Below are positions 1 through 45,844 of a stretch of DNA of 45,844 nt, one piece after another (position 1 is the stretch's first letter; the number at the start of each line of letters is the position of its first letter). The position numbers and the translations under genes are program-made. The notes beneath the pieces are model-generated. The model had not been told where the DNA came from. It saw only the letters and a program-made list of their open reading frames with translations, and searched no databases. Origin of the DNA: Alphaproteobacteria bacterium (lineage in GTDB: Bacteria > Pseudomonadota > Alphaproteobacteria > JABAAW01 > JAHZMA01); the NCBI GenBank assembly GCA_022599575.1, contig JAHZMA010000032.1, positions 1 through 45,844 of the forward strand, written 5' to 3'.

Positions 1-1
1 C

Positions 2-775
2 AACCATATTGATGATGCTTTGATGCTAGAATTATCAAAAGTTAAAAATATCGCCAAACCGACTGAAAGCCTGTTGGTTGCCGATGCGATGACGGGGCAA
101 GATGCCGTTAATATCGCGCAAAATTTTGATAAGCAAATCAGTATCACGGGCATTATCCTCACCCGTATGGATGGCGATGCGCGTGGTGGTGCGGCGCTTT
201 CTATGCACCATGTGACGGGCAAGCCGATTAAATTTATCGGTGTTGGCGAAAAAGCAGACGCACTGGAATTATTTCAGCCCGAACGGATTGCGGGGCGCAT
301 ATTAGGGCAAGGCGATATTGTCTCGCTGGTAGAAAAAGCGCAGGAACAATCAGACGAAGACGAGAATCAAAAACTCGCGAAAAAAATTGCCAAAGGTAAA
401 TTCGATATGAATGACCTTTCCACGCAATTACAGCAAATGAGCAAAATGGGCGGTTTAAGCAAAATTATGGATATGCTACCGGGCGCGATGAATAAAATGC
501 CTGTCAAGAAGCTAGATGATACGCTGATTAAAAGGCAAGTGGCGATTATTAGCTCGATGACCAAAAAAGAACGGCGCAAGCCCGACCTTATCCATGCCTC
601 GCGTAAAAAGCGTATTGCGGCAGGTTCTGGCACATCAGTGCAAGAGGTGAATAAATTGATGAAACAATTTCTCACCATGTCAAAAATGATGAAACGCGTT
701 GCAGGTGGCAAAATACCGCCCGATGTGATGCGGATGTTATCTTCAACCGGTGGCGGTATGCCACCAAAATTCTAA
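2..775 (+). CDS. ffh: Signal recognition particle protein Ffh, C-terminal part (5' end outside the window)
   Basis: SRP GTPase that binds signal sequences of nascent membrane proteins together with SRP RNA and docks on FtsY. The reading frame is open from base 2, so the start lies upstream of the window; internal TTG/ATG codons at 20-25 are not the true start. What remains is the end of the GTPase domain (DAMTGQDAVN, then LTRMDGDARGGAAL, the usual TKLDGDARGG region) and the methionine-rich M domain with KMGGLSKIMDMLPG, SMTKKERRKPDLI and SRKKRIAAGSGTSVQEVN. The C-terminus is complete. rpsP follows 19 bases later on the same strand, the usual alphaproteobacterial order. The matching SRP RNA lies in the same window at 37024-37119. 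Identity is secure. Confidence 0.97.
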   Translation, partial: NHIDDALMLELSKVKNIAKPTESLLVADAMTGQDAVNIAQNFDKQISITGIILTRMDGDARGGAALSMHHVTGKPIKFIGVGEKADALELFQPERIAGRILGQGDIVSLVEKAQEQSDEDENQKLAKKIAKGKFDMNDLSTQLQQMSKMGGLSKIMDMLPGAMNKMPVKKLDDTLIKRQVAIISSMTKKERRKPDLIHASRKKRIAAGSGTSVQEVNKLMKQFLTMSKMMKRVAGGKIPPDVMRMLSSTGGGMPPKF

Positions 776-794
776 GTAAAAAGGAACAATTAAA

Positions 795-1334
795 ATGGCA
801 GTAAAAATTCGTTTATCGCGTGCAGGCTCTAAAAAGCGCCCTTATTATCATATCGTGATTGCTGATGCGCGTGCGCCACGTGATGGGCGTTATATCGAGC
901 GCGTTGGCAGCTATAATCCAATGTTAGCGAAGGATAATCCCGAACGCGTTAAGCTAACGGGCGAACGCATCACCCATTGGGTTAAAATGGGAGCAAAACC
1001 AACCGACCGCGTGCAACGTTTTTTAGGTGATGCAAAACTTTACGAAAAATTTGTGCCAAACAAGCAGACCAAGAAACATCTGCCGGGTGCAAAAGCAATA
1101 GAACGCATGGAAGAAGCAGAAAAAGCCAAGCAAGAAGAAGCAGAAGCCAAAAAACAAGAAGCTGAAGCGGCAAAACAAGCTAAAGAAGCTCCTATTGTTG
1201 AAACGCCAGTAGAAGAAGCACCAGCTGAAGCGGCGAAAGTAGAGGAATCCCCTGCTGAAAATCCTGTTGCTGAAGCTCCTGCTGAAGAGGCAAAAGCGGA
1301 AGAAACACCAGCGGAAGAAGCACCAAAAGAATAA
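795..1334 (+). CDS. rpsP: 30S ribosomal protein S16 with long acidic C-terminal tail
   Basis: Small-subunit ribosomal protein needed for 30S assembly. The N-terminal 80 or so residues are a standard S16 ([20 protein letters not shown], then [14 protein letters not shown] and [18 protein letters not shown]). The 179-residue protein is about twice the usual S16 length because of a tail from roughly residue 100: first Lys/Glu/Ala-rich and probably helical, then repeats of the type EAPAEEA. A ribosome-binding AAGGA sits just before the ATG. rimM begins one base after the stop codon, so the two are surely co-translated. Tails on S16 are known in alphaproteobacteria; the role of this one is not evident from the sequence. 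Confidence 0.97.
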
Positions 1335-1335
1335 T

Positions 1336-1851
1336 ATGGTTCAGACAAAAGTTGGCATCATCACACGGGCGGCAGGAATTAAAGGCGATATTTGGCTGAA
1401 AAGTCTTATCTTGCCCCCTGAAAATATCACCCGTTTGATGCCACTTTCCGATGAGACTGGCACAAGGCAGTTTGATTTTATCTTGCGCTACAGCAAAAAA
1501 AGCCTGTTGCGCTGTGGCGAGCAAACCATCATTGACCGCAACCAAGCCGAAGCGTTGGCAGGCACATTTCTATATGCCGATGCCGATAAATTGCTTGAAG
1601 CTGAAGAACAAAATGATGCTGATAGCAATTATCAAGGCTTTAGCGTTACGCGTGCTGATGGCACAATGGCAGGCACAGTGCATAAAATCGTCAATTACGG
1701 CGCAAGCGATATTTTGCAATGCGTTACCGCCGATGCTACTGGTAACATGGAATATATGATTCCGCTGATTGATGATTTTATTGCTAGCGTCAACAAAGAT
1801 GATAAGTCGATTCACTTGCAGCCAACTTCTGATATATTTTTTGAGTTATGA
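1336..1851 (+). CDS. rimM: 16S rRNA processing protein RimM
   Basis: Assembly factor that binds the 30S head and S19 during 16S rRNA maturation. The 171-residue protein starts MVQTKVGIITRAAGIKGDIW, matching the conserved RimM opening in which G-x-I-x-x-x-x-G-I-K-G-D forms the first beta strands. The PRC-barrel half follows, with VHKIVNYGASDILQC and MIPLIDDFIASV. The frame stays open upstream to 1267, but that stretch reads through the rpsP tail in another frame and encodes only Lys-rich sequence, so ATG 1336, one base after the rpsP stop, is chosen. trmD follows after 9 bases. This is the standard rpsP-rimM-trmD order. Confidence 0.95.
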   Translation: MVQTKVGIITRAAGIKGDIWLKSLILPPENITRLMPLSDETGTRQFDFILRYSKKSLLRCGEQTIIDRNQAEALAGTFLYADADKLLEAEEQNDADSNYQGFSVTRADGTMAGTVHKIVNYGASDILQCVTADATGNMEYMIPLIDDFIASVNKDDKSIHLQPTSDIFFEL

Positions 1852-1860
1852 GCCAAGAAA

Positions 1861-2535
1861 ATGAATCAGGCAAAATTACACGCGACTATTTTCACTCTAT
1901 TCCCTGAAATGTTTCCCGGCACATTAGGCACGGCGATTCATGGGCGCGCGCTTGCCAATAAGATTTGGAATTATAACATTGTTAATTTGCGCGATTTTTC
2001 CAATCGGCATGATGGCCGCGTTGACGACCGCCCCTATGGCGGTGGCGCAGGCATGGTGATTCGCCCCGATGTGATTGATGATGCCCTCACCCAACATGTG
2101 CCAGCATCAGCCCCTGAAACAGCATCATTGCCGACTATCATTTATTTCAGTGCCAGTGGCACACAATTTAATGCTGAAATGGCACAAACTTACGCGCAAT
2201 ATCAGCATCTTTATTTGATTGCAGGGCGTTATGAAGGCATTGACCAGCGCGTGATTGAAAAATGGCAAATGCGTGAAATTTGTATTGGCCCTTATGTTTT
2301 ATCGGGTGGGGAATTGCCCGTGCAGGTATTTTTAGATGCGGTGTTACGCTTTGTGCCTGATGTGTTAGGCAATCCAGAATCGCTAGATGAGGAGAGTTTC
2401 TCGGATAATTTTACCGGTGAATATCCGCATTATACGCGTCCACAAATATGGCAAAACCGCGCTGTGCCTGATGTTTTGGTCAATGGCAACCATCAAAAAA
2501 TCACCGAATGGCGCAAAAATAATAGCAAGAAGTAA
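1861..2535 (+). CDS. trmD: tRNA (guanine-N1-)-methyltransferase TrmD
   Basis: Methylates G37 next to the anticodon of several tRNAs using S-adenosylmethionine, which prevents frameshifting. The trefoil-knot SAM site is clear: YGGGAGMVIRPDV near residue 60, LIAGRYEGIDQRV, and GPYVLSGGELPVQVFLDAV. The C-terminal tRNA-binding part has YPHYTRPQIW and VLVNGNHQKITEWR. The 224 residues end soon after that motif, slightly shorter than many family members, but no motif is missing. The start codon follows rimM by 9 bases. The next gene in related genomes is rplS; here an unrelated nuclease-like gene intervenes. Confidence 0.97.
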   Translation: MNQAKLHATIFTLFPEMFPGTLGTAIHGRALANKIWNYNIVNLRDFSNRHDGRVDDRPYGGGAGMVIRPDVIDDALTQHVPASAPETASLPTIIYFSASGTQFNAEMAQTYAQYQHLYLIAGRYEGIDQRVIEKWQMREICIGPYVLSGGELPVQVFLDAVLRFVPDVLGNPESLDEESFSDNFTGEYPHYTRPQIWQNRAVPDVLVNGNHQKITEWRKNNSKK

Positions 2536-2694
2536 GCATGATAGCGTAAAAAAATAAGTGCAATCGCAAGATTGATGCGGTCGGAATATTGAAATTATTG
2601 CCACAACTCATCTTTGTAAAAATATAAATAATGATTTGCTTTTCAAGCATCATATTGTATATCTACTTAAAATTGATTTAATTGGAGATAACTA

Positions 2695-3504
2695 ATGGGC
2701 TTCTTTAATAAAAATACTGGTATTCAGTTTGTTACAACAGCGAATATGAATCATTATATTCAGGAAGAGTTTAGAAAAGCAAAAAAATTTATTTTGATAC
2801 TATCACCCTATATTCAATTAAATGAAAAAATTTCTTATATATTGGCTGAACAGATAAAAAAAGGTGTAAAGGTAACAATTATTTATCGAGAAAATGAAAA
2901 TAATTATCCCATTGATATCGAATGCGACATTGTTAATCGCCCTACCTTACATGCCAAATGTTATATAACCGAAAATATGGCTTTGGTTGCAAGTTTAAAT
3001 CTTTATGAATATAGCCAAAAAAATAATGATGAAATGGGTTTTATTGTTTTTAAAGAACAAGAAAAAGCAATTTATGCAGAGATATTTGAAGAAGCAAAAA
3101 GGTTGCAGGATAATAAAAATTCAACATCTGACGGCAATAAATACTCACTTACTAAAGGACAAAATTATCCGTTAGACCACTTAAATACGATTTTTGATTT
3201 TAACTACAAAAAACCATCAGGGATAAAGTTATGTGAAAAACATAATTGTATTGTTTTGTTTTCCAATAAATATTCATCATATGATAATGAGAAAAAATCT
3301 GATGTTATTTTATATGAGGGGCAAAATACAGGAAGCGATGAACAAAAATTAATTTACGGTAACAAAGAATTACATGATGCATATCATGTTTCACCAAAAG
3401 ATATTTTATATTTCTATAATTATGACTATCAAGGTCTTATGCAATTTGCAAAAAAACCCTATCAAAAAGATGGTAAGTGGCTATTTCCTATTAAAAAGCA
3501 ATAG
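2695..3504 (+). CDS. Predicted modification-dependent nuclease: phospholipase-D-like domain fused to an SRA-like domain
   Basis: The 269-residue protein has two parts. Residues 1-140 look like a single phospholipase-D (HKD) nuclease half: strand FILILSPYI, then LHAKCYI with H86 and K88, followed by LVASLNLYEYSQKNNDEMG (S100, N102, N110, E113). One HKD copy implies a homodimer. Residues about 155-269 resemble the SRA/YDG fold of modified-cytosine readers: IVLFSNKYSSYDNE, VILYEGQNTGSDEQKL, YGNKELHDA and, near the end, YDYQGLMQF plus DGKWLFPIKK, in the order of SRA proteins (sugar/base-flipping region, Q-K-L, N-x-x-L, YDG strand). A good GGAG site precedes the ATG. The gene is more A+T-rich than its neighbours and separates trmD from rplS, which suggests transfer. 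The PLD part is firm; the SRA call and the restriction role are inference. Confidence 0.75.
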   Translation: MGFFNKNTGIQFVTTANMNHYIQEEFRKAKKFILILSPYIQLNEKISYILAEQIKKGVKVTIIYRENENNYPIDIECDIVNRPTLHAKCYITENMALVASLNLYEYSQKNNDEMGFIVFKEQEKAIYAEIFEEAKRLQDNKNSTSDGNKYSLTKGQNYPLDHLNTIFDFNYKKPSGIKLCEKHNCIVLFSNKYSSYDNEKKSDVILYEGQNTGSDEQKLIYGNKELHDAYHVSPKDILYFYNYDYQGLMQFAKKPYQKDGKWLFPIKKQ

Positions 3505-3635
3505 CAAATACACCTCCGCTCACCTTGTCCCCCCTCTTGATAATCCCCCACTATACTCAATATTAGAATCGTGCGTATTCAGACTACCCGACACAAAGAT
3601 GTGGCAATCTCCGATTGTCATCAGCATCTCATTCG

Positions 3636-3694
3636 CAAGGCGTAATTCGGTGGCTTCGCATTAAAATCATCACATACCTTACAATTACGCCTTG
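3636..3694. repeat. 12-bp perfect inverted repeat in the gap before rplS
   Basis: CAAGGCGTAATT at 3636-3647 is matched by its exact reverse complement at 3683-3694, with 35 bases between. The surrounding 3505-3789 gap is longer than any other inside this operon and holds no convincing gene. It could be a hairpin, or the relic of a repeat element brought in with the nuclease gene. The opposite strand from about 3662 to 3523 is open for 46 codons but has no start near its beginning, so it might be a gene fragment. Confidence 0.5.
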
Positions 3695-3789
3695 ACAAGC
3701 GTGTTGTTACCCATTATAAATAGCGCGTCTGATTGATAAATTGGGCATGTTGTTATGTTTAAAAATCATTGTAAATAAAGTTAATTAAA

Positions 3790-4266
3790 ATGAAAAACGC
3801 AATCATTCAATCCATTGAGAACGATTATATTAAAAAAGAAATTCCTGAATTTTCACCGGGCGATAATGTTCGGGTGATGGTGAAAATCGTTGAGGGCACT
3901 AATTCGCGCGTGCAAAGCTATGAAGGTGTGTGTATTGCGCGCAAAAATGCTGGAGTCGGCAGTAGCTTTACGGTGCGTAAAATTTCTTATGGCGAAGGGG
4001 TTGAACGTATTTTTCCACTCCATAGCCCAATGATTGATTCCATCATATTGGTGCGGCGTGGCAAAGTGCGGCGTGCTAAACTTTATTATTTACGCGATTT
4101 ACGTGGCAAAGCAGCCCGCATTGTAGAAAAAGTTGTGCGTAATCCCGCCGATGAAGCTGCCAAAAAAGTAGCAAGAAATGCCAAAAAAGCAGAGAAAAAT
4201 GCTAAAAAAGCAGAAAAAGCTGCTAAGGCGAAACCATCGAAAACCCCCAGTGACACTAAAGAATAA
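3790..4266 (+). CDS. rplS: 50S ribosomal protein L19 with basic C-terminal tail
   Basis: Large-subunit protein at the 30S-50S interface. The first 115 residues or so are standard L19: [20 protein letters not shown], then [40 protein letters not shown] and [21 protein letters not shown] Lys/Ala-rich tail with the repeated pattern NAKKAEK extends it to 158 residues. There is no strong ribosome-binding site before the ATG. The stop overlaps the leuC start (TAATG), so leuC is translationally coupled. Separation from trmD by about 1.25 kb suggests that it may now need its own promoter; TATAAA at 3714-3719 is a possible -10, without a clear -35. Confidence 0.97.
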
Positions 4267-5669
4267 TGGCACAGACATTATTTGATAAAATCTGGCAAAA
4301 CCACCTTATCCATACCCAAACCGATGGCACAGCGATTCTGTATATCGACCGCCATTTGGTGCATGAAGTTACCTCACCACAAGCATTCGAAGGCTTACGC
4401 AAAAGCGGACGTAAATTGCGTCGCCCCGAAGCCACTTTGGCGGTTGCCGATCATAACGTGCCCACCAGCAAGGGGCGTGGTAATGGCATTGAAGATGAGG
4501 CCAGCCGTATCCAAGTGGAAACGCTTGAAAAAAATTGTCGCGATTTTAACGTTGAATATTTTGATATGAGCGATATCAGGCAAGGCATTGTGCATATTAT
4601 AGGACCAGAACAAGGCTTCACCCTACCGGGCATGACGATTGTGTGTGGTGATTCGCATACCTCAACCCATGGCGCATTTGGTGCATTGGCATTTGGTATT
4701 GGCACATCGGAAGTAGAACATGTGCTTGCCACGCAAAGCCTGCGTCAAAGCCGTGCCAAAAACATGAAAGTAGAAGTGAGTGGCACATTGCCGATTGGCG
4801 TTACCGCAAAAGATATCGTGCTTGCCATTATCGGCAAAATCGGCACTGCTGGTGGCAATGGGCATGTGATTGAATATTGTGGCGATGCGATAACGGCACT
4901 CTCGATGGAAGGGCGTATGACTGTGTGTAACATGACGATTGAAGCAGGTGCGCGCGCAGGCTTAATCGCCCCTGATGACACCACTTTTGCCTATCTTAAA
5001 GATAAAAAATTAGCACCAAAAGGCGCAGATTGGGATAAGGCAGTCGCCTATTGGCAAACATTGCCAAGCGATGCAGATGCCCATTATGATAAAGAAATCA
5101 CCTTAGATGCTGCTGATATTGCACCGATTGTTAGTTGGGGCACATCACCTGAAAATGTGGTGCCGATTACTGGCAAAGTGCCATCTCTTGATATGTTTGA
5201 AACCGAACATCAGCGCAATGCGATTAAACGCGCACTTGATTATATGGGTTTGCAAGAAGGCATGAAAATGCAGGATATTACGATTGACCGTGTATTTATC
5301 GGTTCTTGCACCAATGGCAGAATTGAAGATTTGCGCGAGGCGGCAAAAATCGCCAAAGGCAAAAAAGTTGCGACCACTGTAAGTGCAATGGTGGTGCCAG
5401 GGTCAGGATTGGTGAAACAGCAAGCCGAACAAGAAGGGCTTGATAAGATTTTCATCGATGCTGGTTTTGATTGGCGCGAACCCGGTTGTTCTATGTGTTT
5501 GGCAATGAATGCCGATAAATTGGAAGCAGGCGAGCGATGCGCTTCAACCTCTAACCGTAATTTTGAAGGCAGGCAAGGGCGCGGTGGGCGCACCCATCTG
5601 ATGAGTCCTGCGATGGCGGCAAGCGCGGCAATTACTGGGCATCTCACCGATGTGCGCGAGGTGCAGTAA
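4266..5669 (+). CDS. leuC: 3-isopropylmalate dehydratase large subunit
   Basis: Aconitase-family [4Fe-4S] enzyme that, with LeuD, isomerises 2- to 3-isopropylmalate in leucine synthesis. Signature segments: [19 protein letters not shown] near residue 130, [25 protein letters not shown] with the first cluster cysteine, and [10 protein letters not shown] with the other two. The 467 residues are the normal bacterial length. The ATG overlaps the last base of the rplS stop. leuD begins one base after the leuC stop, and leuB follows, giving a leuCDB unit behind the ribosomal genes as in many alphaproteobacteria. Confidence 0.98.
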
Positions 5670-5670
5670 C

Positions 5671-6267
5671 ATGCAAGCCTTTACCGAATTAAACGCAATC
5701 GCCGCTCCGTTTGACCTGATGAATGTCGATACTGATATGATTATCCCGAAACAATTCTTGAAAACTGTTAAGCGCGATGGTTTGGGTGTGAATCTATTTG
5801 ATGAAATGCGCTACGATATGCAAGGCAATGAAATTGAAGATTTTGTGCTGAATCAAGCCCCCTATCGCAACGCGCAAATATTGGTAACAGGCGATAATTT
5901 CGGCTGTGGTTCAAGCCGCGAACATGCGCCTTGGGCATTGGCGGGCTTTGGCATCACTGCCATCATCGCCCCTAGCTATGCCGATATTTTCTATAATAAT
6001 TGCTTCAAAAATGGCGTATTACCGATTGTTTTACCAGAAACACAAGTGGCAGAAATCTTAAAACATATTCCGCAAAATCCTAATATGGCGATTATTCTTG
6101 ACGCGCAAACCATAACGCATGGTGATAAAACTTACAGTTTTGATGTTGACCCATTCCGCAAAAAATGCCTGTTAGAAGGGCTTGATGATATTGGGCTCAC
6201 CTTGCAACATGCAAGCAAACTTGATGCGTTTGAACAAAAATATCTTGGCGATAATGTTTGGATTTAA
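5671..6267 (+). CDS. leuD: 3-isopropylmalate dehydratase small subunit
   Basis: Swivelling-domain subunit that completes the active site of isopropylmalate isomerase. Markers are [16 protein letters not shown] near the N-terminus, [17 protein letters not shown] around residue 75 and the [16 protein letters not shown] segment. The frame is open back to a GTG at 5650 inside leuC, but ATG 5671, which follows GAGGTG at a suitable distance, gives the usual N-terminus and 198 residues. It starts one base after the leuC stop, fitting obligatory stoichiometric expression of the two subunits. Confidence 0.97.
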
Positions 6268-6285
6268 CGATATTTAGAGGAAATA

Positions 6286-7377
6286 ATGCCTAACATTTTA
6301 CTATTAGCAGGCGATGGTATCGGACCTGAAGTGATGGCGCAAACAAAGCGCGTGCTTGAATGGGCAAGCGATAAAGCATCGCTTAATTTCACTTTTCAAG
6401 ACGCACTGGCAGGCGGTGCTTCTTACGATGCACATGGCACGCCATTAACTGACGAGGTGTTAGAATCTGCGCTTAATGCTGATGCGGTGATATTAGGTGC
6501 GGTGGGTGGCCCTGATTACGATAATGTGGAGCGCCATTTGCGCCCCGAAATTGCCTTATTAAAATTACGCAAAGAACTTGATTTATTTGCTAATTTACGC
6601 CCTGCCATCACCTACCCTTCACTGGCAAATGCTTCTAGTCTCAAGCCAGAATTGGTGAGCGGGCTTGATATTTTAATCGTGCGCGAACTCACCTCTGGCG
6701 TGTATTTTGGCACACCACGTGGCATGGAAACATTGCCCGATGGCACGCAAAGATGCGTGGATACGCAATCTTACACCGAAGCTGAAATCAGCCGTATCGC
6801 CCATGTCGCATTTGAATTGGCAAAACAGCGCAATAATTTGGTGCATTCAGCTGAAAAAGCTAATGTGATGGAAACGGGCGCGTTTTGGCGCAAAATTGTG
6901 ACTGAAACCCACGCAAAGCATTTTTCTGATATTACACTAGAACATATTCTTGCCGATAATTGCGCGATGCAGTTGGTGCGTTGCCCGAAACAATTTGATG
7001 TGTTGGTAACTGATAATCTGTTTGGCGATTTACTATCCGATGTTGCCGCCATGCTAACGGGCTCGCTGGGCATGTTGCCATCAGCATCGCTGGGCGCACC
7101 TGATGTAAATGGCAAACGCCGCGCCATGTATGAACCTGTGCATGGTAGCGCGCCTGATATTGCGGGCAAAAATATCGCCAACCCGATTGCCACCATCGCC
7201 TCGTCCTCTATGATGCTGCGTTATTCATTTAATTGTGAGCAAATTGCCAACAAAATTGACAAGGCAATAGAAACCGTGTTAGATAATGGTTTACGCACAG
7301 CTGATATTGCTGGTGATAATGATAGGTCAATATCAACCACCGATATGGGTGATGCTATTTTGCAGGCGTTGACATAA
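6286..7377 (+). CDS. leuB: 3-isopropylmalate dehydrogenase
   Basis: NAD-dependent oxidative decarboxylase of 3-isopropylmalate, third step of the leucine branch. The family is clear from [15 protein letters not shown] at the N-terminus, GAVGGPDYD, substrate-binding arginines in [31 protein letters not shown], the metal and NAD segments [20 protein letters not shown], and [20 protein letters not shown]. The 363 residues match the family. A GAGG site lies 7 bases before the ATG. It is the last leucine gene here; leuA is not in the window. Confidence 0.98.
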
Positions 7378-7393
7378 AATTGAGAGAGTGATT

Positions 7394-8218
7394 ATGACAC
7401 ATGCTACTTTAATTGATGAGGCACGAGGTAAACTTATTGTTGCACTTGATGTTCCTAACATAGATTTAGCAAACGAAATGATTGACAAATTAGGTGATTC
7501 TGTTGTTTTTTATAAAATCGGCATGGAGCTTATTTATCATGGTGGGTTAGATTTAGCGAAAAAGTTGAAAGAGCAAGGTAAAAAGGTTTTTATCGATGCC
7601 AAATTGCACGATATTCCGCGCACTGTATTAGCTGCCGCCCGTAATATCGAAAAATATGAAGCTGATTTACTCACATTGCATTGTAATTCTTCTGCCTATC
7701 GGGCATTTGAGCAATATCGCGCTGAAAGCGGGAAAAGTAATATGAAATGGTGTTTTGTAACAGTGTTGACATCAGAAGATGATAGAGATTTAGGCAAAAT
7801 GAAAATTCGTAGAACAGCTAAATTCCATGTAAAAGAATTGGCGGTAGAAGCAATAAAACAAGGGGCAGATGGCATTGTTGCATCGGCACAAGAAGCAGAA
7901 TCTTTACGCAAAGACGATGATTTAAAAAATAATGAATTTATCATTATCACGCCCGGTATTCGTCCAGAGGGAAGTTCTCATAACGACCAAAGACGCGTTA
8001 CCACACCAACAAATGCAATTCAATCAGGTTCGGATTATCTTGTGGTTGGCAGACCAATTATTCAAGCGGATAACCCTAAAGATATGGCTGAAAAAATTGT
8101 TGAAGAAATCGCTGATGCTCTTGCAGTAAAAAAGAATATTCCTAACAATGTCTATACGATACAGCGTAACAACACATCAATGCTACGTCACGAAAAACTA
8201 CTCATGGCAAATGCGTGA
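7394..8218 (+). CDS. pyrF: Orotidine 5'-phosphate decarboxylase
   Basis: Decarboxylates OMP to UMP, last step of pyrimidine synthesis. From ATG 7394 the protein has 274 residues. The catalytic array is intact: K41 in FYKIGMEL and the D-x-K-x-x-D motif DAKLHD with D68, K70 and D73. The phosphate-binding end is present as ITPGIRPEG and DYLVVGRPI. A GTG six bases upstream is also in frame; ATG is preferred because GAGAG precedes it at normal spacing. It follows leuB by 16 bases and is followed by a paralogue that has lost part of this motif. Some parts are less conserved (LHCNSSAYRAFEQYR in place of the usual MxxVHxxGG type), so this is a divergent but apparently functional member. Confidence 0.9.
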   Translation: MTHATLIDEARGKLIVALDVPNIDLANEMIDKLGDSVVFYKIGMELIYHGGLDLAKKLKEQGKKVFIDAKLHDIPRTVLAAARNIEKYEADLLTLHCNSSAYRAFEQYRAESGKSNMKWCFVTVLTSEDDRDLGKMKIRRTAKFHVKELAVEAIKQGADGIVASAQEAESLRKDDDLKNNEFIIITPGIRPEGSSHNDQRRVTTPTNAIQSGSDYLVVGRPIIQADNPKDMAEKIVEEIADALAVKKNIPNNVYTIQRNNTSMLRHEKLLMANA

Positions 8219-8233
8219 TAAGATGGCGATGTG

Positions 8234-9334
8234 ATGCAAGACCCTCATGACAGATTGATTGTTGCTTTAGATGTTGATAATATTCAACGCGCATGGGAAA
8301 TTGTTGATAGATTAGATGATAATGTTAGTTTTTATAAAATAGGTGCAGAACTTATTTATAATAAAGGGTTAGAATTAGCGCAAACCCTTAAAAAAGAAAA
8401 TAAAAAAATTTTCATAGATGCACAACTGATTGGGTCTCCGCGCACTGTATATGCGGCAGCCAAAAATATTGAGTTGATGGGTGCCGATATTCTCACCTTA
8501 CATGGCAATCATTCCTGCTTTCAAGCAATAGAAGCTTACCGCAAAAAACGCGGCTATAGCAGTATGAAGCTATGTTGCATTACCGCGCTGACATCTGAAA
8601 GCGAGGCTGATTTGCGTGCCTTACATCAGTTGGCAGATGATATTGATTTACCAACATATATAGAGAATATTGCATATCAAGCCCATCAAGCTGGTGCTGA
8701 TGGGGTGGTGGCTTCGGCACGCGAAGCGCGTAATATTCGACAAAAAATGGGCAGTGAGTTTTTGATTATCACGCCCGGTATTCGCCCTAAAAATAGCGCC
8801 AATATTCATAAAAGTGACGACCAAAAACGCGTTACCACCCCTGCCGATGCCATTCAAGCGGGCGCAGATTATCTGGTGGTGGGGCGACCAATTACCAATG
8901 CCGACGACCCTAAATTGGCGGCGCAAAATATCATCGACGACATCGAAAAAGCGATGGAAGGCACTATCGCTTCTGGCAAACAGCATCCCGCACACACAAT
9001 AATGCCACCCATGATGCCGCCACCCATAACAGCGCGCAAAAAATTCAAAATTATTCAGCCCGCAGATGAAAAAAAAGATTTAAGCATTCCGCATAAAATG
9101 TTTCAACAACCCGCAACGCGCCCATCGCAATCAGTCCCATCACCTGTTGTGATAAAAAAAGAAGAAAATAATCATCCGAAACATGATTATTCACCTGATA
9201 TGATACCACCGCGCAGAAACCATCCCGAAAAAAAAGATGAAAATGTGCCACAATGGCAAGAGGTAAAACCAGAAAAACGCCCAACAAATATACCAACGGG
9301 CGCAGGCTATAAGTCTAAATGGCAATCTGATTAA
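8234..9334 (+). CDS. Catalytically degenerate orotidine decarboxylase paralogue with a proline-rich C-terminal tail
   Basis: Residues 1-245 or so are clearly homologous to the preceding PyrF: LIVALDVDN, FYKIGAELIY, LTLHGNHSCFQ, ITPGIRPKN and DYLVVGRPITNADDP. The D-x-K-x-x-D catalytic motif reads IDAQLIGSPRTV, so lysine is now Q64 and the second aspartate G67, while D62 and K35 remain. The phosphate-binding loops are kept, so ligand binding may survive without decarboxylation. From about residue 250 a 110-residue disordered-looking tail follows, rich in Pro, Lys, Glu and Met (TIMPPMMPPP), with no known domain. It starts 15 bases after pyrF (GTG 8231 is also possible) and ends 11 bases from the convergent CorC gene. 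Likely a tandem duplicate that changed role; function unknown. Confidence 0.85.
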   Translation: MQDPHDRLIVALDVDNIQRAWEIVDRLDDNVSFYKIGAELIYNKGLELAQTLKKENKKIFIDAQLIGSPRTVYAAAKNIELMGADILTLHGNHSCFQAIEAYRKKRGYSSMKLCCITALTSESEADLRALHQLADDIDLPTYIENIAYQAHQAGADGVVASAREARNIRQKMGSEFLIITPGIRPKNSANIHKSDDQKRVTTPADAIQAGADYLVVGRPITNADDPKLAAQNIIDDIEKAMEGTIASGKQHPAHTIMPPMMPPPITARKKFKIIQPADEKKDLSIPHKMFQQPATRPSQSVPSPVVIKKEENNHPKHDYSPDMIPPRRNHPEKKDENVPQWQEVKPEKRPTNIPTGAGYKSKWQSD

Positions 9335-9345
9335 TATTTATTATC

Positions 9346-10626
9346 TTAATTTTCTTTTGTTGGTTCAGGCGGGGTGATTTGTAACGATAAGATGCGCGTT
9401 TTTTCAGCTTTTAAAATCTTAAATCGGAAACCAAAAAACACAAACCGTTGGTCTTTTTTTGGTAAAATCCGTGCCTCATGAATTACCAATCCCGCAATGG
9501 TAGTGGCATCATCATCAGGCAATTGCCAACCTAATTCACGGTTAAGGTCGCGAATTGCCACATTGCCATCGACAATATAGCACCCATTACGCTTTTCTAA
9601 ACCCGGCACATCGGCATCACTTTCATCTATGATATTGCCAACAATTTCTTCTAATACATCTTCCAATGTAACAATCCCCAAAAACACACCATATTCATCA
9701 ACCACCACCGAAAGATGCTCCTGCCGTTTTTGAAAAGATTTTAACTGATATTTTAATAAAGCAGTTTCTGGCACAAACCACGGCTTACCCGCCATTGCCA
9801 AAACATCTTTACGTGTCATTTTGCCTTTCTGGCGCCTAAATTCACCCAATAATTGTTTCGCATTCACAACCCCGATAATTTCTTCGATATTATCATCAAA
9901 TAGTGGAAAACGCGAAAAAGGACTATCCATCACATCATCAACCATTTGCGATACATCACTATTCAAATCAAGCATTTTCACTTCACTACGATGCACCATC
10001 ACTTTAGAAACATTAACATCTTCTAGGTCTAAAATTGAATTGAGCATTTTTTTTTCATCATCTGACGGCAAAGTGTTATCGCGCATTTCAATCGCACCGC
10101 GCAAAATTTCGGTGCTGCTATCATTATCATCGCTAATAGTAGTTTTATGCAAGCCAAAGGGACGCAATAAAAGCCACATCACCGCTTGCACGATTAATAA
10201 AATCGGAAATAATAAAAACAACAATAATCGCATCAATCTGGCAATACGGAGTGAAATAGTGTCAGCATATCTTACTGCAATCATTTTTGGCAAAATTTCA
10301 GCAAATAACACAATTAAAACAGTCATAATTAAAGTGGCGTAAACCACCCCCTTGCCACCAAATATGCCAATCAATAACGAAGTTGTAAGCGATGATGCCA
10401 GAATATTAACAAAATTATTGCCCAGCAAAATCGCCGCAATCAGTCGATCCATACGCTTTTTGAGGGCGATTAAAATAATCGCGCGTTTATTGCCGCGTTT
10501 GGCATCTAAATAGGGGCGCGCCGATGATGCGGTGATGGCGGTTTCAGACCCCGAAAAAAAGCCAGAAATTACAATCAATACCAACACGATAAGAATCGTG
10601 GTGATGATTTCATTTGTGCTTATCAT
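9346..10626 (-). CDS. CNNM/CorC-HlyC-family membrane protein (DUF21, CBS pair, CorC domain)
   Basis: Integral membrane protein of the hemolysin C/CorC group, related to Mg/Co efflux factors. The 426 residues show in order: an N-terminal hydrophobic helix with FFSGSETAITAS (the DUF21 signature), two or three further membrane segments up to about residue 145, a CBS pair (VMVHRSEVKMLDL to EEIIGVVNAKQLL, then FVPETALLKYQLKSFQ to VDEYGVFLGIVTLEDVLEE) and a C-terminal CorC domain from about residue 345 (YIVDGNVAIRDLNRELGW). Its ATG overlaps the aroB stop (ATGA), so it is coupled to the aroK-aroB operon, an arrangement common in alphaproteobacteria. The substrate cannot be told from sequence. Confidence 0.92.
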   Translation of the reverse strand: MISTNEIITTILIVLVLIVISGFFSGSETAITASSARPYLDAKRGNKRAIILIALKKRMDRLIAAILLGNNFVNILASSLTTSLLIGIFGGKGVVYATLIMTVLIVLFAEILPKMIAVRYADTISLRIARLMRLLLFLLFPILLIVQAVMWLLLRPFGLHKTTISDDNDSSTEILRGAIEMRDNTLPSDDEKKMLNSILDLEDVNVSKVMVHRSEVKMLDLNSDVSQMVDDVMDSPFSRFPLFDDNIEEIIGVVNAKQLLGEFRRQKGKMTRKDVLAMAGKPWFVPETALLKYQLKSFQKRQEHLSVVVDEYGVFLGIVTLEDVLEEIVGNIIDESDADVPGLEKRNGCYIVDGNVAIRDLNRELGWQLPDDDATTIAGLVIHEARILPKKDQRFVFFGFRFKILKAEKTRILSLQITPPEPTKEN

Positions 10627-11840
10627 AACCTTATATCCAAAATAACCGATAAATATCGATGCAATGTTGATGCGTCAATGCCAGTTACCACTTCTACCTT
10701 GCCGATTTTTTGCGGTAAAATAAGGGTAAAACTCTCATCATAATTTTTCTTATCATAGCGCATTGCTTCTAGCAGATTATCAGCATTAAGCGCAACCTTC
10801 AAAGCAAGCTGATGCGGATTCATCACCATGCCCAAATCAGTGAAATGCGCTTTGACGATTTGCGCCGTGCCTGATTTGCATTTGCCAATCTGTTCAGCAT
10901 AATCAAACGCCATGCCGATGCCGATTGCCACCGCTTCGCCATGCAGTAAAATATCGCCATCATAGCCAGCAAGTTTTTCAAGCCCATGCCCAAAACTATG
11001 CCCTAAATTAAGCCATGCACGAATCCCTGCCTCGCGCTCATCTTGATTAACAATAGCCGCTTTCATACGGCACGATGTTTCTATTGCATAAAGCAGTGCA
11101 TCAGCATCACGCGCCAATAATCGTTTGCCCGATTCTTGCAACCAATCAAAAAACGCGGCATCATTTATCAGCCCATATTTGGCAATTTCGGCATAGCCCG
11201 CTTGCAACTGCCGTGTGGGCAGACTTGCCAAAAATCGGCAATCAATCAGCACCATTTCGGGTTGATAAAACACGCCAACCAGATTTTTACCCGCCTGCAT
11301 ATTAATGCCCGTCTTGCCACCCACCGATGAATCCACTTGCGCCAATAAAGTGGTGGGAATTTGTATCAACCGCACCCCGCGCAAAATTGTGCCAGCAATG
11401 AAGCCTGCTAAATCGCCAACCACACCACCGCCCCATGCGGCAATCACATGGCTACGGTCAATGCCACTGGCAAGAATTTTTTCTAACATCTGTTCATAAA
11501 TCGCGATAGATTTTGCTTTCTCACCAATGAGTGGCACGTGATGAAGGTGATAAGTAATATTGGCATTGGTAAGCCCCGCTTCCATCGCCTGTCCATAATG
11601 CTGATATACCATTTTATCACAAATGATATGTAACACTGCCTGCCTGCCAGCATGGCGCGTATTATGCCTGCCAGCATGGCGCGTATTATGCTTGCTAGCA
11701 TGGCAAAGATAATCAATCAGCAAGCCGATAGTATCCAAGCTCTGCCCAATATGAATTGGGTAATGCTGATGCGTCGTTTGCACCTTTACGATTGTTTGAC
11801 TGTTTGTTAATTCTTTCATAGGGCGTTTATTTTGTTGCAT
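10623..11840 (-). CDS. aroB: 3-dehydroquinate synthase with an in-frame repeat insertion near the N-terminus
   Basis: Converts DAHP to 3-dehydroquinate in the shikimate pathway using NAD and a divalent metal. Motifs: AAWGGGVVGDLAGFIAGTIL (dinucleotide and metal region), QIPTTLLAQVDSSVGGKTGIN, GYAEIAKYGLI and metal histidines in LNLGHSFGHGLE and LLHGEAVAIGI. The 405 residues exceed the usual 360-380, partly because of an insertion around residues 45-67 containing tandem HNTRHAGR units encoded by a 24-bp DNA repeat. Two starts are possible: ATG 11840, overlapping aroK by 14 bases, or ATG 11819; neither has a good ribosome-binding site. The stop overlaps the CorC start. Confidence 0.96.
   Translation of the reverse strand: MQQNKRPMKELTNSQTIVKVQTTHQHYPIHIGQSLDTIGLLIDYLCHASKHNTRHAGRHNTRHAGRQAVLHIICDKMVYQHYGQAMEAGLTNANITYHLHHVPLIGEKAKSIAIYEQMLEKILASGIDRSHVIAAWGGGVVGDLAGFIAGTILRGVRLIQIPTTLLAQVDSSVGGKTGINMQAGKNLVGVFYQPEMVLIDCRFLASLPTRQLQAGYAEIAKYGLINDAAFFDWLQESGKRLLARDADALLYAIETSCRMKAAIVNQDEREAGIRAWLNLGHSFGHGLEKLAGYDGDILLHGEAVAIGIGMAFDYAEQIGKCKSGTAQIVKAHFTDLGMVMNPHQLALKVALNADNLLEAMRYDKKNYDESFTLILPQKIGKVEVVTGIDASTLHRYLSVILDIRL
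11641..11712. repeat. 24-bp tandem repeat inside aroB, two exact copies and one degenerate
   Basis: The unit beginning TGCCTGCCAGCATGGCGCGT is found at 11641-11664 and identically at 11665-11688, with a diverged copy at 11689-11712. On the coding strand it adds 8 residues per unit to AroB without changing frame. Two identical copies imply a recent expansion by slippage, and copy number may vary between strains. Confidence 0.93.
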
Positions 11841-12363
11841 ATTGCGCTATTTTGTCAATAACAATATCGCATGTTATCGCAATATCTTCATCAGTGAGAA
11901 CATTGACATGAATATCGGTTTGCTGATAATCGGCACGGCGTGTTTGATAGAGTTTCTCTAATGTCGCTAGCGGGTCTTCAGTGTGCAAAATGGGACGGGT
12001 TTTTGACTTTTTCAACCGCTTCCATAACACTGCTAAATCAACATCAACCCATAAGGTTACCGCCTTTTGCTGTAATAATTCTTTCGTTTGTGGGCTTAAA
12101 ATAGCACCACCGCCAACTGCCATAATAAATGGCAATGGGCGTTGCATGATACGATTAATCACGCGCTCCTCACCTGAACGGAAATAATCCTCACCGAATT
12201 TTTCAAAAATATCAACAATCGACATTTGCGCCGCTTGCACAATCTCTTTATCAGAATCAATAAAATCAAGCCCGTAATAATCGGCAAGCCTTGCCCCCAA
12301 TGTGCTTTTGCCAACCCCCATCATACCCGTTATCACAAGAGGTTTTGGTAAAGGAAATATCAT
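11827..12363 (-). CDS. aroK: Shikimate kinase
   Basis: Phosphorylates shikimate at the 3-hydroxyl with ATP. The P-loop GMMGVGKST is at residues 13-21, followed by FIDSDKEIVQ (substrate Asp), the FGEDYFRSGEERVI segment with the shikimate-binding arginine, VGGGAILSPQTKELL for the GGG loop, and TRPILHTEDPLATLEKLYQTR as the lid and adenine-binding region. The 178 residues match the family. First gene of a three-gene operon with aroB and the CorC gene, divergent from coaBC across a 62-bp gap. Confidence 0.96.
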   Translation of the reverse strand: MIFPLPKPLVITGMMGVGKSTLGARLADYYGLDFIDSDKEIVQAAQMSIVDIFEKFGEDYFRSGEERVINRIMQRPLPFIMAVGGGAILSPQTKELLQQKAVTLWVDVDLAVLWKRLKKSKTRPILHTEDPLATLEKLYQTRRADYQQTDIHVNVLTDEDIAITCDIVIDKIAQYATK

Positions 12364-12398
12364 TTTTTATTCCACCATCATATAAATTTTAATCATGA

Positions 12399-12416
12399 TA
12401 TAATTTATGCTATAAT
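12399..12416 (+). promoter_or_regulatory. Candidate coaBC promoter with two TATAAT boxes
   Basis: The 62-bp divergent gap between aroK and coaBC holds two perfect TATAAT hexamers on the plus strand, at 12399-12404 and 12411-12416. The first leaves room for transcription to start before the AGGA ribosome-binding site at 12419-12422; the second would nearly remove it. No matching TTGACA-like -35 is seen, so the assignment is tentative. Confidence 0.45.
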
Positions 12417-12425
12417 ACAGGAATT

Positions 12426-13691
12426 ATGACATTAAATAAAACCATTTTATTAATCATTTCAGGCAGCATTGCCGCTTATAAATCGGCTGAGTTGTGTCGC
12501 TTACTAAAAAAGCAAGGCGCACGGGTAATTCCTATTCTAACAAAAGGCGGTTCGCAATTTATCACTCCGCTCACCATTTCTGCCCTTTGTGAGGAGAAAT
12601 GCTATATGGATTTATTTAGCCTGACTGATGAAGCCCAGATGGGGCATATCCGCCTTGCCCGCACCCCCGATGCCATTGTGGTTGCGCCTGCAAGTGCCAA
12701 TTTTATCGCCCGCATCAATCATGGCATGGCAGATGATTTAGCATCAAGCGTGATATTGGCAAGCAATAAGCCGATATTTATTGCCCCAGCGATGAATCCG
12801 TTTATGTATGAAAACCAAGCCACACAAGATAATATCAGCAATTTGCAAAAACGTGGTGTGCAACTTATCACCCCCGATGCTGGCGACACTGCATGTGGCG
12901 AAACAGGAATTGGGCGCATGGCAGAGATTGAAATGATTTATCAGCAATTAGAGCAATATTTTGCAAAGCAAAGCCATTCATCTATCGGTGCGCTTTCAGG
13001 CGCGCTTGCGGGCAAAAAAGTGACTATCACTGCTGGTGGCACATCAGAACCGATTGACCCTGTGCGAATCATCACTAACCGTTCGACGGGCATGCAAGGT
13101 TTTTTAATCGCGAAAATTCTCAACGAAGCAGGCGCATCAGTCACGCTGATTTACGGCAATGTGACGCAAAAGATAGGCGCATTACCAGATAATATCACCA
13201 AAATTCATGCTGAGACTGCCGATGATATGTTGCAACAGGTGGAACAATCACTGCCTTGTGATATTTTTATCAGCGCGGCGGCGGTATCCGATTGGAAAAT
13301 GCAAGATTACAGCCACGAAAAAATCAAAAAACAGAAAACTGGTGATACAGCGACTCATCAAATCACCCTTACCGAAACGGTGGATATTCTAAAACATATC
13401 GCGCATCACACAACAATGCGTCCAGCTTTGGTGGTTGGCTTTGCTGCCGAGACTGAAAACCTAAAGCAACATTCGCAAGCAAAATTTTTAGCGAAAAATT
13501 GTGATATGATGATTGCCAATCAAGTGGGCGCGGATACTGGCTTTGGTAATAGTGATAATGCGATTTATTTTCTGCAAAAAGATGGTGGTAATAATGCGAA
13601 TAATGGCATCAAAACCGAACAATGGCAGAAGCTCAATAAAGCCCAAATTGCCGAACAATTACGCCAAAAAATTATCGGGTTTTTTGATTGA
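12426..13691 (+). CDS. coaBC: Bifunctional phosphopantothenoylcysteine decarboxylase/phosphopantothenate-cysteine ligase
   Basis: Two consecutive steps of coenzyme A synthesis. The N-terminal flavin-dependent CoaC domain (to about residue 190) shows ISGSIAAYKSAELCRLLKK, the active-site histidine in MGHIRLAR, VAPASANFIA, the substrate motif PAMNPFMYEN and the redox loop ACGETGIGRM. The CoaB ligase half has ITAGGTSEPIDPVRIITNRS, then TGMQGFLIAKIL, AAAVSDWKM and the K-x-K-K-x region. The 421 residues are normal. The gene stands alone, divergent from aroK and convergent with the Pcm-like gene. Confidence 0.97.
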   Translation: MTLNKTILLIISGSIAAYKSAELCRLLKKQGARVIPILTKGGSQFITPLTISALCEEKCYMDLFSLTDEAQMGHIRLARTPDAIVVAPASANFIARINHGMADDLASSVILASNKPIFIAPAMNPFMYENQATQDNISNLQKRGVQLITPDAGDTACGETGIGRMAEIEMIYQQLEQYFAKQSHSSIGALSGALAGKKVTITAGGTSEPIDPVRIITNRSTGMQGFLIAKILNEAGASVTLIYGNVTQKIGALPDNITKIHAETADDMLQQVEQSLPCDIFISAAAVSDWKMQDYSHEKIKKQKTGDTATHQITLTETVDILKHIAHHTTMRPALVVGFAAETENLKQHSQAKFLAKNCDMMIANQVGADTGFGNSDNAIYFLQKDGGNNANNGIKTEQWQKLNKAQIAEQLRQKIIGFFD

Positions 13692-13715
13692 GTGAATGGA
13701 TTGAATCACACGCCC

Positions 13716-14375
13716 CTAAAACACGAAATCCTTGCTTTCGGTAAAATCTGGTAACATCGGCGCGACGGTATCAAAAAGCCCACGTGTAGCGATATGGTGA
13801 TGCCATTTTTCCCATAGACGCAACATGCCATTTTTGCCATCTGATTGAATCACGGGCGCGATAATCTTACCGCCATTATCCATTTGTTCGGCTAAATCTT
13901 CGTTGAGATAGGTAATGCCACCTGCGAATAAAATCACGCTATAGGGGGCTTCTTTAGGCCAGCCTTTGGTCATATCGCCTTCCACAAAAATCACCGTATC
14001 TTCTTGAATTTCAGTTAAAATCCTACTGGTATTGTTCGCAAATTCTCTATCATTTTCTAACACAAAAACGGTTGCGCCCAAATAACCCGCCAATGCCGCC
14101 ATATAGCCCGCACCACCAACAATTAGCACGGCATCGCCCGTGCGAATTTCAGCCGCCTGCAACATGCGTGCCACCAATAAAGGCGAGAGCATATAGCGAT
14201 TATCACCAATATGCACATGCTCATCAACATAAGCCATCTGCCTTTTTTGTTCATCGGCAATAAATACTTCGCGCGGAATTGCCATAAAGGCTTCTAGCAA
14301 AGCGGGGTCTGCCACATTACTGGGGCGTAATTGTGTTTCCACCATCATATGGCGTAATTGTTCGTAATTGGGCAT
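13716..14375 (-). CDS. Protein-L-isoaspartate O-methyltransferase family protein
   Basis: SAM-dependent methyltransferase-fold protein of the Pcm family. The start MPNYEQLRHMMVETQLRPSN with AIPREVF resembles the alphaproteobacterial members of this group. ATG 14375 is chosen because GGAG lies 9-10 bases before it; the open frame upstream runs into the end of ETF-QO. The 219 residues include a SAM-binding motif I that reads VLIVGGAGYMAALAG where active Pcm usually has an acidic G-x-G-x-G loop, so repair activity is doubtful. It follows the ETF-QO gene by 14 bases and is presumably co-transcribed with it. Function in this lineage is not established from sequence. Confidence 0.8.
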   Translation of the reverse strand: MPNYEQLRHMMVETQLRPSNVADPALLEAFMAIPREVFIADEQKRQMAYVDEHVHIGDNRYMLSPLLVARMLQAAEIRTGDAVLIVGGAGYMAALAGYLGATVFVLENDREFANNTSRILTEIQEDTVIFVEGDMTKGWPKEAPYSVILFAGGITYLNEDLAEQMDNGGKIIAPVIQSDGKNGMLRLWEKWHHHIATRGLFDTVAPMLPDFTESKDFVF

Positions 14376-14389
14376 GAATTGATTATCTC

Positions 14390-16015
14390 CTACATCATTG
14401 CGTAATTCGGACCACCACCACCTTCGGGGGTAACCCAATTGATATTTTGCGTCGGGTCTTTAATATCACATGTTTTGCAATGCACGCAATTCTGTGCATT
14501 GATCTGCATCCGTTTTGCGCCATTTTCTTCCACCATTTCATACACGCCTGCTGGACAAAACCGCTCTTCAGGCGAGGCATAATCAGCATGATTGATATTA
14601 ATCGCCACCGCCTCATCTTTCAACTGCAAATGTGCAGGTTGATTTTCTTCATGATTCACGCCTGAAAATGATAGATTGGTGAGGCGGTCAAAACTCAACA
14701 CGCCATCGGGTTTCGGGTAATCAATCGGCTGATAATTTTTTGCGGGCTTCAATGAAGCATGGTCGGCATGATGCTTGAATGTCCATGGCGCGCACCCACG
14801 CAATAAATAAGTATCAATTGCAGAATAGATAAGCGCCCAATAAAAGCCAAACTTAAAGGCAGGGCGAATGTTACGCACCTTATAAAGTTCTTTATACACC
14901 CATGATTTCTTCAAATTCTGTTCATAGGCAATAGCTTCTTTCTCATTATTGTTTAGCGCATCAAACACTGCCTCTGCCGCCAACATGCCTGATTTCATTG
15001 CGGTATGGCTGCCCTTAATTTTCGGCACATTCACAAAACCCGCGGCACAGCCCACCAACACGCCGCCCGCAAAAGTCAGTTTTGGAATTGATTGATAACC
15101 GCCTTCATTAATGGCACGCGCGCCATAGGCAATCCGCTTGCCACCTTGCAAATGTTTGGCAATGGCGGGGTGATGCTTGAAGCGTTGAAATTCCATATAG
15201 GGCATCACATAGGGGTTTTCATAATCTAAACCAACCACAAACCCAACTGATACCATATTATCATTAAGGTGATATAAAAACGAACCGCCATAGGTTTTAC
15301 TGCCCAGTGGCCAGCCAGCACTATGGACAATCTTACCGGGCTGTGATTGCGCTTCAGGAATTTCCCATAATTCTTTAATGCCGATACCGTAAGTTTGCGG
15401 TTGTGCATCAGCGCGCAAATTAAATTTCTGCATTAATTGCTTGGTGAGTGAGCCATGACAGCCTTCGGCAAAAATCGTCTGTTTGGCATGTAATTCCATA
15501 CCGCGCTGATAATTCGTGGTTTGCGTGCCATCTTTACCAATGCCCATATCGCCCGTTGCCACACCTTTGACCGCGCCATCTTCGTGATACAACACTTCAG
15601 CGGCGGCAAAGCCCGGATAGATGTCAATTCCCATATTTTCGGCCTGTTCGCCTAACCAACGGCATAACAGCCCTAGCGAGATGATATAATTGCCTTTATT
15701 GTGCATTTGCGGTGGGGTGGGCATACGAAACGCCCTTTTTTTGGTGAGCATTAGGAAATTATCGCTTTTGGCAGGCGTATGGAGTGGCGCACCTTTTGTT
15801 TGCCAATCGGGTATCAGCTCATTCAATGCACGCGGTTCTAGCACTGCCCCTGAAAGAATATGCGCGCCTACTTCACTGCCCTTTTCTAACACGCAAATGC
15901 TGAGTTCCTGATTTTTTTCTTGCGCTAATTGTTGCAAACGTATCGCAGTCGCAAGCCCCGCAGGCCCTGCCCCCACAATCACCACATCAACTTCCATCAC
16001 CTCACGTTCGCTCAT
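14390..16015 (-). CDS. etfD: Electron transfer flavoprotein:ubiquinone oxidoreductase
   Basis: Inner-membrane FAD and [4Fe-4S] protein that passes electrons from ETF (fatty-acid and amino-acid dehydrogenases) to ubiquinone. The N-terminus has the dinucleotide motif [20 protein letters not shown]; the middle has [22 protein letters not shown] and [20 protein letters not shown]; the last 70 residues carry the cluster cysteines in [10 protein letters not shown] and [19 protein letters not shown], ending in the typical PEGGGGPNY. The 541 residues are full length. The gene symbol is one of several in use. The ETF subunits themselves are not in the window. Confidence 0.97.
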
Positions 16016-16071
16016 TTTATGACTTTCCTAAATTACTTTTAAATATTGATTGCCTAATGGTTCATTGCACA

Positions 16072-17241
16072 TTAATTCATAGCTTGGGCTAAATCATCGC
16101 ATAAATCTTGCACATCTTCAAGCCCTACCGAAAGCCTTACCGAATTTGGCAAAATGCCTAACCTTAACCGTATCTCTTCTTCTAACCGCTTATGGGTGGT
16201 GGTAGGCGGATGGGTTATCAGGCTTTTGGTATCGCCCAGATTATTAGAAATATCTATCACTTGCAAGCGATTTAAGAAACGAAAAACTTGCGCCTTATCG
16301 CCATCATAATCAAAACTGATAAGCGTGCTGCCCATGCTCATCTGTTGCATTGCCAATTGATGTTGCGGATGGGTTGGTAATGCAGGGTAGCGCGTCTTTA
16401 ATATTTTTTTCTGGCTTTGCAAAAATTCAGCAATTTTATGGGCGGCATGGCTTTGCGCTTCAACCCTTAAGCGCAAAGTTTCTAATCCTTTTAGCATCAC
16501 CCATGCGTTAAATGGGCTCATTGATGGTCCCGTATGGCGCATGAATGCCAATAAATGCTCATCAATAAATTCTTGCGAACATAGAATTGCGCCACCTAAA
16601 CAGCGCCCCTGCCCGTCAATATGTTTGGTGGTGGAATAGACAACAATATCTGCGCCTAATTCCAGTGGTTTTTGCAAAATTGGCGTAGCAAATACATTAT
16701 CAACCACCACGCGCGCGCCTGCCTGATGCGCTAAATCGGCAATCATTCTAATATCTAGCACTTCTAGCAAAGGATTAGAGGGGGTTTCCAAAAACACGGC
16801 TTGCGTAGGCTTACTTAACGCCTGTTCCCAATCGGCTTTATCATTGCCAAACACGAACACAGCTTCTATGCCGTAGCGTGGCAAAATATCGTTAATAATA
16901 TAGTGACAAGACGAAAATAACGCTTCAGATGCCACAATGCGGTCGCCCTTTTTCAAGAAACAGGCAAGTGATGCGAACACTGCCGCCATGCCAGTAGCAG
17001 TGGCAAAGCAAGATTGTGCCCCTTCCAACAATGCCAAGCGGTTTTGAAACATTTCCACCGTTGGATTGCCATAACGCGAATAGACGTAATGGTCAATTTC
17101 TTGCTTAAAACTTGCTTCTGCTTGTTCGGCTGATTCGTAAACATAGCCAGAATTCAAGAATAATGCTTCAGAAGTTTCATCAAAATTACTACGGGTTAAA
17201 CCGCCTCGCACTAAAATTGTATCGATGTTTTTTTTATTCAA
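16072..17241 (-). CDS. metZ: O-succinylhomoserine sulfhydrylase, TTG start
   Basis: PLP enzyme that makes homocysteine directly from O-succinylhomoserine and sulfide, the usual route in alphaproteobacteria. Residues seen: YSRYGNPTVEMFQNRLALLE, ATGMAAVFASL, VFLETPSNPLLEVLDI, VVDNVFATP and the PLP lysine in VVYSTTKHIDGQGR; the C-terminus has GDTKSLITHP and RLSVGLED. The 389 residues match MetZ rather than cystathionine lyase, though these relatives are hard to separate fully. The start must be TTG 17241: the preceding in-frame codons include TGA, no in-frame ATG occurs before the conserved region, and codons 3-5 contain an A8 run. No SAM-II aptamer was recognised upstream. Confidence 0.92.
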   Translation of the reverse strand: MNKKNIDTILVRGGLTRSNFDETSEALFLNSGYVYESAEQAEASFKQEIDHYVYSRYGNPTVEMFQNRLALLEGAQSCFATATGMAAVFASLACFLKKGDRIVASEALFSSCHYIINDILPRYGIEAVFVFGNDKADWEQALSKPTQAVFLETPSNPLLEVLDIRMIADLAHQAGARVVVDNVFATPILQKPLELGADIVVYSTTKHIDGQGRCLGGAILCSQEFIDEHLLAFMRHTGPSMSPFNAWVMLKGLETLRLRVEAQSHAAHKIAEFLQSQKKILKTRYPALPTHPQHQLAMQQMSMGSTLISFDYDGDKAQVFRFLNRLQVIDISNNLGDTKSLITHPPTTTHKRLEEEIRLRLGILPNSVRLSVGLEDVQDLCDDLAQAMN

Positions 17242-17322
17242 CTTTATTCACTCTTTTATTGTAATGTTTATAGATGTTAACAGATTCAAGAGGTTTTTGC
17301 TAGAAATTTTATGAAAATTAAA

Positions 17323-17390
17323 CGCAAATTTCATTTTATTTGCGAAATAAATGTGATAGATATTCTACCTTGAATAATATCTATCGCATT
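17323..17390. promoter_or_regulatory. Two inverted repeats in the metZ/lipoprotein gap, the larger abutting the ribosome-binding site
   Basis: The larger palindrome has 15-base arms, AATGTGATAGATATT at 17350-17364 and AATATCTATCGCATT at 17376-17390, pairing throughout with a single G-T pair across an 11-base loop. It ends 3 bases before the AGGAG (17394-17398) of the lipoprotein gene. A smaller one, CGCAAAT at 17323-17329 with ATTTGCG at 17338-17344, lies just upstream. Such dyads may be an operator for a dimeric regulator or an RNA hairpin controlling translation. They do not match Fur, RirA or Irr sites that I can recognise. Confidence 0.7.
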
Positions 17391-17406
17391 ATTAGGAGAT
17401 TAAGTT

Positions 17407-20400
17407 ATGCCAAAGTTTGTTTTTTCTATTATCACATTATTAATGTTTTCCGTGTTACTGAGTGGGTGTAGTGCAGCCGCTGAAAGTGAAGATGATACGG
17501 CATCTTCCGATGCCCCCTTTCAATCCCTTGAATCAAGCTATACTGACGCCACTCATACTGATTTACCAGAAACAGTTAATGTTAATAACTTAACCAGCTT
17601 TAAGGATGATGGACGCAATAACACAAGTAATAATGCCTTACCAGCGATTGCTGTGTTGATGACAAAAGATAATGTCAATAAAGACATCACCAATTATAGA
17701 ATCACTGGCTCGGTGGTTGAGTTTAATTATAATAACACTGGTGATTTGACTGCTGATAACTTAAATTTCTATTTTTCTGATAAAAAATATAACGTAAATA
17801 CTAATAATATTGATAATTTTGAGTTAACGATAGGTAAGATTGGCCCTGTTGCCACAAATTATATGGGGTTGGTTAATTGGCAAATGGCTGAGGCAAATGC
17901 AGAAAATAATGAAATAAATGATTATGAAGCTATCGGTTTTGCCATCACTGGTTTTGAAACAGCTACTAATAATATCCCTCTTTTTAACGAAATTGAATTC
18001 AAAGGCAAAGGCAAAGGATATTATTCTGACGGTACTACTCATCGCCATACTAACTTTGATTTTCTAGCATCTTTTACGTCTTATGGTTATCTCTCTAACA
18101 TAAATGGAAACTTAACTGTTACACATGATGGTAGCGATTCTGATCTTAATTTCTACAGCTATTTTTCTAATAGCGCAAATACAAACAAAATGAGTGAAGA
18201 AATTTCAACATCGGAATATGCGCTATCAGGCACGTTTGACGCACGTTTTTATGGCCCCTATGCAAATGAATTGGGTGGTACATTCAGCATGAATAATTAC
18301 AAGGAAAGCTATATTGGCTGGTTTGGCGCCATTCGTGTTGATGGTATTGTTTCGTTGCCGATGATTGATAAAACATTAAACAGTGAAACGCTAACGCTTG
18401 ATGATGTTACCATAAGCGATAACCATCTTTCGCTTACTGAAGTTGCCAGCAATGGCGATGGCATCACTGCTTTTAACATGAAAGCTTTAGCGGTTTATAG
18501 ACATGATGTGAAAGAATCCCCACAGCCACCCGAACAGGATTGGCTAACAACAACAATAACAGCTGATATATTGCAAACAATCAACCTTGAAAGACGGCTT
18601 GGTTCTGTGGCATCATTTACATTTAATAATGAAGGCACTCTTGCAGATGTAACGATTCATGGCATTGAAATAGATGCAAACCGACCTGCTGACCAAGCTG
18701 GTTTTTTTGGCTTTACCGCTAATTATATGGCTTATATCAATTTGAATGTAACGCAAGATGCAGGCAGTTTAACAGAGATAATCAATAATACTGAAGGCTA
18801 TATGATGGCTGGTATTGAAACTAAAACGATTGATTTAAGTGCTACTGATAATCAAGTCACATTTACAGGTAAAGGGAAAGGCACTCATATCTATAATGAT
18901 GAACGGAGTCTTTATACTTTTACAACAAATGCAACAGTTTATTTGGATAGAGAAGAATTAAAAATTGACATTACAAGCGATACTTCCACGAATAGTTCTC
19001 ATAACACTTATAACCTTAATTTATCGGTAACCACTGGCTATGCTGGCAATAACATTACCAGCGATACTATTAGAGCAAGAGATCCTAGAACTTATGCCTC
19101 CTTAACAGGCACGCTTGATGCCCGCTTTTATGGTGGTAACATGTGGGAATTAGGTGGCACATTCGCATTAATAAGTGAAAGTGGTATAACCCATTATTAT
19201 GGTGCATTTGGTGCCCACCGTAACGGCATTAGTGCGTTAACTACGCCTGATTTTACATTCAACAGCGAAACGCTAATACCTACTGTTAGCATAAGCGATA
19301 ACTATCTTTCGCTTACTGATGCTGCCAGTAATGGCGATGGCATCACTGCCTTCAACATGAAAGCTTTAGCGGTTTATAAAAATTCCAAAATAGATTATAC
19401 ACGGGCACCAAAACAAGATTGGGCAACAAGGGCTGATAAAGTACAGACATATAGCCTTGAACGGCGGCTTGGTTCTGTGGCATCACTTATATTTAATAGT
19501 GGCGGCACTGTTGCAGATTTAACAATTGATGGCATTGAAACAAATCCAAGCCAACCTGATAATCAGTCTGAGATACTTGGTTTTACCCCCGCTTATATGA
19601 CTTATATCAACTTGAAAAAAATACCAATTGAAAACATTCTTAATAATAGCGATGATGTCGCAGCCATAACCAATGATATTGATGGCTATATGATTGCTGG
19701 TATTGAAACAAAGAATGATGATATTCCCACCGATAAAAAAGCCGTTCAGTTTAAGGGTAAAGGACATGGTAATTATATCAGGTTTGATGATGCTAATATG
19801 ATTACACATAATTTTTCATATAACCTTACTACAAATGCAACAGTTGATTTTGGTGCTAAAAATGTGAACATCAACCTTAGTAGGAGTGGCACTTCCGAAA
19901 CATATGGTAACATCAGCACAGGCATTATCAGCTTTGATGGCAATGAAATTACCGCTGATGTTACCGCAACAGGTTACGCCTTAACAGGCACACTTGATGC
20001 GCGTTTTTATGGTAGTGGCGCAAAAGAATTTGGAGGTACATTCTTGCTAACAAGTGATAATAGTTATTATTATGGCGCGTTTGGTGGCAAGCAGGGAATC
20101 TCTTCAGTATTTTATGATGAAAGCATCACAACCTTCGTTACAACACCATCAATCGCCGATAATGGTTTGACCTCTTTTAGTGAGGGTGGTAGCGATGATA
20201 ATGTTTTTGCACTAGAAAATGCAGTTCAAATTTTTAATAATATATACATTGGCAAAATTACGGGTGCTGTGGTTGAATATGATTCTTCTCCTAATAAAGG
20301 CGCTTTTAAAGATTCAGGCTTAAAATTATATTTTAGTGATACAATATATGAAATAACTTCAGATGCGGATATTCATGACGACAGCCGTTTTAGCAATTAT

Positions 20401-22797
20401 TATATTAAAATCGATAATGATACAGTCATCGATAGTGGTAGTAAGTTACGTCCTAGCGAATTAACATTAAACACATCAGCTAGACACAAAACTGACGAGC
20501 TTAAGGCAGATTATATGGCATCAGTTGTTTGGAACGGGAATGGTGGTTATGGTTTTGCCACCACTGGTTTTGAGACTATTGGTAATGATATTCCTGGTAT
20601 TGATGAGGCAAAATTTAAAGGCGCAGGCCGTGGGCAATATTCTAGCACTGTAGCGTCGACTGTTTCTACTTATTTTGGCTTCACCGCAAATATTGATTTT
20701 ACCGAACGCACAGCAAGGCTATTTAGTTTTTATACATGTGCACATCCCTACAGAGCTGATAACAGTTGCTATAATAAAAGAGATGATCTTACTTTCCGTG
20801 GCACATTAAGCTATCAGCCAAAAACCAATGCTTTTACTGGCACGATTTCAAGCGGTAATTTAATAGGCACAGCCGATGCACGTTTTTACGGACCTGCGGC
20901 AAATGAGTTTGGCGGCACTTTCGCCATCTATAGCGGTGAGGCAGCCCATGTTGGCTTTTTTATGAGTGGACGGGACTATATCATCGCTGCTGATACAGAA
21001 GAAGTTACAACTGTGACGACCATTACTGACTTCCCTACAGGCATCAATAAAAACAACCTCACTGGTTTTAATGATGCAAACCGCGTTGTTGCAGGCACTG
21101 GCACAACTGGCAATGCCCTAAAAATAACTGATATTGTGCGGGTAACAAGGGATGTTACTACCAAGATAATCACCAGCGATATCATCAAGGGTGCGGTGGT
21201 TGAATTTGACTATAAGAATGATGGTGATTTTGCAGATGATGGCGCAACATTATATTTTATTGATAAAAAATATGATGTTACGGGTACTGGCAATATTAAT
21301 GCAATTCTTTCTGCCACTGCAAGCAGTGGTACCGCTATGCTTTACAGTTTTGCTTTAAGCAGAACGAGCTCCGATTTTTTTGGTTTTACAGCAAATTATA
21401 TGGCGGGGCTAAGCTGGCGTGACGCGAGGAGAAATAGTTTTAGCTATGGTATCACGGGTTTTGAAACCAAGTCTGATGATTTTCCTGGCACTGGTAACGC
21501 CCAGTTTACAGGTCTAGGCTATGGAAAACATTATACTTTGGCAGAAGAGTATTACTTTAATATAACGGCCGATATTGATTTTGGCGACAGCAAATCGGTA
21601 ACTTTAACAAGTTCAAACACATGCGACTATAGATATACGTTTTTTTGCGGTGATACATATAAACGAACATCTTATAATTTCACAGGCACATTAAACTATA
21701 ATACTAACACAAAGGCGCTGACTGGAACGCTTACAACGACTTCAGGATTTAAAGGTGATGCTTACGCCCGTTTTTATGGCACAGGCACTAATGGCGCAAA
21801 AGAAATAGGTGGCACTTTTAATTTTGAGAGAGTCTTTTTGGGCTATTTCGGTGTTTCGCGCTATATAACATCGCATAGTGATATTGCAACTGCCAATGAT
21901 ATTGGCGCGCCAACAACATTTAATCAGGATAATTTAACAGGCTTTAATGATTCAAACCGTGTTACACATGGGACGCCTAAAGAGGATATTGCGCTAAAAG
22001 CCACTGCTGTAGAGATAGTAAAGGATATTAGCAACATCACCATCACCACTCGCAAAATCAGCGATGCTGTGGTTGAGTTTGATTATGCCACCAGCACTAA
22101 TTTTGCCAATACGGGATTGATTTTCTATTTTGCTGATAGAAAATATGAAGTTACCGCTGGTGATGGTCAGCAGGATTATATTACTGCCACGACGATTGAT
22201 AGCGGTAGCGCAGATAATCCAACCGAATTTGGGGTGCAAAGACATGGTAATAGTGTTTTCGGCTACAGAACAAGCCATATGGCATTGGTTTATTGGGAGT
22301 TAGATGAGGCTGGTTATGATAGCAAAGGTTTTGCCATCACTGGTTTTGAAACAACAGATAATGGGGTTGGTGGCACTATTCCTAGCACTGGCATTGCCGA
22401 ATTTAAAGGCAAAGGACAGGGTCAGCATTATTACCGTACCGTTAGTGACGATGTTTACTTTGATGTAACAGCCAATGTTGATTTCAGCACTGGCAATGTA
22501 GCCCTAATCGGTGAAAATACATGTAATTCTAGACAGCTTTCTAATTGCAGAAGCGCAGCCAATCTACGACCTCATCTTGATTTCACTGCCAACATATTAG
22601 AATATGATGTAGGCATGAATAATATCAGCGGCATGATTGAAACCGCGGGCGATGCTGATAATGGTATCGAAAAATTAACAGGCACGGCTGATGCAAGATT
22701 TTACGGACCAAATACAGAAGAATTAGGCGGCACGTTCAGCATGAGTAATAGTGACGCAGGTTATATCGGCTATTTTGGTGCGAAGAAAGAAGAGTAG
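17407..22797 (+). CDS. Giant surface lipoprotein with six tandem TbpB-like beta-barrel modules
   Basis: The 1796-residue protein opens with a lipoprotein signal ending LLSGC (lipid-carrying C21). It then repeats one module six times, each closing with the hallmark of TbpB-like surface lipoproteins: an Ala-Arg-Phe-Tyr-Gly strand, then E-L/F/I-GGTF and a G-x-F-G-type end. The first residue of the DARFYG-type motif is at 278, 571, 864, 1157, 1453 and 1762, a period of 293, 293, 293, 296 and 309. Most modules also carry GFETxxNDIP-like and FKGKGxG segments. Modules 2 and 3 share an opening (GDGITAFNMKALAVY) that differs from modules 1, 4, 5 and 6 (NNLTGFND... AVVEFDY). The only cysteines besides C21 are three close pairs in modules 4-6. 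The gene stands alone with AGGAG at 17394. No Slam exporter or TonB receptor is nearby. Ligand unknown. Confidence 0.85.
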   Translation: MPKFVFSIITLLMFSVLLSGCSAAAESEDDTASSDAPFQSLESSYTDATHTDLPETVNVNNLTSFKDDGRNNTSNNALPAIAVLMTKDNVNKDITNYRITGSVVEFNYNNTGDLTADNLNFYFSDKKYNVNTNNIDNFELTIGKIGPVATNYMGLVNWQMAEANAENNEINDYEAIGFAITGFETATNNIPLFNEIEFKGKGKGYYSDGTTHRHTNFDFLASFTSYGYLSNINGNLTVTHDGSDSDLNFYSYFSNSANTNKMSEEISTSEYALSGTFDARFYGPYANELGGTFSMNNYKESYIGWFGAIRVDGIVSLPMIDKTLNSETLTLDDVTISDNHLSLTEVASNGDGITAFNMKALAVYRHDVKESPQPPEQDWLTTTITADILQTINLERRLGSVASFTFNNEGTLADVTIHGIEIDANRPADQAGFFGFTANYMAYINLNVTQDAGSLTEIINNTEGYMMAGIETKTIDLSATDNQVTFTGKGKGTHIYNDERSLYTFTTNATVYLDREELKIDITSDTSTNSSHNTYNLNLSVTTGYAGNNITSDTIRARDPRTYASLTGTLDARFYGGNMWELGGTFALISESGITHYYGAFGAHRNGISALTTPDFTFNSETLIPTVSISDNYLSLTDAASNGDGITAFNMKALAVYKNSKIDYTRAPKQDWATRADKVQTYSLERRLGSVASLIFNSGGTVADLTIDGIETNPSQPDNQSEILGFTPAYMTYINLKKIPIENILNNSDDVAAITNDIDGYMIAGIETKNDDIPTDKKAVQFKGKGHGNYIRFDDANMITHNFSYNLTTNATVDFGAKNVNINLSRSGTSETYGNISTGIISFDGNEITADVTATGYALTGTLDARFYGSGAKEFGGTFLLTSDNSYYYGAFGGKQGISSVFYDESITTFVTTPSIADNGLTSFSEGGSDDNVFALENAVQIFNNIYIGKITGAVVEYDSSPNKGAFKDSGLKLYFSDTIYEITSDADIHDDSRFSNYYIKIDNDTVIDSGSKLRPSELTLNTSARHKTDELKADYMASVVWNGNGGYGFATTGFETIGNDIPGIDEAKFKGAGRGQYSSTVASTVSTYFGFTANIDFTERTARLFSFYTCAHPYRADNSCYNKRDDLTFRGTLSYQPKTNAFTGTISSGNLIGTADARFYGPAANEFGGTFAIYSGEAAHVGFFMSGRDYIIAADTEEVTTVTTITDFPTGINKNNLTGFNDANRVVAGTGTTGNALKITDIVRVTRDVTTKIITSDIIKGAVVEFDYKNDGDFADDGATLYFIDKKYDVTGTGNINAILSATASSGTAMLYSFALSRTSSDFFGFTANYMAGLSWRDARRNSFSYGITGFETKSDDFPGTGNAQFTGLGYGKHYTLAEEYYFNITADIDFGDSKSVTLTSSNTCDYRYTFFCGDTYKRTSYNFTGTLNYNTNTKALTGTLTTTSGFKGDAYARFYGTGTNGAKEIGGTFNFERVFLGYFGVSRYITSHSDIATANDIGAPTTFNQDNLTGFNDSNRVTHGTPKEDIALKATAVEIVKDISNITITTRKISDAVVEFDYATSTNFANTGLIFYFADRKYEVTAGDGQQDYITATTIDSGSADNPTEFGVQRHGNSVFGYRTSHMALVYWELDEAGYDSKGFAITGFETTDNGVGGTIPSTGIAEFKGKGQGQHYYRTVSDDVYFDVTANVDFSTGNVALIGENTCNSRQLSNCRSAANLRPHLDFTANILEYDVGMNNISGMIETAGDADNGIEKLTGTADARFYGPNTEELGGTFSMSNSDAGYIGYFGAKKEE

Positions 22798-22850
22798 GCA
22801 AGTTTAACGGAAAATAATATCAGGATTGTCGCCCAATTAAGCCAAAAAAA

Positions 22851-23270
22851 TTAGGCTTGCCGCCAAGGCAGTCCTGATACTTTCCAACCGCCGATATTGC
22901 TACGCTTGCCTGTTTCATCTAAACATCCATCAAACCCATCGCTAATATTATAGCATTGCGTAAAGCCTTGCCCCGTTGCCATGATTGCCGCCATCATCGA
23001 TCTTTGCCCACTGCGACATAAAAACAGCAATTCATCATCTGGTTGCGCGCCTTGTTGCTTTAATTGCGCCATAAAATTCGCATTGGGTGCCATATCAGGA
23101 TAGCACACCCATTCGATGCAAATCACTTCTTTACAACATTCCTGTAATTGTGGCAGACCCACAAAGCACCATTCGGCAGTGGTGCGGACATCTATCAATT
23201 TCGCCTGCGGGTTATCTTGCAATTTCTGCCATGCTTGGTTGGGCGTAATATCGCCTTTATAGTTATTCAT
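22851..23270 (-). CDS. Rhodanese-like domain protein
   Basis: Single-domain sulfurtransferase-fold protein of 139 residues. It has the opening AKLIDVRTTAEWCFVGLP typical of rhodaneses and the active-site loop LFLCRSGQRSMMAA with catalytic cysteine in CRSGQR, then ISDGFDGCLDETGKR and a C-terminal GWKVSGLPW. It lacks a signal peptide, so it is cytoplasmic. Its ATG overlaps the stop of the upstream glutathione transferase gene (ATGA), so the two are translationally coupled. A role in sulfur or thiol handling is likely; the acceptor is not evident. Confidence 0.9.
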   Translation of the reverse strand: MNNYKGDITPNQAWQKLQDNPQAKLIDVRTTAEWCFVGLPQLQECCKEVICIEWVCYPDMAPNANFMAQLKQQGAQPDDELLFLCRSGQRSMMAAIMATGQGFTQCYNISDGFDGCLDETGKRSNIGGWKVSGLPWRQA

Positions 23271-23920
23271 GTTTTTATCCCTCTCATTTCATCTTCAGCC
23301 AGTTTGCACCATGCTTGCACCGCCTGATGCTTCATCACTGCCTGCAAATATTGCTGATGCTGGCATGGAAGTTGATAGGTGATAAAGCGCGTTACCACTG
23401 GTGCATAGATTATATCGGCAAAGGTAAATTCATCGCCTAGTAAAAATTGCCCGCCAAATTGCTGAAATGATTTTTGCCATAATTCATTGATACGCGCCAC
23501 ATCGGCAAGCACGGCATCGCTGGCACTAAAATCAGCTACTTTTGTTACAATATCCATCGGACAATCGCCACGAAGCGCAGAAAAACCGCTGTGCATTTCT
23601 TGCGTTATCACCTTGCCCCACCATAAAGCATCATCATGAGCGGGCAGGAATTTTGCGGTTTTATGTTTGGCGGCAAGATAATCAATAATCACCGTGCTTT
23701 CCCATATCACCTTATCACCATCAAATAATACTGGCACTGTGCGCGCACCACCGCCTGCACCAATAATCTCTTCGGTGCGCCCTTCCATTTTTAGATTCAC
23801 ATAGGTGAGCGCGAAATCATCAATCAGCCCTTGCATTTTCAGCATATAGAGCGGTAACCAGCCACGCATCGACCATGATGACCAATTATAGTTACCAATC
23901 ACAAGACGATAATTTGACAT
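23267..23920 (-). CDS. Glutathione S-transferase family protein
   Basis: 217-residue GST. The thioredoxin-like N-terminal domain has LVIGNYNWSSWSMRGWLPLY, with serines in the position of the catalytic Ser/Tyr, followed by GARTVPVLFDGDKVIWESTV, the cis-proline and glutathione gamma-glutamyl binding Glu-Ser. The helical C-terminal half has FGGQFLLGDEFTFADIIYAP, the N-capping motif. It sits between an ATP-grasp gene 20 bases upstream and a coupled rhodanese gene downstream, probably one transcript. The NYNWSSWSMR opening is typical of a GST subgroup in proteobacteria; the substrate is unknown. Confidence 0.9.
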   Translation of the reverse strand: MSNYRLVIGNYNWSSWSMRGWLPLYMLKMQGLIDDFALTYVNLKMEGRTEEIIGAGGGARTVPVLFDGDKVIWESTVIIDYLAAKHKTAKFLPAHDDALWWGKVITQEMHSGFSALRGDCPMDIVTKVADFSASDAVLADVARINELWQKSFQQFGGQFLLGDEFTFADIIYAPVVTRFITYQLPCQHQQYLQAVMKHQAVQAWCKLAEDEMRGIKT

Positions 23921-23940
23921 GATATATTCTCCCTCTTTCG

Positions 23941-25083
23941 TTAGCTAGAGACTGTATAAATCCGATTGCGTTTACTTTCGGCACGAAAAGCCCGCCACAG
24001 CGATAATGAAGATGGTTTTTTATATGTCTGTTGCCGCCTTACCTGATGCCCGATTTTGAATAACAGCGAGATTTGCAAAAATATGCCAATCCATGCACGC
24101 CATAGGCTACCTTCAGGGTCCCAAATATGCGTCATTTCCGCACCCGCGCCGTTAAATTCAATAATCTTAAAATTCTTACCTTGCTTGAAATCATCTAGCG
24201 AACGGCATTTAATATCAATCCTACCATAATAAAAATTAGGAATATCTTGCGTTAATCGATCAATTTGCGCCACCAGCGCATCATCAATCAGCGCTTCACC
24301 ATCACGAAATATCGTACCCGATGTATGGCTGCCCACCGCTGTAGCACGAAAATAACTATCTTCTGGCAAAACATCATCTAGCATTTTGCCATAGCGCATT
24401 TCACAGCGCGATAATAACCGTTTTGTTGCCGCATTTTTATGCAATAATTCGCGAATGGTTTGGGTGCCATCGCCACTTAATAGAAACGGATATTTTAATG
24501 TGAGTGATGGCACTCTAAACGCACCCGTTTCAGGGGAGCGGACATAAAAAATACCAATTTCTTCAGGATAATCAGCAAATTCGCAGATTAAGAAATATTC
24601 ATCATGCGGATAATCGCGGGCATAATCTATCAGCATATCCATATCGGTCAGCAATTTAACGCCGAACCCCTTACAGCCAATATCTGGCTTGGCAATCATC
24701 GGGAATTTCAGTCCCGTATCTTTCACCGCTTGTTGCAATTTTTGTTTATTTAAGCCATCATTATGCAATCGGCAAAATATTGGCACATATTGTTTGAGTG
24801 GCGTTGTCTGAAATTGTTCGTAAATAGATGATTTTGTTTCATTCACCATACCGCCCAAACTGATGCTAGGATTCACCAAGCAAGGCAGAGTCCAGCTACG
24901 GTAGTAAATTGCCAAACACACCCACCAGAAAAAACCGGGCAGATAAAACAACCACGCAGGAAGCGATTCAGCAGGGCTTAACCTTATATTTTTAGGCAAA
25001 GGCGGGAAGCAAGGTTGGAAACCTTCTAGCGCACTTTTCTCAATAATTGGGGAAAGCCATAATTTTTTATTTATATTACCCAT
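23941..25083 (-). CDS. ATP-grasp fold protein of unknown substrate
   Basis: 380-residue protein. A short hydrophobic stretch (residues about 43-62) could be a membrane segment. The ATP-grasp region runs from about residue 130 to 325: FPMIAKPDIGCKGFGVKLL supplies the lysine and glycine-rich loop, EYFLICEFADYPEEIGIFYV the adenine-binding strand, and NFKIIEFNGAGAEMTHIWDP the metal-binding Glu and Asn. This is the D-Ala-D-Ala ligase/carboxylate-amine ligase style of fold, but it is not one of the named ligases. It is the first gene of the group with GST and rhodanese and is divergent from DUF1489 across 44 bases. The link with a GST suggests a glutathione- or peptide-like substrate, which is inference. 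Confidence 0.75.
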   Translation of the reverse strand: MGNINKKLWLSPIIEKSALEGFQPCFPPLPKNIRLSPAESLPAWLFYLPGFFWWVCLAIYYRSWTLPCLVNPSISLGGMVNETKSSIYEQFQTTPLKQYVPIFCRLHNDGLNKQKLQQAVKDTGLKFPMIAKPDIGCKGFGVKLLTDMDMLIDYARDYPHDEYFLICEFADYPEEIGIFYVRSPETGAFRVPSLTLKYPFLLSGDGTQTIRELLHKNAATKRLLSRCEMRYGKMLDDVLPEDSYFRATAVGSHTSGTIFRDGEALIDDALVAQIDRLTQDIPNFYYGRIDIKCRSLDDFKQGKNFKIIEFNGAGAEMTHIWDPEGSLWRAWIGIFLQISLLFKIGHQVRRQQTYKKPSSLSLWRAFRAESKRNRIYTVSS

Positions 25084-25127
25084 AGTTTGCTAGTATAGTG
25101 TTGTTGGTGAGGAAAAAAAAGTAAAAA

Positions 25128-25583
25128 ATGCAAAAGTTAAACTTAAAAAAATTATGTGTTGGTAGTGACGGTATTGAAGCCATGACACTATGGCAAAAAC
25201 AGCTATGCGCGCAACAACAAAACATAAAGCCGAATGCTGATAGTCCGTTTCAGCATCTGATTCTGCCTTATCATGATACCCGCAATATGCCACGCCAAGC
25301 AGATTCGTTACAAGGTGGCTCGCTTTACTGGATACGTAAGAAAAAATTCTTTGCGCGCCAGAAAATTCATCTGCTAGAAGCGCGCCAGAATGATGAGGGC
25401 AAGAAATTTTGTCGTATTTGGTTGCAACCCGAAATCATTGCAGTAGAATCGATGCGCGACCGTATCTTTCAAGGCTGGCGCTATCTGAAAGTAGAAGATA
25501 GCCCTGCCGATAAAAATAGCGGTAATGTTGTAGAAGATACCGAAGATATGCAACGCGAATTACAACGATTAGGATTGCTATAG
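25128..25583 (+). CDS. DUF1489 family protein
   Basis: 151-residue conserved protein of alphaproteobacteria with no known function. The family pattern is visible: LNLKKLCVGSDGIEAMTLWQ at the N-terminus, DTRNMPRQADSLQGGSLYWI and KKKFFARQKIHLLEARQNDE in the middle, and CRIWLQPEIIAVESMRDRIF with FQGWRYLKVEDSPAD near the end. No signal peptide or membrane segment. GAGG lies about 14 bases before the ATG, rather far for a ribosome-binding site. It stands alone between the divergent ATP-grasp gene and the lipid-modification unit. Confidence 0.85.
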   Translation: MQKLNLKKLCVGSDGIEAMTLWQKQLCAQQQNIKPNADSPFQHLILPYHDTRNMPRQADSLQGGSLYWIRKKKFFARQKIHLLEARQNDEGKKFCRIWLQPEIIAVESMRDRIFQGWRYLKVEDSPADKNSGNVVEDTEDMQRELQRLGLL

Positions 25584-25703
25584 CAACACTAAATTTGGAT
25601 GAAATCTATTCAAAATTATCGATGCATGGCAAATATCGACAATAATATGTGTATTATTACAACATTTTAATTTTTTAGCCATACTATATGCTATAAGGTG
25701 GTT

Positions 25704-26966
25704 ATGAAAATAGCAATTATAGGCGCGGGCATATCTGGCGTGGGGGCGGCTTATCTTTTAAGTAAAGCCCATCATGTAACCGTTTTTGAGAAAAATGACT
25801 ATATTGGCGGGCATAGCAGAACCATTGATACTGTTATCAATGGTAAAATTGTGCCTGTTGATACTGGCTTTATTGTGTTTAATAGCTGGAATTATCCGAA
25901 TATTTTAGGCTTTTTTAACGAAATTGGGGTTAAATATCACAAAAGCAATATGTCATTTGGCGTTAGCATTAATGATGGCGAAATAGAATATTCTTCAAAC
26001 AGCCTATTTGCACAAAGAAAAAATATATTCTCTATTAAATTTTTAGCCATGTTGAAAGATATTGTTAAATTCAACCATTTGGCATTAAAATATATCGGCA
26101 AACATCCCGATGCCACATTGCAAAAATGCCTGAAAGACTTGAAAATGGGGGATTGGTTTATCAAATATTATATTCTGGCAATGGGCGCATCTATCTGGAG
26201 TTGTGCACCGAAAACAATATTAGATTTTCCTGCCACTACTTTTCTTAATTTTTTTAAGAATCACGGGCTACTGAATTTAATCAAACGCCCGCAATGGTAT
26301 AGCGTAGAAGGTGGAAGCCGTGAATATATTAAATTGGTGAAAGCAAAAAGCAATGCAACATTCATCACCAATCAATCCATTAAAAAGATTGACTCTATTC
26401 CACAAAAACAGCAGAATAAATATAAGGTTTTAATTGAGAAATCGGACGGAGAGATGGAAGAATTTGATCACGCCATTTTATGTTGCCATGCTGACGAAGC
26501 CTTACAGATGATTAATCATCCCACCCATGATGAAGCAAAAATTCTTGGCGCATTTACCTATCAGAATAATAATATCATTGTGCATACCGACAAAAATTTT
26601 ATGCCTCGCAACAAAAAATGCTGGTCAAGTTGGGGCTATATCAATCATGAAAAGCAAACTGATGATATGGTTTGTTTAAGCTATTGGATGAATAATTTGC
26701 AAAATCTAAAAACAGATATTCCTATCATTTTAACATTAAACCCAACCATTCCGCCTAAGGCAGATACCATCATTGACCAACATTCTTTTAACCACCCTAT
26801 TTTTAATTATGATGCCATCAAAGCGCAAAAATCTATTCCCGATATTCAAGGCAAGCGTGGCTTATGGTTTTGCGGTGCGTATCAACGCTATGGCTTTCAT
26901 GAAGATGGTTTATTAAGTGCGGTTCATGTTGTGAAACAAATGGGAATATCAGTATCGTGGCAATAA
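25704..26966 (+). CDS. FAD-dependent amine-oxidase-type oxidoreductase of a fatty-acid modification unit
   Basis: 420-residue flavoprotein related to the NAD/FAD-binding proteins found beside cyclopropane-synthase genes. The N-terminus has the Rossmann motif IAIIGAGISGVGAAYLL, the acidic ribose residue in VFEKND and IGGHSRTID; DTGFIVFNSWNYPNI follows, and the C-terminus has LWFCGAYQRYGFHEDGLLSA, the second FAD contact. ATG 25704 is preferred over GTG 25698 because AAGGTGG lies just before it. The DUF1365 gene follows at once, then the methyltransferase, so the three form an operon. The likely job is oxidation or desaturation of a phospholipid acyl chain; this is inferred from context. Confidence 0.85.
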   Translation: MKIAIIGAGISGVGAAYLLSKAHHVTVFEKNDYIGGHSRTIDTVINGKIVPVDTGFIVFNSWNYPNILGFFNEIGVKYHKSNMSFGVSINDGEIEYSSNSLFAQRKNIFSIKFLAMLKDIVKFNHLALKYIGKHPDATLQKCLKDLKMGDWFIKYYILAMGASIWSCAPKTILDFPATTFLNFFKNHGLLNLIKRPQWYSVEGGSREYIKLVKAKSNATFITNQSIKKIDSIPQKQQNKYKVLIEKSDGEMEEFDHAILCCHADEALQMINHPTHDEAKILGAFTYQNNNIIVHTDKNFMPRNKKCWSSWGYINHEKQTDDMVCLSYWMNNLQNLKTDIPIILTLNPTIPPKADTIIDQHSFNHPIFNYDAIKAQKSIPDIQGKRGLWFCGAYQRYGFHEDGLLSAVHVVKQMGISVSWQ

Positions 26967-27001
26967 ATATTGCAACAGGGAATATCGCAACGGGCAATCT
27001 A

Positions 27002-27775
27002 ATGACCATAGAGCCCGCTATTTTAACCGCAAAAGTGATGCATAGAAGGTTATCGCCTAAAATAAATGCTTTCACATATCGTATTTATTATCTTTTCTTA
27101 CCCCTTGCCAAAATCAACAAACCAGAAATTACCAGCCAATTAGCGATTAATCGCTTTTCCTTACTCAGCTTTCATACCAAAGACCATAATAATATAGAAA
27201 ATGACCTGCAAAAATGGATAGATGATGTGTTACGCAACAATAATATTCACCAGCAGATTGATAATGTGATATTAATCGCTATGCCTAGAATATTGGGCTA
27301 TGTTTTTAATCCAATCAGCTTCTGGCTATGTTTTAATGCCAAAAAGGAATTAAAAGCGGTATTATGCGAGGTAAATAACACATTTGGTGAAAAGCATAAT
27401 TATCTTTGCTTGCCTAAATCACATGATACCATTCATGCCGATGAATGGCTTGAGGCTGAAAAAATTTTTCATGTCTCGCCATTTTTGAAGATTGAGGGAA
27501 AATATAAATTTAGATTTTCAATCGATAATAACAAAATTGCGATATGGATTAATTATTATAATAAAGAAAACAACCAACAATTAGCAACATCACTGATAGG
27601 CAAATTATCACCGATGAATAAAAAATCATTGTGGCATGTTTTTACTAGCCATCCGCTTATCACATTTAAGACCATCTTCTTGATTCATTGGCAAGCGATG
27701 AAGTTGCTTACGAAAAAAATAAAATTTATTCCAAAACCAAAACAGCAAAACAGCAATATCAGCAAGACCAGATAG
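27002..27775 (+). CDS. DUF1365 family protein of a fatty-acid modification unit
   Basis: 257 residues from ATG 27002, opening MTIEPAILTAKVMHRRLSPK and continuing with FTYRIYYLFLPLAKI, the standard DUF1365 start. RILGYVFNPISFWLCFN and VLCEVNNTFGEKHNYL follow, the family's most conserved segments. The frame is open to GTG 26957, which would overlap the FAD gene by 10 bases and add a repeat-like peptide (NIATGNIATGN); the later ATG fits the family better. The family has no proven activity but nearly always travels with an FAD oxidoreductase and a cyclopropane-synthase-like methyltransferase, as here. Confidence 0.87.
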   Translation: MTIEPAILTAKVMHRRLSPKINAFTYRIYYLFLPLAKINKPEITSQLAINRFSLLSFHTKDHNNIENDLQKWIDDVLRNNNIHQQIDNVILIAMPRILGYVFNPISFWLCFNAKKELKAVLCEVNNTFGEKHNYLCLPKSHDTIHADEWLEAEKIFHVSPFLKIEGKYKFRFSIDNNKIAIWINYYNKENNQQLATSLIGKLSPMNKKSLWHVFTSHPLITFKTIFLIHWQAMKLLTKKIKFIPKPKQQNSNISKTR

Positions 27776-27798
27776 CCGACATTTGAAAGGTAAAGAAA

Positions 27799-28968
27799 AT
27801 GTTCCAAAAATATTTTATCAATCATTTTTTCAAAAATTTAGAGAAAATGCAACATGGCACGCTAACAATCATCACGCCAGAAAATGAGCAACATCGCTTT
27901 GTTGGTAGCGACGATATAGAAGCAACTCTATCTGTGAAAGATTGGGTTTTTATTCAAAATATATTGTTTAAGGGCAGTATCGGACTTGCCGAAAGCTACC
28001 GAGACGGACATTTAGATGTTGATAATCTTGTTAATTTGTTAATCATAGTCATTAGAAATGAAGAAGTTTTAACAAGCTATATTTATGGTACATCTCTCAT
28101 CGATCTTGCATCGCGCATCATATATTCTTTTCAAGCCAACACCATCAAGGGCAGTAAAAAAAATATTCGCGCCCATTATGATTTAGGCAATGATTTTTAC
28201 GCGCTATGGCTTGACCCAAGCATGACTTACTCATCAGCACTTTTTAAGAAAAAAAATCAATCCTTATATGATGCCCAACAAAATAAATATGATAGAATCA
28301 TTAATAAAATTGCCGATAATTCTAGTAATATTCTTGAGATAGGGTGCGGCTGGGGTGGCTTTGCTGAACGTGCCTTGCAAAAGCTGAACACCAATTTTAA
28401 GGGCGTTACCATATCTAACCAGCAATATGATTTTGCTAAAAATAAAATTGATAATCACCAAAACCATAACGCACAGATAGTGTTTCAAGATTACCGCGAG
28501 GTTGAAGGAAAATATGATGCTATCGTATCGATAGAGATGTTTGAAGCCATTGGTGAAAAGTTCTGGCCTGTTTATTTCAATAAAATAAAGTCGCTATTGC
28601 ATCAGAATGGCACGGCGGTGATACAAGCCATTACCATTAGCGAGGAACATTTTGAGCAATACCGAAAGTCGGGCGATGCCATACGGTCTTTCATTTTTCC
28701 GGGCGGTATGTTGCCATCTGTTAACCGATTCAAGCAAGAAGTGGCGCAAGCAAACTTGAAAACGGTTGATATTTTTGAATTCGGCGCAGATTATGTTTTT
28801 ACCTTAAAACAGTGGTTGGATAATTTTGAAAATTGTCTGCCCGATGTTAGAAAAATGGGGTTTGATGAAAAATTTATTCGCATCTGGCGCTTATATCTTG
28901 CGCTATGTATCAGTGGTTTTTCCGAACAACGCATCAATGTAATGCAGGCCGAAATCAGGCATGGATAA
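27799..28968 (+). CDS. Cyclopropane-fatty-acid synthase family methyltransferase
   Basis: 389-residue SAM-dependent enzyme acting on unsaturated phospholipid acyl chains. Residues about 40-100 form the lipid-binding N-terminal part (VFIQNILFKGSIGLAESYRD). The catalytic part has RAHYDLGNDFYALWLDPSMT, then the SAM motif ILEIGCGWGGFAERAL, VTISNQQYDFAKNKI, IVSIEMFEAIGEKFWPVYF and FIFPGGMLPSVNRF. An AAGG site precedes the ATG 24 bases after the DUF1365 stop. Whether the product is a cyclopropane, a methyl branch or a furan-fatty-acid precursor cannot be told from sequence. The gene ends 31 bases from the convergent putA. Confidence 0.92.
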   Translation: MFQKYFINHFFKNLEKMQHGTLTIITPENEQHRFVGSDDIEATLSVKDWVFIQNILFKGSIGLAESYRDGHLDVDNLVNLLIIVIRNEEVLTSYIYGTSLIDLASRIIYSFQANTIKGSKKNIRAHYDLGNDFYALWLDPSMTYSSALFKKKNQSLYDAQQNKYDRIINKIADNSSNILEIGCGWGGFAERALQKLNTNFKGVTISNQQYDFAKNKIDNHQNHNAQIVFQDYREVEGKYDAIVSIEMFEAIGEKFWPVYFNKIKSLLHQNGTAVIQAITISEEHFEQYRKSGDAIRSFIFPGGMLPSVNRFKQEVAQANLKTVDIFEFGADYVFTLKQWLDNFENCLPDVRKMGFDEKFIRIWRLYLALCISGFSEQRINVMQAEIRHG

Positions 28969-28999
28969 TGGCAATGGATAGAGAGGGCCTATCTACATC

Positions 29000-31900
29000 T
29001 TAACCCGTCAATAATGCCGCATTACCACCTGATGCGGTGGTATCAATACAAATATGGCGTTCATGCGCGATATGCGCCAGATGTGGCATGATTGTTATCA
29101 GCGGAATAATCGCCCCAGTGCGCTTGCTTAATATTTTCGCATAATCTTCTGCCATCTCCCTCTTGCCCCAATAAATCACGCCATAAAAATCTTGTAATGT
29201 TAGTAATATTTCAGGCGCAAGCGCACCTTCTATACCCACCGCAATACCACCCATTTCGGTAACATGCTTTATTTGCTGAGCCATTAAATCTTTGGTGGGT
29301 CCCAAACATAAAATCGCGCCGCGTGGCACAGTGCGCCAATGATTGCTTTCGCCCGTAACGCCTTTCATCATTTTCTGGGGCATCATTTTCTGGGGCATCA
29401 TTTTTTGGGTGATAACGCGCTCTTTTGCCTGCTTATTGGCATTATCAATGACGTGTTGCAACGCTTGACTATCGCAATCTTCTTGCCATTCAGCCTCAAC
29501 GGTAATGCGTTCAGTTTTGGCAAAATGCTGCACATAAAGCGGTCCGCCTGCTTTAGGTCCCGTACCCGATAACCCCTCGCCACCAAAGGGTTGACTGCCA
29601 ACAATCGCGCCAATTTGATTGCGATTAACATAAATATTACCCACTTTTAAGCGCGCCGCAATATGGTCAATATGCGCGGTGATACGGCTATGCAAGCCAA
29701 ATGTTAAGCCAAAACCTTTCTGATTAATAGCGGTGATAATATCATCAATCGCATCGCTTTTGAATGTCGCAATATGCAATACAGGTCCAAAAATTTCTTG
29801 TTGCATTTCTTCAATATCGCTGACTTGTATCAGACATGGCGCAACAAAACAACCATCACTGGGCGCATCAAGCTGATACAATAATTTGCCTTGCACCTGT
29901 TGTTCGGCAATATAGGCATTGATATGTTGCTTTGCTTGTTCATCTATCAAAGGCCCTATATCAGTGCTTAACTGATATGGGTCGCCTAATGTGAGTTCAT
30001 CCATCGCGCCTTTTAACATTTCTAAAAACGAATCCGCGATTTCTTCTTGAATATATAAACAGCGCAATGCCGAACAACGTTGCCCCGCCGATTGAAAGGC
30101 AGATATAATAACATCGCGCACCGCTTGTTCGGGCAGGGCTGTGGAATCCACAATCATCGCATTTAACCCGCCCGTTTCGGCAATCAAGGGCGCATTGGCA
30201 CTTAAATAGTGTGCCATGTTACGACGGATAATCTGTGCCGTTTCGGTAGAACCCGTAAACACCACGCCAGAAATTTTTGGATGTTGCGTTAATATTGTGC
30301 CAATCGTTGCGCCCTCACCCGTCATCAGCTGTAGCACCGCAGGCGGCACCCCCGCCTGATGCAATAATTGCACCGCAATAAAAGCCGTGAGTGATGTTTG
30401 TTCCGCAGGCTTTGCTAACACGCCATTGCCCATTGCCAAAGCGGCGGCAATCTGCCCTGTAAAAATAGCGAGTGGAAAATTCCAAGGCGAGATGGCGGTG
30501 AATATCCCTCCGTTAAACTCTTTTTGTGTTGCGCTTGCTATTTTTTCAGCCTCATTCGCATAATAGCGTAAAAAATCAACCGCCTCGCGTAATTCCCCAA
30601 TGGCATCGGGCAGGGTTTTGCCCGCTTCGGTGGTTAAAACAGCAAATAATAAACCGAAATTTTGTTCATATAAATCAGCGGCAATTCGCAAAATAGTGGC
30701 GCGTTCTTTGGTGCTAATATGCCATGCTGATGCGCTATCAATCGCCGTCATCACTGTTTGCTTATCGGCATATATCAGCGTTGCAACTTTCTCACCATTT
30801 GCGGGATTGTTGATAATCACCCTCTCACCTGTCGCATCACCACCAACAATCAGCGGTATCGCATCAGGAATCGGAACATTGCGCGCTTGTTCAATTATCA
30901 AAAGCGTTTGTTCATCATTAATATCAAAACCTTTTGAATTAACGCGGGTGTCACCGAAAATATCTGATGGTTTTACCAGATTTTTTGGCATCTGCTGTGA
31001 TGGCAATAGCGTCATCGGGTTATGTACCATCTGTTCTGGCGTGATGCTGCTATCCATGATTTGATGTACAAAAGAAGAATTAGCGCCATTTTCTAATAAT
31101 CGCCTTACCAAATAAGCCAATAAATCGGGATATGCCCCCACTGGTGCGTAAATACGGCTTTTATGCCCCAGCTGCTGCACCATAATATCATGCAATGTTT
31201 CACCCATACCATGCAGCCGCTGAAACTCAAAATCGCGCTTATTTGCCAAAGCCAGCACCGCCGCCATCGTATGGGCATTATGGGTGGCCAATTGCGGATA
31301 AAGATAATCGCTATAATCAAATAATTTTTTCACATTGGCAATATAGCTGACATCAGTGGCGGCTTTTGTGGTGAATAACGGAAAATCGGACGCGCCTTCA
31401 ATTTGCGACCATTTCATTTCGCTATCCCAATAGGCGCCTTTCACCAACCGCACCATGATTTTGCGCTGATGCTTCTTTGCCAATCGATACAGCCAATCCA
31501 GCATATAAGATGCACGTTTGCCATAGGCTTGCACCACCACACCAAACCCATCCCAATCTGCCAAATCTTTTGATTCGAACACTGCCTCAATAATCTTCAG
31601 CGATAATACTAGCCTTGCTTGTTCTTCAGCATCAATATTAAGCCCAATATTCAGATTTTTTGCATTCGTGGCAAGACTATGCAAGATTGGCACAATTTCA
31701 GCCATCACCCGTTTTTCTTGTGCCACCTCGTAACGCGGATGCAATGCCGAAAGTTTAACCGATATGCCCGCATTATCAATCACATTGTGATGATGGCATG
31801 ATGCACCAATGGCGGTAATCGCCTGCTGATAAGATTGATAATAAAAAGCCGCATCTTGCGCGGTGATGGCAGCCTCGCCTAGCATATCATAGCTATAGGT

Positions 31901-32431
31901 GAAACCTCGTGCCTGATATTTGCCAGAATTTTTGAGGGCTTTATCAATATTTTCGCCTAAAATAAATTGCTTGCCCATCTGTTGCATTGCACGATGCGCA
32001 CCATAACGAATAAAAGGCTTTGCAAACTGCTTGATGCTGTTATGTTGCGTGAGTAAATATTGCGTCACACATAATTCCCATGTAACGATATTCACCAAAG
32101 CAGAGGGCGATGCACGTAAATGTTGACGCCAATTAAGCGGGATAATTTTATCGGCAATCAACCTATCGATGGTTTTATTATCGGGCGTGCGTAACATAGC
32201 TTCGGCAAGGCACATCAGCGCAACCCCCTCATCAGTGGATAGGCTATATTGCGCCAGAAAATATTCCATCAAGCCATGCTTTTTATTCGCCCGTATTTGT
32301 GCGACCCAACCAGCGGCATCATCAGAAATTTTCTGCCATATTTGTGGCGATAAATTGAGTTGTGAACCCAGTTTTGCTAGCAACTCTTTTTCGCTGGTAT
32401 ATTTTGTTTGTAGCGTAAAATCATCAAGCAT
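29000..32431 (-). CDS. putA: Bifunctional proline dehydrogenase/delta-1-pyrroline-5-carboxylate dehydrogenase
   Basis: Oxidises proline to glutamate. The 1143 residues contain a proline dehydrogenase barrel (residues about 170-460; GFTYSYDMLGEAAIT, LSALHPRYE, VRLVKGAYWDSEMKWSQ, FATHNAHT-like LATHNAHTMAAVL, YAPVGAYPDLLAYLVRRLLE) and an NAD aldehyde dehydrogenase domain (about 520-1000; ISPWNFPLAIFTGQIAAAL, VVFTGSTETAQ, AETGGLNAMIVD and catalytic cysteine in SAGQRCSALR). The C-terminal stretch is divergent. No N-terminal ribbon-helix-helix DNA-binding domain is seen, so it is not the autoregulating form. A 15-bp tandem repeat adds KMMPQ units near residue 1015. FGGEGLSGTGPKAGG before the end is typical. 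Confidence 0.97.
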   Translation of the reverse strand: MLDDFTLQTKYTSEKELLAKLGSQLNLSPQIWQKISDDAAGWVAQIRANKKHGLMEYFLAQYSLSTDEGVALMCLAEAMLRTPDNKTIDRLIADKIIPLNWRQHLRASPSALVNIVTWELCVTQYLLTQHNSIKQFAKPFIRYGAHRAMQQMGKQFILGENIDKALKNSGKYQARGFTYSYDMLGEAAITAQDAAFYYQSYQQAITAIGASCHHHNVIDNAGISVKLSALHPRYEVAQEKRVMAEIVPILHSLATNAKNLNIGLNIDAEEQARLVLSLKIIEAVFESKDLADWDGFGVVVQAYGKRASYMLDWLYRLAKKHQRKIMVRLVKGAYWDSEMKWSQIEGASDFPLFTTKAATDVSYIANVKKLFDYSDYLYPQLATHNAHTMAAVLALANKRDFEFQRLHGMGETLHDIMVQQLGHKSRIYAPVGAYPDLLAYLVRRLLENGANSSFVHQIMDSSITPEQMVHNPMTLLPSQQMPKNLVKPSDIFGDTRVNSKGFDINDEQTLLIIEQARNVPIPDAIPLIVGGDATGERVIINNPANGEKVATLIYADKQTVMTAIDSASAWHISTKERATILRIAADLYEQNFGLLFAVLTTEAGKTLPDAIGELREAVDFLRYYANEAEKIASATQKEFNGGIFTAISPWNFPLAIFTGQIAAALAMGNGVLAKPAEQTSLTAFIAVQLLHQAGVPPAVLQLMTGEGATIGTILTQHPKISGVVFTGSTETAQIIRRNMAHYLSANAPLIAETGGLNAMIVDSTALPEQAVRDVIISAFQSAGQRCSALRCLYIQEEIADSFLEMLKGAMDELTLGDPYQLSTDIGPLIDEQAKQHINAYIAEQQVQGKLLYQLDAPSDGCFVAPCLIQVSDIEEMQQEIFGPVLHIATFKSDAIDDIITAINQKGFGLTFGLHSRITAHIDHIAARLKVGNIYVNRNQIGAIVGSQPFGGEGLSGTGPKAGGPLYVQHFAKTERITVEAEWQEDCDSQALQHVIDNANKQAKERVITQKMMPQKMMPQKMMKGVTGESNHWRTVPRGAILCLGPTKDLMAQQIKHVTEMGGIAVGIEGALAPEILLTLQDFYGVIYWGKREMAEDYAKILSKRTGAIIPLITIMPHLAHIAHERHICIDTTASGGNAALLTG
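29366..29410. repeat. 15-bp tandem repeat inside putA, two exact copies and one degenerate
   Basis: CATCATTTTCTGGGG occurs at 29366-29380 and 29381-29395, with a variant copy at 29396-29410. Read on the coding strand it gives QKMMP units in PutA between the aldehyde dehydrogenase domain and the C-terminal part, a spot likely to tolerate length change. Confidence 0.92.
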
Positions 32432-32518
32432 CTGATGTCGCCCTTGCTTATAGAATGATATATTGATTTTATCATAACATAAATATTGAGTGTTTTTTAG
32501 AATAATTTTGTGTTAAGC

Positions 32519-32742
32519 AACAGTGGGGGTTTGGGAGTCCTTGCGATTAGCAAAGTCGCACCCCCATATAACGAACCATTGGCTTTTGCCACGCTTTACG
32601 AATAAATAATGGCGATGGGGTAAAGGAGCCGATTAGCAAGGTCGCAAAGCCCCTAAAAGCAATATATTAAGTAACAGCGGGGGTTTGGGGGTCTTTGCGC
32701 GAGCAAAGTCGCACCCCCATATAACGAACCATTGGCTTTGCC
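32519..32742. repeat. Array of GC-rich hairpin repeats downstream of tRNA-Ala
   Basis: The 330-bp gap between putA and the tRNA gene is mostly repeat. Copy 1 (32519-32590) and copy 2 (32673-32742) are about 70 bp each and nearly identical, running from AACAGYGGGGGTTTGGG through AGCAAAGTCGCACCCCCATA to CGAACCATTGGCTTT. Each folds as GGGGGT/ACCCCC around TTGC/GCAA, with different loops (GATTA or GCGA). A related, more diverged hairpin lies between them (about 32615-32653: GGGG, GATTAGCAAGGTCGCAAAG, CCCC). Orientation places the array 3' of the minus-strand tRNA. The rest of the gap (32432-32518) is AT-rich upstream sequence for putA with no clear promoter. Confidence 0.85.
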
Positions 32743-32747
32743 AATGG
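32729..32747 (-). terminator. Hairpin just 3' of tRNA-Ala, possible terminator or processing signal
   Basis: CCATTGGC at 32729-32736 and GCCAATGG at 32740-32747 form a perfect 8-bp stem with a 3-base loop, beginning 15 bases after the tRNA 3' end on the minus strand. It is not followed by a clear T run, so intrinsic termination would be weak. It overlaps the end of hairpin repeat copy 2. Confidence 0.45.
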
Positions 32748-32761
32748 TGAGTGAATAAATA

Positions 32762-32834
32762 TGGAGTCGAGGGGAATCGAACCCCTGACCTCTACAATGC
32801 CATTGTAGCGCTCTACCAATTGAGCTACGACCCC
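32762..32834 (-). tRNA. tRNA-Ala, anticodon GGC
   Basis: On the minus strand the 73-base sequence folds as a complete cloverleaf: acceptor GGGGTCG with CGACTCC (one G-T pair), D arm GCTC/GAGC, anticodon stem CTACA/TGTAG around loop ATGGCAT giving anticodon GGC, five-base variable region, T arm AGGGG/CCCCT with loop TTCGATT, and discriminator A. CCA is not encoded. It reads GCC and GCT alanine codons. It lies downstream of the small acidic-protein gene, whose terminator separates them. Confidence 0.97.
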
Positions 32835-32861
32835 AAATGAAATATTTGCAACATCTTTCCC

Positions 32862-32896
32862 GCGTAAAATACCCCTCTTATTTAGAGGTTTTACGC
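32862..32896. repeat. Inverted repeat between terminator and tRNA-Ala
   Basis: GCGTAAAA (32862-32869) pairs with TTTTACGC (32889-32896), and CCTCT (32874-32878) with AGAGG (32884-32888), a two-part stem with a four-base bulge and a five-base loop. It lies 28 bases upstream of the tRNA-Ala 5' end, where the tRNA promoter should be, so it may be an operator-like dyad or a second hairpin of the upstream terminator. Confidence 0.6.
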
Positions 32897-32911
32897 TAAA
32901 AAAGCAACAAA

Positions 32912-32941
32912 AAAGAAAGGTGACAAAAGTCACCTTTCTTT
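32912..32941 (-). terminator. Rho-independent terminator after the small acidic protein gene
   Basis: A 13-bp perfect stem (AAAGAAAGGTGAC with GTCACCTTTCTTT) and a four-base loop, 25 bases after the stop codon at 32966 on the minus strand. The minus-strand descending arm runs straight into TTTTTT. This is the clearest intrinsic terminator in the window. Confidence 0.88.
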
Positions 32942-32965
32942 GTATGGATTGTAAGGTGGCATATT

Positions 32966-33163
32966 TTATTCTATTTCCTCAGCTAAACGCGGTGATGTAT
33001 CTTCTTGAGACCCAGAGAAAGACCTGAAAGATGCAATATCTTCATATAAATCATCCTCGTAATCATCATCTGGTTCATCAACATCGTCTATTTCATCGAT
33101 AAATGGAAGATGATCCTCATCACGTTCAAAACCCATTAAATCATCATGTTCAAATTCTTCCAT
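32966..33163 (-). CDS. Small highly acidic protein of unknown function
   Basis: 65 residues, of which 28 are Asp or Glu, in runs such as DEIDDVDEPDDDYEDDLYED. No cysteine and no hydrophobic segment, so it is probably a soluble and partly disordered polypeptide. It looks real despite its length: AGGAGG stands 6 bases before the ATG, the strongest ribosome-binding site in the window, and a textbook terminator follows its stop. It lies 76 bases downstream of the ABC transporter operon on the same strand. I do not recognise the family. Acidic proteins of this type can act as nucleic-acid mimics or binders of basic proteins; nothing here decides that. Confidence 0.75.
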   Translation of the reverse strand: MEEFEHDDLMGFERDEDHLPFIDEIDDVDEPDDDYEDDLYEDIASFRSFSGSQEDTSPRLAEEIE

Positions 33164-33239
33164 GACAACCTCCTGTTTTAATTGGCTACGTTAAACCTAT
33201 CATCCTATAAGATGTAACCAACGGGGTATAATGCAAATG

Positions 33240-33893
33240 CTATGCCAAATCCTTTATATCAAAAATTTTGCCATTAGCGGCTTTAGCATCAGTAATGTCA
33301 TGGGTAACTAAAATCGCGGGCAGTTGTTGTTCATGAATATGACGAAACACAAAATCGCGAATATTATCGCGTAACACCGCATCTAATTTTGAGAAAGGTT
33401 CGTCTAGCAACAAGCATTGTGGCGCAGCAAGCAAGGCACGCAATAAGGCGATGCGCGCCTTTTGTCCGCCAGAAAGGCTGGCAGTATCGGCTTGTTCAAA
33501 ACCCGCCATATCGCAATCTTGTAATGCCGCGCTAATTTTCTGTTTTCGTTGCTCGCGTTTCATTTCTGGCGGCAAGGCAAAGGCGAGGTTCTCGCCAACA
33601 TTAAGATGCGGAAATAGTAACGCATCTTGAAACAACATGCCCACACCACGCTGATGCGCTGGTAAATCATTCAGCACACGGCCATTCAACCGCACGATGC
33701 CCGATGTAGTGAAAGGCGGTTGCAAAAAACCCGCAATATAGCCCAGCAATGATGATTTGCCCGCACCCGATTCCCCCATAAAGCTGATAATCTCACCCTT
33801 ATGAAGTTGGTATGAAAAATCACGCATTAAAGGGCAAGCGGCACGGTTTTTTTGCGCTTCAAGCTTTATTGAAATATTCTCAAGTTCTAACAT
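33240..33893 (-). CDS. ABC transporter ATP-binding protein, YnjD type
   Basis: 217-residue ATPase with Walker A GESGAGKSSLLGYIAGF, Q-loop MLFQDALLFPHLNVGENLAF, signature LSGGQKARIALLRALL, Walker B CLLLDEPFSKLD and the switch histidine in LVTHD. ATG 33893 gives the conserved MLELENISIKL opening; upstream in-frame sequence lies in the permease gene and is Cys/His-rich nonsense. The gene overlaps the permease end by 14 bases. With the fused permease and binding protein it forms a three-gene importer of the YnjBCD type, whose substrate is often guessed to be thiamine-like but is not proven. Confidence 0.93.
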   Translation of the reverse strand: MLELENISIKLEAQKNRAACPLMRDFSYQLHKGEIISFMGESGAGKSSLLGYIAGFLQPPFTTSGIVRLNGRVLNDLPAHQRGVGMLFQDALLFPHLNVGENLAFALPPEMKREQRKQKISAALQDCDMAGFEQADTASLSGGQKARIALLRALLAAPQCLLLDEPFSKLDAVLRDNIRDFVFRHIHEQQLPAILVTHDITDAKAANGKIFDIKDLA

Positions 33894-35604
33894 CCATATC
33901 TTTCCGATTTTTATATAACAGACGTGGCACAAATAAAGCAATGGTAAAAAATAAAAGCGGCAATGATGCCTGCACCAAACCATACACACTCACAATTCTG
34001 CGGTTGCCCCCTGATGATAACACAATCGCCTCGCTGGTGAGGGTTGTTACATTGCCACTGCCTAGCAAATAGGTGGGCAAATACAATGCCACCGATACCG
34101 CCACGCCCAAGCTGAGTGCGGTCAGCAATGCTGATAATTGCAATGGTAAAATCAACCGAAATAATGTGTATGATGGGCTTTTGCCAATGCTAGCGGCAAT
34201 CTGGCGATATTGATTATTCAATTTATGCCATGGTCCTGCCAGCGATAGATAAATATAAGGCAAGACAAAAATCACATGCCCAAAAATGACCATCGGCAAT
34301 GTGCCAATTAAACCTAGCTTAATCAATAACACCTGCACCCCAAATAAGAATGAAATTTGCGGCATTAATAGCGGGCAATATAAAATCCAAATACCCGTTT
34401 TACCGGGTCTAAAGCCGTAACGTTTTTCAGCTTCTAAACAGCCAATCGCCAAAATAAGCGAGATAAAAGTAGCACAAAGCGCGATAAACAAAGTCAGCAA
34501 AAAGGCATGGCGCATCAGAAGCAAAGCACGAACCCAATATTTGAGCGAGACATTATCAGGTATCAATTTAGGGAATTGCCATAACCCACTAAAAGACCAT
34601 ATCACTAACATAAGAATCGCGCCGATGGTAAGGGCAATCAAGGCGATAATAATAGTATTGATGCCATATTGTGGCAGGCGCGAATTAAAGATATTGCCAC
34701 GCCCACCACAGCAAATAAAATAGCGATAGGCAGGCGCGAAAATTTTGCCTATCAGCCACCAAAAACCGATACTGGCAACGGTGATGATAAACATCCAAAG
34801 GGCGGCGGCTGACGCGAAAAATTGCATCTCTAAATTAGGGTCACGCGCCCAGTTTAAGATGGTTACCCCTAACAGCATTGGCGCATTGGGGGCTAATATC
34901 AGCGCCATATCAACAATCGCCAACGAAAATGCCAGCACCACAAACAACGGTAAGCGCATTTGTGAATAGAGTTGCGGATACACCAATTTGCTAAAACATG
35001 CAACAGGATGATAGCCTAGCACCTGCCCATTTTGTAATAATTTACGGTAATTGATGCGTTCCAATGACGATAATGAGAGCAAGAATAAAAACGGCACTTC
35101 TTTAATCACCAGCCCTACTATTAGCAATATGCCGTAAGGGTCTGGGTTACTGTTCCAAAAGGGTGGTTCTTGCCAGCCGAATAATGGCGCTAACAACCGT
35201 GCGACAATGCCGCTTGGTGCGACTAAAAAAATCAACCCCACCGCTAATGTGATATGCGGGGTTGCCAGAATTGGTGATAAAAAAGATTGGCAATAGCGGA
35301 ACAGCCTTGTTCCGTGCGCTAATGCCAAAAAGCTGATATTCAGCCCCCATGAGATGATGGTAGCGGTAAAACCAATGATAAGCGTAAACACAATGCTGTT
35401 GCCGATATTGGGCATATCAAAAAACGCCCATAGCGGTAAGCGCGATTGCAATGATTCAGGCAAGGCAATCACCATTGAAAAACCTAGCGCACCAGACAAA
35501 ACAGAAGCAAGCCCGATAAAAATCGGTGCGAGAAAAATCATAATAGTGATGAGCGGAATAAAGAATATGGGGTCTTTAAACTTTTTCATCACCACTGGTT
35601 TCAT
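33880..35604 (-). CDS. ABC transporter permease, fused two-domain YnjC type
   Basis: 574-residue inner-membrane protein with about twelve hydrophobic segments in two halves, each with an ABC permease loop: GQVLGYHPVACFSKLVYPQL in the first and ASIGKSPSYTLFRLILPLQ in the second. This double-length permease is typical of YnjC and ThiP/FbpB-like iron or thiamine systems. ATG 35604 is taken; ATG 35589 (MKKFKDPIFF) is equally possible. It follows the binding-protein gene by 21 bases and overlaps the ATPase gene. Confidence 0.92.
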   Translation of the reverse strand: MKPVVMKKFKDPIFFIPLITIMIFLAPIFIGLASVLSGALGFSMVIALPESLQSRLPLWAFFDMPNIGNSIVFTLIIGFTATIISWGLNISFLALAHGTRLFRYCQSFLSPILATPHITLAVGLIFLVAPSGIVARLLAPLFGWQEPPFWNSNPDPYGILLIVGLVIKEVPFLFLLSLSSLERINYRKLLQNGQVLGYHPVACFSKLVYPQLYSQMRLPLFVVLAFSLAIVDMALILAPNAPMLLGVTILNWARDPNLEMQFFASAAALWMFIITVASIGFWWLIGKIFAPAYRYFICCGGRGNIFNSRLPQYGINTIIIALIALTIGAILMLVIWSFSGLWQFPKLIPDNVSLKYWVRALLLMRHAFLLTLFIALCATFISLILAIGCLEAEKRYGFRPGKTGIWILYCPLLMPQISFLFGVQVLLIKLGLIGTLPMVIFGHVIFVLPYIYLSLAGPWHKLNNQYRQIAASIGKSPSYTLFRLILPLQLSALLTALSLGVAVSVALYLPTYLLGSGNVTTLTSEAIVLSSGGNRRIVSVYGLVQASLPLLFFTIALFVPRLLYKNRKDMDVRT

Positions 35605-35625
35605 GATTGTATGTTGCTGTCCCCA

Positions 35626-36909
35626 TTACTGGCCGTAACGTTTTTGCCACTCAGTTTTTAGATATTCGCTCCATGCAGGATGCGGTTCAGGCAATACTGT
35701 TCCCAATTCTTCAGCTGATAGGGTGGCAACGCCAATTGGCAAAGCATCAAATTTTGCTTGCCCTTCATCATCAAGTGCGGTCACATCAAGCACAGTTGGG
35801 TCGCCCCAAATATCGGGGTTTGCCTTGCGGCTTTGCGCCTCTATTGAAAGCATGAAATCAGCAACAATCATCGCGCCTTCAGGATTGGCAGCATTATAAG
35901 GAATCGCTAGAAAATGCGTATTGCCAATCGTGCCATCATCAAGCACGAATGAGCGAATCGTATCAGGCAATTCGCCACGTGCAATTCCCGAAGAAGCACC
36001 ATTGGGATTAAAAGCGAACGCATAATAAAGCTCGCCATCGGCTAGCAACTGGCTTTGTGCTGGCCAATCTTTTGGGAAATTCCTACCATTTTGCCATAAA
36101 TTCGGGTGCAACGCATCTAAAAACGTCCATAAGGGCGCAGTAATTTCAACGGCATCAGTGGCGGGCGGTTTTGCCAAAATATCTTTATCAGCCACCAATT
36201 CCACCAATGCTTGCTTTAAGAATGTAACGCCCAGAAAATCAGGCGGTGCAGGATAGCTGAAACGCCCTGGTTGCGCGCTGGCTACTTCCAAAAAATCTTG
36301 CATTTTTTCAGGCAACATATCGGTGCGCGCGCTATCATAGAAAAATACTAGCTGTGCCATGCCCCAAGGTGATTCATAACCATCAGTTGGCACCGTAAAA
36401 TCAAGAATTGTGGTTGGTTTGCCAATAATATCAACATTATCAAAATTCGGTAAATTTTGCGTGAATGGACCATAAAGCAATCCTGCTTGCTTCAATGTGC
36501 GAAAATTTTCACCATTAATCCAAATTAAATCAATCGCGCCATCACTATCATTGCCAGCGGCTTTATCGGCAACCACTAATTGCACCGAATCGGCTGTGTT
36601 GCTGATTTTAACATGTTCAACTGCTACATTATAGGTATCGTTGGTTTGCTTACCAGCCCAAGCAATATAATCATTGATAGTATCTCCACCGCCCCAAGCA
36701 TGAAATTTGACAACCGTATCACAGGCTTTTGCGCTAATTTCTGCCCATGCCTCACCTTTTTCAGCCGCAACAGGCGCGCAATGACTATCTGCTACTTTCG
36801 CATTATCAGGGTTACCAGAACCAGAGCCAAAGCCAAAATATAAAACACTTGCAATACCAACAAGGGCAATGACAATCATGTTTCTTCTGTTGCTTAAAAT
36901 ATTTTTCAT
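35626..36909 (-). CDS. ABC transporter substrate-binding protein, YnjB type
   Basis: 427-residue periplasmic binding protein. ATG 36909 follows GGAGATAATCAA and gives a basic start, a hydrophobic segment (NMIVIALVGIASVLYFGF) and then the mature part. The cleavage site is not obvious and it may stay membrane-anchored. Family markers are FHAWGGGDTINDYIAW at the start of the mature chain, DLIWINGENFRTLKQAGLLY, GYESPWGMAQLVFFYDSAR and PGRFSYPAPPDFLGVTFLKQ, which fit YnjB. First gene of the importer operon, divergent from SRP RNA. I saw no TPP aptamer motif in the 114-base gap, so thiamine control is not supported. Confidence 0.92.
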   Translation of the reverse strand: MKNILSNRRNMIVIALVGIASVLYFGFGSGSGNPDNAKVADSHCAPVAAEKGEAWAEISAKACDTVVKFHAWGGGDTINDYIAWAGKQTNDTYNVAVEHVKISNTADSVQLVVADKAAGNDSDGAIDLIWINGENFRTLKQAGLLYGPFTQNLPNFDNVDIIGKPTTILDFTVPTDGYESPWGMAQLVFFYDSARTDMLPEKMQDFLEVASAQPGRFSYPAPPDFLGVTFLKQALVELVADKDILAKPPATDAVEITAPLWTFLDALHPNLWQNGRNFPKDWPAQSQLLADGELYYAFAFNPNGASSGIARGELPDTIRSFVLDDGTIGNTHFLAIPYNAANPEGAMIVADFMLSIEAQSRKANPDIWGDPTVLDVTALDDEGQAKFDALPIGVATLSAEELGTVLPEPHPAWSEYLKTEWQKRYGQ

Positions 36910-37023
36910 TTGATTATCTCCTACAATTAATATCGTTATGGTATATTTTCTGCTATGATAATTTTTTTTAAAAGTTTTTTCAAGAAAGATTCGCATCTTG
37001 CCACGAATTTGCTTATATTTACA

Positions 37024-37119
37024 TTGGGTGGTTTGCGGGTGCCAATTATATGTGAATTCGGTCAGGTCTGAAAAGAAGCAGCCGTAACATTAATGGCGGG
37101 TCGCAAATCATCCACCCAA
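37024..37119 (+). ncRNA. ffs: Signal recognition particle RNA (4.5S type)
   Basis: The central domain is recognisable from GGTCAGGTCTGAAAAGAAGC followed by AGCC, the Ffh-binding hairpin with its asymmetric and symmetric loops; the tip is GAAA closed by U-A, in place of the common GGAA closed by C-G. The ends pair over a long stem: TTGGGTGG and TTTGCG at the 5' side with CGCAAAT and CCACCCAA at the 3' side, so the boundaries are approximate to a few bases. It has no Alu domain. It lies 23 bases before dnaX on the same strand and is divergent from the ABC importer. Confidence 0.9.
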
Positions 37120-37142
37120 TATATCAGCACCAAGAGTCATCA

Positions 37143-38993
37143 ATGAATGAAGAAGTCCCAAATAATACAGTCATAGAAGAATCACCTACCGCCAACTCGT
37201 CTGCCAATAATGATGCGCCCGTTTCTCAAGCCTCTGCATTTCAGGCATTGGCACGCAAATACCGTCCGCAAAAATTTTCGCAAATGGTTGGGCAAGATGT
37301 GCTGGTAACCACCCTATGCAATGCGCTGAAAACTGGCCGTATGCACCATGCCTTTATGCTAACGGGTGTGCGTGGCACGGGCAAAACCACCACCGCCCGC
37401 ATCATTGCCAAAGCGGTAAATTGTATTGGGCGCGATGTTACGCAAAATCCTGACCCGTGCGGCATTTGCGAATCATGCCGTGCCATTAGCCACGAATCCA
37501 GCATGGATGTGGTTGAAATAGATGCCGCTTCCCATACAGGCGTGAATGATATGCGTGATATTATTGAATCGGTGAAATATCGCCCGATTGCTGGGCAATG
37601 TAAGATTTACATCATTGATGAGGTGCATATGCTCTCAAAATCGGCATTTAACGCTTTGTTGAAAACATTGGAAGAACCGCCCGATTATGTCAAATTTATT
37701 TTTGCCACCACCGAAATTCAAAAAGTACCCGTTACGATATTATCGCGTTGCCAACATCTAGAATTATTGCGGGTATCGCAAAAAACGCTTGCTGATTATT
37801 TTGCCACCATCATTAACAAAGAAAACCTAACCGCTGAAGCTGATGCGCTTATTATGATTGCACTGGCTGCCGATGGTTCGGTGCGCGATGGGCAATCACT
37901 GCTAGACCAAGCGATTAGCCTTGCAGGCGATGGTAGCATAGATGGCGCACTGGTGGCGAATATGTTGCGACTAAACGACCAAACGCATATTTATCAGTTG
38001 TTAGATGATTGCTTTTCGGCACAACCCCATGCTGCGCTTGCATTGTTAGAAACGCTTTATCAAAAAGGCGGTGTGCCAGAAATGATTGTGCGCGATTTGC
38101 TGAATGGCGTTTATTGGCTAACGCGCTTGCATCTCAGCCCCGATTTATCCGATAATCTGGCACTGCCTGAATCGCTACGGGGAAATGCTACAATAATGGC
38201 ACAAAAATTGGATATGCCACGCCTAACCCGTATTTGGCAAATTTTGCAACAAGGGGCGGCCGAATTATTGCACTCACCTGTGAAACAGCAATCAGTTGAA
38301 ATGCTGATGCTTAAATTATGCTATGCTTCTGGCTTGCCTGACCCATCATCGCTTATCACTATGCTACAAAGCGATACTGAAACCAAAACCAATATGCACC
38401 AAGCGGTATCATCACCGCCACCACTTTCGTCGCCCTTACCTGCCCCCCCCTCTGCCGACATTACTGATAATGATGCGGTGAAAAAAAAAACTGAATTAAC
38501 AGTCGAGATTGAAGCTGAACCAGTTGAAGCTGAAAAACCTCTATCCGCCGAACCTATTCAACCTTCTAAAAATGTTATCATTCCAGAATTTCAGCAATAT
38601 GTTGAACGCGTAAAACAAGCAAACGAAGCGCGCCTTGCCTTTATTCTTTACGAACAGCTAATATGCACCGCTTTTGAGCTTCCAAATATCACATTGGCAA
38701 TTTGTCCATCAGCAAGTGGTGTGAATAAAGATGCTGTTAGCAAGCAATTACAACAATTTTTGCGTGGCAATGGTGATGCTATTCATTGGGACATTCACTG
38801 GCATGATGATGCACAAAGCCATGATTTTATCAGCCTGCACCAATATGATTTGATGCTTGATGAACAGCAAAAACAACAAATGGCACAGAGAGATTTTATC
38901 AAACAAGCCTTGCAATTATTTCCCAATGCGTCAATAATGGCAATTGAAGATAATGCTGATGCCAATAATAACAACGAAGGAACCGCGCCATGA
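37143..38993 (+). CDS. dnaX: DNA polymerase III subunit gamma/tau
   Basis: Clamp-loader ATPase; tau also links polymerase cores. The 616-residue frame opens with a disordered stretch, then FQALARKYRPQKFSQMVGQD, Walker A LTGVRGTGKTTTARI, the zinc cysteines including CGICESC, Walker B IIDEVHMLSKSAFNALLKTL, sensor 1 FIFATTEIQKVPVTILSRCQ and sensor 2 in AADGSVRDGQSLLDQA. Domain III follows to about residue 400, then a Pro/Ser and Glu-rich linker and the tau-specific C-terminal part (LQQFLRGNGDAIHWDIHWHD). An A10 tract at codons 447-449 would produce a gamma-sized protein on slippage. The stop overlaps ybaB (ATGA). Confidence 0.97.
   Translation: MNEEVPNNTVIEESPTANSSANNDAPVSQASAFQALARKYRPQKFSQMVGQDVLVTTLCNALKTGRMHHAFMLTGVRGTGKTTTARIIAKAVNCIGRDVTQNPDPCGICESCRAISHESSMDVVEIDAASHTGVNDMRDIIESVKYRPIAGQCKIYIIDEVHMLSKSAFNALLKTLEEPPDYVKFIFATTEIQKVPVTILSRCQHLELLRVSQKTLADYFATIINKENLTAEADALIMIALAADGSVRDGQSLLDQAISLAGDGSIDGALVANMLRLNDQTHIYQLLDDCFSAQPHAALALLETLYQKGGVPEMIVRDLLNGVYWLTRLHLSPDLSDNLALPESLRGNATIMAQKLDMPRLTRIWQILQQGAAELLHSPVKQQSVEMLMLKLCYASGLPDPSSLITMLQSDTETKTNMHQAVSSPPPLSSPLPAPPSADITDNDAVKKKTELTVEIEAEPVEAEKPLSAEPIQPSKNVIIPEFQQYVERVKQANEARLAFILYEQLICTAFELPNITLAICPSASGVNKDAVSKQLQQFLRGNGDAIHWDIHWHDDAQSHDFISLHQYDLMLDEQQKQQMAQRDFIKQALQLFPNASIMAIEDNADANNNNEGTAP
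38481..38490 (+). promoter_or_regulatory. A10 slippage tract in dnaX
   Basis: Ten consecutive adenines encode three lysines (codons 447-449) in the linker between the ATPase/domain III part and the tau-specific end. One extra base brings an immediate TGA; one fewer brings TAA two codons later. Either shift yields a product of about 450 residues, close to the known gamma size relative to tau. Homopolymer slippage for dnaX is known in Thermus thermophilus. An A tract alone could also be chance in AT-rich DNA. Confidence 0.65.
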
Positions 38994-39313
38994 AAAATAT
39001 TTTTTCCGCCATGCAGGATTTAGGTAAAATCCAGCAAAAAATGACCGAAATGAAAGCAAGCATCGATGAAATTACCGTAGAGGGCAAAGCAGGCGGTGAT
39101 ATGGTAAGCATACAGATGAAAGGCGATGGCACGGTGCAGGCGATAGAAATCAAACCAAATCTGTTAGAAATGGGCGAGGTAGAAGTTTTGCAAGATTTAT
39201 TGGCAACCGCTTTCAATAACGCGCAAGAAAAATTAGATGCAGCAAAATCGGAAAAAACTCAAGATATTTTGCAGGGCATTCCGCTACCCGAAGGCTTTAA
39301 GTTACCTTTTTAG
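38990..39313 (+). CDS. ybaB: YbaB/EbfC family nucleoid-associated protein
   Basis: 107-residue DNA-binding dimer that coats the nucleoid. The pattern MQDLGKIQQKMTEMKASIDE, then EGKAGGDMVSIQMKGDGTVQ and a C-terminal helix ending PLPEGFKLPF is the family standard. Its ATG overlaps the dnaX stop. In most bacteria recR comes next; here the following gene is an aldehyde dehydrogenase, so the usual dnaX-ybaB-recR trio is broken. Confidence 0.96.
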   Translation: MKNIFSAMQDLGKIQQKMTEMKASIDEITVEGKAGGDMVSIQMKGDGTVQAIEIKPNLLEMGEVEVLQDLLATAFNNAQEKLDAAKSEKTQDILQGIPLPEGFKLPF

Positions 39314-39336
39314 ACTCCCTTTTTTAGGATAGAGAT

Positions 39337-40791
39337 ATGAAATTTTACCAAGCACAAAATGATATGGCACAAAATTATATTAACGGGCAGTGGGTAGATT
39401 CAAACAAGCGCATCGATATTGAAAATCCCGCCACTGGTGAGGTTTTTGCAAATATCGCCCATGCTAGCGAGTCGGATGTTGATAAAGCAGTACAAGCGGC
39501 GCGTGAATGCCATTTAAGCCGTGCGTTGGTGAAAGTGCCCCCATCGGAGCGCGGACGCATGGTGCGGAAAATGGGCGAGTATCTGTTGCAAAACAAACAA
39601 GAAATCGCGCATCTTCTCACATTAGAAAGTGGTAAACCCTTATGGGAATCGCTGATAGAGGTGGCATCATCAGCGCGCTATTTTGAATATTATGGCGCAC
39701 AAGCCGATACAATGGAAGGGCGTTCTGTGCCATTAGGCGATGGCTATTACGATTTCACCCATTATGAGCCTTATGGCGTTTCGGCAATGATTATCCCGTG
39801 GAATTACCCACTTGAAATGACGGCGCGCTCGCTTTCGGCGGCACTCACCACTGGCAATGCTTGCGTGGTGAAAACCCCCGAACTTGACCCTTTAACAAAT
39901 TGCTATCTGGCTTTGGCAGCTGAATATGCGGGCTTTCCTGCTGGTGCGGTTAATCTTATCTGCGGTTATGGGCATGATACGGGCGCGGCACTGGCAAATC
40001 ACCCGCTCATCAATCAGCTGGTATTTACGGGGTCGGTGGCAACGGGTGTTTCGGTGGCAACAGCGGCCGCGCAAAATATCGTGCCTTGCGTGTTAGAGCT
40101 TGGCGGTAAATCAGCGGCAATCGCCTATGAAGATGCTGATTTAGATAATTTGGTTGAATCGGTGCGCTGGGGCGTGTTATTTGGTGCAGGGCAAACATGC
40201 TCGGCAATGTCGCGGTTAATCGTGCATCAGGCAATCTATGATGAGGTGGTTGAGAAAATCGCCACGATGATGCAAAATATTACAGTCGGGGCAGGTGTTG
40301 ATGATAAAGATATGGGACCGATGATTTCTGAAAAACAGCGCAACCGTGCCGAAAATATGTGTATCAAAGCCGAACAGCAAGGCGCGCAAGCGGCATTTGG
40401 CGGACGGCGATTAAACCGCGATGGCTGGTTTTTACCGCCAACACTCTATCATAATGTAACGCCCGATATGGAATTGGCACAACAAGAAGTGTTCGGCCCT
40501 GTGCTAGCCGTGATGAAGTTTACCACTGAAGATGAGGCACTAGCTATCAGCAACGGCACCGATTACGGACTAGTGGCGGGCGTGTTTACGCGCGATATTG
40601 ACCGCGCCATGCGCGCCGCACAACGCATTGAAGCAGGGCAAATATTCATCAATGAATGGTTCGCAGGCGGAATAGAAACGCCCTTTGGCGGCTATAAAAA
40701 ATCTGGTTATGGGCGTGAAAAAGGTCGCGAAGCCTTGCTGAATTATGTGCAGACAAAAAACATCGCGGTGCGGATTTCATCTGTGCGGTAG
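39337..40791 (+). CDS. NAD(P)-dependent aldehyde dehydrogenase, betaine-aldehyde-dehydrogenase-like
   Basis: 484-residue enzyme with YINGQWVDSNKRIDIENPAT at the N-terminus, the cofactor motif IIPWNYPLEMTARSL, VFTGSVATG, catalytic glutamate in VLELGGKSA and catalytic cysteine in GAGQTCSAMSR, then EVFGPVLAVMKF and PFGGYKKSGYGREKGREALL. The C-terminal features resemble betaine/aminoaldehyde dehydrogenases, but the substrate cannot be fixed without a tree. ATG 39337 follows a GGA site. It is 23 bases from ybaB and may be read from the dnaX transcript. It ends 53 bases from the convergent sorB-like gene. Confidence 0.9.
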   Translation: MKFYQAQNDMAQNYINGQWVDSNKRIDIENPATGEVFANIAHASESDVDKAVQAARECHLSRALVKVPPSERGRMVRKMGEYLLQNKQEIAHLLTLESGKPLWESLIEVASSARYFEYYGAQADTMEGRSVPLGDGYYDFTHYEPYGVSAMIIPWNYPLEMTARSLSAALTTGNACVVKTPELDPLTNCYLALAAEYAGFPAGAVNLICGYGHDTGAALANHPLINQLVFTGSVATGVSVATAAAQNIVPCVLELGGKSAAIAYEDADLDNLVESVRWGVLFGAGQTCSAMSRLIVHQAIYDEVVEKIATMMQNITVGAGVDDKDMGPMISEKQRNRAENMCIKAEQQGAQAAFGGRRLNRDGWFLPPTLYHNVTPDMELAQQEVFGPVLAVMKFTTEDEALAISNGTDYGLVAGVFTRDIDRAMRAAQRIEAGQIFINEWFAGGIETPFGGYKKSGYGREKGREALLNYVQTKNIAVRISSVR

Positions 40792-40844
40792 CGAGCCGAA
40801 TATGCTTAAGATGGTATCACCGCTTCACCATTACCTCTTTGGTA

Positions 40845-41216
40845 TCACCGTTTCGGAAAATTTGGGCGGTCGGTATTATAATGGGTGCTTAAATAATCGA
40901 TGATGATGCTGTAATCAGGCTCTTCAATCACTGGCATGCCTTGTTCTTCTACCATCCACTCTAATAAATATACCCAACCTTCGCGCGTTTGCCCTTGCTG
41001 TGCCACAATTTTTTCGGAATGGCAGGCGATACAATTATAATAGGTTTCTGAAACACCGGGCGCATCAAATAACACACCAAATTCATAATCATCATCTTGC
41101 GCTTGCGCTGTGCCCGATAGGCATAATGACGCAAGACATAATAATGCAACAAATAACACAGCAGTAACAGCAGTTTCGCGCAATTTTGTAGATATAGAAA
41201 TACGGATAGGTAACAT
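40845..41216 (-). CDS. sorB: Periplasmic c-type cytochrome, SorB-like
   Basis: 123 residues from ATG 41216 (a TTG at 41234 would add six). A cleavable signal peptide (RETAVTAVLFVALLCLASLC, ending TAQA before QDDD) is followed by one heme c site, CIACHS, preceded by APGVSETYYN. Then comes REGWVYLLEWMVEEQGMPVI and the axial methionine candidate in that stretch. Size and position directly after a sulfite-oxidase-type gene match the cytochrome subunit of SorAB sulfite dehydrogenases. A terminator-like hairpin lies between the two genes, so its expression may be lower or separately driven. Confidence 0.82.
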   Translation of the reverse strand: MLPIRISISTKLRETAVTAVLFVALLCLASLCLSGTAQAQDDDYEFGVLFDAPGVSETYYNCIACHSEKIVAQQGQTREGWVYLLEWMVEEQGMPVIEEPDYSIIIDYLSTHYNTDRPNFPKR

Positions 41217-41247
41217 AACAAGCCCACTTAACAAATATTATTGTTAG

Positions 41248-41278
41248 AAAAAGTGAGGGCGCTATTACCTGCCCTCAC
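41248..41278 (-). terminator. Terminator-like hairpin between sorA and sorB
   Basis: GTGAGGGC (41253-41260) pairs perfectly with GCCCTCAC (41271-41278) around a ten-base loop. On the minus strand the stem is followed at once by TTTTT, so it has intrinsic terminator form. It lies 24 bases after the sorA stop and 32 before sorB, making the cytochrome gene partly uncoupled from sorA. Confidence 0.75.
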
Positions 41279-41302
41279 CTAATGTTATAAAAAGAATTTA
41301 TC

Positions 41303-42592
41303 TTATGAAACGCGAACACCAACACGATGGTAAGTGTTATTAAGATAACCTTTAGGGTTCCAATCAATGGCAAAAGGTTGCATGTCGCCTTTTGAATCGG
41401 TTGCGCGCGCCCAAATTTCATAATAACCCGCTTGGTCAAAAGTGATTTCAGCTTGCCAATTTTGCCAAGCACCACTATTCACAGGCTTGTTGAGTTTCGC
41501 TTTTTGCCAGCTTTTACCGAAATCATAAGAAATATCAAGCCGTTTGATTGTTCTATCACCTGCCCAAGCATGACCACGCACTTGCGTGCTTTTGCCAATA
41601 TCTGCATCATTAGCAGGAAAAGTGATGAGAGATTTTACGGGCATCTGTTCGATAATCACAAAATCTTCGGTCTCCACTTTTTCACCGGGTGCAACAGGGC
41701 GATTTGGCACACGATAAGATTTACCAGTCATTTTAGGACCATCATGCACAATATCGCGCAATTCGATGCGTTTTAGCCATTTATGCGAGGTAGAACCGGG
41801 CCAACCGGGAACAACCAAGCGTAAAGGCGCACCATTCATTGGATGCAAAGGCTTGCCATTCATTTCAAACGCAATCAGAATATTATCAGTCATTGCTTTA
41901 TCAATCGGAACACCGCGTGAGATAGGGGTTTTACTTTCATCACCTGATAGATGCAAATCAGCACCATGATGTGCGGTATAAACCACATTTGATTGCACGC
42001 CTGCTTTTTTCAAAACATCTTTCAACTTAACGCCCGTCCATTCAGAACAAGCCACAGCGCCAAGTGTCCATTGATTACCACTAGCGGGCGGGTCAAAGAA
42101 AGAACGACCATTACCGCCACATTCTATCACCAATGACATGGTATGCACCTTAAATTGTGAGCGCAAATCAGCGATAGAAAGTTCCATCGGATTATCAACC
42201 AACCCATCAATTGTCAAGGTCCAGCTATCAGCATCCATATTATCAGGCAATAAACCATTATTGCGGATAAAATGCCGTTCAATCGGGGTGACGTTATCAT
42301 CTAAAAATTCAGGTGGTGTCTCGGCATTTACAGGGCGGTCATTCAACAGCGTTAAGCCGTTTTTACCAACCAATACATTATCTTGCGCCAAAGAAGCAGG
42401 GATTAAACCTGTTGGCATGTTGCGATGAAATGGGATAGTCGCACCTACCATCGCGCCCATTGTTGCCAAACCAGCTTTTGCCAAAAAGCCTCTTCTATCA
42501 GGGTAGCTTACTCTGCCGAAAAATTCTTTATCTGCTTGTTCAGGGTTATCAGAAAAGAATTCGTTAGGGGTTTTATCATTATTATCCGTCAT
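41303..42592 (-). CDS. sorA: Molybdopterin sulfite oxidase/dehydrogenase catalytic subunit, SorA-like
   Basis: Oxidises sulfite to sulfate in the periplasm and passes electrons to cytochrome c. From ATG 42592 (after AGAGAGG) the protein has 429 residues. The twin-arginine signal is YPDRRGFLAKAGLATMGAMV, implying export folded with cofactor. The molybdopterin domain carries the cofactor cysteine in VIECGGNGRSFFDPP, followed by VYTAHHGADLHLSGDE, HPMNGAPLRLVVPGWPGSTS and HKWLKRIEL; the C-terminal Ig-like dimerisation domain runs from about residue 300 (RGHAWAGDRTIKRLDISYDF, GYYEIWARATDS). Partner cytochrome gene is 86 bases downstream. SoxC-like or other sulfite-oxidase relatives are possible, but no sox genes are present. 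Confidence 0.88.
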   Translation of the reverse strand: MTDNNDKTPNEFFSDNPEQADKEFFGRVSYPDRRGFLAKAGLATMGAMVGATIPFHRNMPTGLIPASLAQDNVLVGKNGLTLLNDRPVNAETPPEFLDDNVTPIERHFIRNNGLLPDNMDADSWTLTIDGLVDNPMELSIADLRSQFKVHTMSLVIECGGNGRSFFDPPASGNQWTLGAVACSEWTGVKLKDVLKKAGVQSNVVYTAHHGADLHLSGDESKTPISRGVPIDKAMTDNILIAFEMNGKPLHPMNGAPLRLVVPGWPGSTSHKWLKRIELRDIVHDGPKMTGKSYRVPNRPVAPGEKVETEDFVIIEQMPVKSLITFPANDADIGKSTQVRGHAWAGDRTIKRLDISYDFGKSWQKAKLNKPVNSGAWQNWQAEITFDQAGYYEIWARATDSKGDMQPFAIDWNPKGYLNNTYHRVGVRVS

Positions 42593-42658
42593 CTTGCCTC
42601 TCTCTCTTATTGAATGTTGTTTGATATAAAATTCAGGATTAAAACCTAGCATAGTTTT

Positions 42659-42686
42659 TATATAATAGCTAGTTTTTTTGTTACAA
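42659..42686 (-). promoter_or_regulatory. Candidate sorA promoter
   Basis: On the minus strand TTGTAA (42681-42686) and TATATA (42659-42664) are 16 bases apart, in the 101-base gap between the NuoEF-fusion stop and the sorA start. This would let sorA be transcribed independently of the upstream gene. The hexamers are imperfect and the region is AT-rich, so it is only a candidate. Confidence 0.4.
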
Positions 42687-42693
42687 TAATCAC

Positions 42694-44400
42694 TTATTTT
42701 TGAAAATCATCTTCAAAATATTTAAGATAGCATAATAAAGGATTGGGCGCCGCCTGCCCTAGCCCGCAAATTGACGCATCTATCATCACATCGGATAATT
42801 CTTTCATCAATGCGATATTCCATTGTTCCGCCTTTAATAAATTTACCATTTTTTCAGTGCCATTGCGACATGGCGTGCATTGCCCGCAAGATTCATCTTC
42901 AAAAAACAGCATCAGATTACGCACCATATCGGGCAGATGGTCTTTATCAGAAAGCACCACAACCGCCGCCGAGCCAATGAAACAACCATATTCCTGCAAT
43001 GTATCAAAATCTAGCGGAATATCATCCATATTAGCGGGCAGAATACCGCCCGAAGCACCGCCCGGCAGATATGCCTTAAAGTGATGACCATCTTCCATAC
43101 CGCCACAATAATCTTCAATCAGCTGTTTGATGGTAATGCCTGCTGGCGCATATTTCACGCCCTTATCTTTCACGCGCCCTGAAACCGAGAAGCTCCGCAT
43201 GCCTTGCCTGCCATTGATACCACGCGCGCTAAAATTTTCTGCGCCCTGTTCGATAATATCACGAATCGCATAGACAGTTTCAACATTATGCACCAGAGTC
43301 GGACGGTTGAAAATGCCTTTTTGCGCCACGAAAGGTGGGCGATGGCGTGGCAGACCGCGCTTGCCCTCGATGGATTCAATCATCGCTGATTCTTCACCGC
43401 AAATATAAGCACCTGCTCCGCGCCGCAATTCAATCGTGATACCATTGGTTAGTCCCGATTGTTGCAATAATGCCAATTCGCGCTGTAACAATAGGCGAAT
43501 ATCAGGATATTCATCACGCAAATAAATGAAAATATGCTCGGCTTCCACCACCCATGCGGCAATCAACATGCCTTCCAAAAAGCGATGCGGGTCGCGCGCC
43601 AGATAGTAATAATCTTTAATAGTACCAGGTTCGCCCTCATCACCATTGATAGCAAATAAACGTGGCTTTGCCTCGGCACGCACAAATTGCCATTTTTTCG
43701 CAGCAGGAAAGCCCGCGCCACCAAGCCCGCGTAAGCCCGATTGTGCAATCATCGCAATGAAATCATCACGGCTATATTTATCAGCACGGCAGGTTTGTAA
43801 CAAATCATAACCACCATCAGCGCGATAAGTAGCAAAACCACGCGCATCAGCGGGGATTTTGGCATGAGTATCTTGATTTTCCACCATTTTCAGTGCTTTT
43901 TCAACGCTCGCATTACCCAGATGAGCATGACCTATCTCTAGCACTGGCGCAATATCGCATCTGCCCATGCAAGGTGCGCGTAAAATGCGAATACTATCTT
44001 TATCAGTGCCTGCTTCTAGCTGTGTTTTGAGCTGTTCTGCGCCTGCCATCATACAAGAAAGCGAATCACACACCCGAATGGTCAGCGGTGGCGGCGGAGT
44101 TTCATTTTCTAGCACAATATCAAAATGGGCGTAAAAACTGGCGACTTCATAGATTTCCGCCATTGGTAATTTCATCATATGTGCCAAAGCCGCCAAATGT
44201 GCCGCGCCTAAATAGCCATATTTATCTTGAATCAGATGCAGATATTCAATCAGATGGTCGCGCCTGATAATCTGCTCACCTAGCAAAGCTTGTATCTCTG
44301 CCAGCGCCTTATCATCAACCTGCCTGCCCTTCATTTTAGGGCTAGCTTGCCTGCGCCCCGAACCAGGGTGACGGAATTTATGCACTATTTTATTATCCAT
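42694..44400 (-). CDS. NuoE-NuoF fusion flavoprotein (formate-dehydrogenase beta/NADH dehydrogenase type)
   Basis: 568 residues from ATG 44400; the upstream in-frame extension overlaps the chpT control region. Residues about 25-170 are a NuoE-like thioredoxin-fold [2Fe-2S] domain (DKYGYLGAAHLAALAHMMKL, CDSLSCMMAGAEQL, and APCMGRCDIAPVLEIG with the cluster cysteines). The rest is NuoF-like: RGLGGAGFPAAKKWQFV, the FMN/NAD region INGDEGEPGTIKDYYY, RGAGAYICGEESAMIESIEG and [4Fe-4S] site ESCGQCTPCRNGTEKMV. This is the FdsG-FdsB pair of NAD-linked formate dehydrogenases fused in one chain. The expected molybdenum subunit FdsA is not downstream; a sulfite dehydrogenase is. Either the partner lies elsewhere or the module has another donor. 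Confidence 0.88.
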   Translation of the reverse strand: MDNKIVHKFRHPGSGRRQASPKMKGRQVDDKALAEIQALLGEQIIRRDHLIEYLHLIQDKYGYLGAAHLAALAHMMKLPMAEIYEVASFYAHFDIVLENETPPPPLTIRVCDSLSCMMAGAEQLKTQLEAGTDKDSIRILRAPCMGRCDIAPVLEIGHAHLGNASVEKALKMVENQDTHAKIPADARGFATYRADGGYDLLQTCRADKYSRDDFIAMIAQSGLRGLGGAGFPAAKKWQFVRAEAKPRLFAINGDEGEPGTIKDYYYLARDPHRFLEGMLIAAWVVEAEHIFIYLRDEYPDIRLLLQRELALLQQSGLTNGITIELRRGAGAYICGEESAMIESIEGKRGLPRHRPPFVAQKGIFNRPTLVHNVETVYAIRDIIEQGAENFSARGINGRQGMRSFSVSGRVKDKGVKYAPAGITIKQLIEDYCGGMEDGHHFKAYLPGGASGGILPANMDDIPLDFDTLQEYGCFIGSAAVVVLSDKDHLPDMVRNLMLFFEDESCGQCTPCRNGTEKMVNLLKAEQWNIALMKELSDVMIDASICGLGQAAPNPLLCYLKYFEDDFQK

Positions 44401-44508
44401 GCTATGTGATTGCCTTATTTTGCGAAAAAAAGCAAGTATTTTAATAAATTTTTTAGTATATTGACAATGAAGCGATTTTTGCCGATAACACTCATCAGAG
44501 GAATTAAA

Positions 44509-45138
44509 ATGACAGACAATATAATATATCATGATATGGCAAGTCTATTATGCTCGCGCCTGTGCCATGAGTTGATTGGACCATTAGGCGCGCTGATGGG
44601 CGGGTTTGATATGCTTGCCGAATTTGGTGATTTCACGCCTGAAGAAAATATGGTGTTGCGGCAATCGGCAGATAGGTTAGCGATGCGAACAAAATTTTAT
44701 CGGCTTGCCTATGGTTCGGCGGGATATCGACTGATTGCACCGCAAGAGGTGATGCCATTATTACGCGATATGCTTGCCGAACATCAAATTACATTTGCAC
44801 CACCCAATGATGCGGTATTTATGGATGCACCAGAGGGTAGCCTATGGTTGGTGATTAATCAGGCATTTTTAGCTGTGGATATTTTGAAACAAAATGGTCA
44901 TGCCGAAGTGCGGTTTGATGGTAATTTAGATGATTTGGCGATTATCTTTACGGGAAATGAAGCCGATATTGATGATGCGTTTAAGCTTGCTTTGCTAGGC
45001 GAATTGCCGAATGAAAGCATGACGGCGTATAATGTTCATGCGGTGCATAATCATTTGGTGGCGCAAAAATTAGGGTATAAAATCACCTGCGCGGTAGAAC
45101 CAAAACAACAAGTTAGCTTTGGCTTGCAAAAATTATAA
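44509..45138 (+). CDS. chpT: Histidine phosphotransferase ChpT
   Basis: Relays phosphate from the CckA kinase to CtrA and CpdR in the alphaproteobacterial cell-cycle phosphorelay. 209 residues from ATG 44509, which follows AGAGGA. The H-box SRLCHELIGPLGALMGG has phospho-accepting H20, corresponding to the SRxCHDLxxPxGA motif of ChpT. The rest is a degenerate ATPase-like domain without N or G boxes, as in this family (DUF2328). It is divergent from the NuoEF-fusion gene across 108 bases; a TTGACA lies at 44460-44465. A tRNA-Ser gene follows. Confidence 0.87.
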   Translation: MTDNIIYHDMASLLCSRLCHELIGPLGALMGGFDMLAEFGDFTPEENMVLRQSADRLAMRTKFYRLAYGSAGYRLIAPQEVMPLLRDMLAEHQITFAPPNDAVFMDAPEGSLWLVINQAFLAVDILKQNGHAEVRFDGNLDDLAIIFTGNEADIDDAFKLALLGELPNESMTAYNVHAVHNHLVAQKLGYKITCAVEPKQQVSFGLQKL

Positions 45139-45199
45139 AAAAATCGTAAAAACAACAATTGCATTTTGTCAGCATCAAGGTTACAATATTATTGCTTGA

Positions 45200-45286
45200 G
45201 GATGGGTGGCTGAGTGGTTGAAAGCACTGGTCTTGAAAACCAGCGAGGGTTTGCGCCCTCCGTGGGTTCAAATCCCACCCCATCCG
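45200..45286 (+). tRNA. tRNA-Ser, anticodon TGA
   Basis: 87 bases with the class II long variable arm. Acceptor GGATGGG pairs with CCCATCC, discriminator G is typical for serine. Anticodon stem CTGGT/ACCAG encloses loop CTTGAAA, anticodon TGA. The variable arm is GAGGGTTTGCGCCCTC-like, and the T arm is GTGGG/CCCAC with loop TTCAAAT. CCA is not encoded. A weak promoter may be TTGTCA at 45166-45171 with TATTAT at 45187-45192 (15-base spacer). Confidence 0.96.
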
Positions 45287-45351
45287 ATTCTTTATCCGCT
45301 AGAATTGAGCAACTCCGACACGCACCTTATGAGTATTGAGTAACAGCGATG

Positions 45352-45453
45352 GGGTGCGGGGGCGTCTTGGCAAGGCGGGTGTCCTACGGACAAACCCGCC
45401 GAGAAGCCAAGCCGCAAAGCCCCCGCATTATAATGTATCGGGGGCGCGCACCC
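45352..45453. repeat. Large nested GC-rich palindrome downstream of tRNA-Ser
   Basis: Nested arms: GGGTGCG (from 45352) with CGCACCC (to 45453); GCGGGGGC (45356-45363) with GCCCCCGC (45419-45426); CTTGGC (45366-45371) with GCCAAG (45406-45411); GGCGGGT (45374-45380) with ACCCGCC (45394-45400); GTCC (45381-45384) with GGAC (45388-45391). It starts after GAGTAACAGCGATGGGG, similar to the AAGTAACAGCGGGGG of the repeats 3' of tRNA-Ala. The 245-base gap from the tRNA to the next gene holds nothing else recognisable. Confidence 0.85.
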
Positions 45454-45531
45454 TCTTTAAATATAACCACCTGATTGAATCACCCATCAAAATTTGCTAT
45501 GCTACCTTGAATTGAAGAAAGGGGTGAGCCT

Positions 45532-45844
45532 ATGGCGAGGATAGAACCAGAGACGATAAGGAAAGCAGGAAAACCTGATACTGTTTCTTGCGGTTTTGAC
45601 GACGTTCTTTGTCACTTGAGTAAAGCAGAAACTGCATTAGGTAAAACCGTTACTATAGTGGATAGTGATGATTTGCGCGAAACTCTTAACGCTATACGGA
45701 AACATAGTGGTGATGATAACTATAATAAATTTTGCAAAGAATTTTTAGATAAATTACAAAAAAGGTATGGCATTGATTATATTTATTTTGATAATGCTGT
45801 TATCGGCAATAACGAGCAGTATCAGCAACATACAACAAATATAC
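45532..45844 (+). CDS. Unrecognised protein, N-terminal 104 codons (runs off the window)
   Basis: Open from ATG 45532 to the window end with no stop. AAAGGGGTG precedes the ATG, a credible ribosome-binding site. It begins MARIEPETIRKAGKPD and continues with LSKAETALGKTVTIVDSDDL, a stretch KFCKEFLDKLQKRYGIDYIY and then Asn/Gln-rich sequence. No signal peptide or membrane segment in the visible part. The composition is more A+T-rich than most core genes here. I do not recognise the family; lying 3' of a tRNA and a palindrome it could be an island gene, but that is only suggestive. Confidence 0.65.
   Translation, partial: MARIEPETIRKAGKPDTVSCGFDDVLCHLSKAETALGKTVTIVDSDDLRETLNAIRKHSGDDNYNKFCKEFLDKLQKRYGIDYIYFDNAVIGNNEQYQQHTTNI

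Follow-up and report, generated by a model that had tools for sequence, protein, structure and literature searches.

The window analysed here, a stretch of 45,844 nucleotides from an alphaproteobacterial contig (JAHZMA010000032.1), carries an unexpected open reading frame between trmD and rplS, and the question raised by this locus is what the product of that frame does and how the gene came to lie there. A first-pass annotation had read it as a PLD nuclease fused to an SRA-like reader of modified bases, and had proposed a compact, horizontally acquired restriction enzyme directed against modified DNA. The features at the site are:

1861..2535, + strand: trmD, the left flank (Pfam tRNA_m1G_MT, E=2e-42)
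2695..3504, + strand: PLD-SRA gene of 269 codons with ATG start and no internal stop, matched by homologues over aa 6-269
3536..3576, + strand: one copy, in the right spacer, of a dispersed repeat of ~40 nt that matches 23 further sites of the genome
3790..4266, + strand: rplS, the right flank (Pfam Ribosomal_L19, E=1e-49)

The identity of both flanks and the intact frame between them are confirmed, and the site is as unusual as had been claimed, since the gap between trmD and rplS is 1258 nt in the window as against 56-359 nt in relatives (26 of the 26 that have both genes on the stretch). The GC content of the PLD-SRA frame is 27.3%, compared with 42.3% for the whole window, and its GC3 is 21%, compared with 43% for trmD and 35% for rplS. 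No match to the gene has been found among the 96 relatives searched, the closest of which belong only to the same taxonomic order. A housekeeping gene is rejected on the basis of this absence and of an insertion seen in this genome alone among those compared. Promoter or terminator signals around the gene do not rise above chance.

The repeat in the right spacer reads CCCCCTCTTGATAATCCCCC... and, as it also occurs at 23 other sites of the genome, that piece of the spacer is considered to be local and to lie outside the PLD-SRA gene.

Homologues were sought in 84,980 species genomes with a profile derived from aligned proteins that share the PLD part. Six whole-length matches have been identified (L110-L115, 33-39% identity); the full-length homologues are recovered with the profile of the family in which the PLD domain is followed by a winged helix (PLD-wH), and when genome and viral contigs were scanned with a single sequence no match was obtained. 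A search with an SRA profile in one family has added five intact PLD-SRA proteins as well as broken ones, and beyond the window ten apparently intact full-length proteins are known from this analysis (34-41% identity). Full-length frames are thus encoded at eleven loci (the window, L110, L111, L113, L114, L115, L306, L309, L310, L311 and L312). Three further copies are partial or broken (L112, L307, L308), of which L112 is interrupted by an in-frame stop (5274-5276) and L308 by an apparent frameshift, and 3' remnants are present in L313, L314 and contig C92 of the window genome. The broken copies and remnants point to frequent loss of the gene. Rather than occupying conserved housekeeping positions, the homologues show a patchy occurrence, mainly in Desulfovibrionaceae, where the SRA part is encoded in 14 of 288 genomes, and one of them lies in a locus with methyltransferase, McrBC and integrase genes. 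The form with SRA has not been found in the viruses or plasmids searched, viral contigs included. Composition, phyletic patchiness and the widened gap together support the horizontal acquisition of the window gene.

Standalone SRA-like proteins of ~140 aa are encoded at L316 and L317 (frame from ~1432-1453), with no nuclease domain in the same frame.

The remnant on C92 (C92:43069-43182, L003 7065-7179) comprises 115 nt that are 90% identical to the 3' end of the window gene. It lies directly behind two unrelated frames, one of 294 aa and the other encoding a likely membrane protein of 180 aa, neither of which has a Pfam match, and the site is possibly a defence site at which a cassette has been replaced. 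With a second copy reduced to this extent, with L112 and L308 broken and with L114 devoid of the catalytic lysine, the window gene could itself be a recent acquisition that is non-functional or decaying and whose product no longer cuts. The window frame is however intact with all catalytic positions in place, and most of its changes with respect to the remnant are synonymous (away from the ends, 7 of 9 differing codons), which suggests that both copies were under protein-level selection before one was lost. A dead or dying window gene is accordingly considered very improbable.

The product of the gene is comprised of two domains, the first of which is a nuclease. Its organisation is as follows:

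2722..3108, + strand: PLD (HKD) nuclease domain, ~aa 10-138 (PLDc_2, E=8e-11; Foldseek matches NucT, Nuc and Zucchini)
2950..2973, + strand: catalytic motif H86xK88x4E93, assigned from sequence and from conservation in PLD-SRA copies
2992..3000, + strand: S100xN102, the second HKD part, invariant in the copies that cover these positions
3109..3144, + strand: flexible linker, ~aa 139-150 (pLDDT <50 at aa 141-148)
3145..3501, + strand: predicted SRA reader domain, aa 151-269 (AlphaFold2, Foldseek and hhalign to the SRA-HNH family)

The catalytic residues of the nuclease domain (H86, K88, E93, S100 and N102) are intact. H86 is retained in all 12 PLD-SRA copies that cover the position and K88 in 11 of 12, the exception being the otherwise intact frame of Desulfovibrio piger (L114, 995-1843), which has Ala in place of the catalytic Lys (HAA, not HAK). 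The positions recognised in the first-pass annotation (H86, K88, S100, N102 and E113) are all sound, but the acidic residue of the motif is more plausibly E93 than E113. E113 is likewise invariant in the alignment; E93 is preferred because HxKx4E is identical to the motif H119xKx4E reported for SauUSI (PMC7913695). The AlphaFold2 model of the whole protein, obtained from an alignment of 7 sequences, has a mean pLDDT of 83.8, with both halves confident and aa 141-148 disordered. Searched with Foldseek, the PLD part of this model matches NucT, Nuc and Zucchini, and the full model also matches ScoMcrA and SauUSI (7clg).

The C-terminal domain modelled by itself has a pLDDT of 91.5 and a pTM of 0.85. 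Ranks 1-24 of its Foldseek matches in the PDB are SRA domains without exception, with TMq up to 0.77; SUVH5 (0.74-0.76) and SUVH6 (0.77) are accompanied by ScoMcrA, UHRF1, SauUSI (7clg, E=0.0096 with the SRA-only model), TagI, MspJI and UHRF2. A YTH or EVE reader is rejected on the basis of the fold, since YTH matches are at noise level (E>=0.38) and EVE is absent among the matches listed, which also contain no B3-like fold of the BfiI type.

As independent evidence from sequence, profile comparison of the C-terminal domain with the SRA domains of SRA-HNH proteins gave E=2e-17 across the entire domain (hhalign), and reciprocal HMM searches agree with this link between the two readers. The SRA-HNH family is in turn tied to classical SRA domains (E=4e-6) and to SAD_SRA (6.7e-4). 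When the profile is compared directly with two classical SRA domains the similarity is weak (E=0.05); the link to them passes through the SRA-HNH family and the structure. Loci with HNH_2, gathered as candidate relatives of the SRA-HNH type, mostly lack the SRA signature. Single-sequence scans (Pfam, NCBIfam, PADLOC, PDB sequences) detect the PLD part only, or SRA below threshold; as SAD_SRA stays sub-threshold in the Pfam scan (E=0.02-0.05), the first-pass annotation spotted a feature that a standard scan would miss. The elements on which it relied (YEGQ, DEQKL, GNKEL, YDYQG, KWLFP) are real and are conserved in homologues as YxGQNTG, QkLxYGNKxL and GxWxFPLK. The predicted structure and the profile similarity to bacterial SRA-HNH proteins thus support the assignment of the C-terminal half as an SRA domain. 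The window protein has no HNH domain in Pfam, a PLD domain being present instead, and no Pfam match to DUF3427, which is the Pfam name for the C-terminal domain of SauUSI (PMC3874153); a weak DUF3427 match (E=8e-4) is found in a relative, L287, from the SRA-HNH family.

The residues expected to surround the base have been located in this domain:

3280..3288, + strand: pocket residues Y196, an aromatic wall, and N198, in the position of the SRA pocket Asp (alignment columns)
3313..3315, + strand: pocket residue Y207, the second aromatic wall, equivalent to TagI Tyr67 (spacing as in TagI)

Both walls are aromatic in 14 of 14 PLD-SRA copies. The column of the pocket Asp has Asn in 13 of these 14 copies and Leu in the remaining one (L113), whereas related SRA domains mostly have Asp there (8 of 10), and the window protein, with N198, lacks the acidic pocket residue. 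Such a residue (Asp in UHRF1 and TagI, Glu in UHRF2) is typical of cytosine readers and is not a universal need. This Asp-to-Asn difference is an addition beyond the earlier finding. In TagI the pocket is walled by Tyr55 and Tyr67 and Asp58 bonds the flipped base, and the authors hold its carboxylate to be the reason why modified C is preferred to modified T (PMC6212794). N198 aligns with Asp58, and its spacing of 9 residues from Y207 equals that of Asp58 from Tyr67 in TagI.

The conserved change might, going by the alignment, alter the target base. With the same architecture and the same role in defence, a pocket retuned from Asp to Asn could read modified thymine or uracil, such as 5-hydroxymethyluracil or hypermodified T. 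Asn could nevertheless still bond cytosine, one PLD-SRA member has Leu, and Asn is also present in one of the related SRA-like proteins that stand alone. A thymine or uracil reader is rated as unlikely, and equally unlikely is the wider view that PLD-SRA proteins may form a separate single-gene restriction class with the first SRA reader of a base other than cytosine. The change does allow one to ask directly whether a single residue sets the modified base that an SRA domain accepts. It is also known that an SRA domain may be inactive as a reader, as exemplified by HHPV4I (PMC10101028).

The methyltransferases of the carrier genomes bear on the same choice. No match to the C5-methyltransferase profile (PF00145) has been found in the window genome, and the profile search found none in the genomes of L111, L112, L114 and L115. 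Those of L110 and L113, two of the six homologue genomes searched, encode several each. As the profile finds a match in 10 of 14 controls, its lack of one in 5 of 7 carriers hints at an incompatibility with 5mC, and would be expected for a cytosine reader. In the two exceptional genomes a generic 5mC cutter would attack the host, so that a sequence context, or a mark other than 5mC, would be required there; the two exceptions favour the thymine or uracil reader to that extent.

The surroundings of these two homologues have also been analysed. L110 is preceded by genes for two methyltransferases (first an EcoRI-type, then a D12 enzyme), by an unknown gene and by those for an McrB-like AAA ATPase and McrC, with an integrase downstream, and this locus is counted in favour of a role in restriction. 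L113 comes after fabF in a fatty-acid operon, and the next gene behind it is transposase-like as judged from sequence.

The same PLD domain is associated with other C-terminal regions in most of the sampled loci, where it is followed by a winged helix (L004, L005, L007 and most of L116-L189). A winged-helix reader of this kind is rejected for the window protein, as its C-terminus is an SRA domain. Another class has a Cys-rich, zinc-ribbon-like end (FCIRC...CYxxW...HCHxCG; L116, L119, L127, L130, L138, L141) and occurs in archaea, Dehalococcoidia, Lysobacterales and others. Filamentous phages of Vibrio (f237-like inoviruses) widely carry the winged-helix form as an accessory gene (L004 7547-8257, L005 7111-7821, L009 9122-9832, L010-L067) that is annotated as 'DNA repair protein' or hypothetical, and in phage vB_Vipa71 it adjoins a gene annotated as an ATP-dependent endonuclease. 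These genes may represent phage-borne restriction dependent on N6-methyladenine. Conjugative plasmids of enterobacteria also carry the winged-helix form. The phage and plasmid matches, which extend up to aa 215, were rejected as whole-protein homologues because only the PLD domain is shared and the C-terminus is a winged helix.

This wide occurrence admits a different function, in which the protein would be a DNA-processing or repair nuclease, with the SRA domain as an arm that binds DNA or lesions in general, while the PLD domain trims DNA ends. Hundreds of genomes, and filamentous phages too, encode the PLD domain with winged-helix or Cys-rich ends and under annotations of DNA repair or phospholipase D, and its chromosomal retention seems to hold in some lineages (many Psychrobacter species). 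The PLD-SRA form is on the contrary rare, patchy and often decayed, one copy lies in a locus with McrBC and methyltransferases, and SRA-type readers in bacteria otherwise belong to restriction enzymes. A repair nuclease is considered quite unlikely on these grounds.

It is probable that this single gene encodes a compact type IV restriction endonuclease, dependent on modification and independent of ATP, with the full mechanism set out here. The SRA matches to SauUSI, ScoMcrA, TagI and MspJI are to readers of restriction enzymes and are counted in its favour, as is the decay of PLD-SRA genes (L112, L308, L313, L314, C92), which fits a costly defence gene. Counted against it are the Asn in 13 of 14 pockets, the missing catalytic Lys of L114, the several C5-methyltransferases in two carrier genomes, the precedent of HHPV4I for an SRA domain inactive as a reader, and the fact that most genes with this PLD domain have other C-termini and no proven function. 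By analogy with SauUSI, BfiI, Nuc and TagI in respect of dimerisation, chemistry, base flipping, cleavage and role in defence, the SRA domain would flip a modified base from duplex DNA into the pocket walled by Y196 and Y207, and the flexibly tethered PLD domain, with one HKD motif per chain, would pair with a second copy to form an active site. Cutting would take place near the mark through a covalent phospho-histidine (H86) and without metal. Modified phage or plasmid DNA would thus be cut on invasion, and host DNA, being without the mark, would be spared. As no ATPase is present, translocation is not expected, unlike in SauUSI. If active, the protein would probably read and cut with 269 aa and with no need of metal or ATP. 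It would then help to explain how SauUSI functions when there is no translocation, and could serve as a small tool in the mapping of modified bases.

Several known systems share parts of this organisation. BfiI resembles the window protein in having a single-HKD PLD nuclease and one DNA-recognition domain. The recognition domain of BfiI is B3-like and reads unmodified sequence. PLD-EVE fusions combine PLD with a reader of the PUA superfamily and have a predicted role in restriction, the reader being EVE and not SRA (PMC7641849). The PLD-wH candidates Aba4572I and CbaI also have PLD with a single C-terminal modification reader, which unlike the window SRA is a winged helix for N6-methyladenine, and in two further PLD-wH proteins the reported motif is HxDx4K/HxEx4K (PMC11037411). 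PvuRts1I and AbaSI share with the window protein the two-domain, NTP-independent order of N-terminal nuclease and C-terminal SRA (PMC12707154), but their nuclease is PD-(D/E)XK and not PLD, and their specificity for 5hmC/g5hmC is established. The SRA-HNH proteins (TagI, ScoMcrA and related plasmid HNH proteins) have a homologous SRA domain in a two-domain, NTP-independent layout as in the window; their nuclease is a C-terminal HNH, in contrast to the N-terminal PLD of the window protein, and most of them keep the pocket Asp.

A review of 2025 on host-dependent restriction describes SRA in two-domain fusions with nucleases of the PD-QxK, PD-(D/E)XK and HNH types, and treats SauUSI as the variation in which PLD, ATPase and SRA are combined (PMC12707154). 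No description of a helicase-free PLD-SRA protein has been found in the reviews and papers searched, the coverage of which is incomplete, and an earlier description is possible. The kinship with PLD and SRA restriction enzymes proposed at the outset is supported, and SauUSI, more than BfiI, is the closest precedent on account of the shared PLD motif and the SRA reader. SauUSI, an ATP-dependent type IV restriction enzyme of Staphylococcus aureus with 953 residues (PMC7913695), combines an N-terminal PLD domain with HxKx4E and a C-terminal SRA target-recognition domain in one polypeptide, a layout also predicted for the window protein. It has in addition an SF2 helicase-like ATPase and a coupler in the middle of the protein, a region reduced to a short linker in the window protein, and it differs in the pocket, where Asn replaces Asp in the window protein. 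PLD-SRA is most likely in effect SauUSI minus the helicase, and a PLD domain joined straight to SRA without an ATPase fills a gap among the combinations known for modification-dependent restriction enzymes.

Follow-up and report, generated by a model that had tools for sequence, protein, structure and literature searches.

A tandem pair of pyrF genes

The window, i.e. the whole stretch of 45,844 nucleotides that was analysed, carries two adjacent genes of the OMP decarboxylase (OMPDC) family, here called pyrF1 and pyrF2, which are the only PF00215 genes in the genome. The features of the locus are as follows.

4266..7377, + strand: leuC-leuD-leuB, directly upstream of pyrF1
7394..8218, + strand: pyrF1, OMP decarboxylase of 274 aa with intact DAKLHD and a short C-terminal extension (profile matches, alignment)
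8219..8233, + strand: gap of 15 bases between the pyrF1 stop and the pyrF2 ATG (12 if the start is GTG 8231)
8234-9334, + strand: pyrF2 open reading frame, ATG at 8234 (GTG 8231 also possible), 366 aa, no internal stops
8234..8971, + strand: pyrF2 barrel domain, OMP-decarboxylase fold, residues 1-246 (profile matches, AlphaFold, Foldseek)
8417..8437, + strand: altered catalytic turn of pyrF2, D62-A-Q64-L-I-G67-S68, canonically D-x-K-x-x-D-I (alignment)
8972..9331, + strand: Pro/Lys-rich tail of pyrF2, residues 247-366, predicted disordered (AlphaFold, composition, codon usage)
9346..10626, - strand: gene of a CBS/CorC-like membrane protein, convergent, a conserved right border

The order leuB-pyrF-corC is common to order-level relatives, which have a single pyrF there. 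The spacing from leuB to pyrF1 is 16 bases, no terminator-like sites were found on the + strand from 7100 to 9600, and pyrF1 and pyrF2 are likely to share one transcript, possibly with translational coupling. None of the neighbours (leucine genes, corC, aroB, aroK) indicates a regulatory target of pyrF2.

Like pyrF1, pyrF2 passes the curated cut-offs of the PyrF models: it matches PF00215 (3e-47, 161.8 bits), and scores 226.9 bits with the NF001273 PyrF equivalog (cut-off 193) and 158.6 with TIGR01740 (cut-off 92.3). An AlphaFold2 model, built from an input alignment of 19 sequences that included viral-contig homologues, has pLDDT values mostly above 90 for the barrel up to about residue 246, and its top PDB match in Foldseek is 1dbt, the Bacillus subtilis PyrF with UMP (E 5e-21). 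Thus, by both sequence and fold (PF00215, NF001273, Foldseek), pyrF2 belongs to the PyrF family. Beyond the barrel, nearly all of residues 252-366 fall below pLDDT 50; proline (21/123) and lysine (16/123) are the commonest tail residues, and homologues of the tail were found neither elsewhere in the genome nor in Pfam. The tail is unlikely to stem from read-through into intergenic DNA, because in L006, an order-level relative, pyrF and the convergent gene lie only about 80 bases apart.

The damage to pyrF2 is confined to the catalytic turn

We aligned pyrF1 and pyrF2 with 54 PyrF domains: one is clostridial, and the remaining 53 come from other genomes of the class. In the motif region pyrF2 reads DAQLIGSP where pyrF1 reads DAKLHDIP, a change made by substitutions alone, with no indels in the motif. 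All 54 PyrFs agree at seventeen positions; pyrF1 keeps every one of them and pyrF2 keeps 15, the two losses being the catalytic lysine (Q64) and the second aspartate (G67), both in the catalytic turn. At the 27 positions conserved to at least 95%, pyrF2 again departs at Q64 and G67 alone. At the 50 positions conserved to at least 85%, I68S, V116I and two positions at which pyrF1 also deviates are added, and outside the turn pyrF2 has fewer such departures than pyrF1 (3 vs 5). A census of comparison PyrFs with a readable motif found D-x-K-x-x-D in 158 of 159 and D-x-K-x-x-G in the remaining one, which is a second PyrF copy of another genome, and the lysine was absent from none. Together, the three conservation levels and the census indicate that the damage is restricted to the catalytic turn, and the clustering of the two losses there is more than chance. 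Ligand-binding residues of PyrF (D13, K35, T71, Q197, R218 and others) are present in pyrF2, which also keeps D62, H90, T120/S121, P181, R184, R199 and G217. Thus, pyrF2 has the fold of an enzyme family without that family's conserved catalytic residues, a mark of a pseudoenzyme.

These results bear out most of a first-pass annotation of this DNA, which had described an intact frame and an OMP-decarboxylase barrel in the second copy, a DAQLIG motif with the lysine changed to Q and the second aspartate to G, and preserved phosphate loops. It had also noted a disordered-looking, proline-rich tail of 110 residues, of which the predicted disorder and the richness in proline hold, and the length is corrected to about 120 residues (approximately 247-366). 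Assembly or sequencing error as the source of the motif change is ruled out by several independent substitutions and the absence of frameshifts.

Evidence that pyrF2 is an old and maintained copy

Maximum-likelihood phylogeny places pyrF1 and pyrF2 as sisters (support 100/98), and their clade stands beside the one pyrF found in the other family of the order. Since relatives carry one pyrF in the leuB-pyrF-corC setting, the simplest reading is that pyrF2 arose by duplication on the lineage of this genome. A horizontal origin is ruled out by the sister grouping.

The two branches are equally long (0.63 and 0.62 changes per site for pyrF1 and pyrF2), and pairwise comparison gives dN 0.46, dS 1.38, which is near saturation, and a dN/dS of about 0.33. 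Synonymous codon choice in both the barrel and the tail of pyrF2 fits the neighbouring genes, a fit matched by none of 1000 synonymous randomisations. The equal branches, the intact frame and the codon adaptation argue against a decaying pseudogene, and that pyrF2 is an ancient, maintained copy is well supported by these comparisons. Maintenance by selection, a further mark of a pseudoenzyme, is thus indicated by the branches, the codon adaptation and the dN/dS of the paralogue pair, the last to be read with dS near saturation. The gene is known from one draft genome, the only member of its family in the set analysed: no orthologues were detected in 385 genomes of the same class, six genomes of the order, viral contigs, plasmids or phages, and a peptide-pattern scan of genome contigs returned as its sole match an ordinary clostridial PyrF (L033), which is no orthologue. 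Among plasmids and chromids the best hits with a name are from Methylobacterium, Shinella and Sinorhizobium, and the class is probably Alphaproteobacteria.

Probable loss of catalysis with a retained ligand pocket

In yeast OMPDC the mutations D91A, K93A and D96'A each leave activity undetectable and K93C lowers it more than 10^8-fold; D96' is supplied by the second subunit, and OMPDC of every organism reportedly carries the D-x-K-x-x-D motif (PMC12874384). The three yeast residues correspond to D62, Q64 and G67 of pyrF2. That alanine mutants at either of the two changed positions are inactive argues that pyrF2 is very probably a maintained pseudoenzyme, and judging from its residues we consider it highly likely that PyrF2 performs no OMP decarboxylation at a physiological rate.

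In the Methanothermobacter thermautotrophicus enzyme, K72A costs about 10^5 in activity and lowers the dissociation constant for UMP to the same extent (PMC12395307). This mutant, crystallised with a bound nucleotide analogue (2zz2), resembles PyrF2 in lacking the catalytic lysine and still binds nucleotide; unlike PyrF2, a natural protein with Gln and Gly in the turn, it was engineered in the laboratory, keeps Asp75' and has no tail (PMC12395307). Human OMPDC in which the equivalent lysine was acetylated had 0.06% activity and yielded a structure of the Michaelis complex. Glutamine is a common mimic of acetyl-lysine. The approximately 10^5-fold tighter binding of UMP by K72A favours a role in which PyrF2 would bind UMP or OMP without turnover, and by this analogy PyrF2 is probably still a ligand-binding protein. 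However, the tight binding was measured with Asp75' present, whereas PyrF2 has glycine there and serine in place of the following isoleucine; because this aspartate is also a ribose contact, its loss may have lowered the affinity of PyrF2 for UMP.

A proposed role in pyrimidine synthesis

In PyrF2 the proton-donor lysine has become Gln, the cross-dimer aspartate Gly and the following isoleucine Ser, while the OMP/UMP pocket is otherwise retained, and the protein has gained a tail of some 120 residues that is predicted to be disordered. We propose that such a protein would close over UMP or OMP without turning it over, as a ligand-gated switch, and would regulate or tether pyrimidine synthesis through its tail or through pairing with PyrF1. 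This switch is put forward tentatively, at slightly less than an even chance. The explanation as a whole, an ancient, maintained pseudoenzyme that would not decarboxylate OMP and would act as a ligand switch regulating or tethering pyrimidine synthesis, appears to us evenly balanced between right and wrong. More broadly, action as a sensor, as a regulator or inhibitor, or as a scaffold is plausible. Our result agrees here with the earlier suggestion of a non-catalytic role, such as ligand sensing or scaffolding, in that loss of catalysis with the pocket kept is well supported (alignment, published mutants); the specific role is plausible. Most specifically, and doubtfully, PyrF2 might be a natural UMP sensor derived from a disarmed OMP decarboxylase, a tight UMP trap whose closure would be read by the disordered tail or would poison PyrF1 via heterodimers, giving feedback on the final reaction of UMP synthesis.

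Since the second aspartate of each site comes from the partner subunit, a heterodimer of PyrF1 and PyrF2 would be crippled at both sites, one without Asp' and the other without lysine. With both composite sites crippled, heterodimers would be an inhibitory form, and a maintained non-inhibitory role would need PyrF2 homodimers.

Pairing with PyrF1 and other alternatives

A less likely alternative is that PyrF2 is first of all an obligate or inhibitory heterodimer partner, whose incorporation would switch PyrF1 off or stabilise larger assemblies through the tail. It draws on the adjacency of the two genes, 15 bases apart, on the origin of the active-site aspartate in the other subunit (PMC12874384), and on the precedent of an inactive dihydroorotase chain required by the aspartate transcarbamoylase (ATCase) of Pseudomonas aeruginosa (PMC7053772). 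Moreover, E100 and Y102 are common to both copies and absent from the 54 other PyrFs, and lie in the region matching interface peptide 94-110 of the M. thermautotrophicus enzyme (interface peptides taken from PMC12395307), although residues common to both copies may predate the duplication. Taken together, the putative interface segments are no more alike between the copies than the rest (23/52 vs 100/179, p=0.16). Outside the mutated turn, region 63-80, one of three regions compared, has above-average identity (11/13, p=0.02). Helix 69-80 is conserved between the copies, and the other putative segments are average.

On the side of pyrF1 (7394-8218), we observe that it shares unusual residues solely with pyrF2, among them E100, Y102 and C114 (pyrF2 numbering), which indicates that the active copy has also diverged in the helix-4 region.

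It is rather improbable that PyrF2 has been neofunctionalised into an enzyme that uses the pocket for another reaction, with some other phosphorylated nucleotide or sugar as substrate. The barrel is a functionally plastic fold, and the phosphate- and ribose-binding residues as well as D13, K35 and D62 are kept. However, the hexulose-phosphate synthase/ketogulonate-phosphate decarboxylase (HUMPS) models score far below their cut-offs (TIGR03128 37.8 vs 200 bits, PRK13306 24.3 vs 250), these enzymes also use the D-x-K-x-x-D residues, and the turn of PyrF2 has gained no acid/base groups. Decay into a pseudogene would fit the loss of two catalytic residues and the presence of pyrF2 in one genome only, but is very unlikely for an unbroken frame of 366 codons that has evolved along a branch as long as that of the active copy, departs less often than pyrF1 from conserved positions outside the turn and is codon-adapted into its tail. 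That PyrF2 is still an active OMP decarboxylase by way of a compensating residue is most improbable of all: catalytic residues can be relocated in pseudoenzymes (PMC10211241) and the family models still call the protein PyrF, but the turn has gained neither a Lys nor an Asp, yeast OMPDC with alanine at either position shows no detectable activity (PMC12874384), and an intact pyrF1 adjoins.

Relation to known systems

PyrF2 shares with PyrF (PF00215; NF001273; TIGR01740) the fold, the barrel length, the nucleotide-binding residues and the synteny, and lies in direct tandem with its paralogue, the pyrF of the same genome; it differs in having neither the catalytic lysine nor the second aspartate and in its predicted disordered tail of 120 residues. 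The annotation as OMP decarboxylase is therefore unsuitable for a homologue without the defining catalytic motif, and automatic annotation will label it a second PyrF.

By analogy, PyrF2 may work most like two pseudoenzymes of biosynthetic pathways, the P. aeruginosa dihydroorotase chain and Arabidopsis PDX1.2. The latter differs in being a vitamin B6 synthesis enzyme, in coming from a plant and in its larger oligomer. It is alike in being a pseudoenzyme paralogue without catalysis, one that regulates the biosynthetic pathway in which its active sisters work (PMC6829848). The pseudo-dihydroorotase of P. aeruginosa aspartate transcarbamoylase is likewise an inactive homologue of a pyrimidine-pathway enzyme, but the enzyme that needs it to be active is a different one, ATCase, whereas pyrF2 sits beside its own active parent (PMC7053772). 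Searches of the open-access literature yielded no account of an inactive paralogue or natural pseudoenzyme of OMP decarboxylase, and as far as these searches show pyrF2 would be a pseudoenzyme of pyrimidine synthesis that has not been described before. OMP decarboxylase serves as a model for extreme catalysis, and pyrF2 offers a natural experiment on it, a barrel without the chemistry that has been long maintained with its motif broken and nothing else comparably conserved lost.

Two genomes of another family (f82) each carry a dispersed second PyrF paralogue besides a canonical copy (L082 in G085, L085 in G368). In L082 the second PyrF has the motif DMKLNG, with the lysine kept and the second aspartate lost, and PAIRP in place of PGIRP; it is possibly an independent pseudo-PyrF. 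Like pyrF2 it is an extra copy beside a canonical one with the second aspartate changed to Gly, but it keeps the lysine, is dispersed rather than in tandem and has no such tail, and its same-family counterpart L085 is canonical.

At the pyrF locus of two order-level relatives (L006 in G002, L008 in G003), the lone pyrF follows a SocA/Panacea antitoxin-like domain (PF13274) in the same reading frame, an unusual fusion. Two others (L009 in G004, L011 in G001) have just a short N-terminus there, possibly a remnant, and Panacea domains occur in all six genomes of the order.

Follow-up and report, generated by a model that had tools for sequence, protein, structure and literature searches.

A six-lobe TbpB-like lipoprotein and its paralogous lobe family in an alphaproteobacterial genome

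The window, i.e., the whole stretch of 45,844 bp of alphaproteobacterial DNA that was analysed, contained an open and intact ORF (17407-22797, + strand) that starts with ATG and encodes a protein of 1796 aa. An earlier note on this DNA had described a 1796-residue chain with a lipobox, and this chain was recovered as such, with the lipobox (LLSGC, Cys21) called by a pattern match rather than by a dedicated signal-peptide predictor. The gene and its parts were as follows.

17394..17406, + strand: ribosome-binding site AGGAGA and spacer ahead of the ATG (read directly)
17407..22797, + strand: whole gene of the six-lobe TbpB-like lipoprotein (predicted mature mass, 193 kDa; pI 4.6)
17407..17469, + strand: predicted lipoprotein signal peptide MPKFVFSIITLLMFSVLLSG with the lipobox LLSGC and Cys21 (pattern match)
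17539..18348, + strand: lobe 1, handle and barrel, no cysteines (module HMM; PF01298 in the C-terminal part, 18163-18336)
18379..19233, + strand: lobe 2, closest to lobe 3, no cysteines (PF01298, module HMM, and tree)
19288..20097, + strand: lobe 3, with the best PF01298 match of the genome (E 1.3e-11 at 19726-20094)
20128..20988, + strand: lobe 4, with the barrel-loop cysteine pair 1111/1121 (PF01298 and module HMM)
21007..21870, + strand: lobe 5, with the cysteine pair 1406/1414 (module HMM)
21901..22791, + strand: lobe 6, C-terminal, with the cysteine pair 1706/1714 (AlphaFold model and tree)

The ARFYG motif recurred at residues 279, 572, 865, 1158, 1454, and 1763, and the spacings between these positions (293, 293, 293, 296, and 309 residues) were exactly those reported for the hallmark motifs in the earlier note. 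The protein matched Pfam PF01298 (TbpB_B_D) with an E-value of 4.9e-36 and a score of 124.5 bits (cut-off, 26), including six stretches that each passed independently, and it scored 54.6 bits over five stretches against NCBIfam slam_lipo, which is under the equivalog cut-off of 80. A sequence profile of the six lobes also matched LbpB/TbpB among PDB chains (best E, 4.6e-5); profile searches thus confirmed the family of the repeat. Lobes 1-5 shared 27-41% identity with lobe 6, and no close DNA repeats were detected inside the ORF by Tandem Repeats Finder or blastn; therefore, the repeat is old, and a tandem-repeat or assembly artefact was ruled out for this ORF. Lobes 2 and 3 are an internal duplication. 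Besides the anchor Cys21, the protein had cysteines in lobes 4, 5, and 6 only, one pair per lobe with 8 to 10 residues from one member to the other, and no N-terminal Pro-Thr or PTD repeats were present in the translation. Exactly two cysteines were found in 94 of the 113 lobes of the genome that were aligned.

Structure prediction, which the earlier note had proposed for each module, was performed for lobe 6 as a single lobe, with an alignment input made of lobes 1-5, and the rest of the chain was assessed by sequence only. The AlphaFold model (pLDDT 70.1 and pTM 0.75; mostly 69-92 in the last eight strands) contained handle strands in its N-terminal half and an 8-stranded barrel at lobe residues 165-296. 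Its top match by VIA-align was the TbpB C-lobe 5kkx (Z 16.9, rmsd 4.0, 210 residues), which ranked ahead of TbpB chains, fHbp, hemophilins, and LbpB, and Foldseek agreed on a TbpB-type fold, with HpuA among its matches. Judging from this model, from these structural matches, and from the PDB matches of the six-lobe profile, each repeat is a complete TbpB-type lobe, composed of a handle and an 8-stranded barrel, and not a bare barrel. Hence, the claim that one chain with a predicted lipid anchor carries six TbpB-like barrels was confirmed both in family (six PF01298 stretches) and in fold (lobe 6 model); the barrel that had been named as the repeat unit is present, but the unit is larger and includes the handle. 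A two-lobe AlphaFold model (pLDDT 34.5) was too poor for inter-lobe geometry, shape, or fibre length.

TbpB works with a TonB-dependent receptor. A chain of such lobes could be a scavenger of the TbpB/LbpB/HpuA type that hands a host iron or haem protein to a receptor of this kind, with the extra lobes providing avidity, and the lobe family and fold are indeed common to TbpB, LbpB, HpuA, and hemophilin. However, no TonB-receptor Plug domain (PF07715) was found in the source genome (designated G000, 94.6% complete), although the E. coli and Caulobacter controls were positive, and no iron or receptor gene lay beside the window gene among the window proteins scanned, the neighbours being housekeeping genes. 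A set of about 30 paralogues in the same genome would also be poorly explained by a single iron system. The missing Plug domain and the housekeeping neighbours suggest that TbpB-style iron delivery is unlikely, and a scavenger of this type appears highly improbable. The earlier statement that the window holds no Slam exporter, TonB receptor, or iron gene was true for the proteins scanned, but a divergent Slam homologue was located elsewhere in the genome, on contig C81.

Elsewhere in the window, an ABC transporter (33240-36996, - strand) was composed of a substrate-binding protein of the PRK11622 subfamily, a 574-aa permease frame, and an ATPase. The permease frame had no Pfam match and, as listed, overlapped the ATPase frame by about 110 bases. 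The designation of this locus as a ferric ABC transporter was unsupported, given this subfamily assignment of its binding protein. A 380-aa ORF (23941-25083, - strand) had no Pfam or NCBIfam match.

The source genome (2.31 Mb in 127 contigs, with 5.2% contamination) contained 115 PF01298 matches at E ≤ 1. The module HMM detected approximately 129 lobes in 28 ORFs, as well as three on contigs C81 and C103, giving a total of approximately 132 lobes in about 30 genes, with 1 to 11 or more lobes per chain. The 28 ORFs comprised 127 kb, or 5.5% of the assembly. The longest chain (3302 aa, 11 lobes) was located on contig C123 and was truncated by the contig edge. Nearly all sibling genes with complete 5' ends encoded a lipobox-type signal peptide, and most were preceded by GGAGA-type ribosome-binding sites. 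Immediately downstream of the 11-lobe gene were genes encoding Cas9 (HNH_4, RuvC_III, and Cas9_a) and Cas1 (L019 on C123, 10098-14770, + strand). Contig C92 carried genes for a sigma-70-family factor with an ECF-like layout (Sigma70_r2 and r4_2) and an EF-hand protein (L015, 6810-7493 and 6164-6835, respectively, both + strand), which separate the first array gene from the four that follow; the sigma-70-family factor is a possible regulator of this cluster.

The expansion could also have been inflated by assembly, with mixed strains contributing several versions of the same arrays. Contamination of 5.2% and the several arrays that run into contig edges are in line with such inflation, and so are two cases of sharing between contigs: C7 and C123 had the same first 501 bp at 99.2% identity (L034 and L019, positions 1-501), and C45 (L024, 4053-7382) had 3.4 kb in common with C60 (L028, 1-3357) at 87.8%. 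These represent either assembly branch points or strain versions within arrays. On the other hand, the window gene was internal to its contig and flanked by further sequence on either side, and C92 held five arrays together with a complete 16S gene on one contig; this 16S gene was alphaproteobacterial, its 87% identity to Thalassospira marina allowing placement only to Alphaproteobacteria. In addition, approximately 114 lobes remained after C7, C45, C34, and C53, which are possible strain-duplicate contigs, were dropped. The chance that the expansion is a product of assembly is therefore considered very remote.

The dN/dS values of close lobe pairs were approximately 0.3-0.8, which suggests that the lobe genes are maintained. 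The closest pairs included neighbours within a gene and matching lobes of neighbouring genes, and this pattern indicates that lobe duplication and gene duplication gave rise to the family. In some close pairs, similarity was far higher over one half of the lobe, and uneven divergence was supported by a permutation test (p < 0.01) in 34 of 100 pairs when all sites were used, but in only 5 of 100 at synonymous sites. Recombination between lobes was thus probable yet not proven, the synonymous signal being modest. The main rival to multivalent binding or adhesion draws on the same data, namely, that the family forms a variable surface coat or shield that serves for antigen change or for blocking phages or predators, without a specific ligand for each lobe. 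The 30 or so paralogues, the high turnover of lobes, and the mosaic divergence between them would all agree with a coat, as would the alignment of 113 lobes, in which the barrel strands were most conserved (entropy, 1.90) and the barrel loops least conserved (2.66). However, the dN/dS values of close pairs were well below 1, and the upstream regions of the lobe genes contained ordinary short homopolymers only, with no clear phase-variation switch. A variable coat was accordingly judged to be an unlikely explanation, although a serious one.

To our knowledge, Slam substrates of known structure contain one or two lobes. The Pfam SlipAM model (PF04575) had no match in G000, which on its own would have pointed to a genome lacking a Slam, but a profile built from 16 Slams of the class matched contig C81 at 6899-7195 (E 3.9e-8); the genome search for a Slam (DUF560) gene suggested in the earlier note thus yielded a candidate. 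The corresponding ORF (L014, 6836-8011) encodes 391 aa from a TTG start; its product carries a signal peptide, is TPR-like in the N-terminal part, and ends in an aromatic C terminus. It aligned to the Slam profile by hhalign over 342 columns covering the TPR and barrel regions (prob 97, E 5e-11) and retained the conserved Slam C-terminal NI-FYD stretch, whereas TPR_Slam remained under the cut-off (E 0.046). Its start lies 13 bp past the gene of a 305-aa single-lobe lipoprotein, and a Slam gene next to a lobe substrate was also found in several class genomes. By these sequence criteria, the C81 ORF is a divergent Slam homologue that is not adjacent to the window gene; it is similar to Slam/T11SS proteins (DUF560, SlipAM) in its TPR and barrel alignment, its NI-FYD stretch, and its position beside a lobe lipoprotein, but at 391 aa it is too divergent for PF04575.

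Neisseria Slam1 displays TbpB, LbpB, and fHbp, some of which are encoded away from slam1 (PMC5449769), and translocates unfolded TbpB with the aid of Skp (PMC9090332). By analogy with Slam1, which serves several, partly unlinked substrates, export of many unlinked chains by the single C81 Slam is plausible. The C-terminal barrel has been proposed to direct cargo to the T11SS (PMC12282271). In the tree, the nearest neighbour of lobe 6 was the last lobe of another gene, and last lobes clustered on the barrel tree (17 label changes versus a mean of 23.8 and a minimum of 20 after shuffling; 0 of 200 shuffles as low), with first lobes clustering less clearly. This cluster fits what is expected if the final barrel bears the Slam signal, and common descent would do the same. 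Alternatively, the chain might be a large spacer or scaffold of the cell envelope that remains periplasmic and is tethered to the outer membrane from inside. In line with this, a lipobox by itself is no proof that a protein reaches the surface, and only one Slam homologue was found, which is divergent and not linked to the window gene. However, where the location of TbpB-family lobes is known, they are Slam/T11SS cargo that is either secreted or displayed on the surface (PMC5449769, PMC12282271), and the genome does contain a Slam homologue with an adjoining single-lobe lipoprotein. A periplasmic chain was consequently regarded as quite improbable.

Relatives were sought in overlapping samples of 385 genomes of the class and 398 of the phylum. 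The full-lobe profile matched only three other class genomes, at partial lengths and chiefly in the barrel, and other sampled genomes with a match contained at most 18 lobe candidates. Five genomes of the same order had no lobe match at E ≤ 1e-6, and a tblastn search of plasmids returned two weak matches to the barrel (Sinorhizobium and Salipiger). Scans of genome contigs and viral contigs with the whole protein and the six-lobe alignment confirmed no relatives; as the pattern method detects close relatives only, this absence is weak evidence. No close relative of the source lineage turned up among the sampled collections. One genome of the same phylum but another class (G447) had 11 candidate barrels. 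On its contig C60 (L106, 11091-16355, + strand), a lipoprotein-like chain of 1754 aa carried at least four TbpB-like barrels with long predicted coiled coils, rich in Ala, Glu, and Lys, between them, and genes with one, two, and three lobes adjoined it.

Slam/T11SS cargo is mainly known from animal-associated bacteria, in which the proteins have one or two lobes. TbpB and LbpB of Neisseria and other Gram-negative pathogens resemble the window protein in having tandem lobes of a handle and an 8-stranded barrel on one lipid anchor, but they have two lobes instead of six, and the receptor partner of TbpB has no counterpart found in G000. fHbp, HpuA, and hemophilin/HphA have the same handle-barrel lobe (Z of about 13-14 to the model for fHbp and the hemophilins; HpuA by Foldseek), but only one, with known ligands (factor H, haemoglobin, and haem). 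Surface proteins of Sphingomonas and Psychrobacter contain two to three handle-barrel copies and are predicted T11SS cargo (PMC12282271). They thus share with the window protein several handle-barrel pairs per predicted Slam/T11SS cargo chain, but they have Pro-Thr or PTD repeats and long disordered loops (PMC12282271), whereas in G000 short linkers connect 6 to 11 or more directly repeated lobes per chain, and the family comprises about 30 genes. The G447 chain is likewise lipoprotein-like with several TbpB barrels, but predicted coiled coils separate its lobes, which stand in direct tandem in the window protein. The view in the earlier note that such lipoproteins normally have one or two barrels was therefore nearly right, except for the two to three copies published (PMC12282271) and the four or more in G447. 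Two- and three-copy handle-barrel proteins are already known, and the window protein is an extreme case; 6 to 11 or more direct-tandem lobes, and about 130 per genome, lie well beyond the sampled genomes and the literature searched.

The window protein is still most naturally read as a putative multivalent surface chain. The six-lobe chain would cross the inner membrane by Sec, be lipidated at Cys21, and then reach the outer membrane via Lol, where it would be passed unfolded through the divergent C81 Slam, with the C-terminal lobe as the recognised unit. Once outside, the lobes would fold separately, and the chain would project as a multivalent binder. The approximately 30 paralogous chains (about 130 lobes) would have arisen by lobe and gene duplication, probably with recombination between lobes, and may serve as a diversified set of surface binders or adhesins. 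Taken together, a Slam-exported, lipid-anchored six-lobe chain that is one of about 30, and that belongs to a diversified repertoire of multivalent surface binders or adhesins and not to a transferrin-iron receptor, is the explanation that was considered probable. Export via the C81 Slam, surface exposure, multivalent binding, and diversification as a purpose are the parts of this explanation that we infer. Several points speak against it: the C81 Slam has no SlipAM match, its TPR_Slam score is below the cut-off, and its tie to the unlinked multi-lobe genes is conjectural; an unfolded chain of 6 to 11 lobes would be a demanding load for a Slam; and the assembly consists of 127 contigs with 5.2% contamination and arrays at contig edges.

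G000 provides a natural test of the maximum chain length that a Slam can translocate, and its family can be used to test the last barrel as a candidate export signal. It also allows the ligands of the lobes to be asked about where iron piracy is unlikely, and it offers a way to study the assembly and reshuffling of a large bacterial surface repertoire. More tentatively, the TbpB lobe may act here as a general building block, in the manner of Ig-like or cadherin-like repeats, with about 130 recombining lobes in about 30 lipid-anchored chains, all of them served by one divergent Slam. If true, the binding surfaces would form a modular repertoire that has nothing to do with iron.
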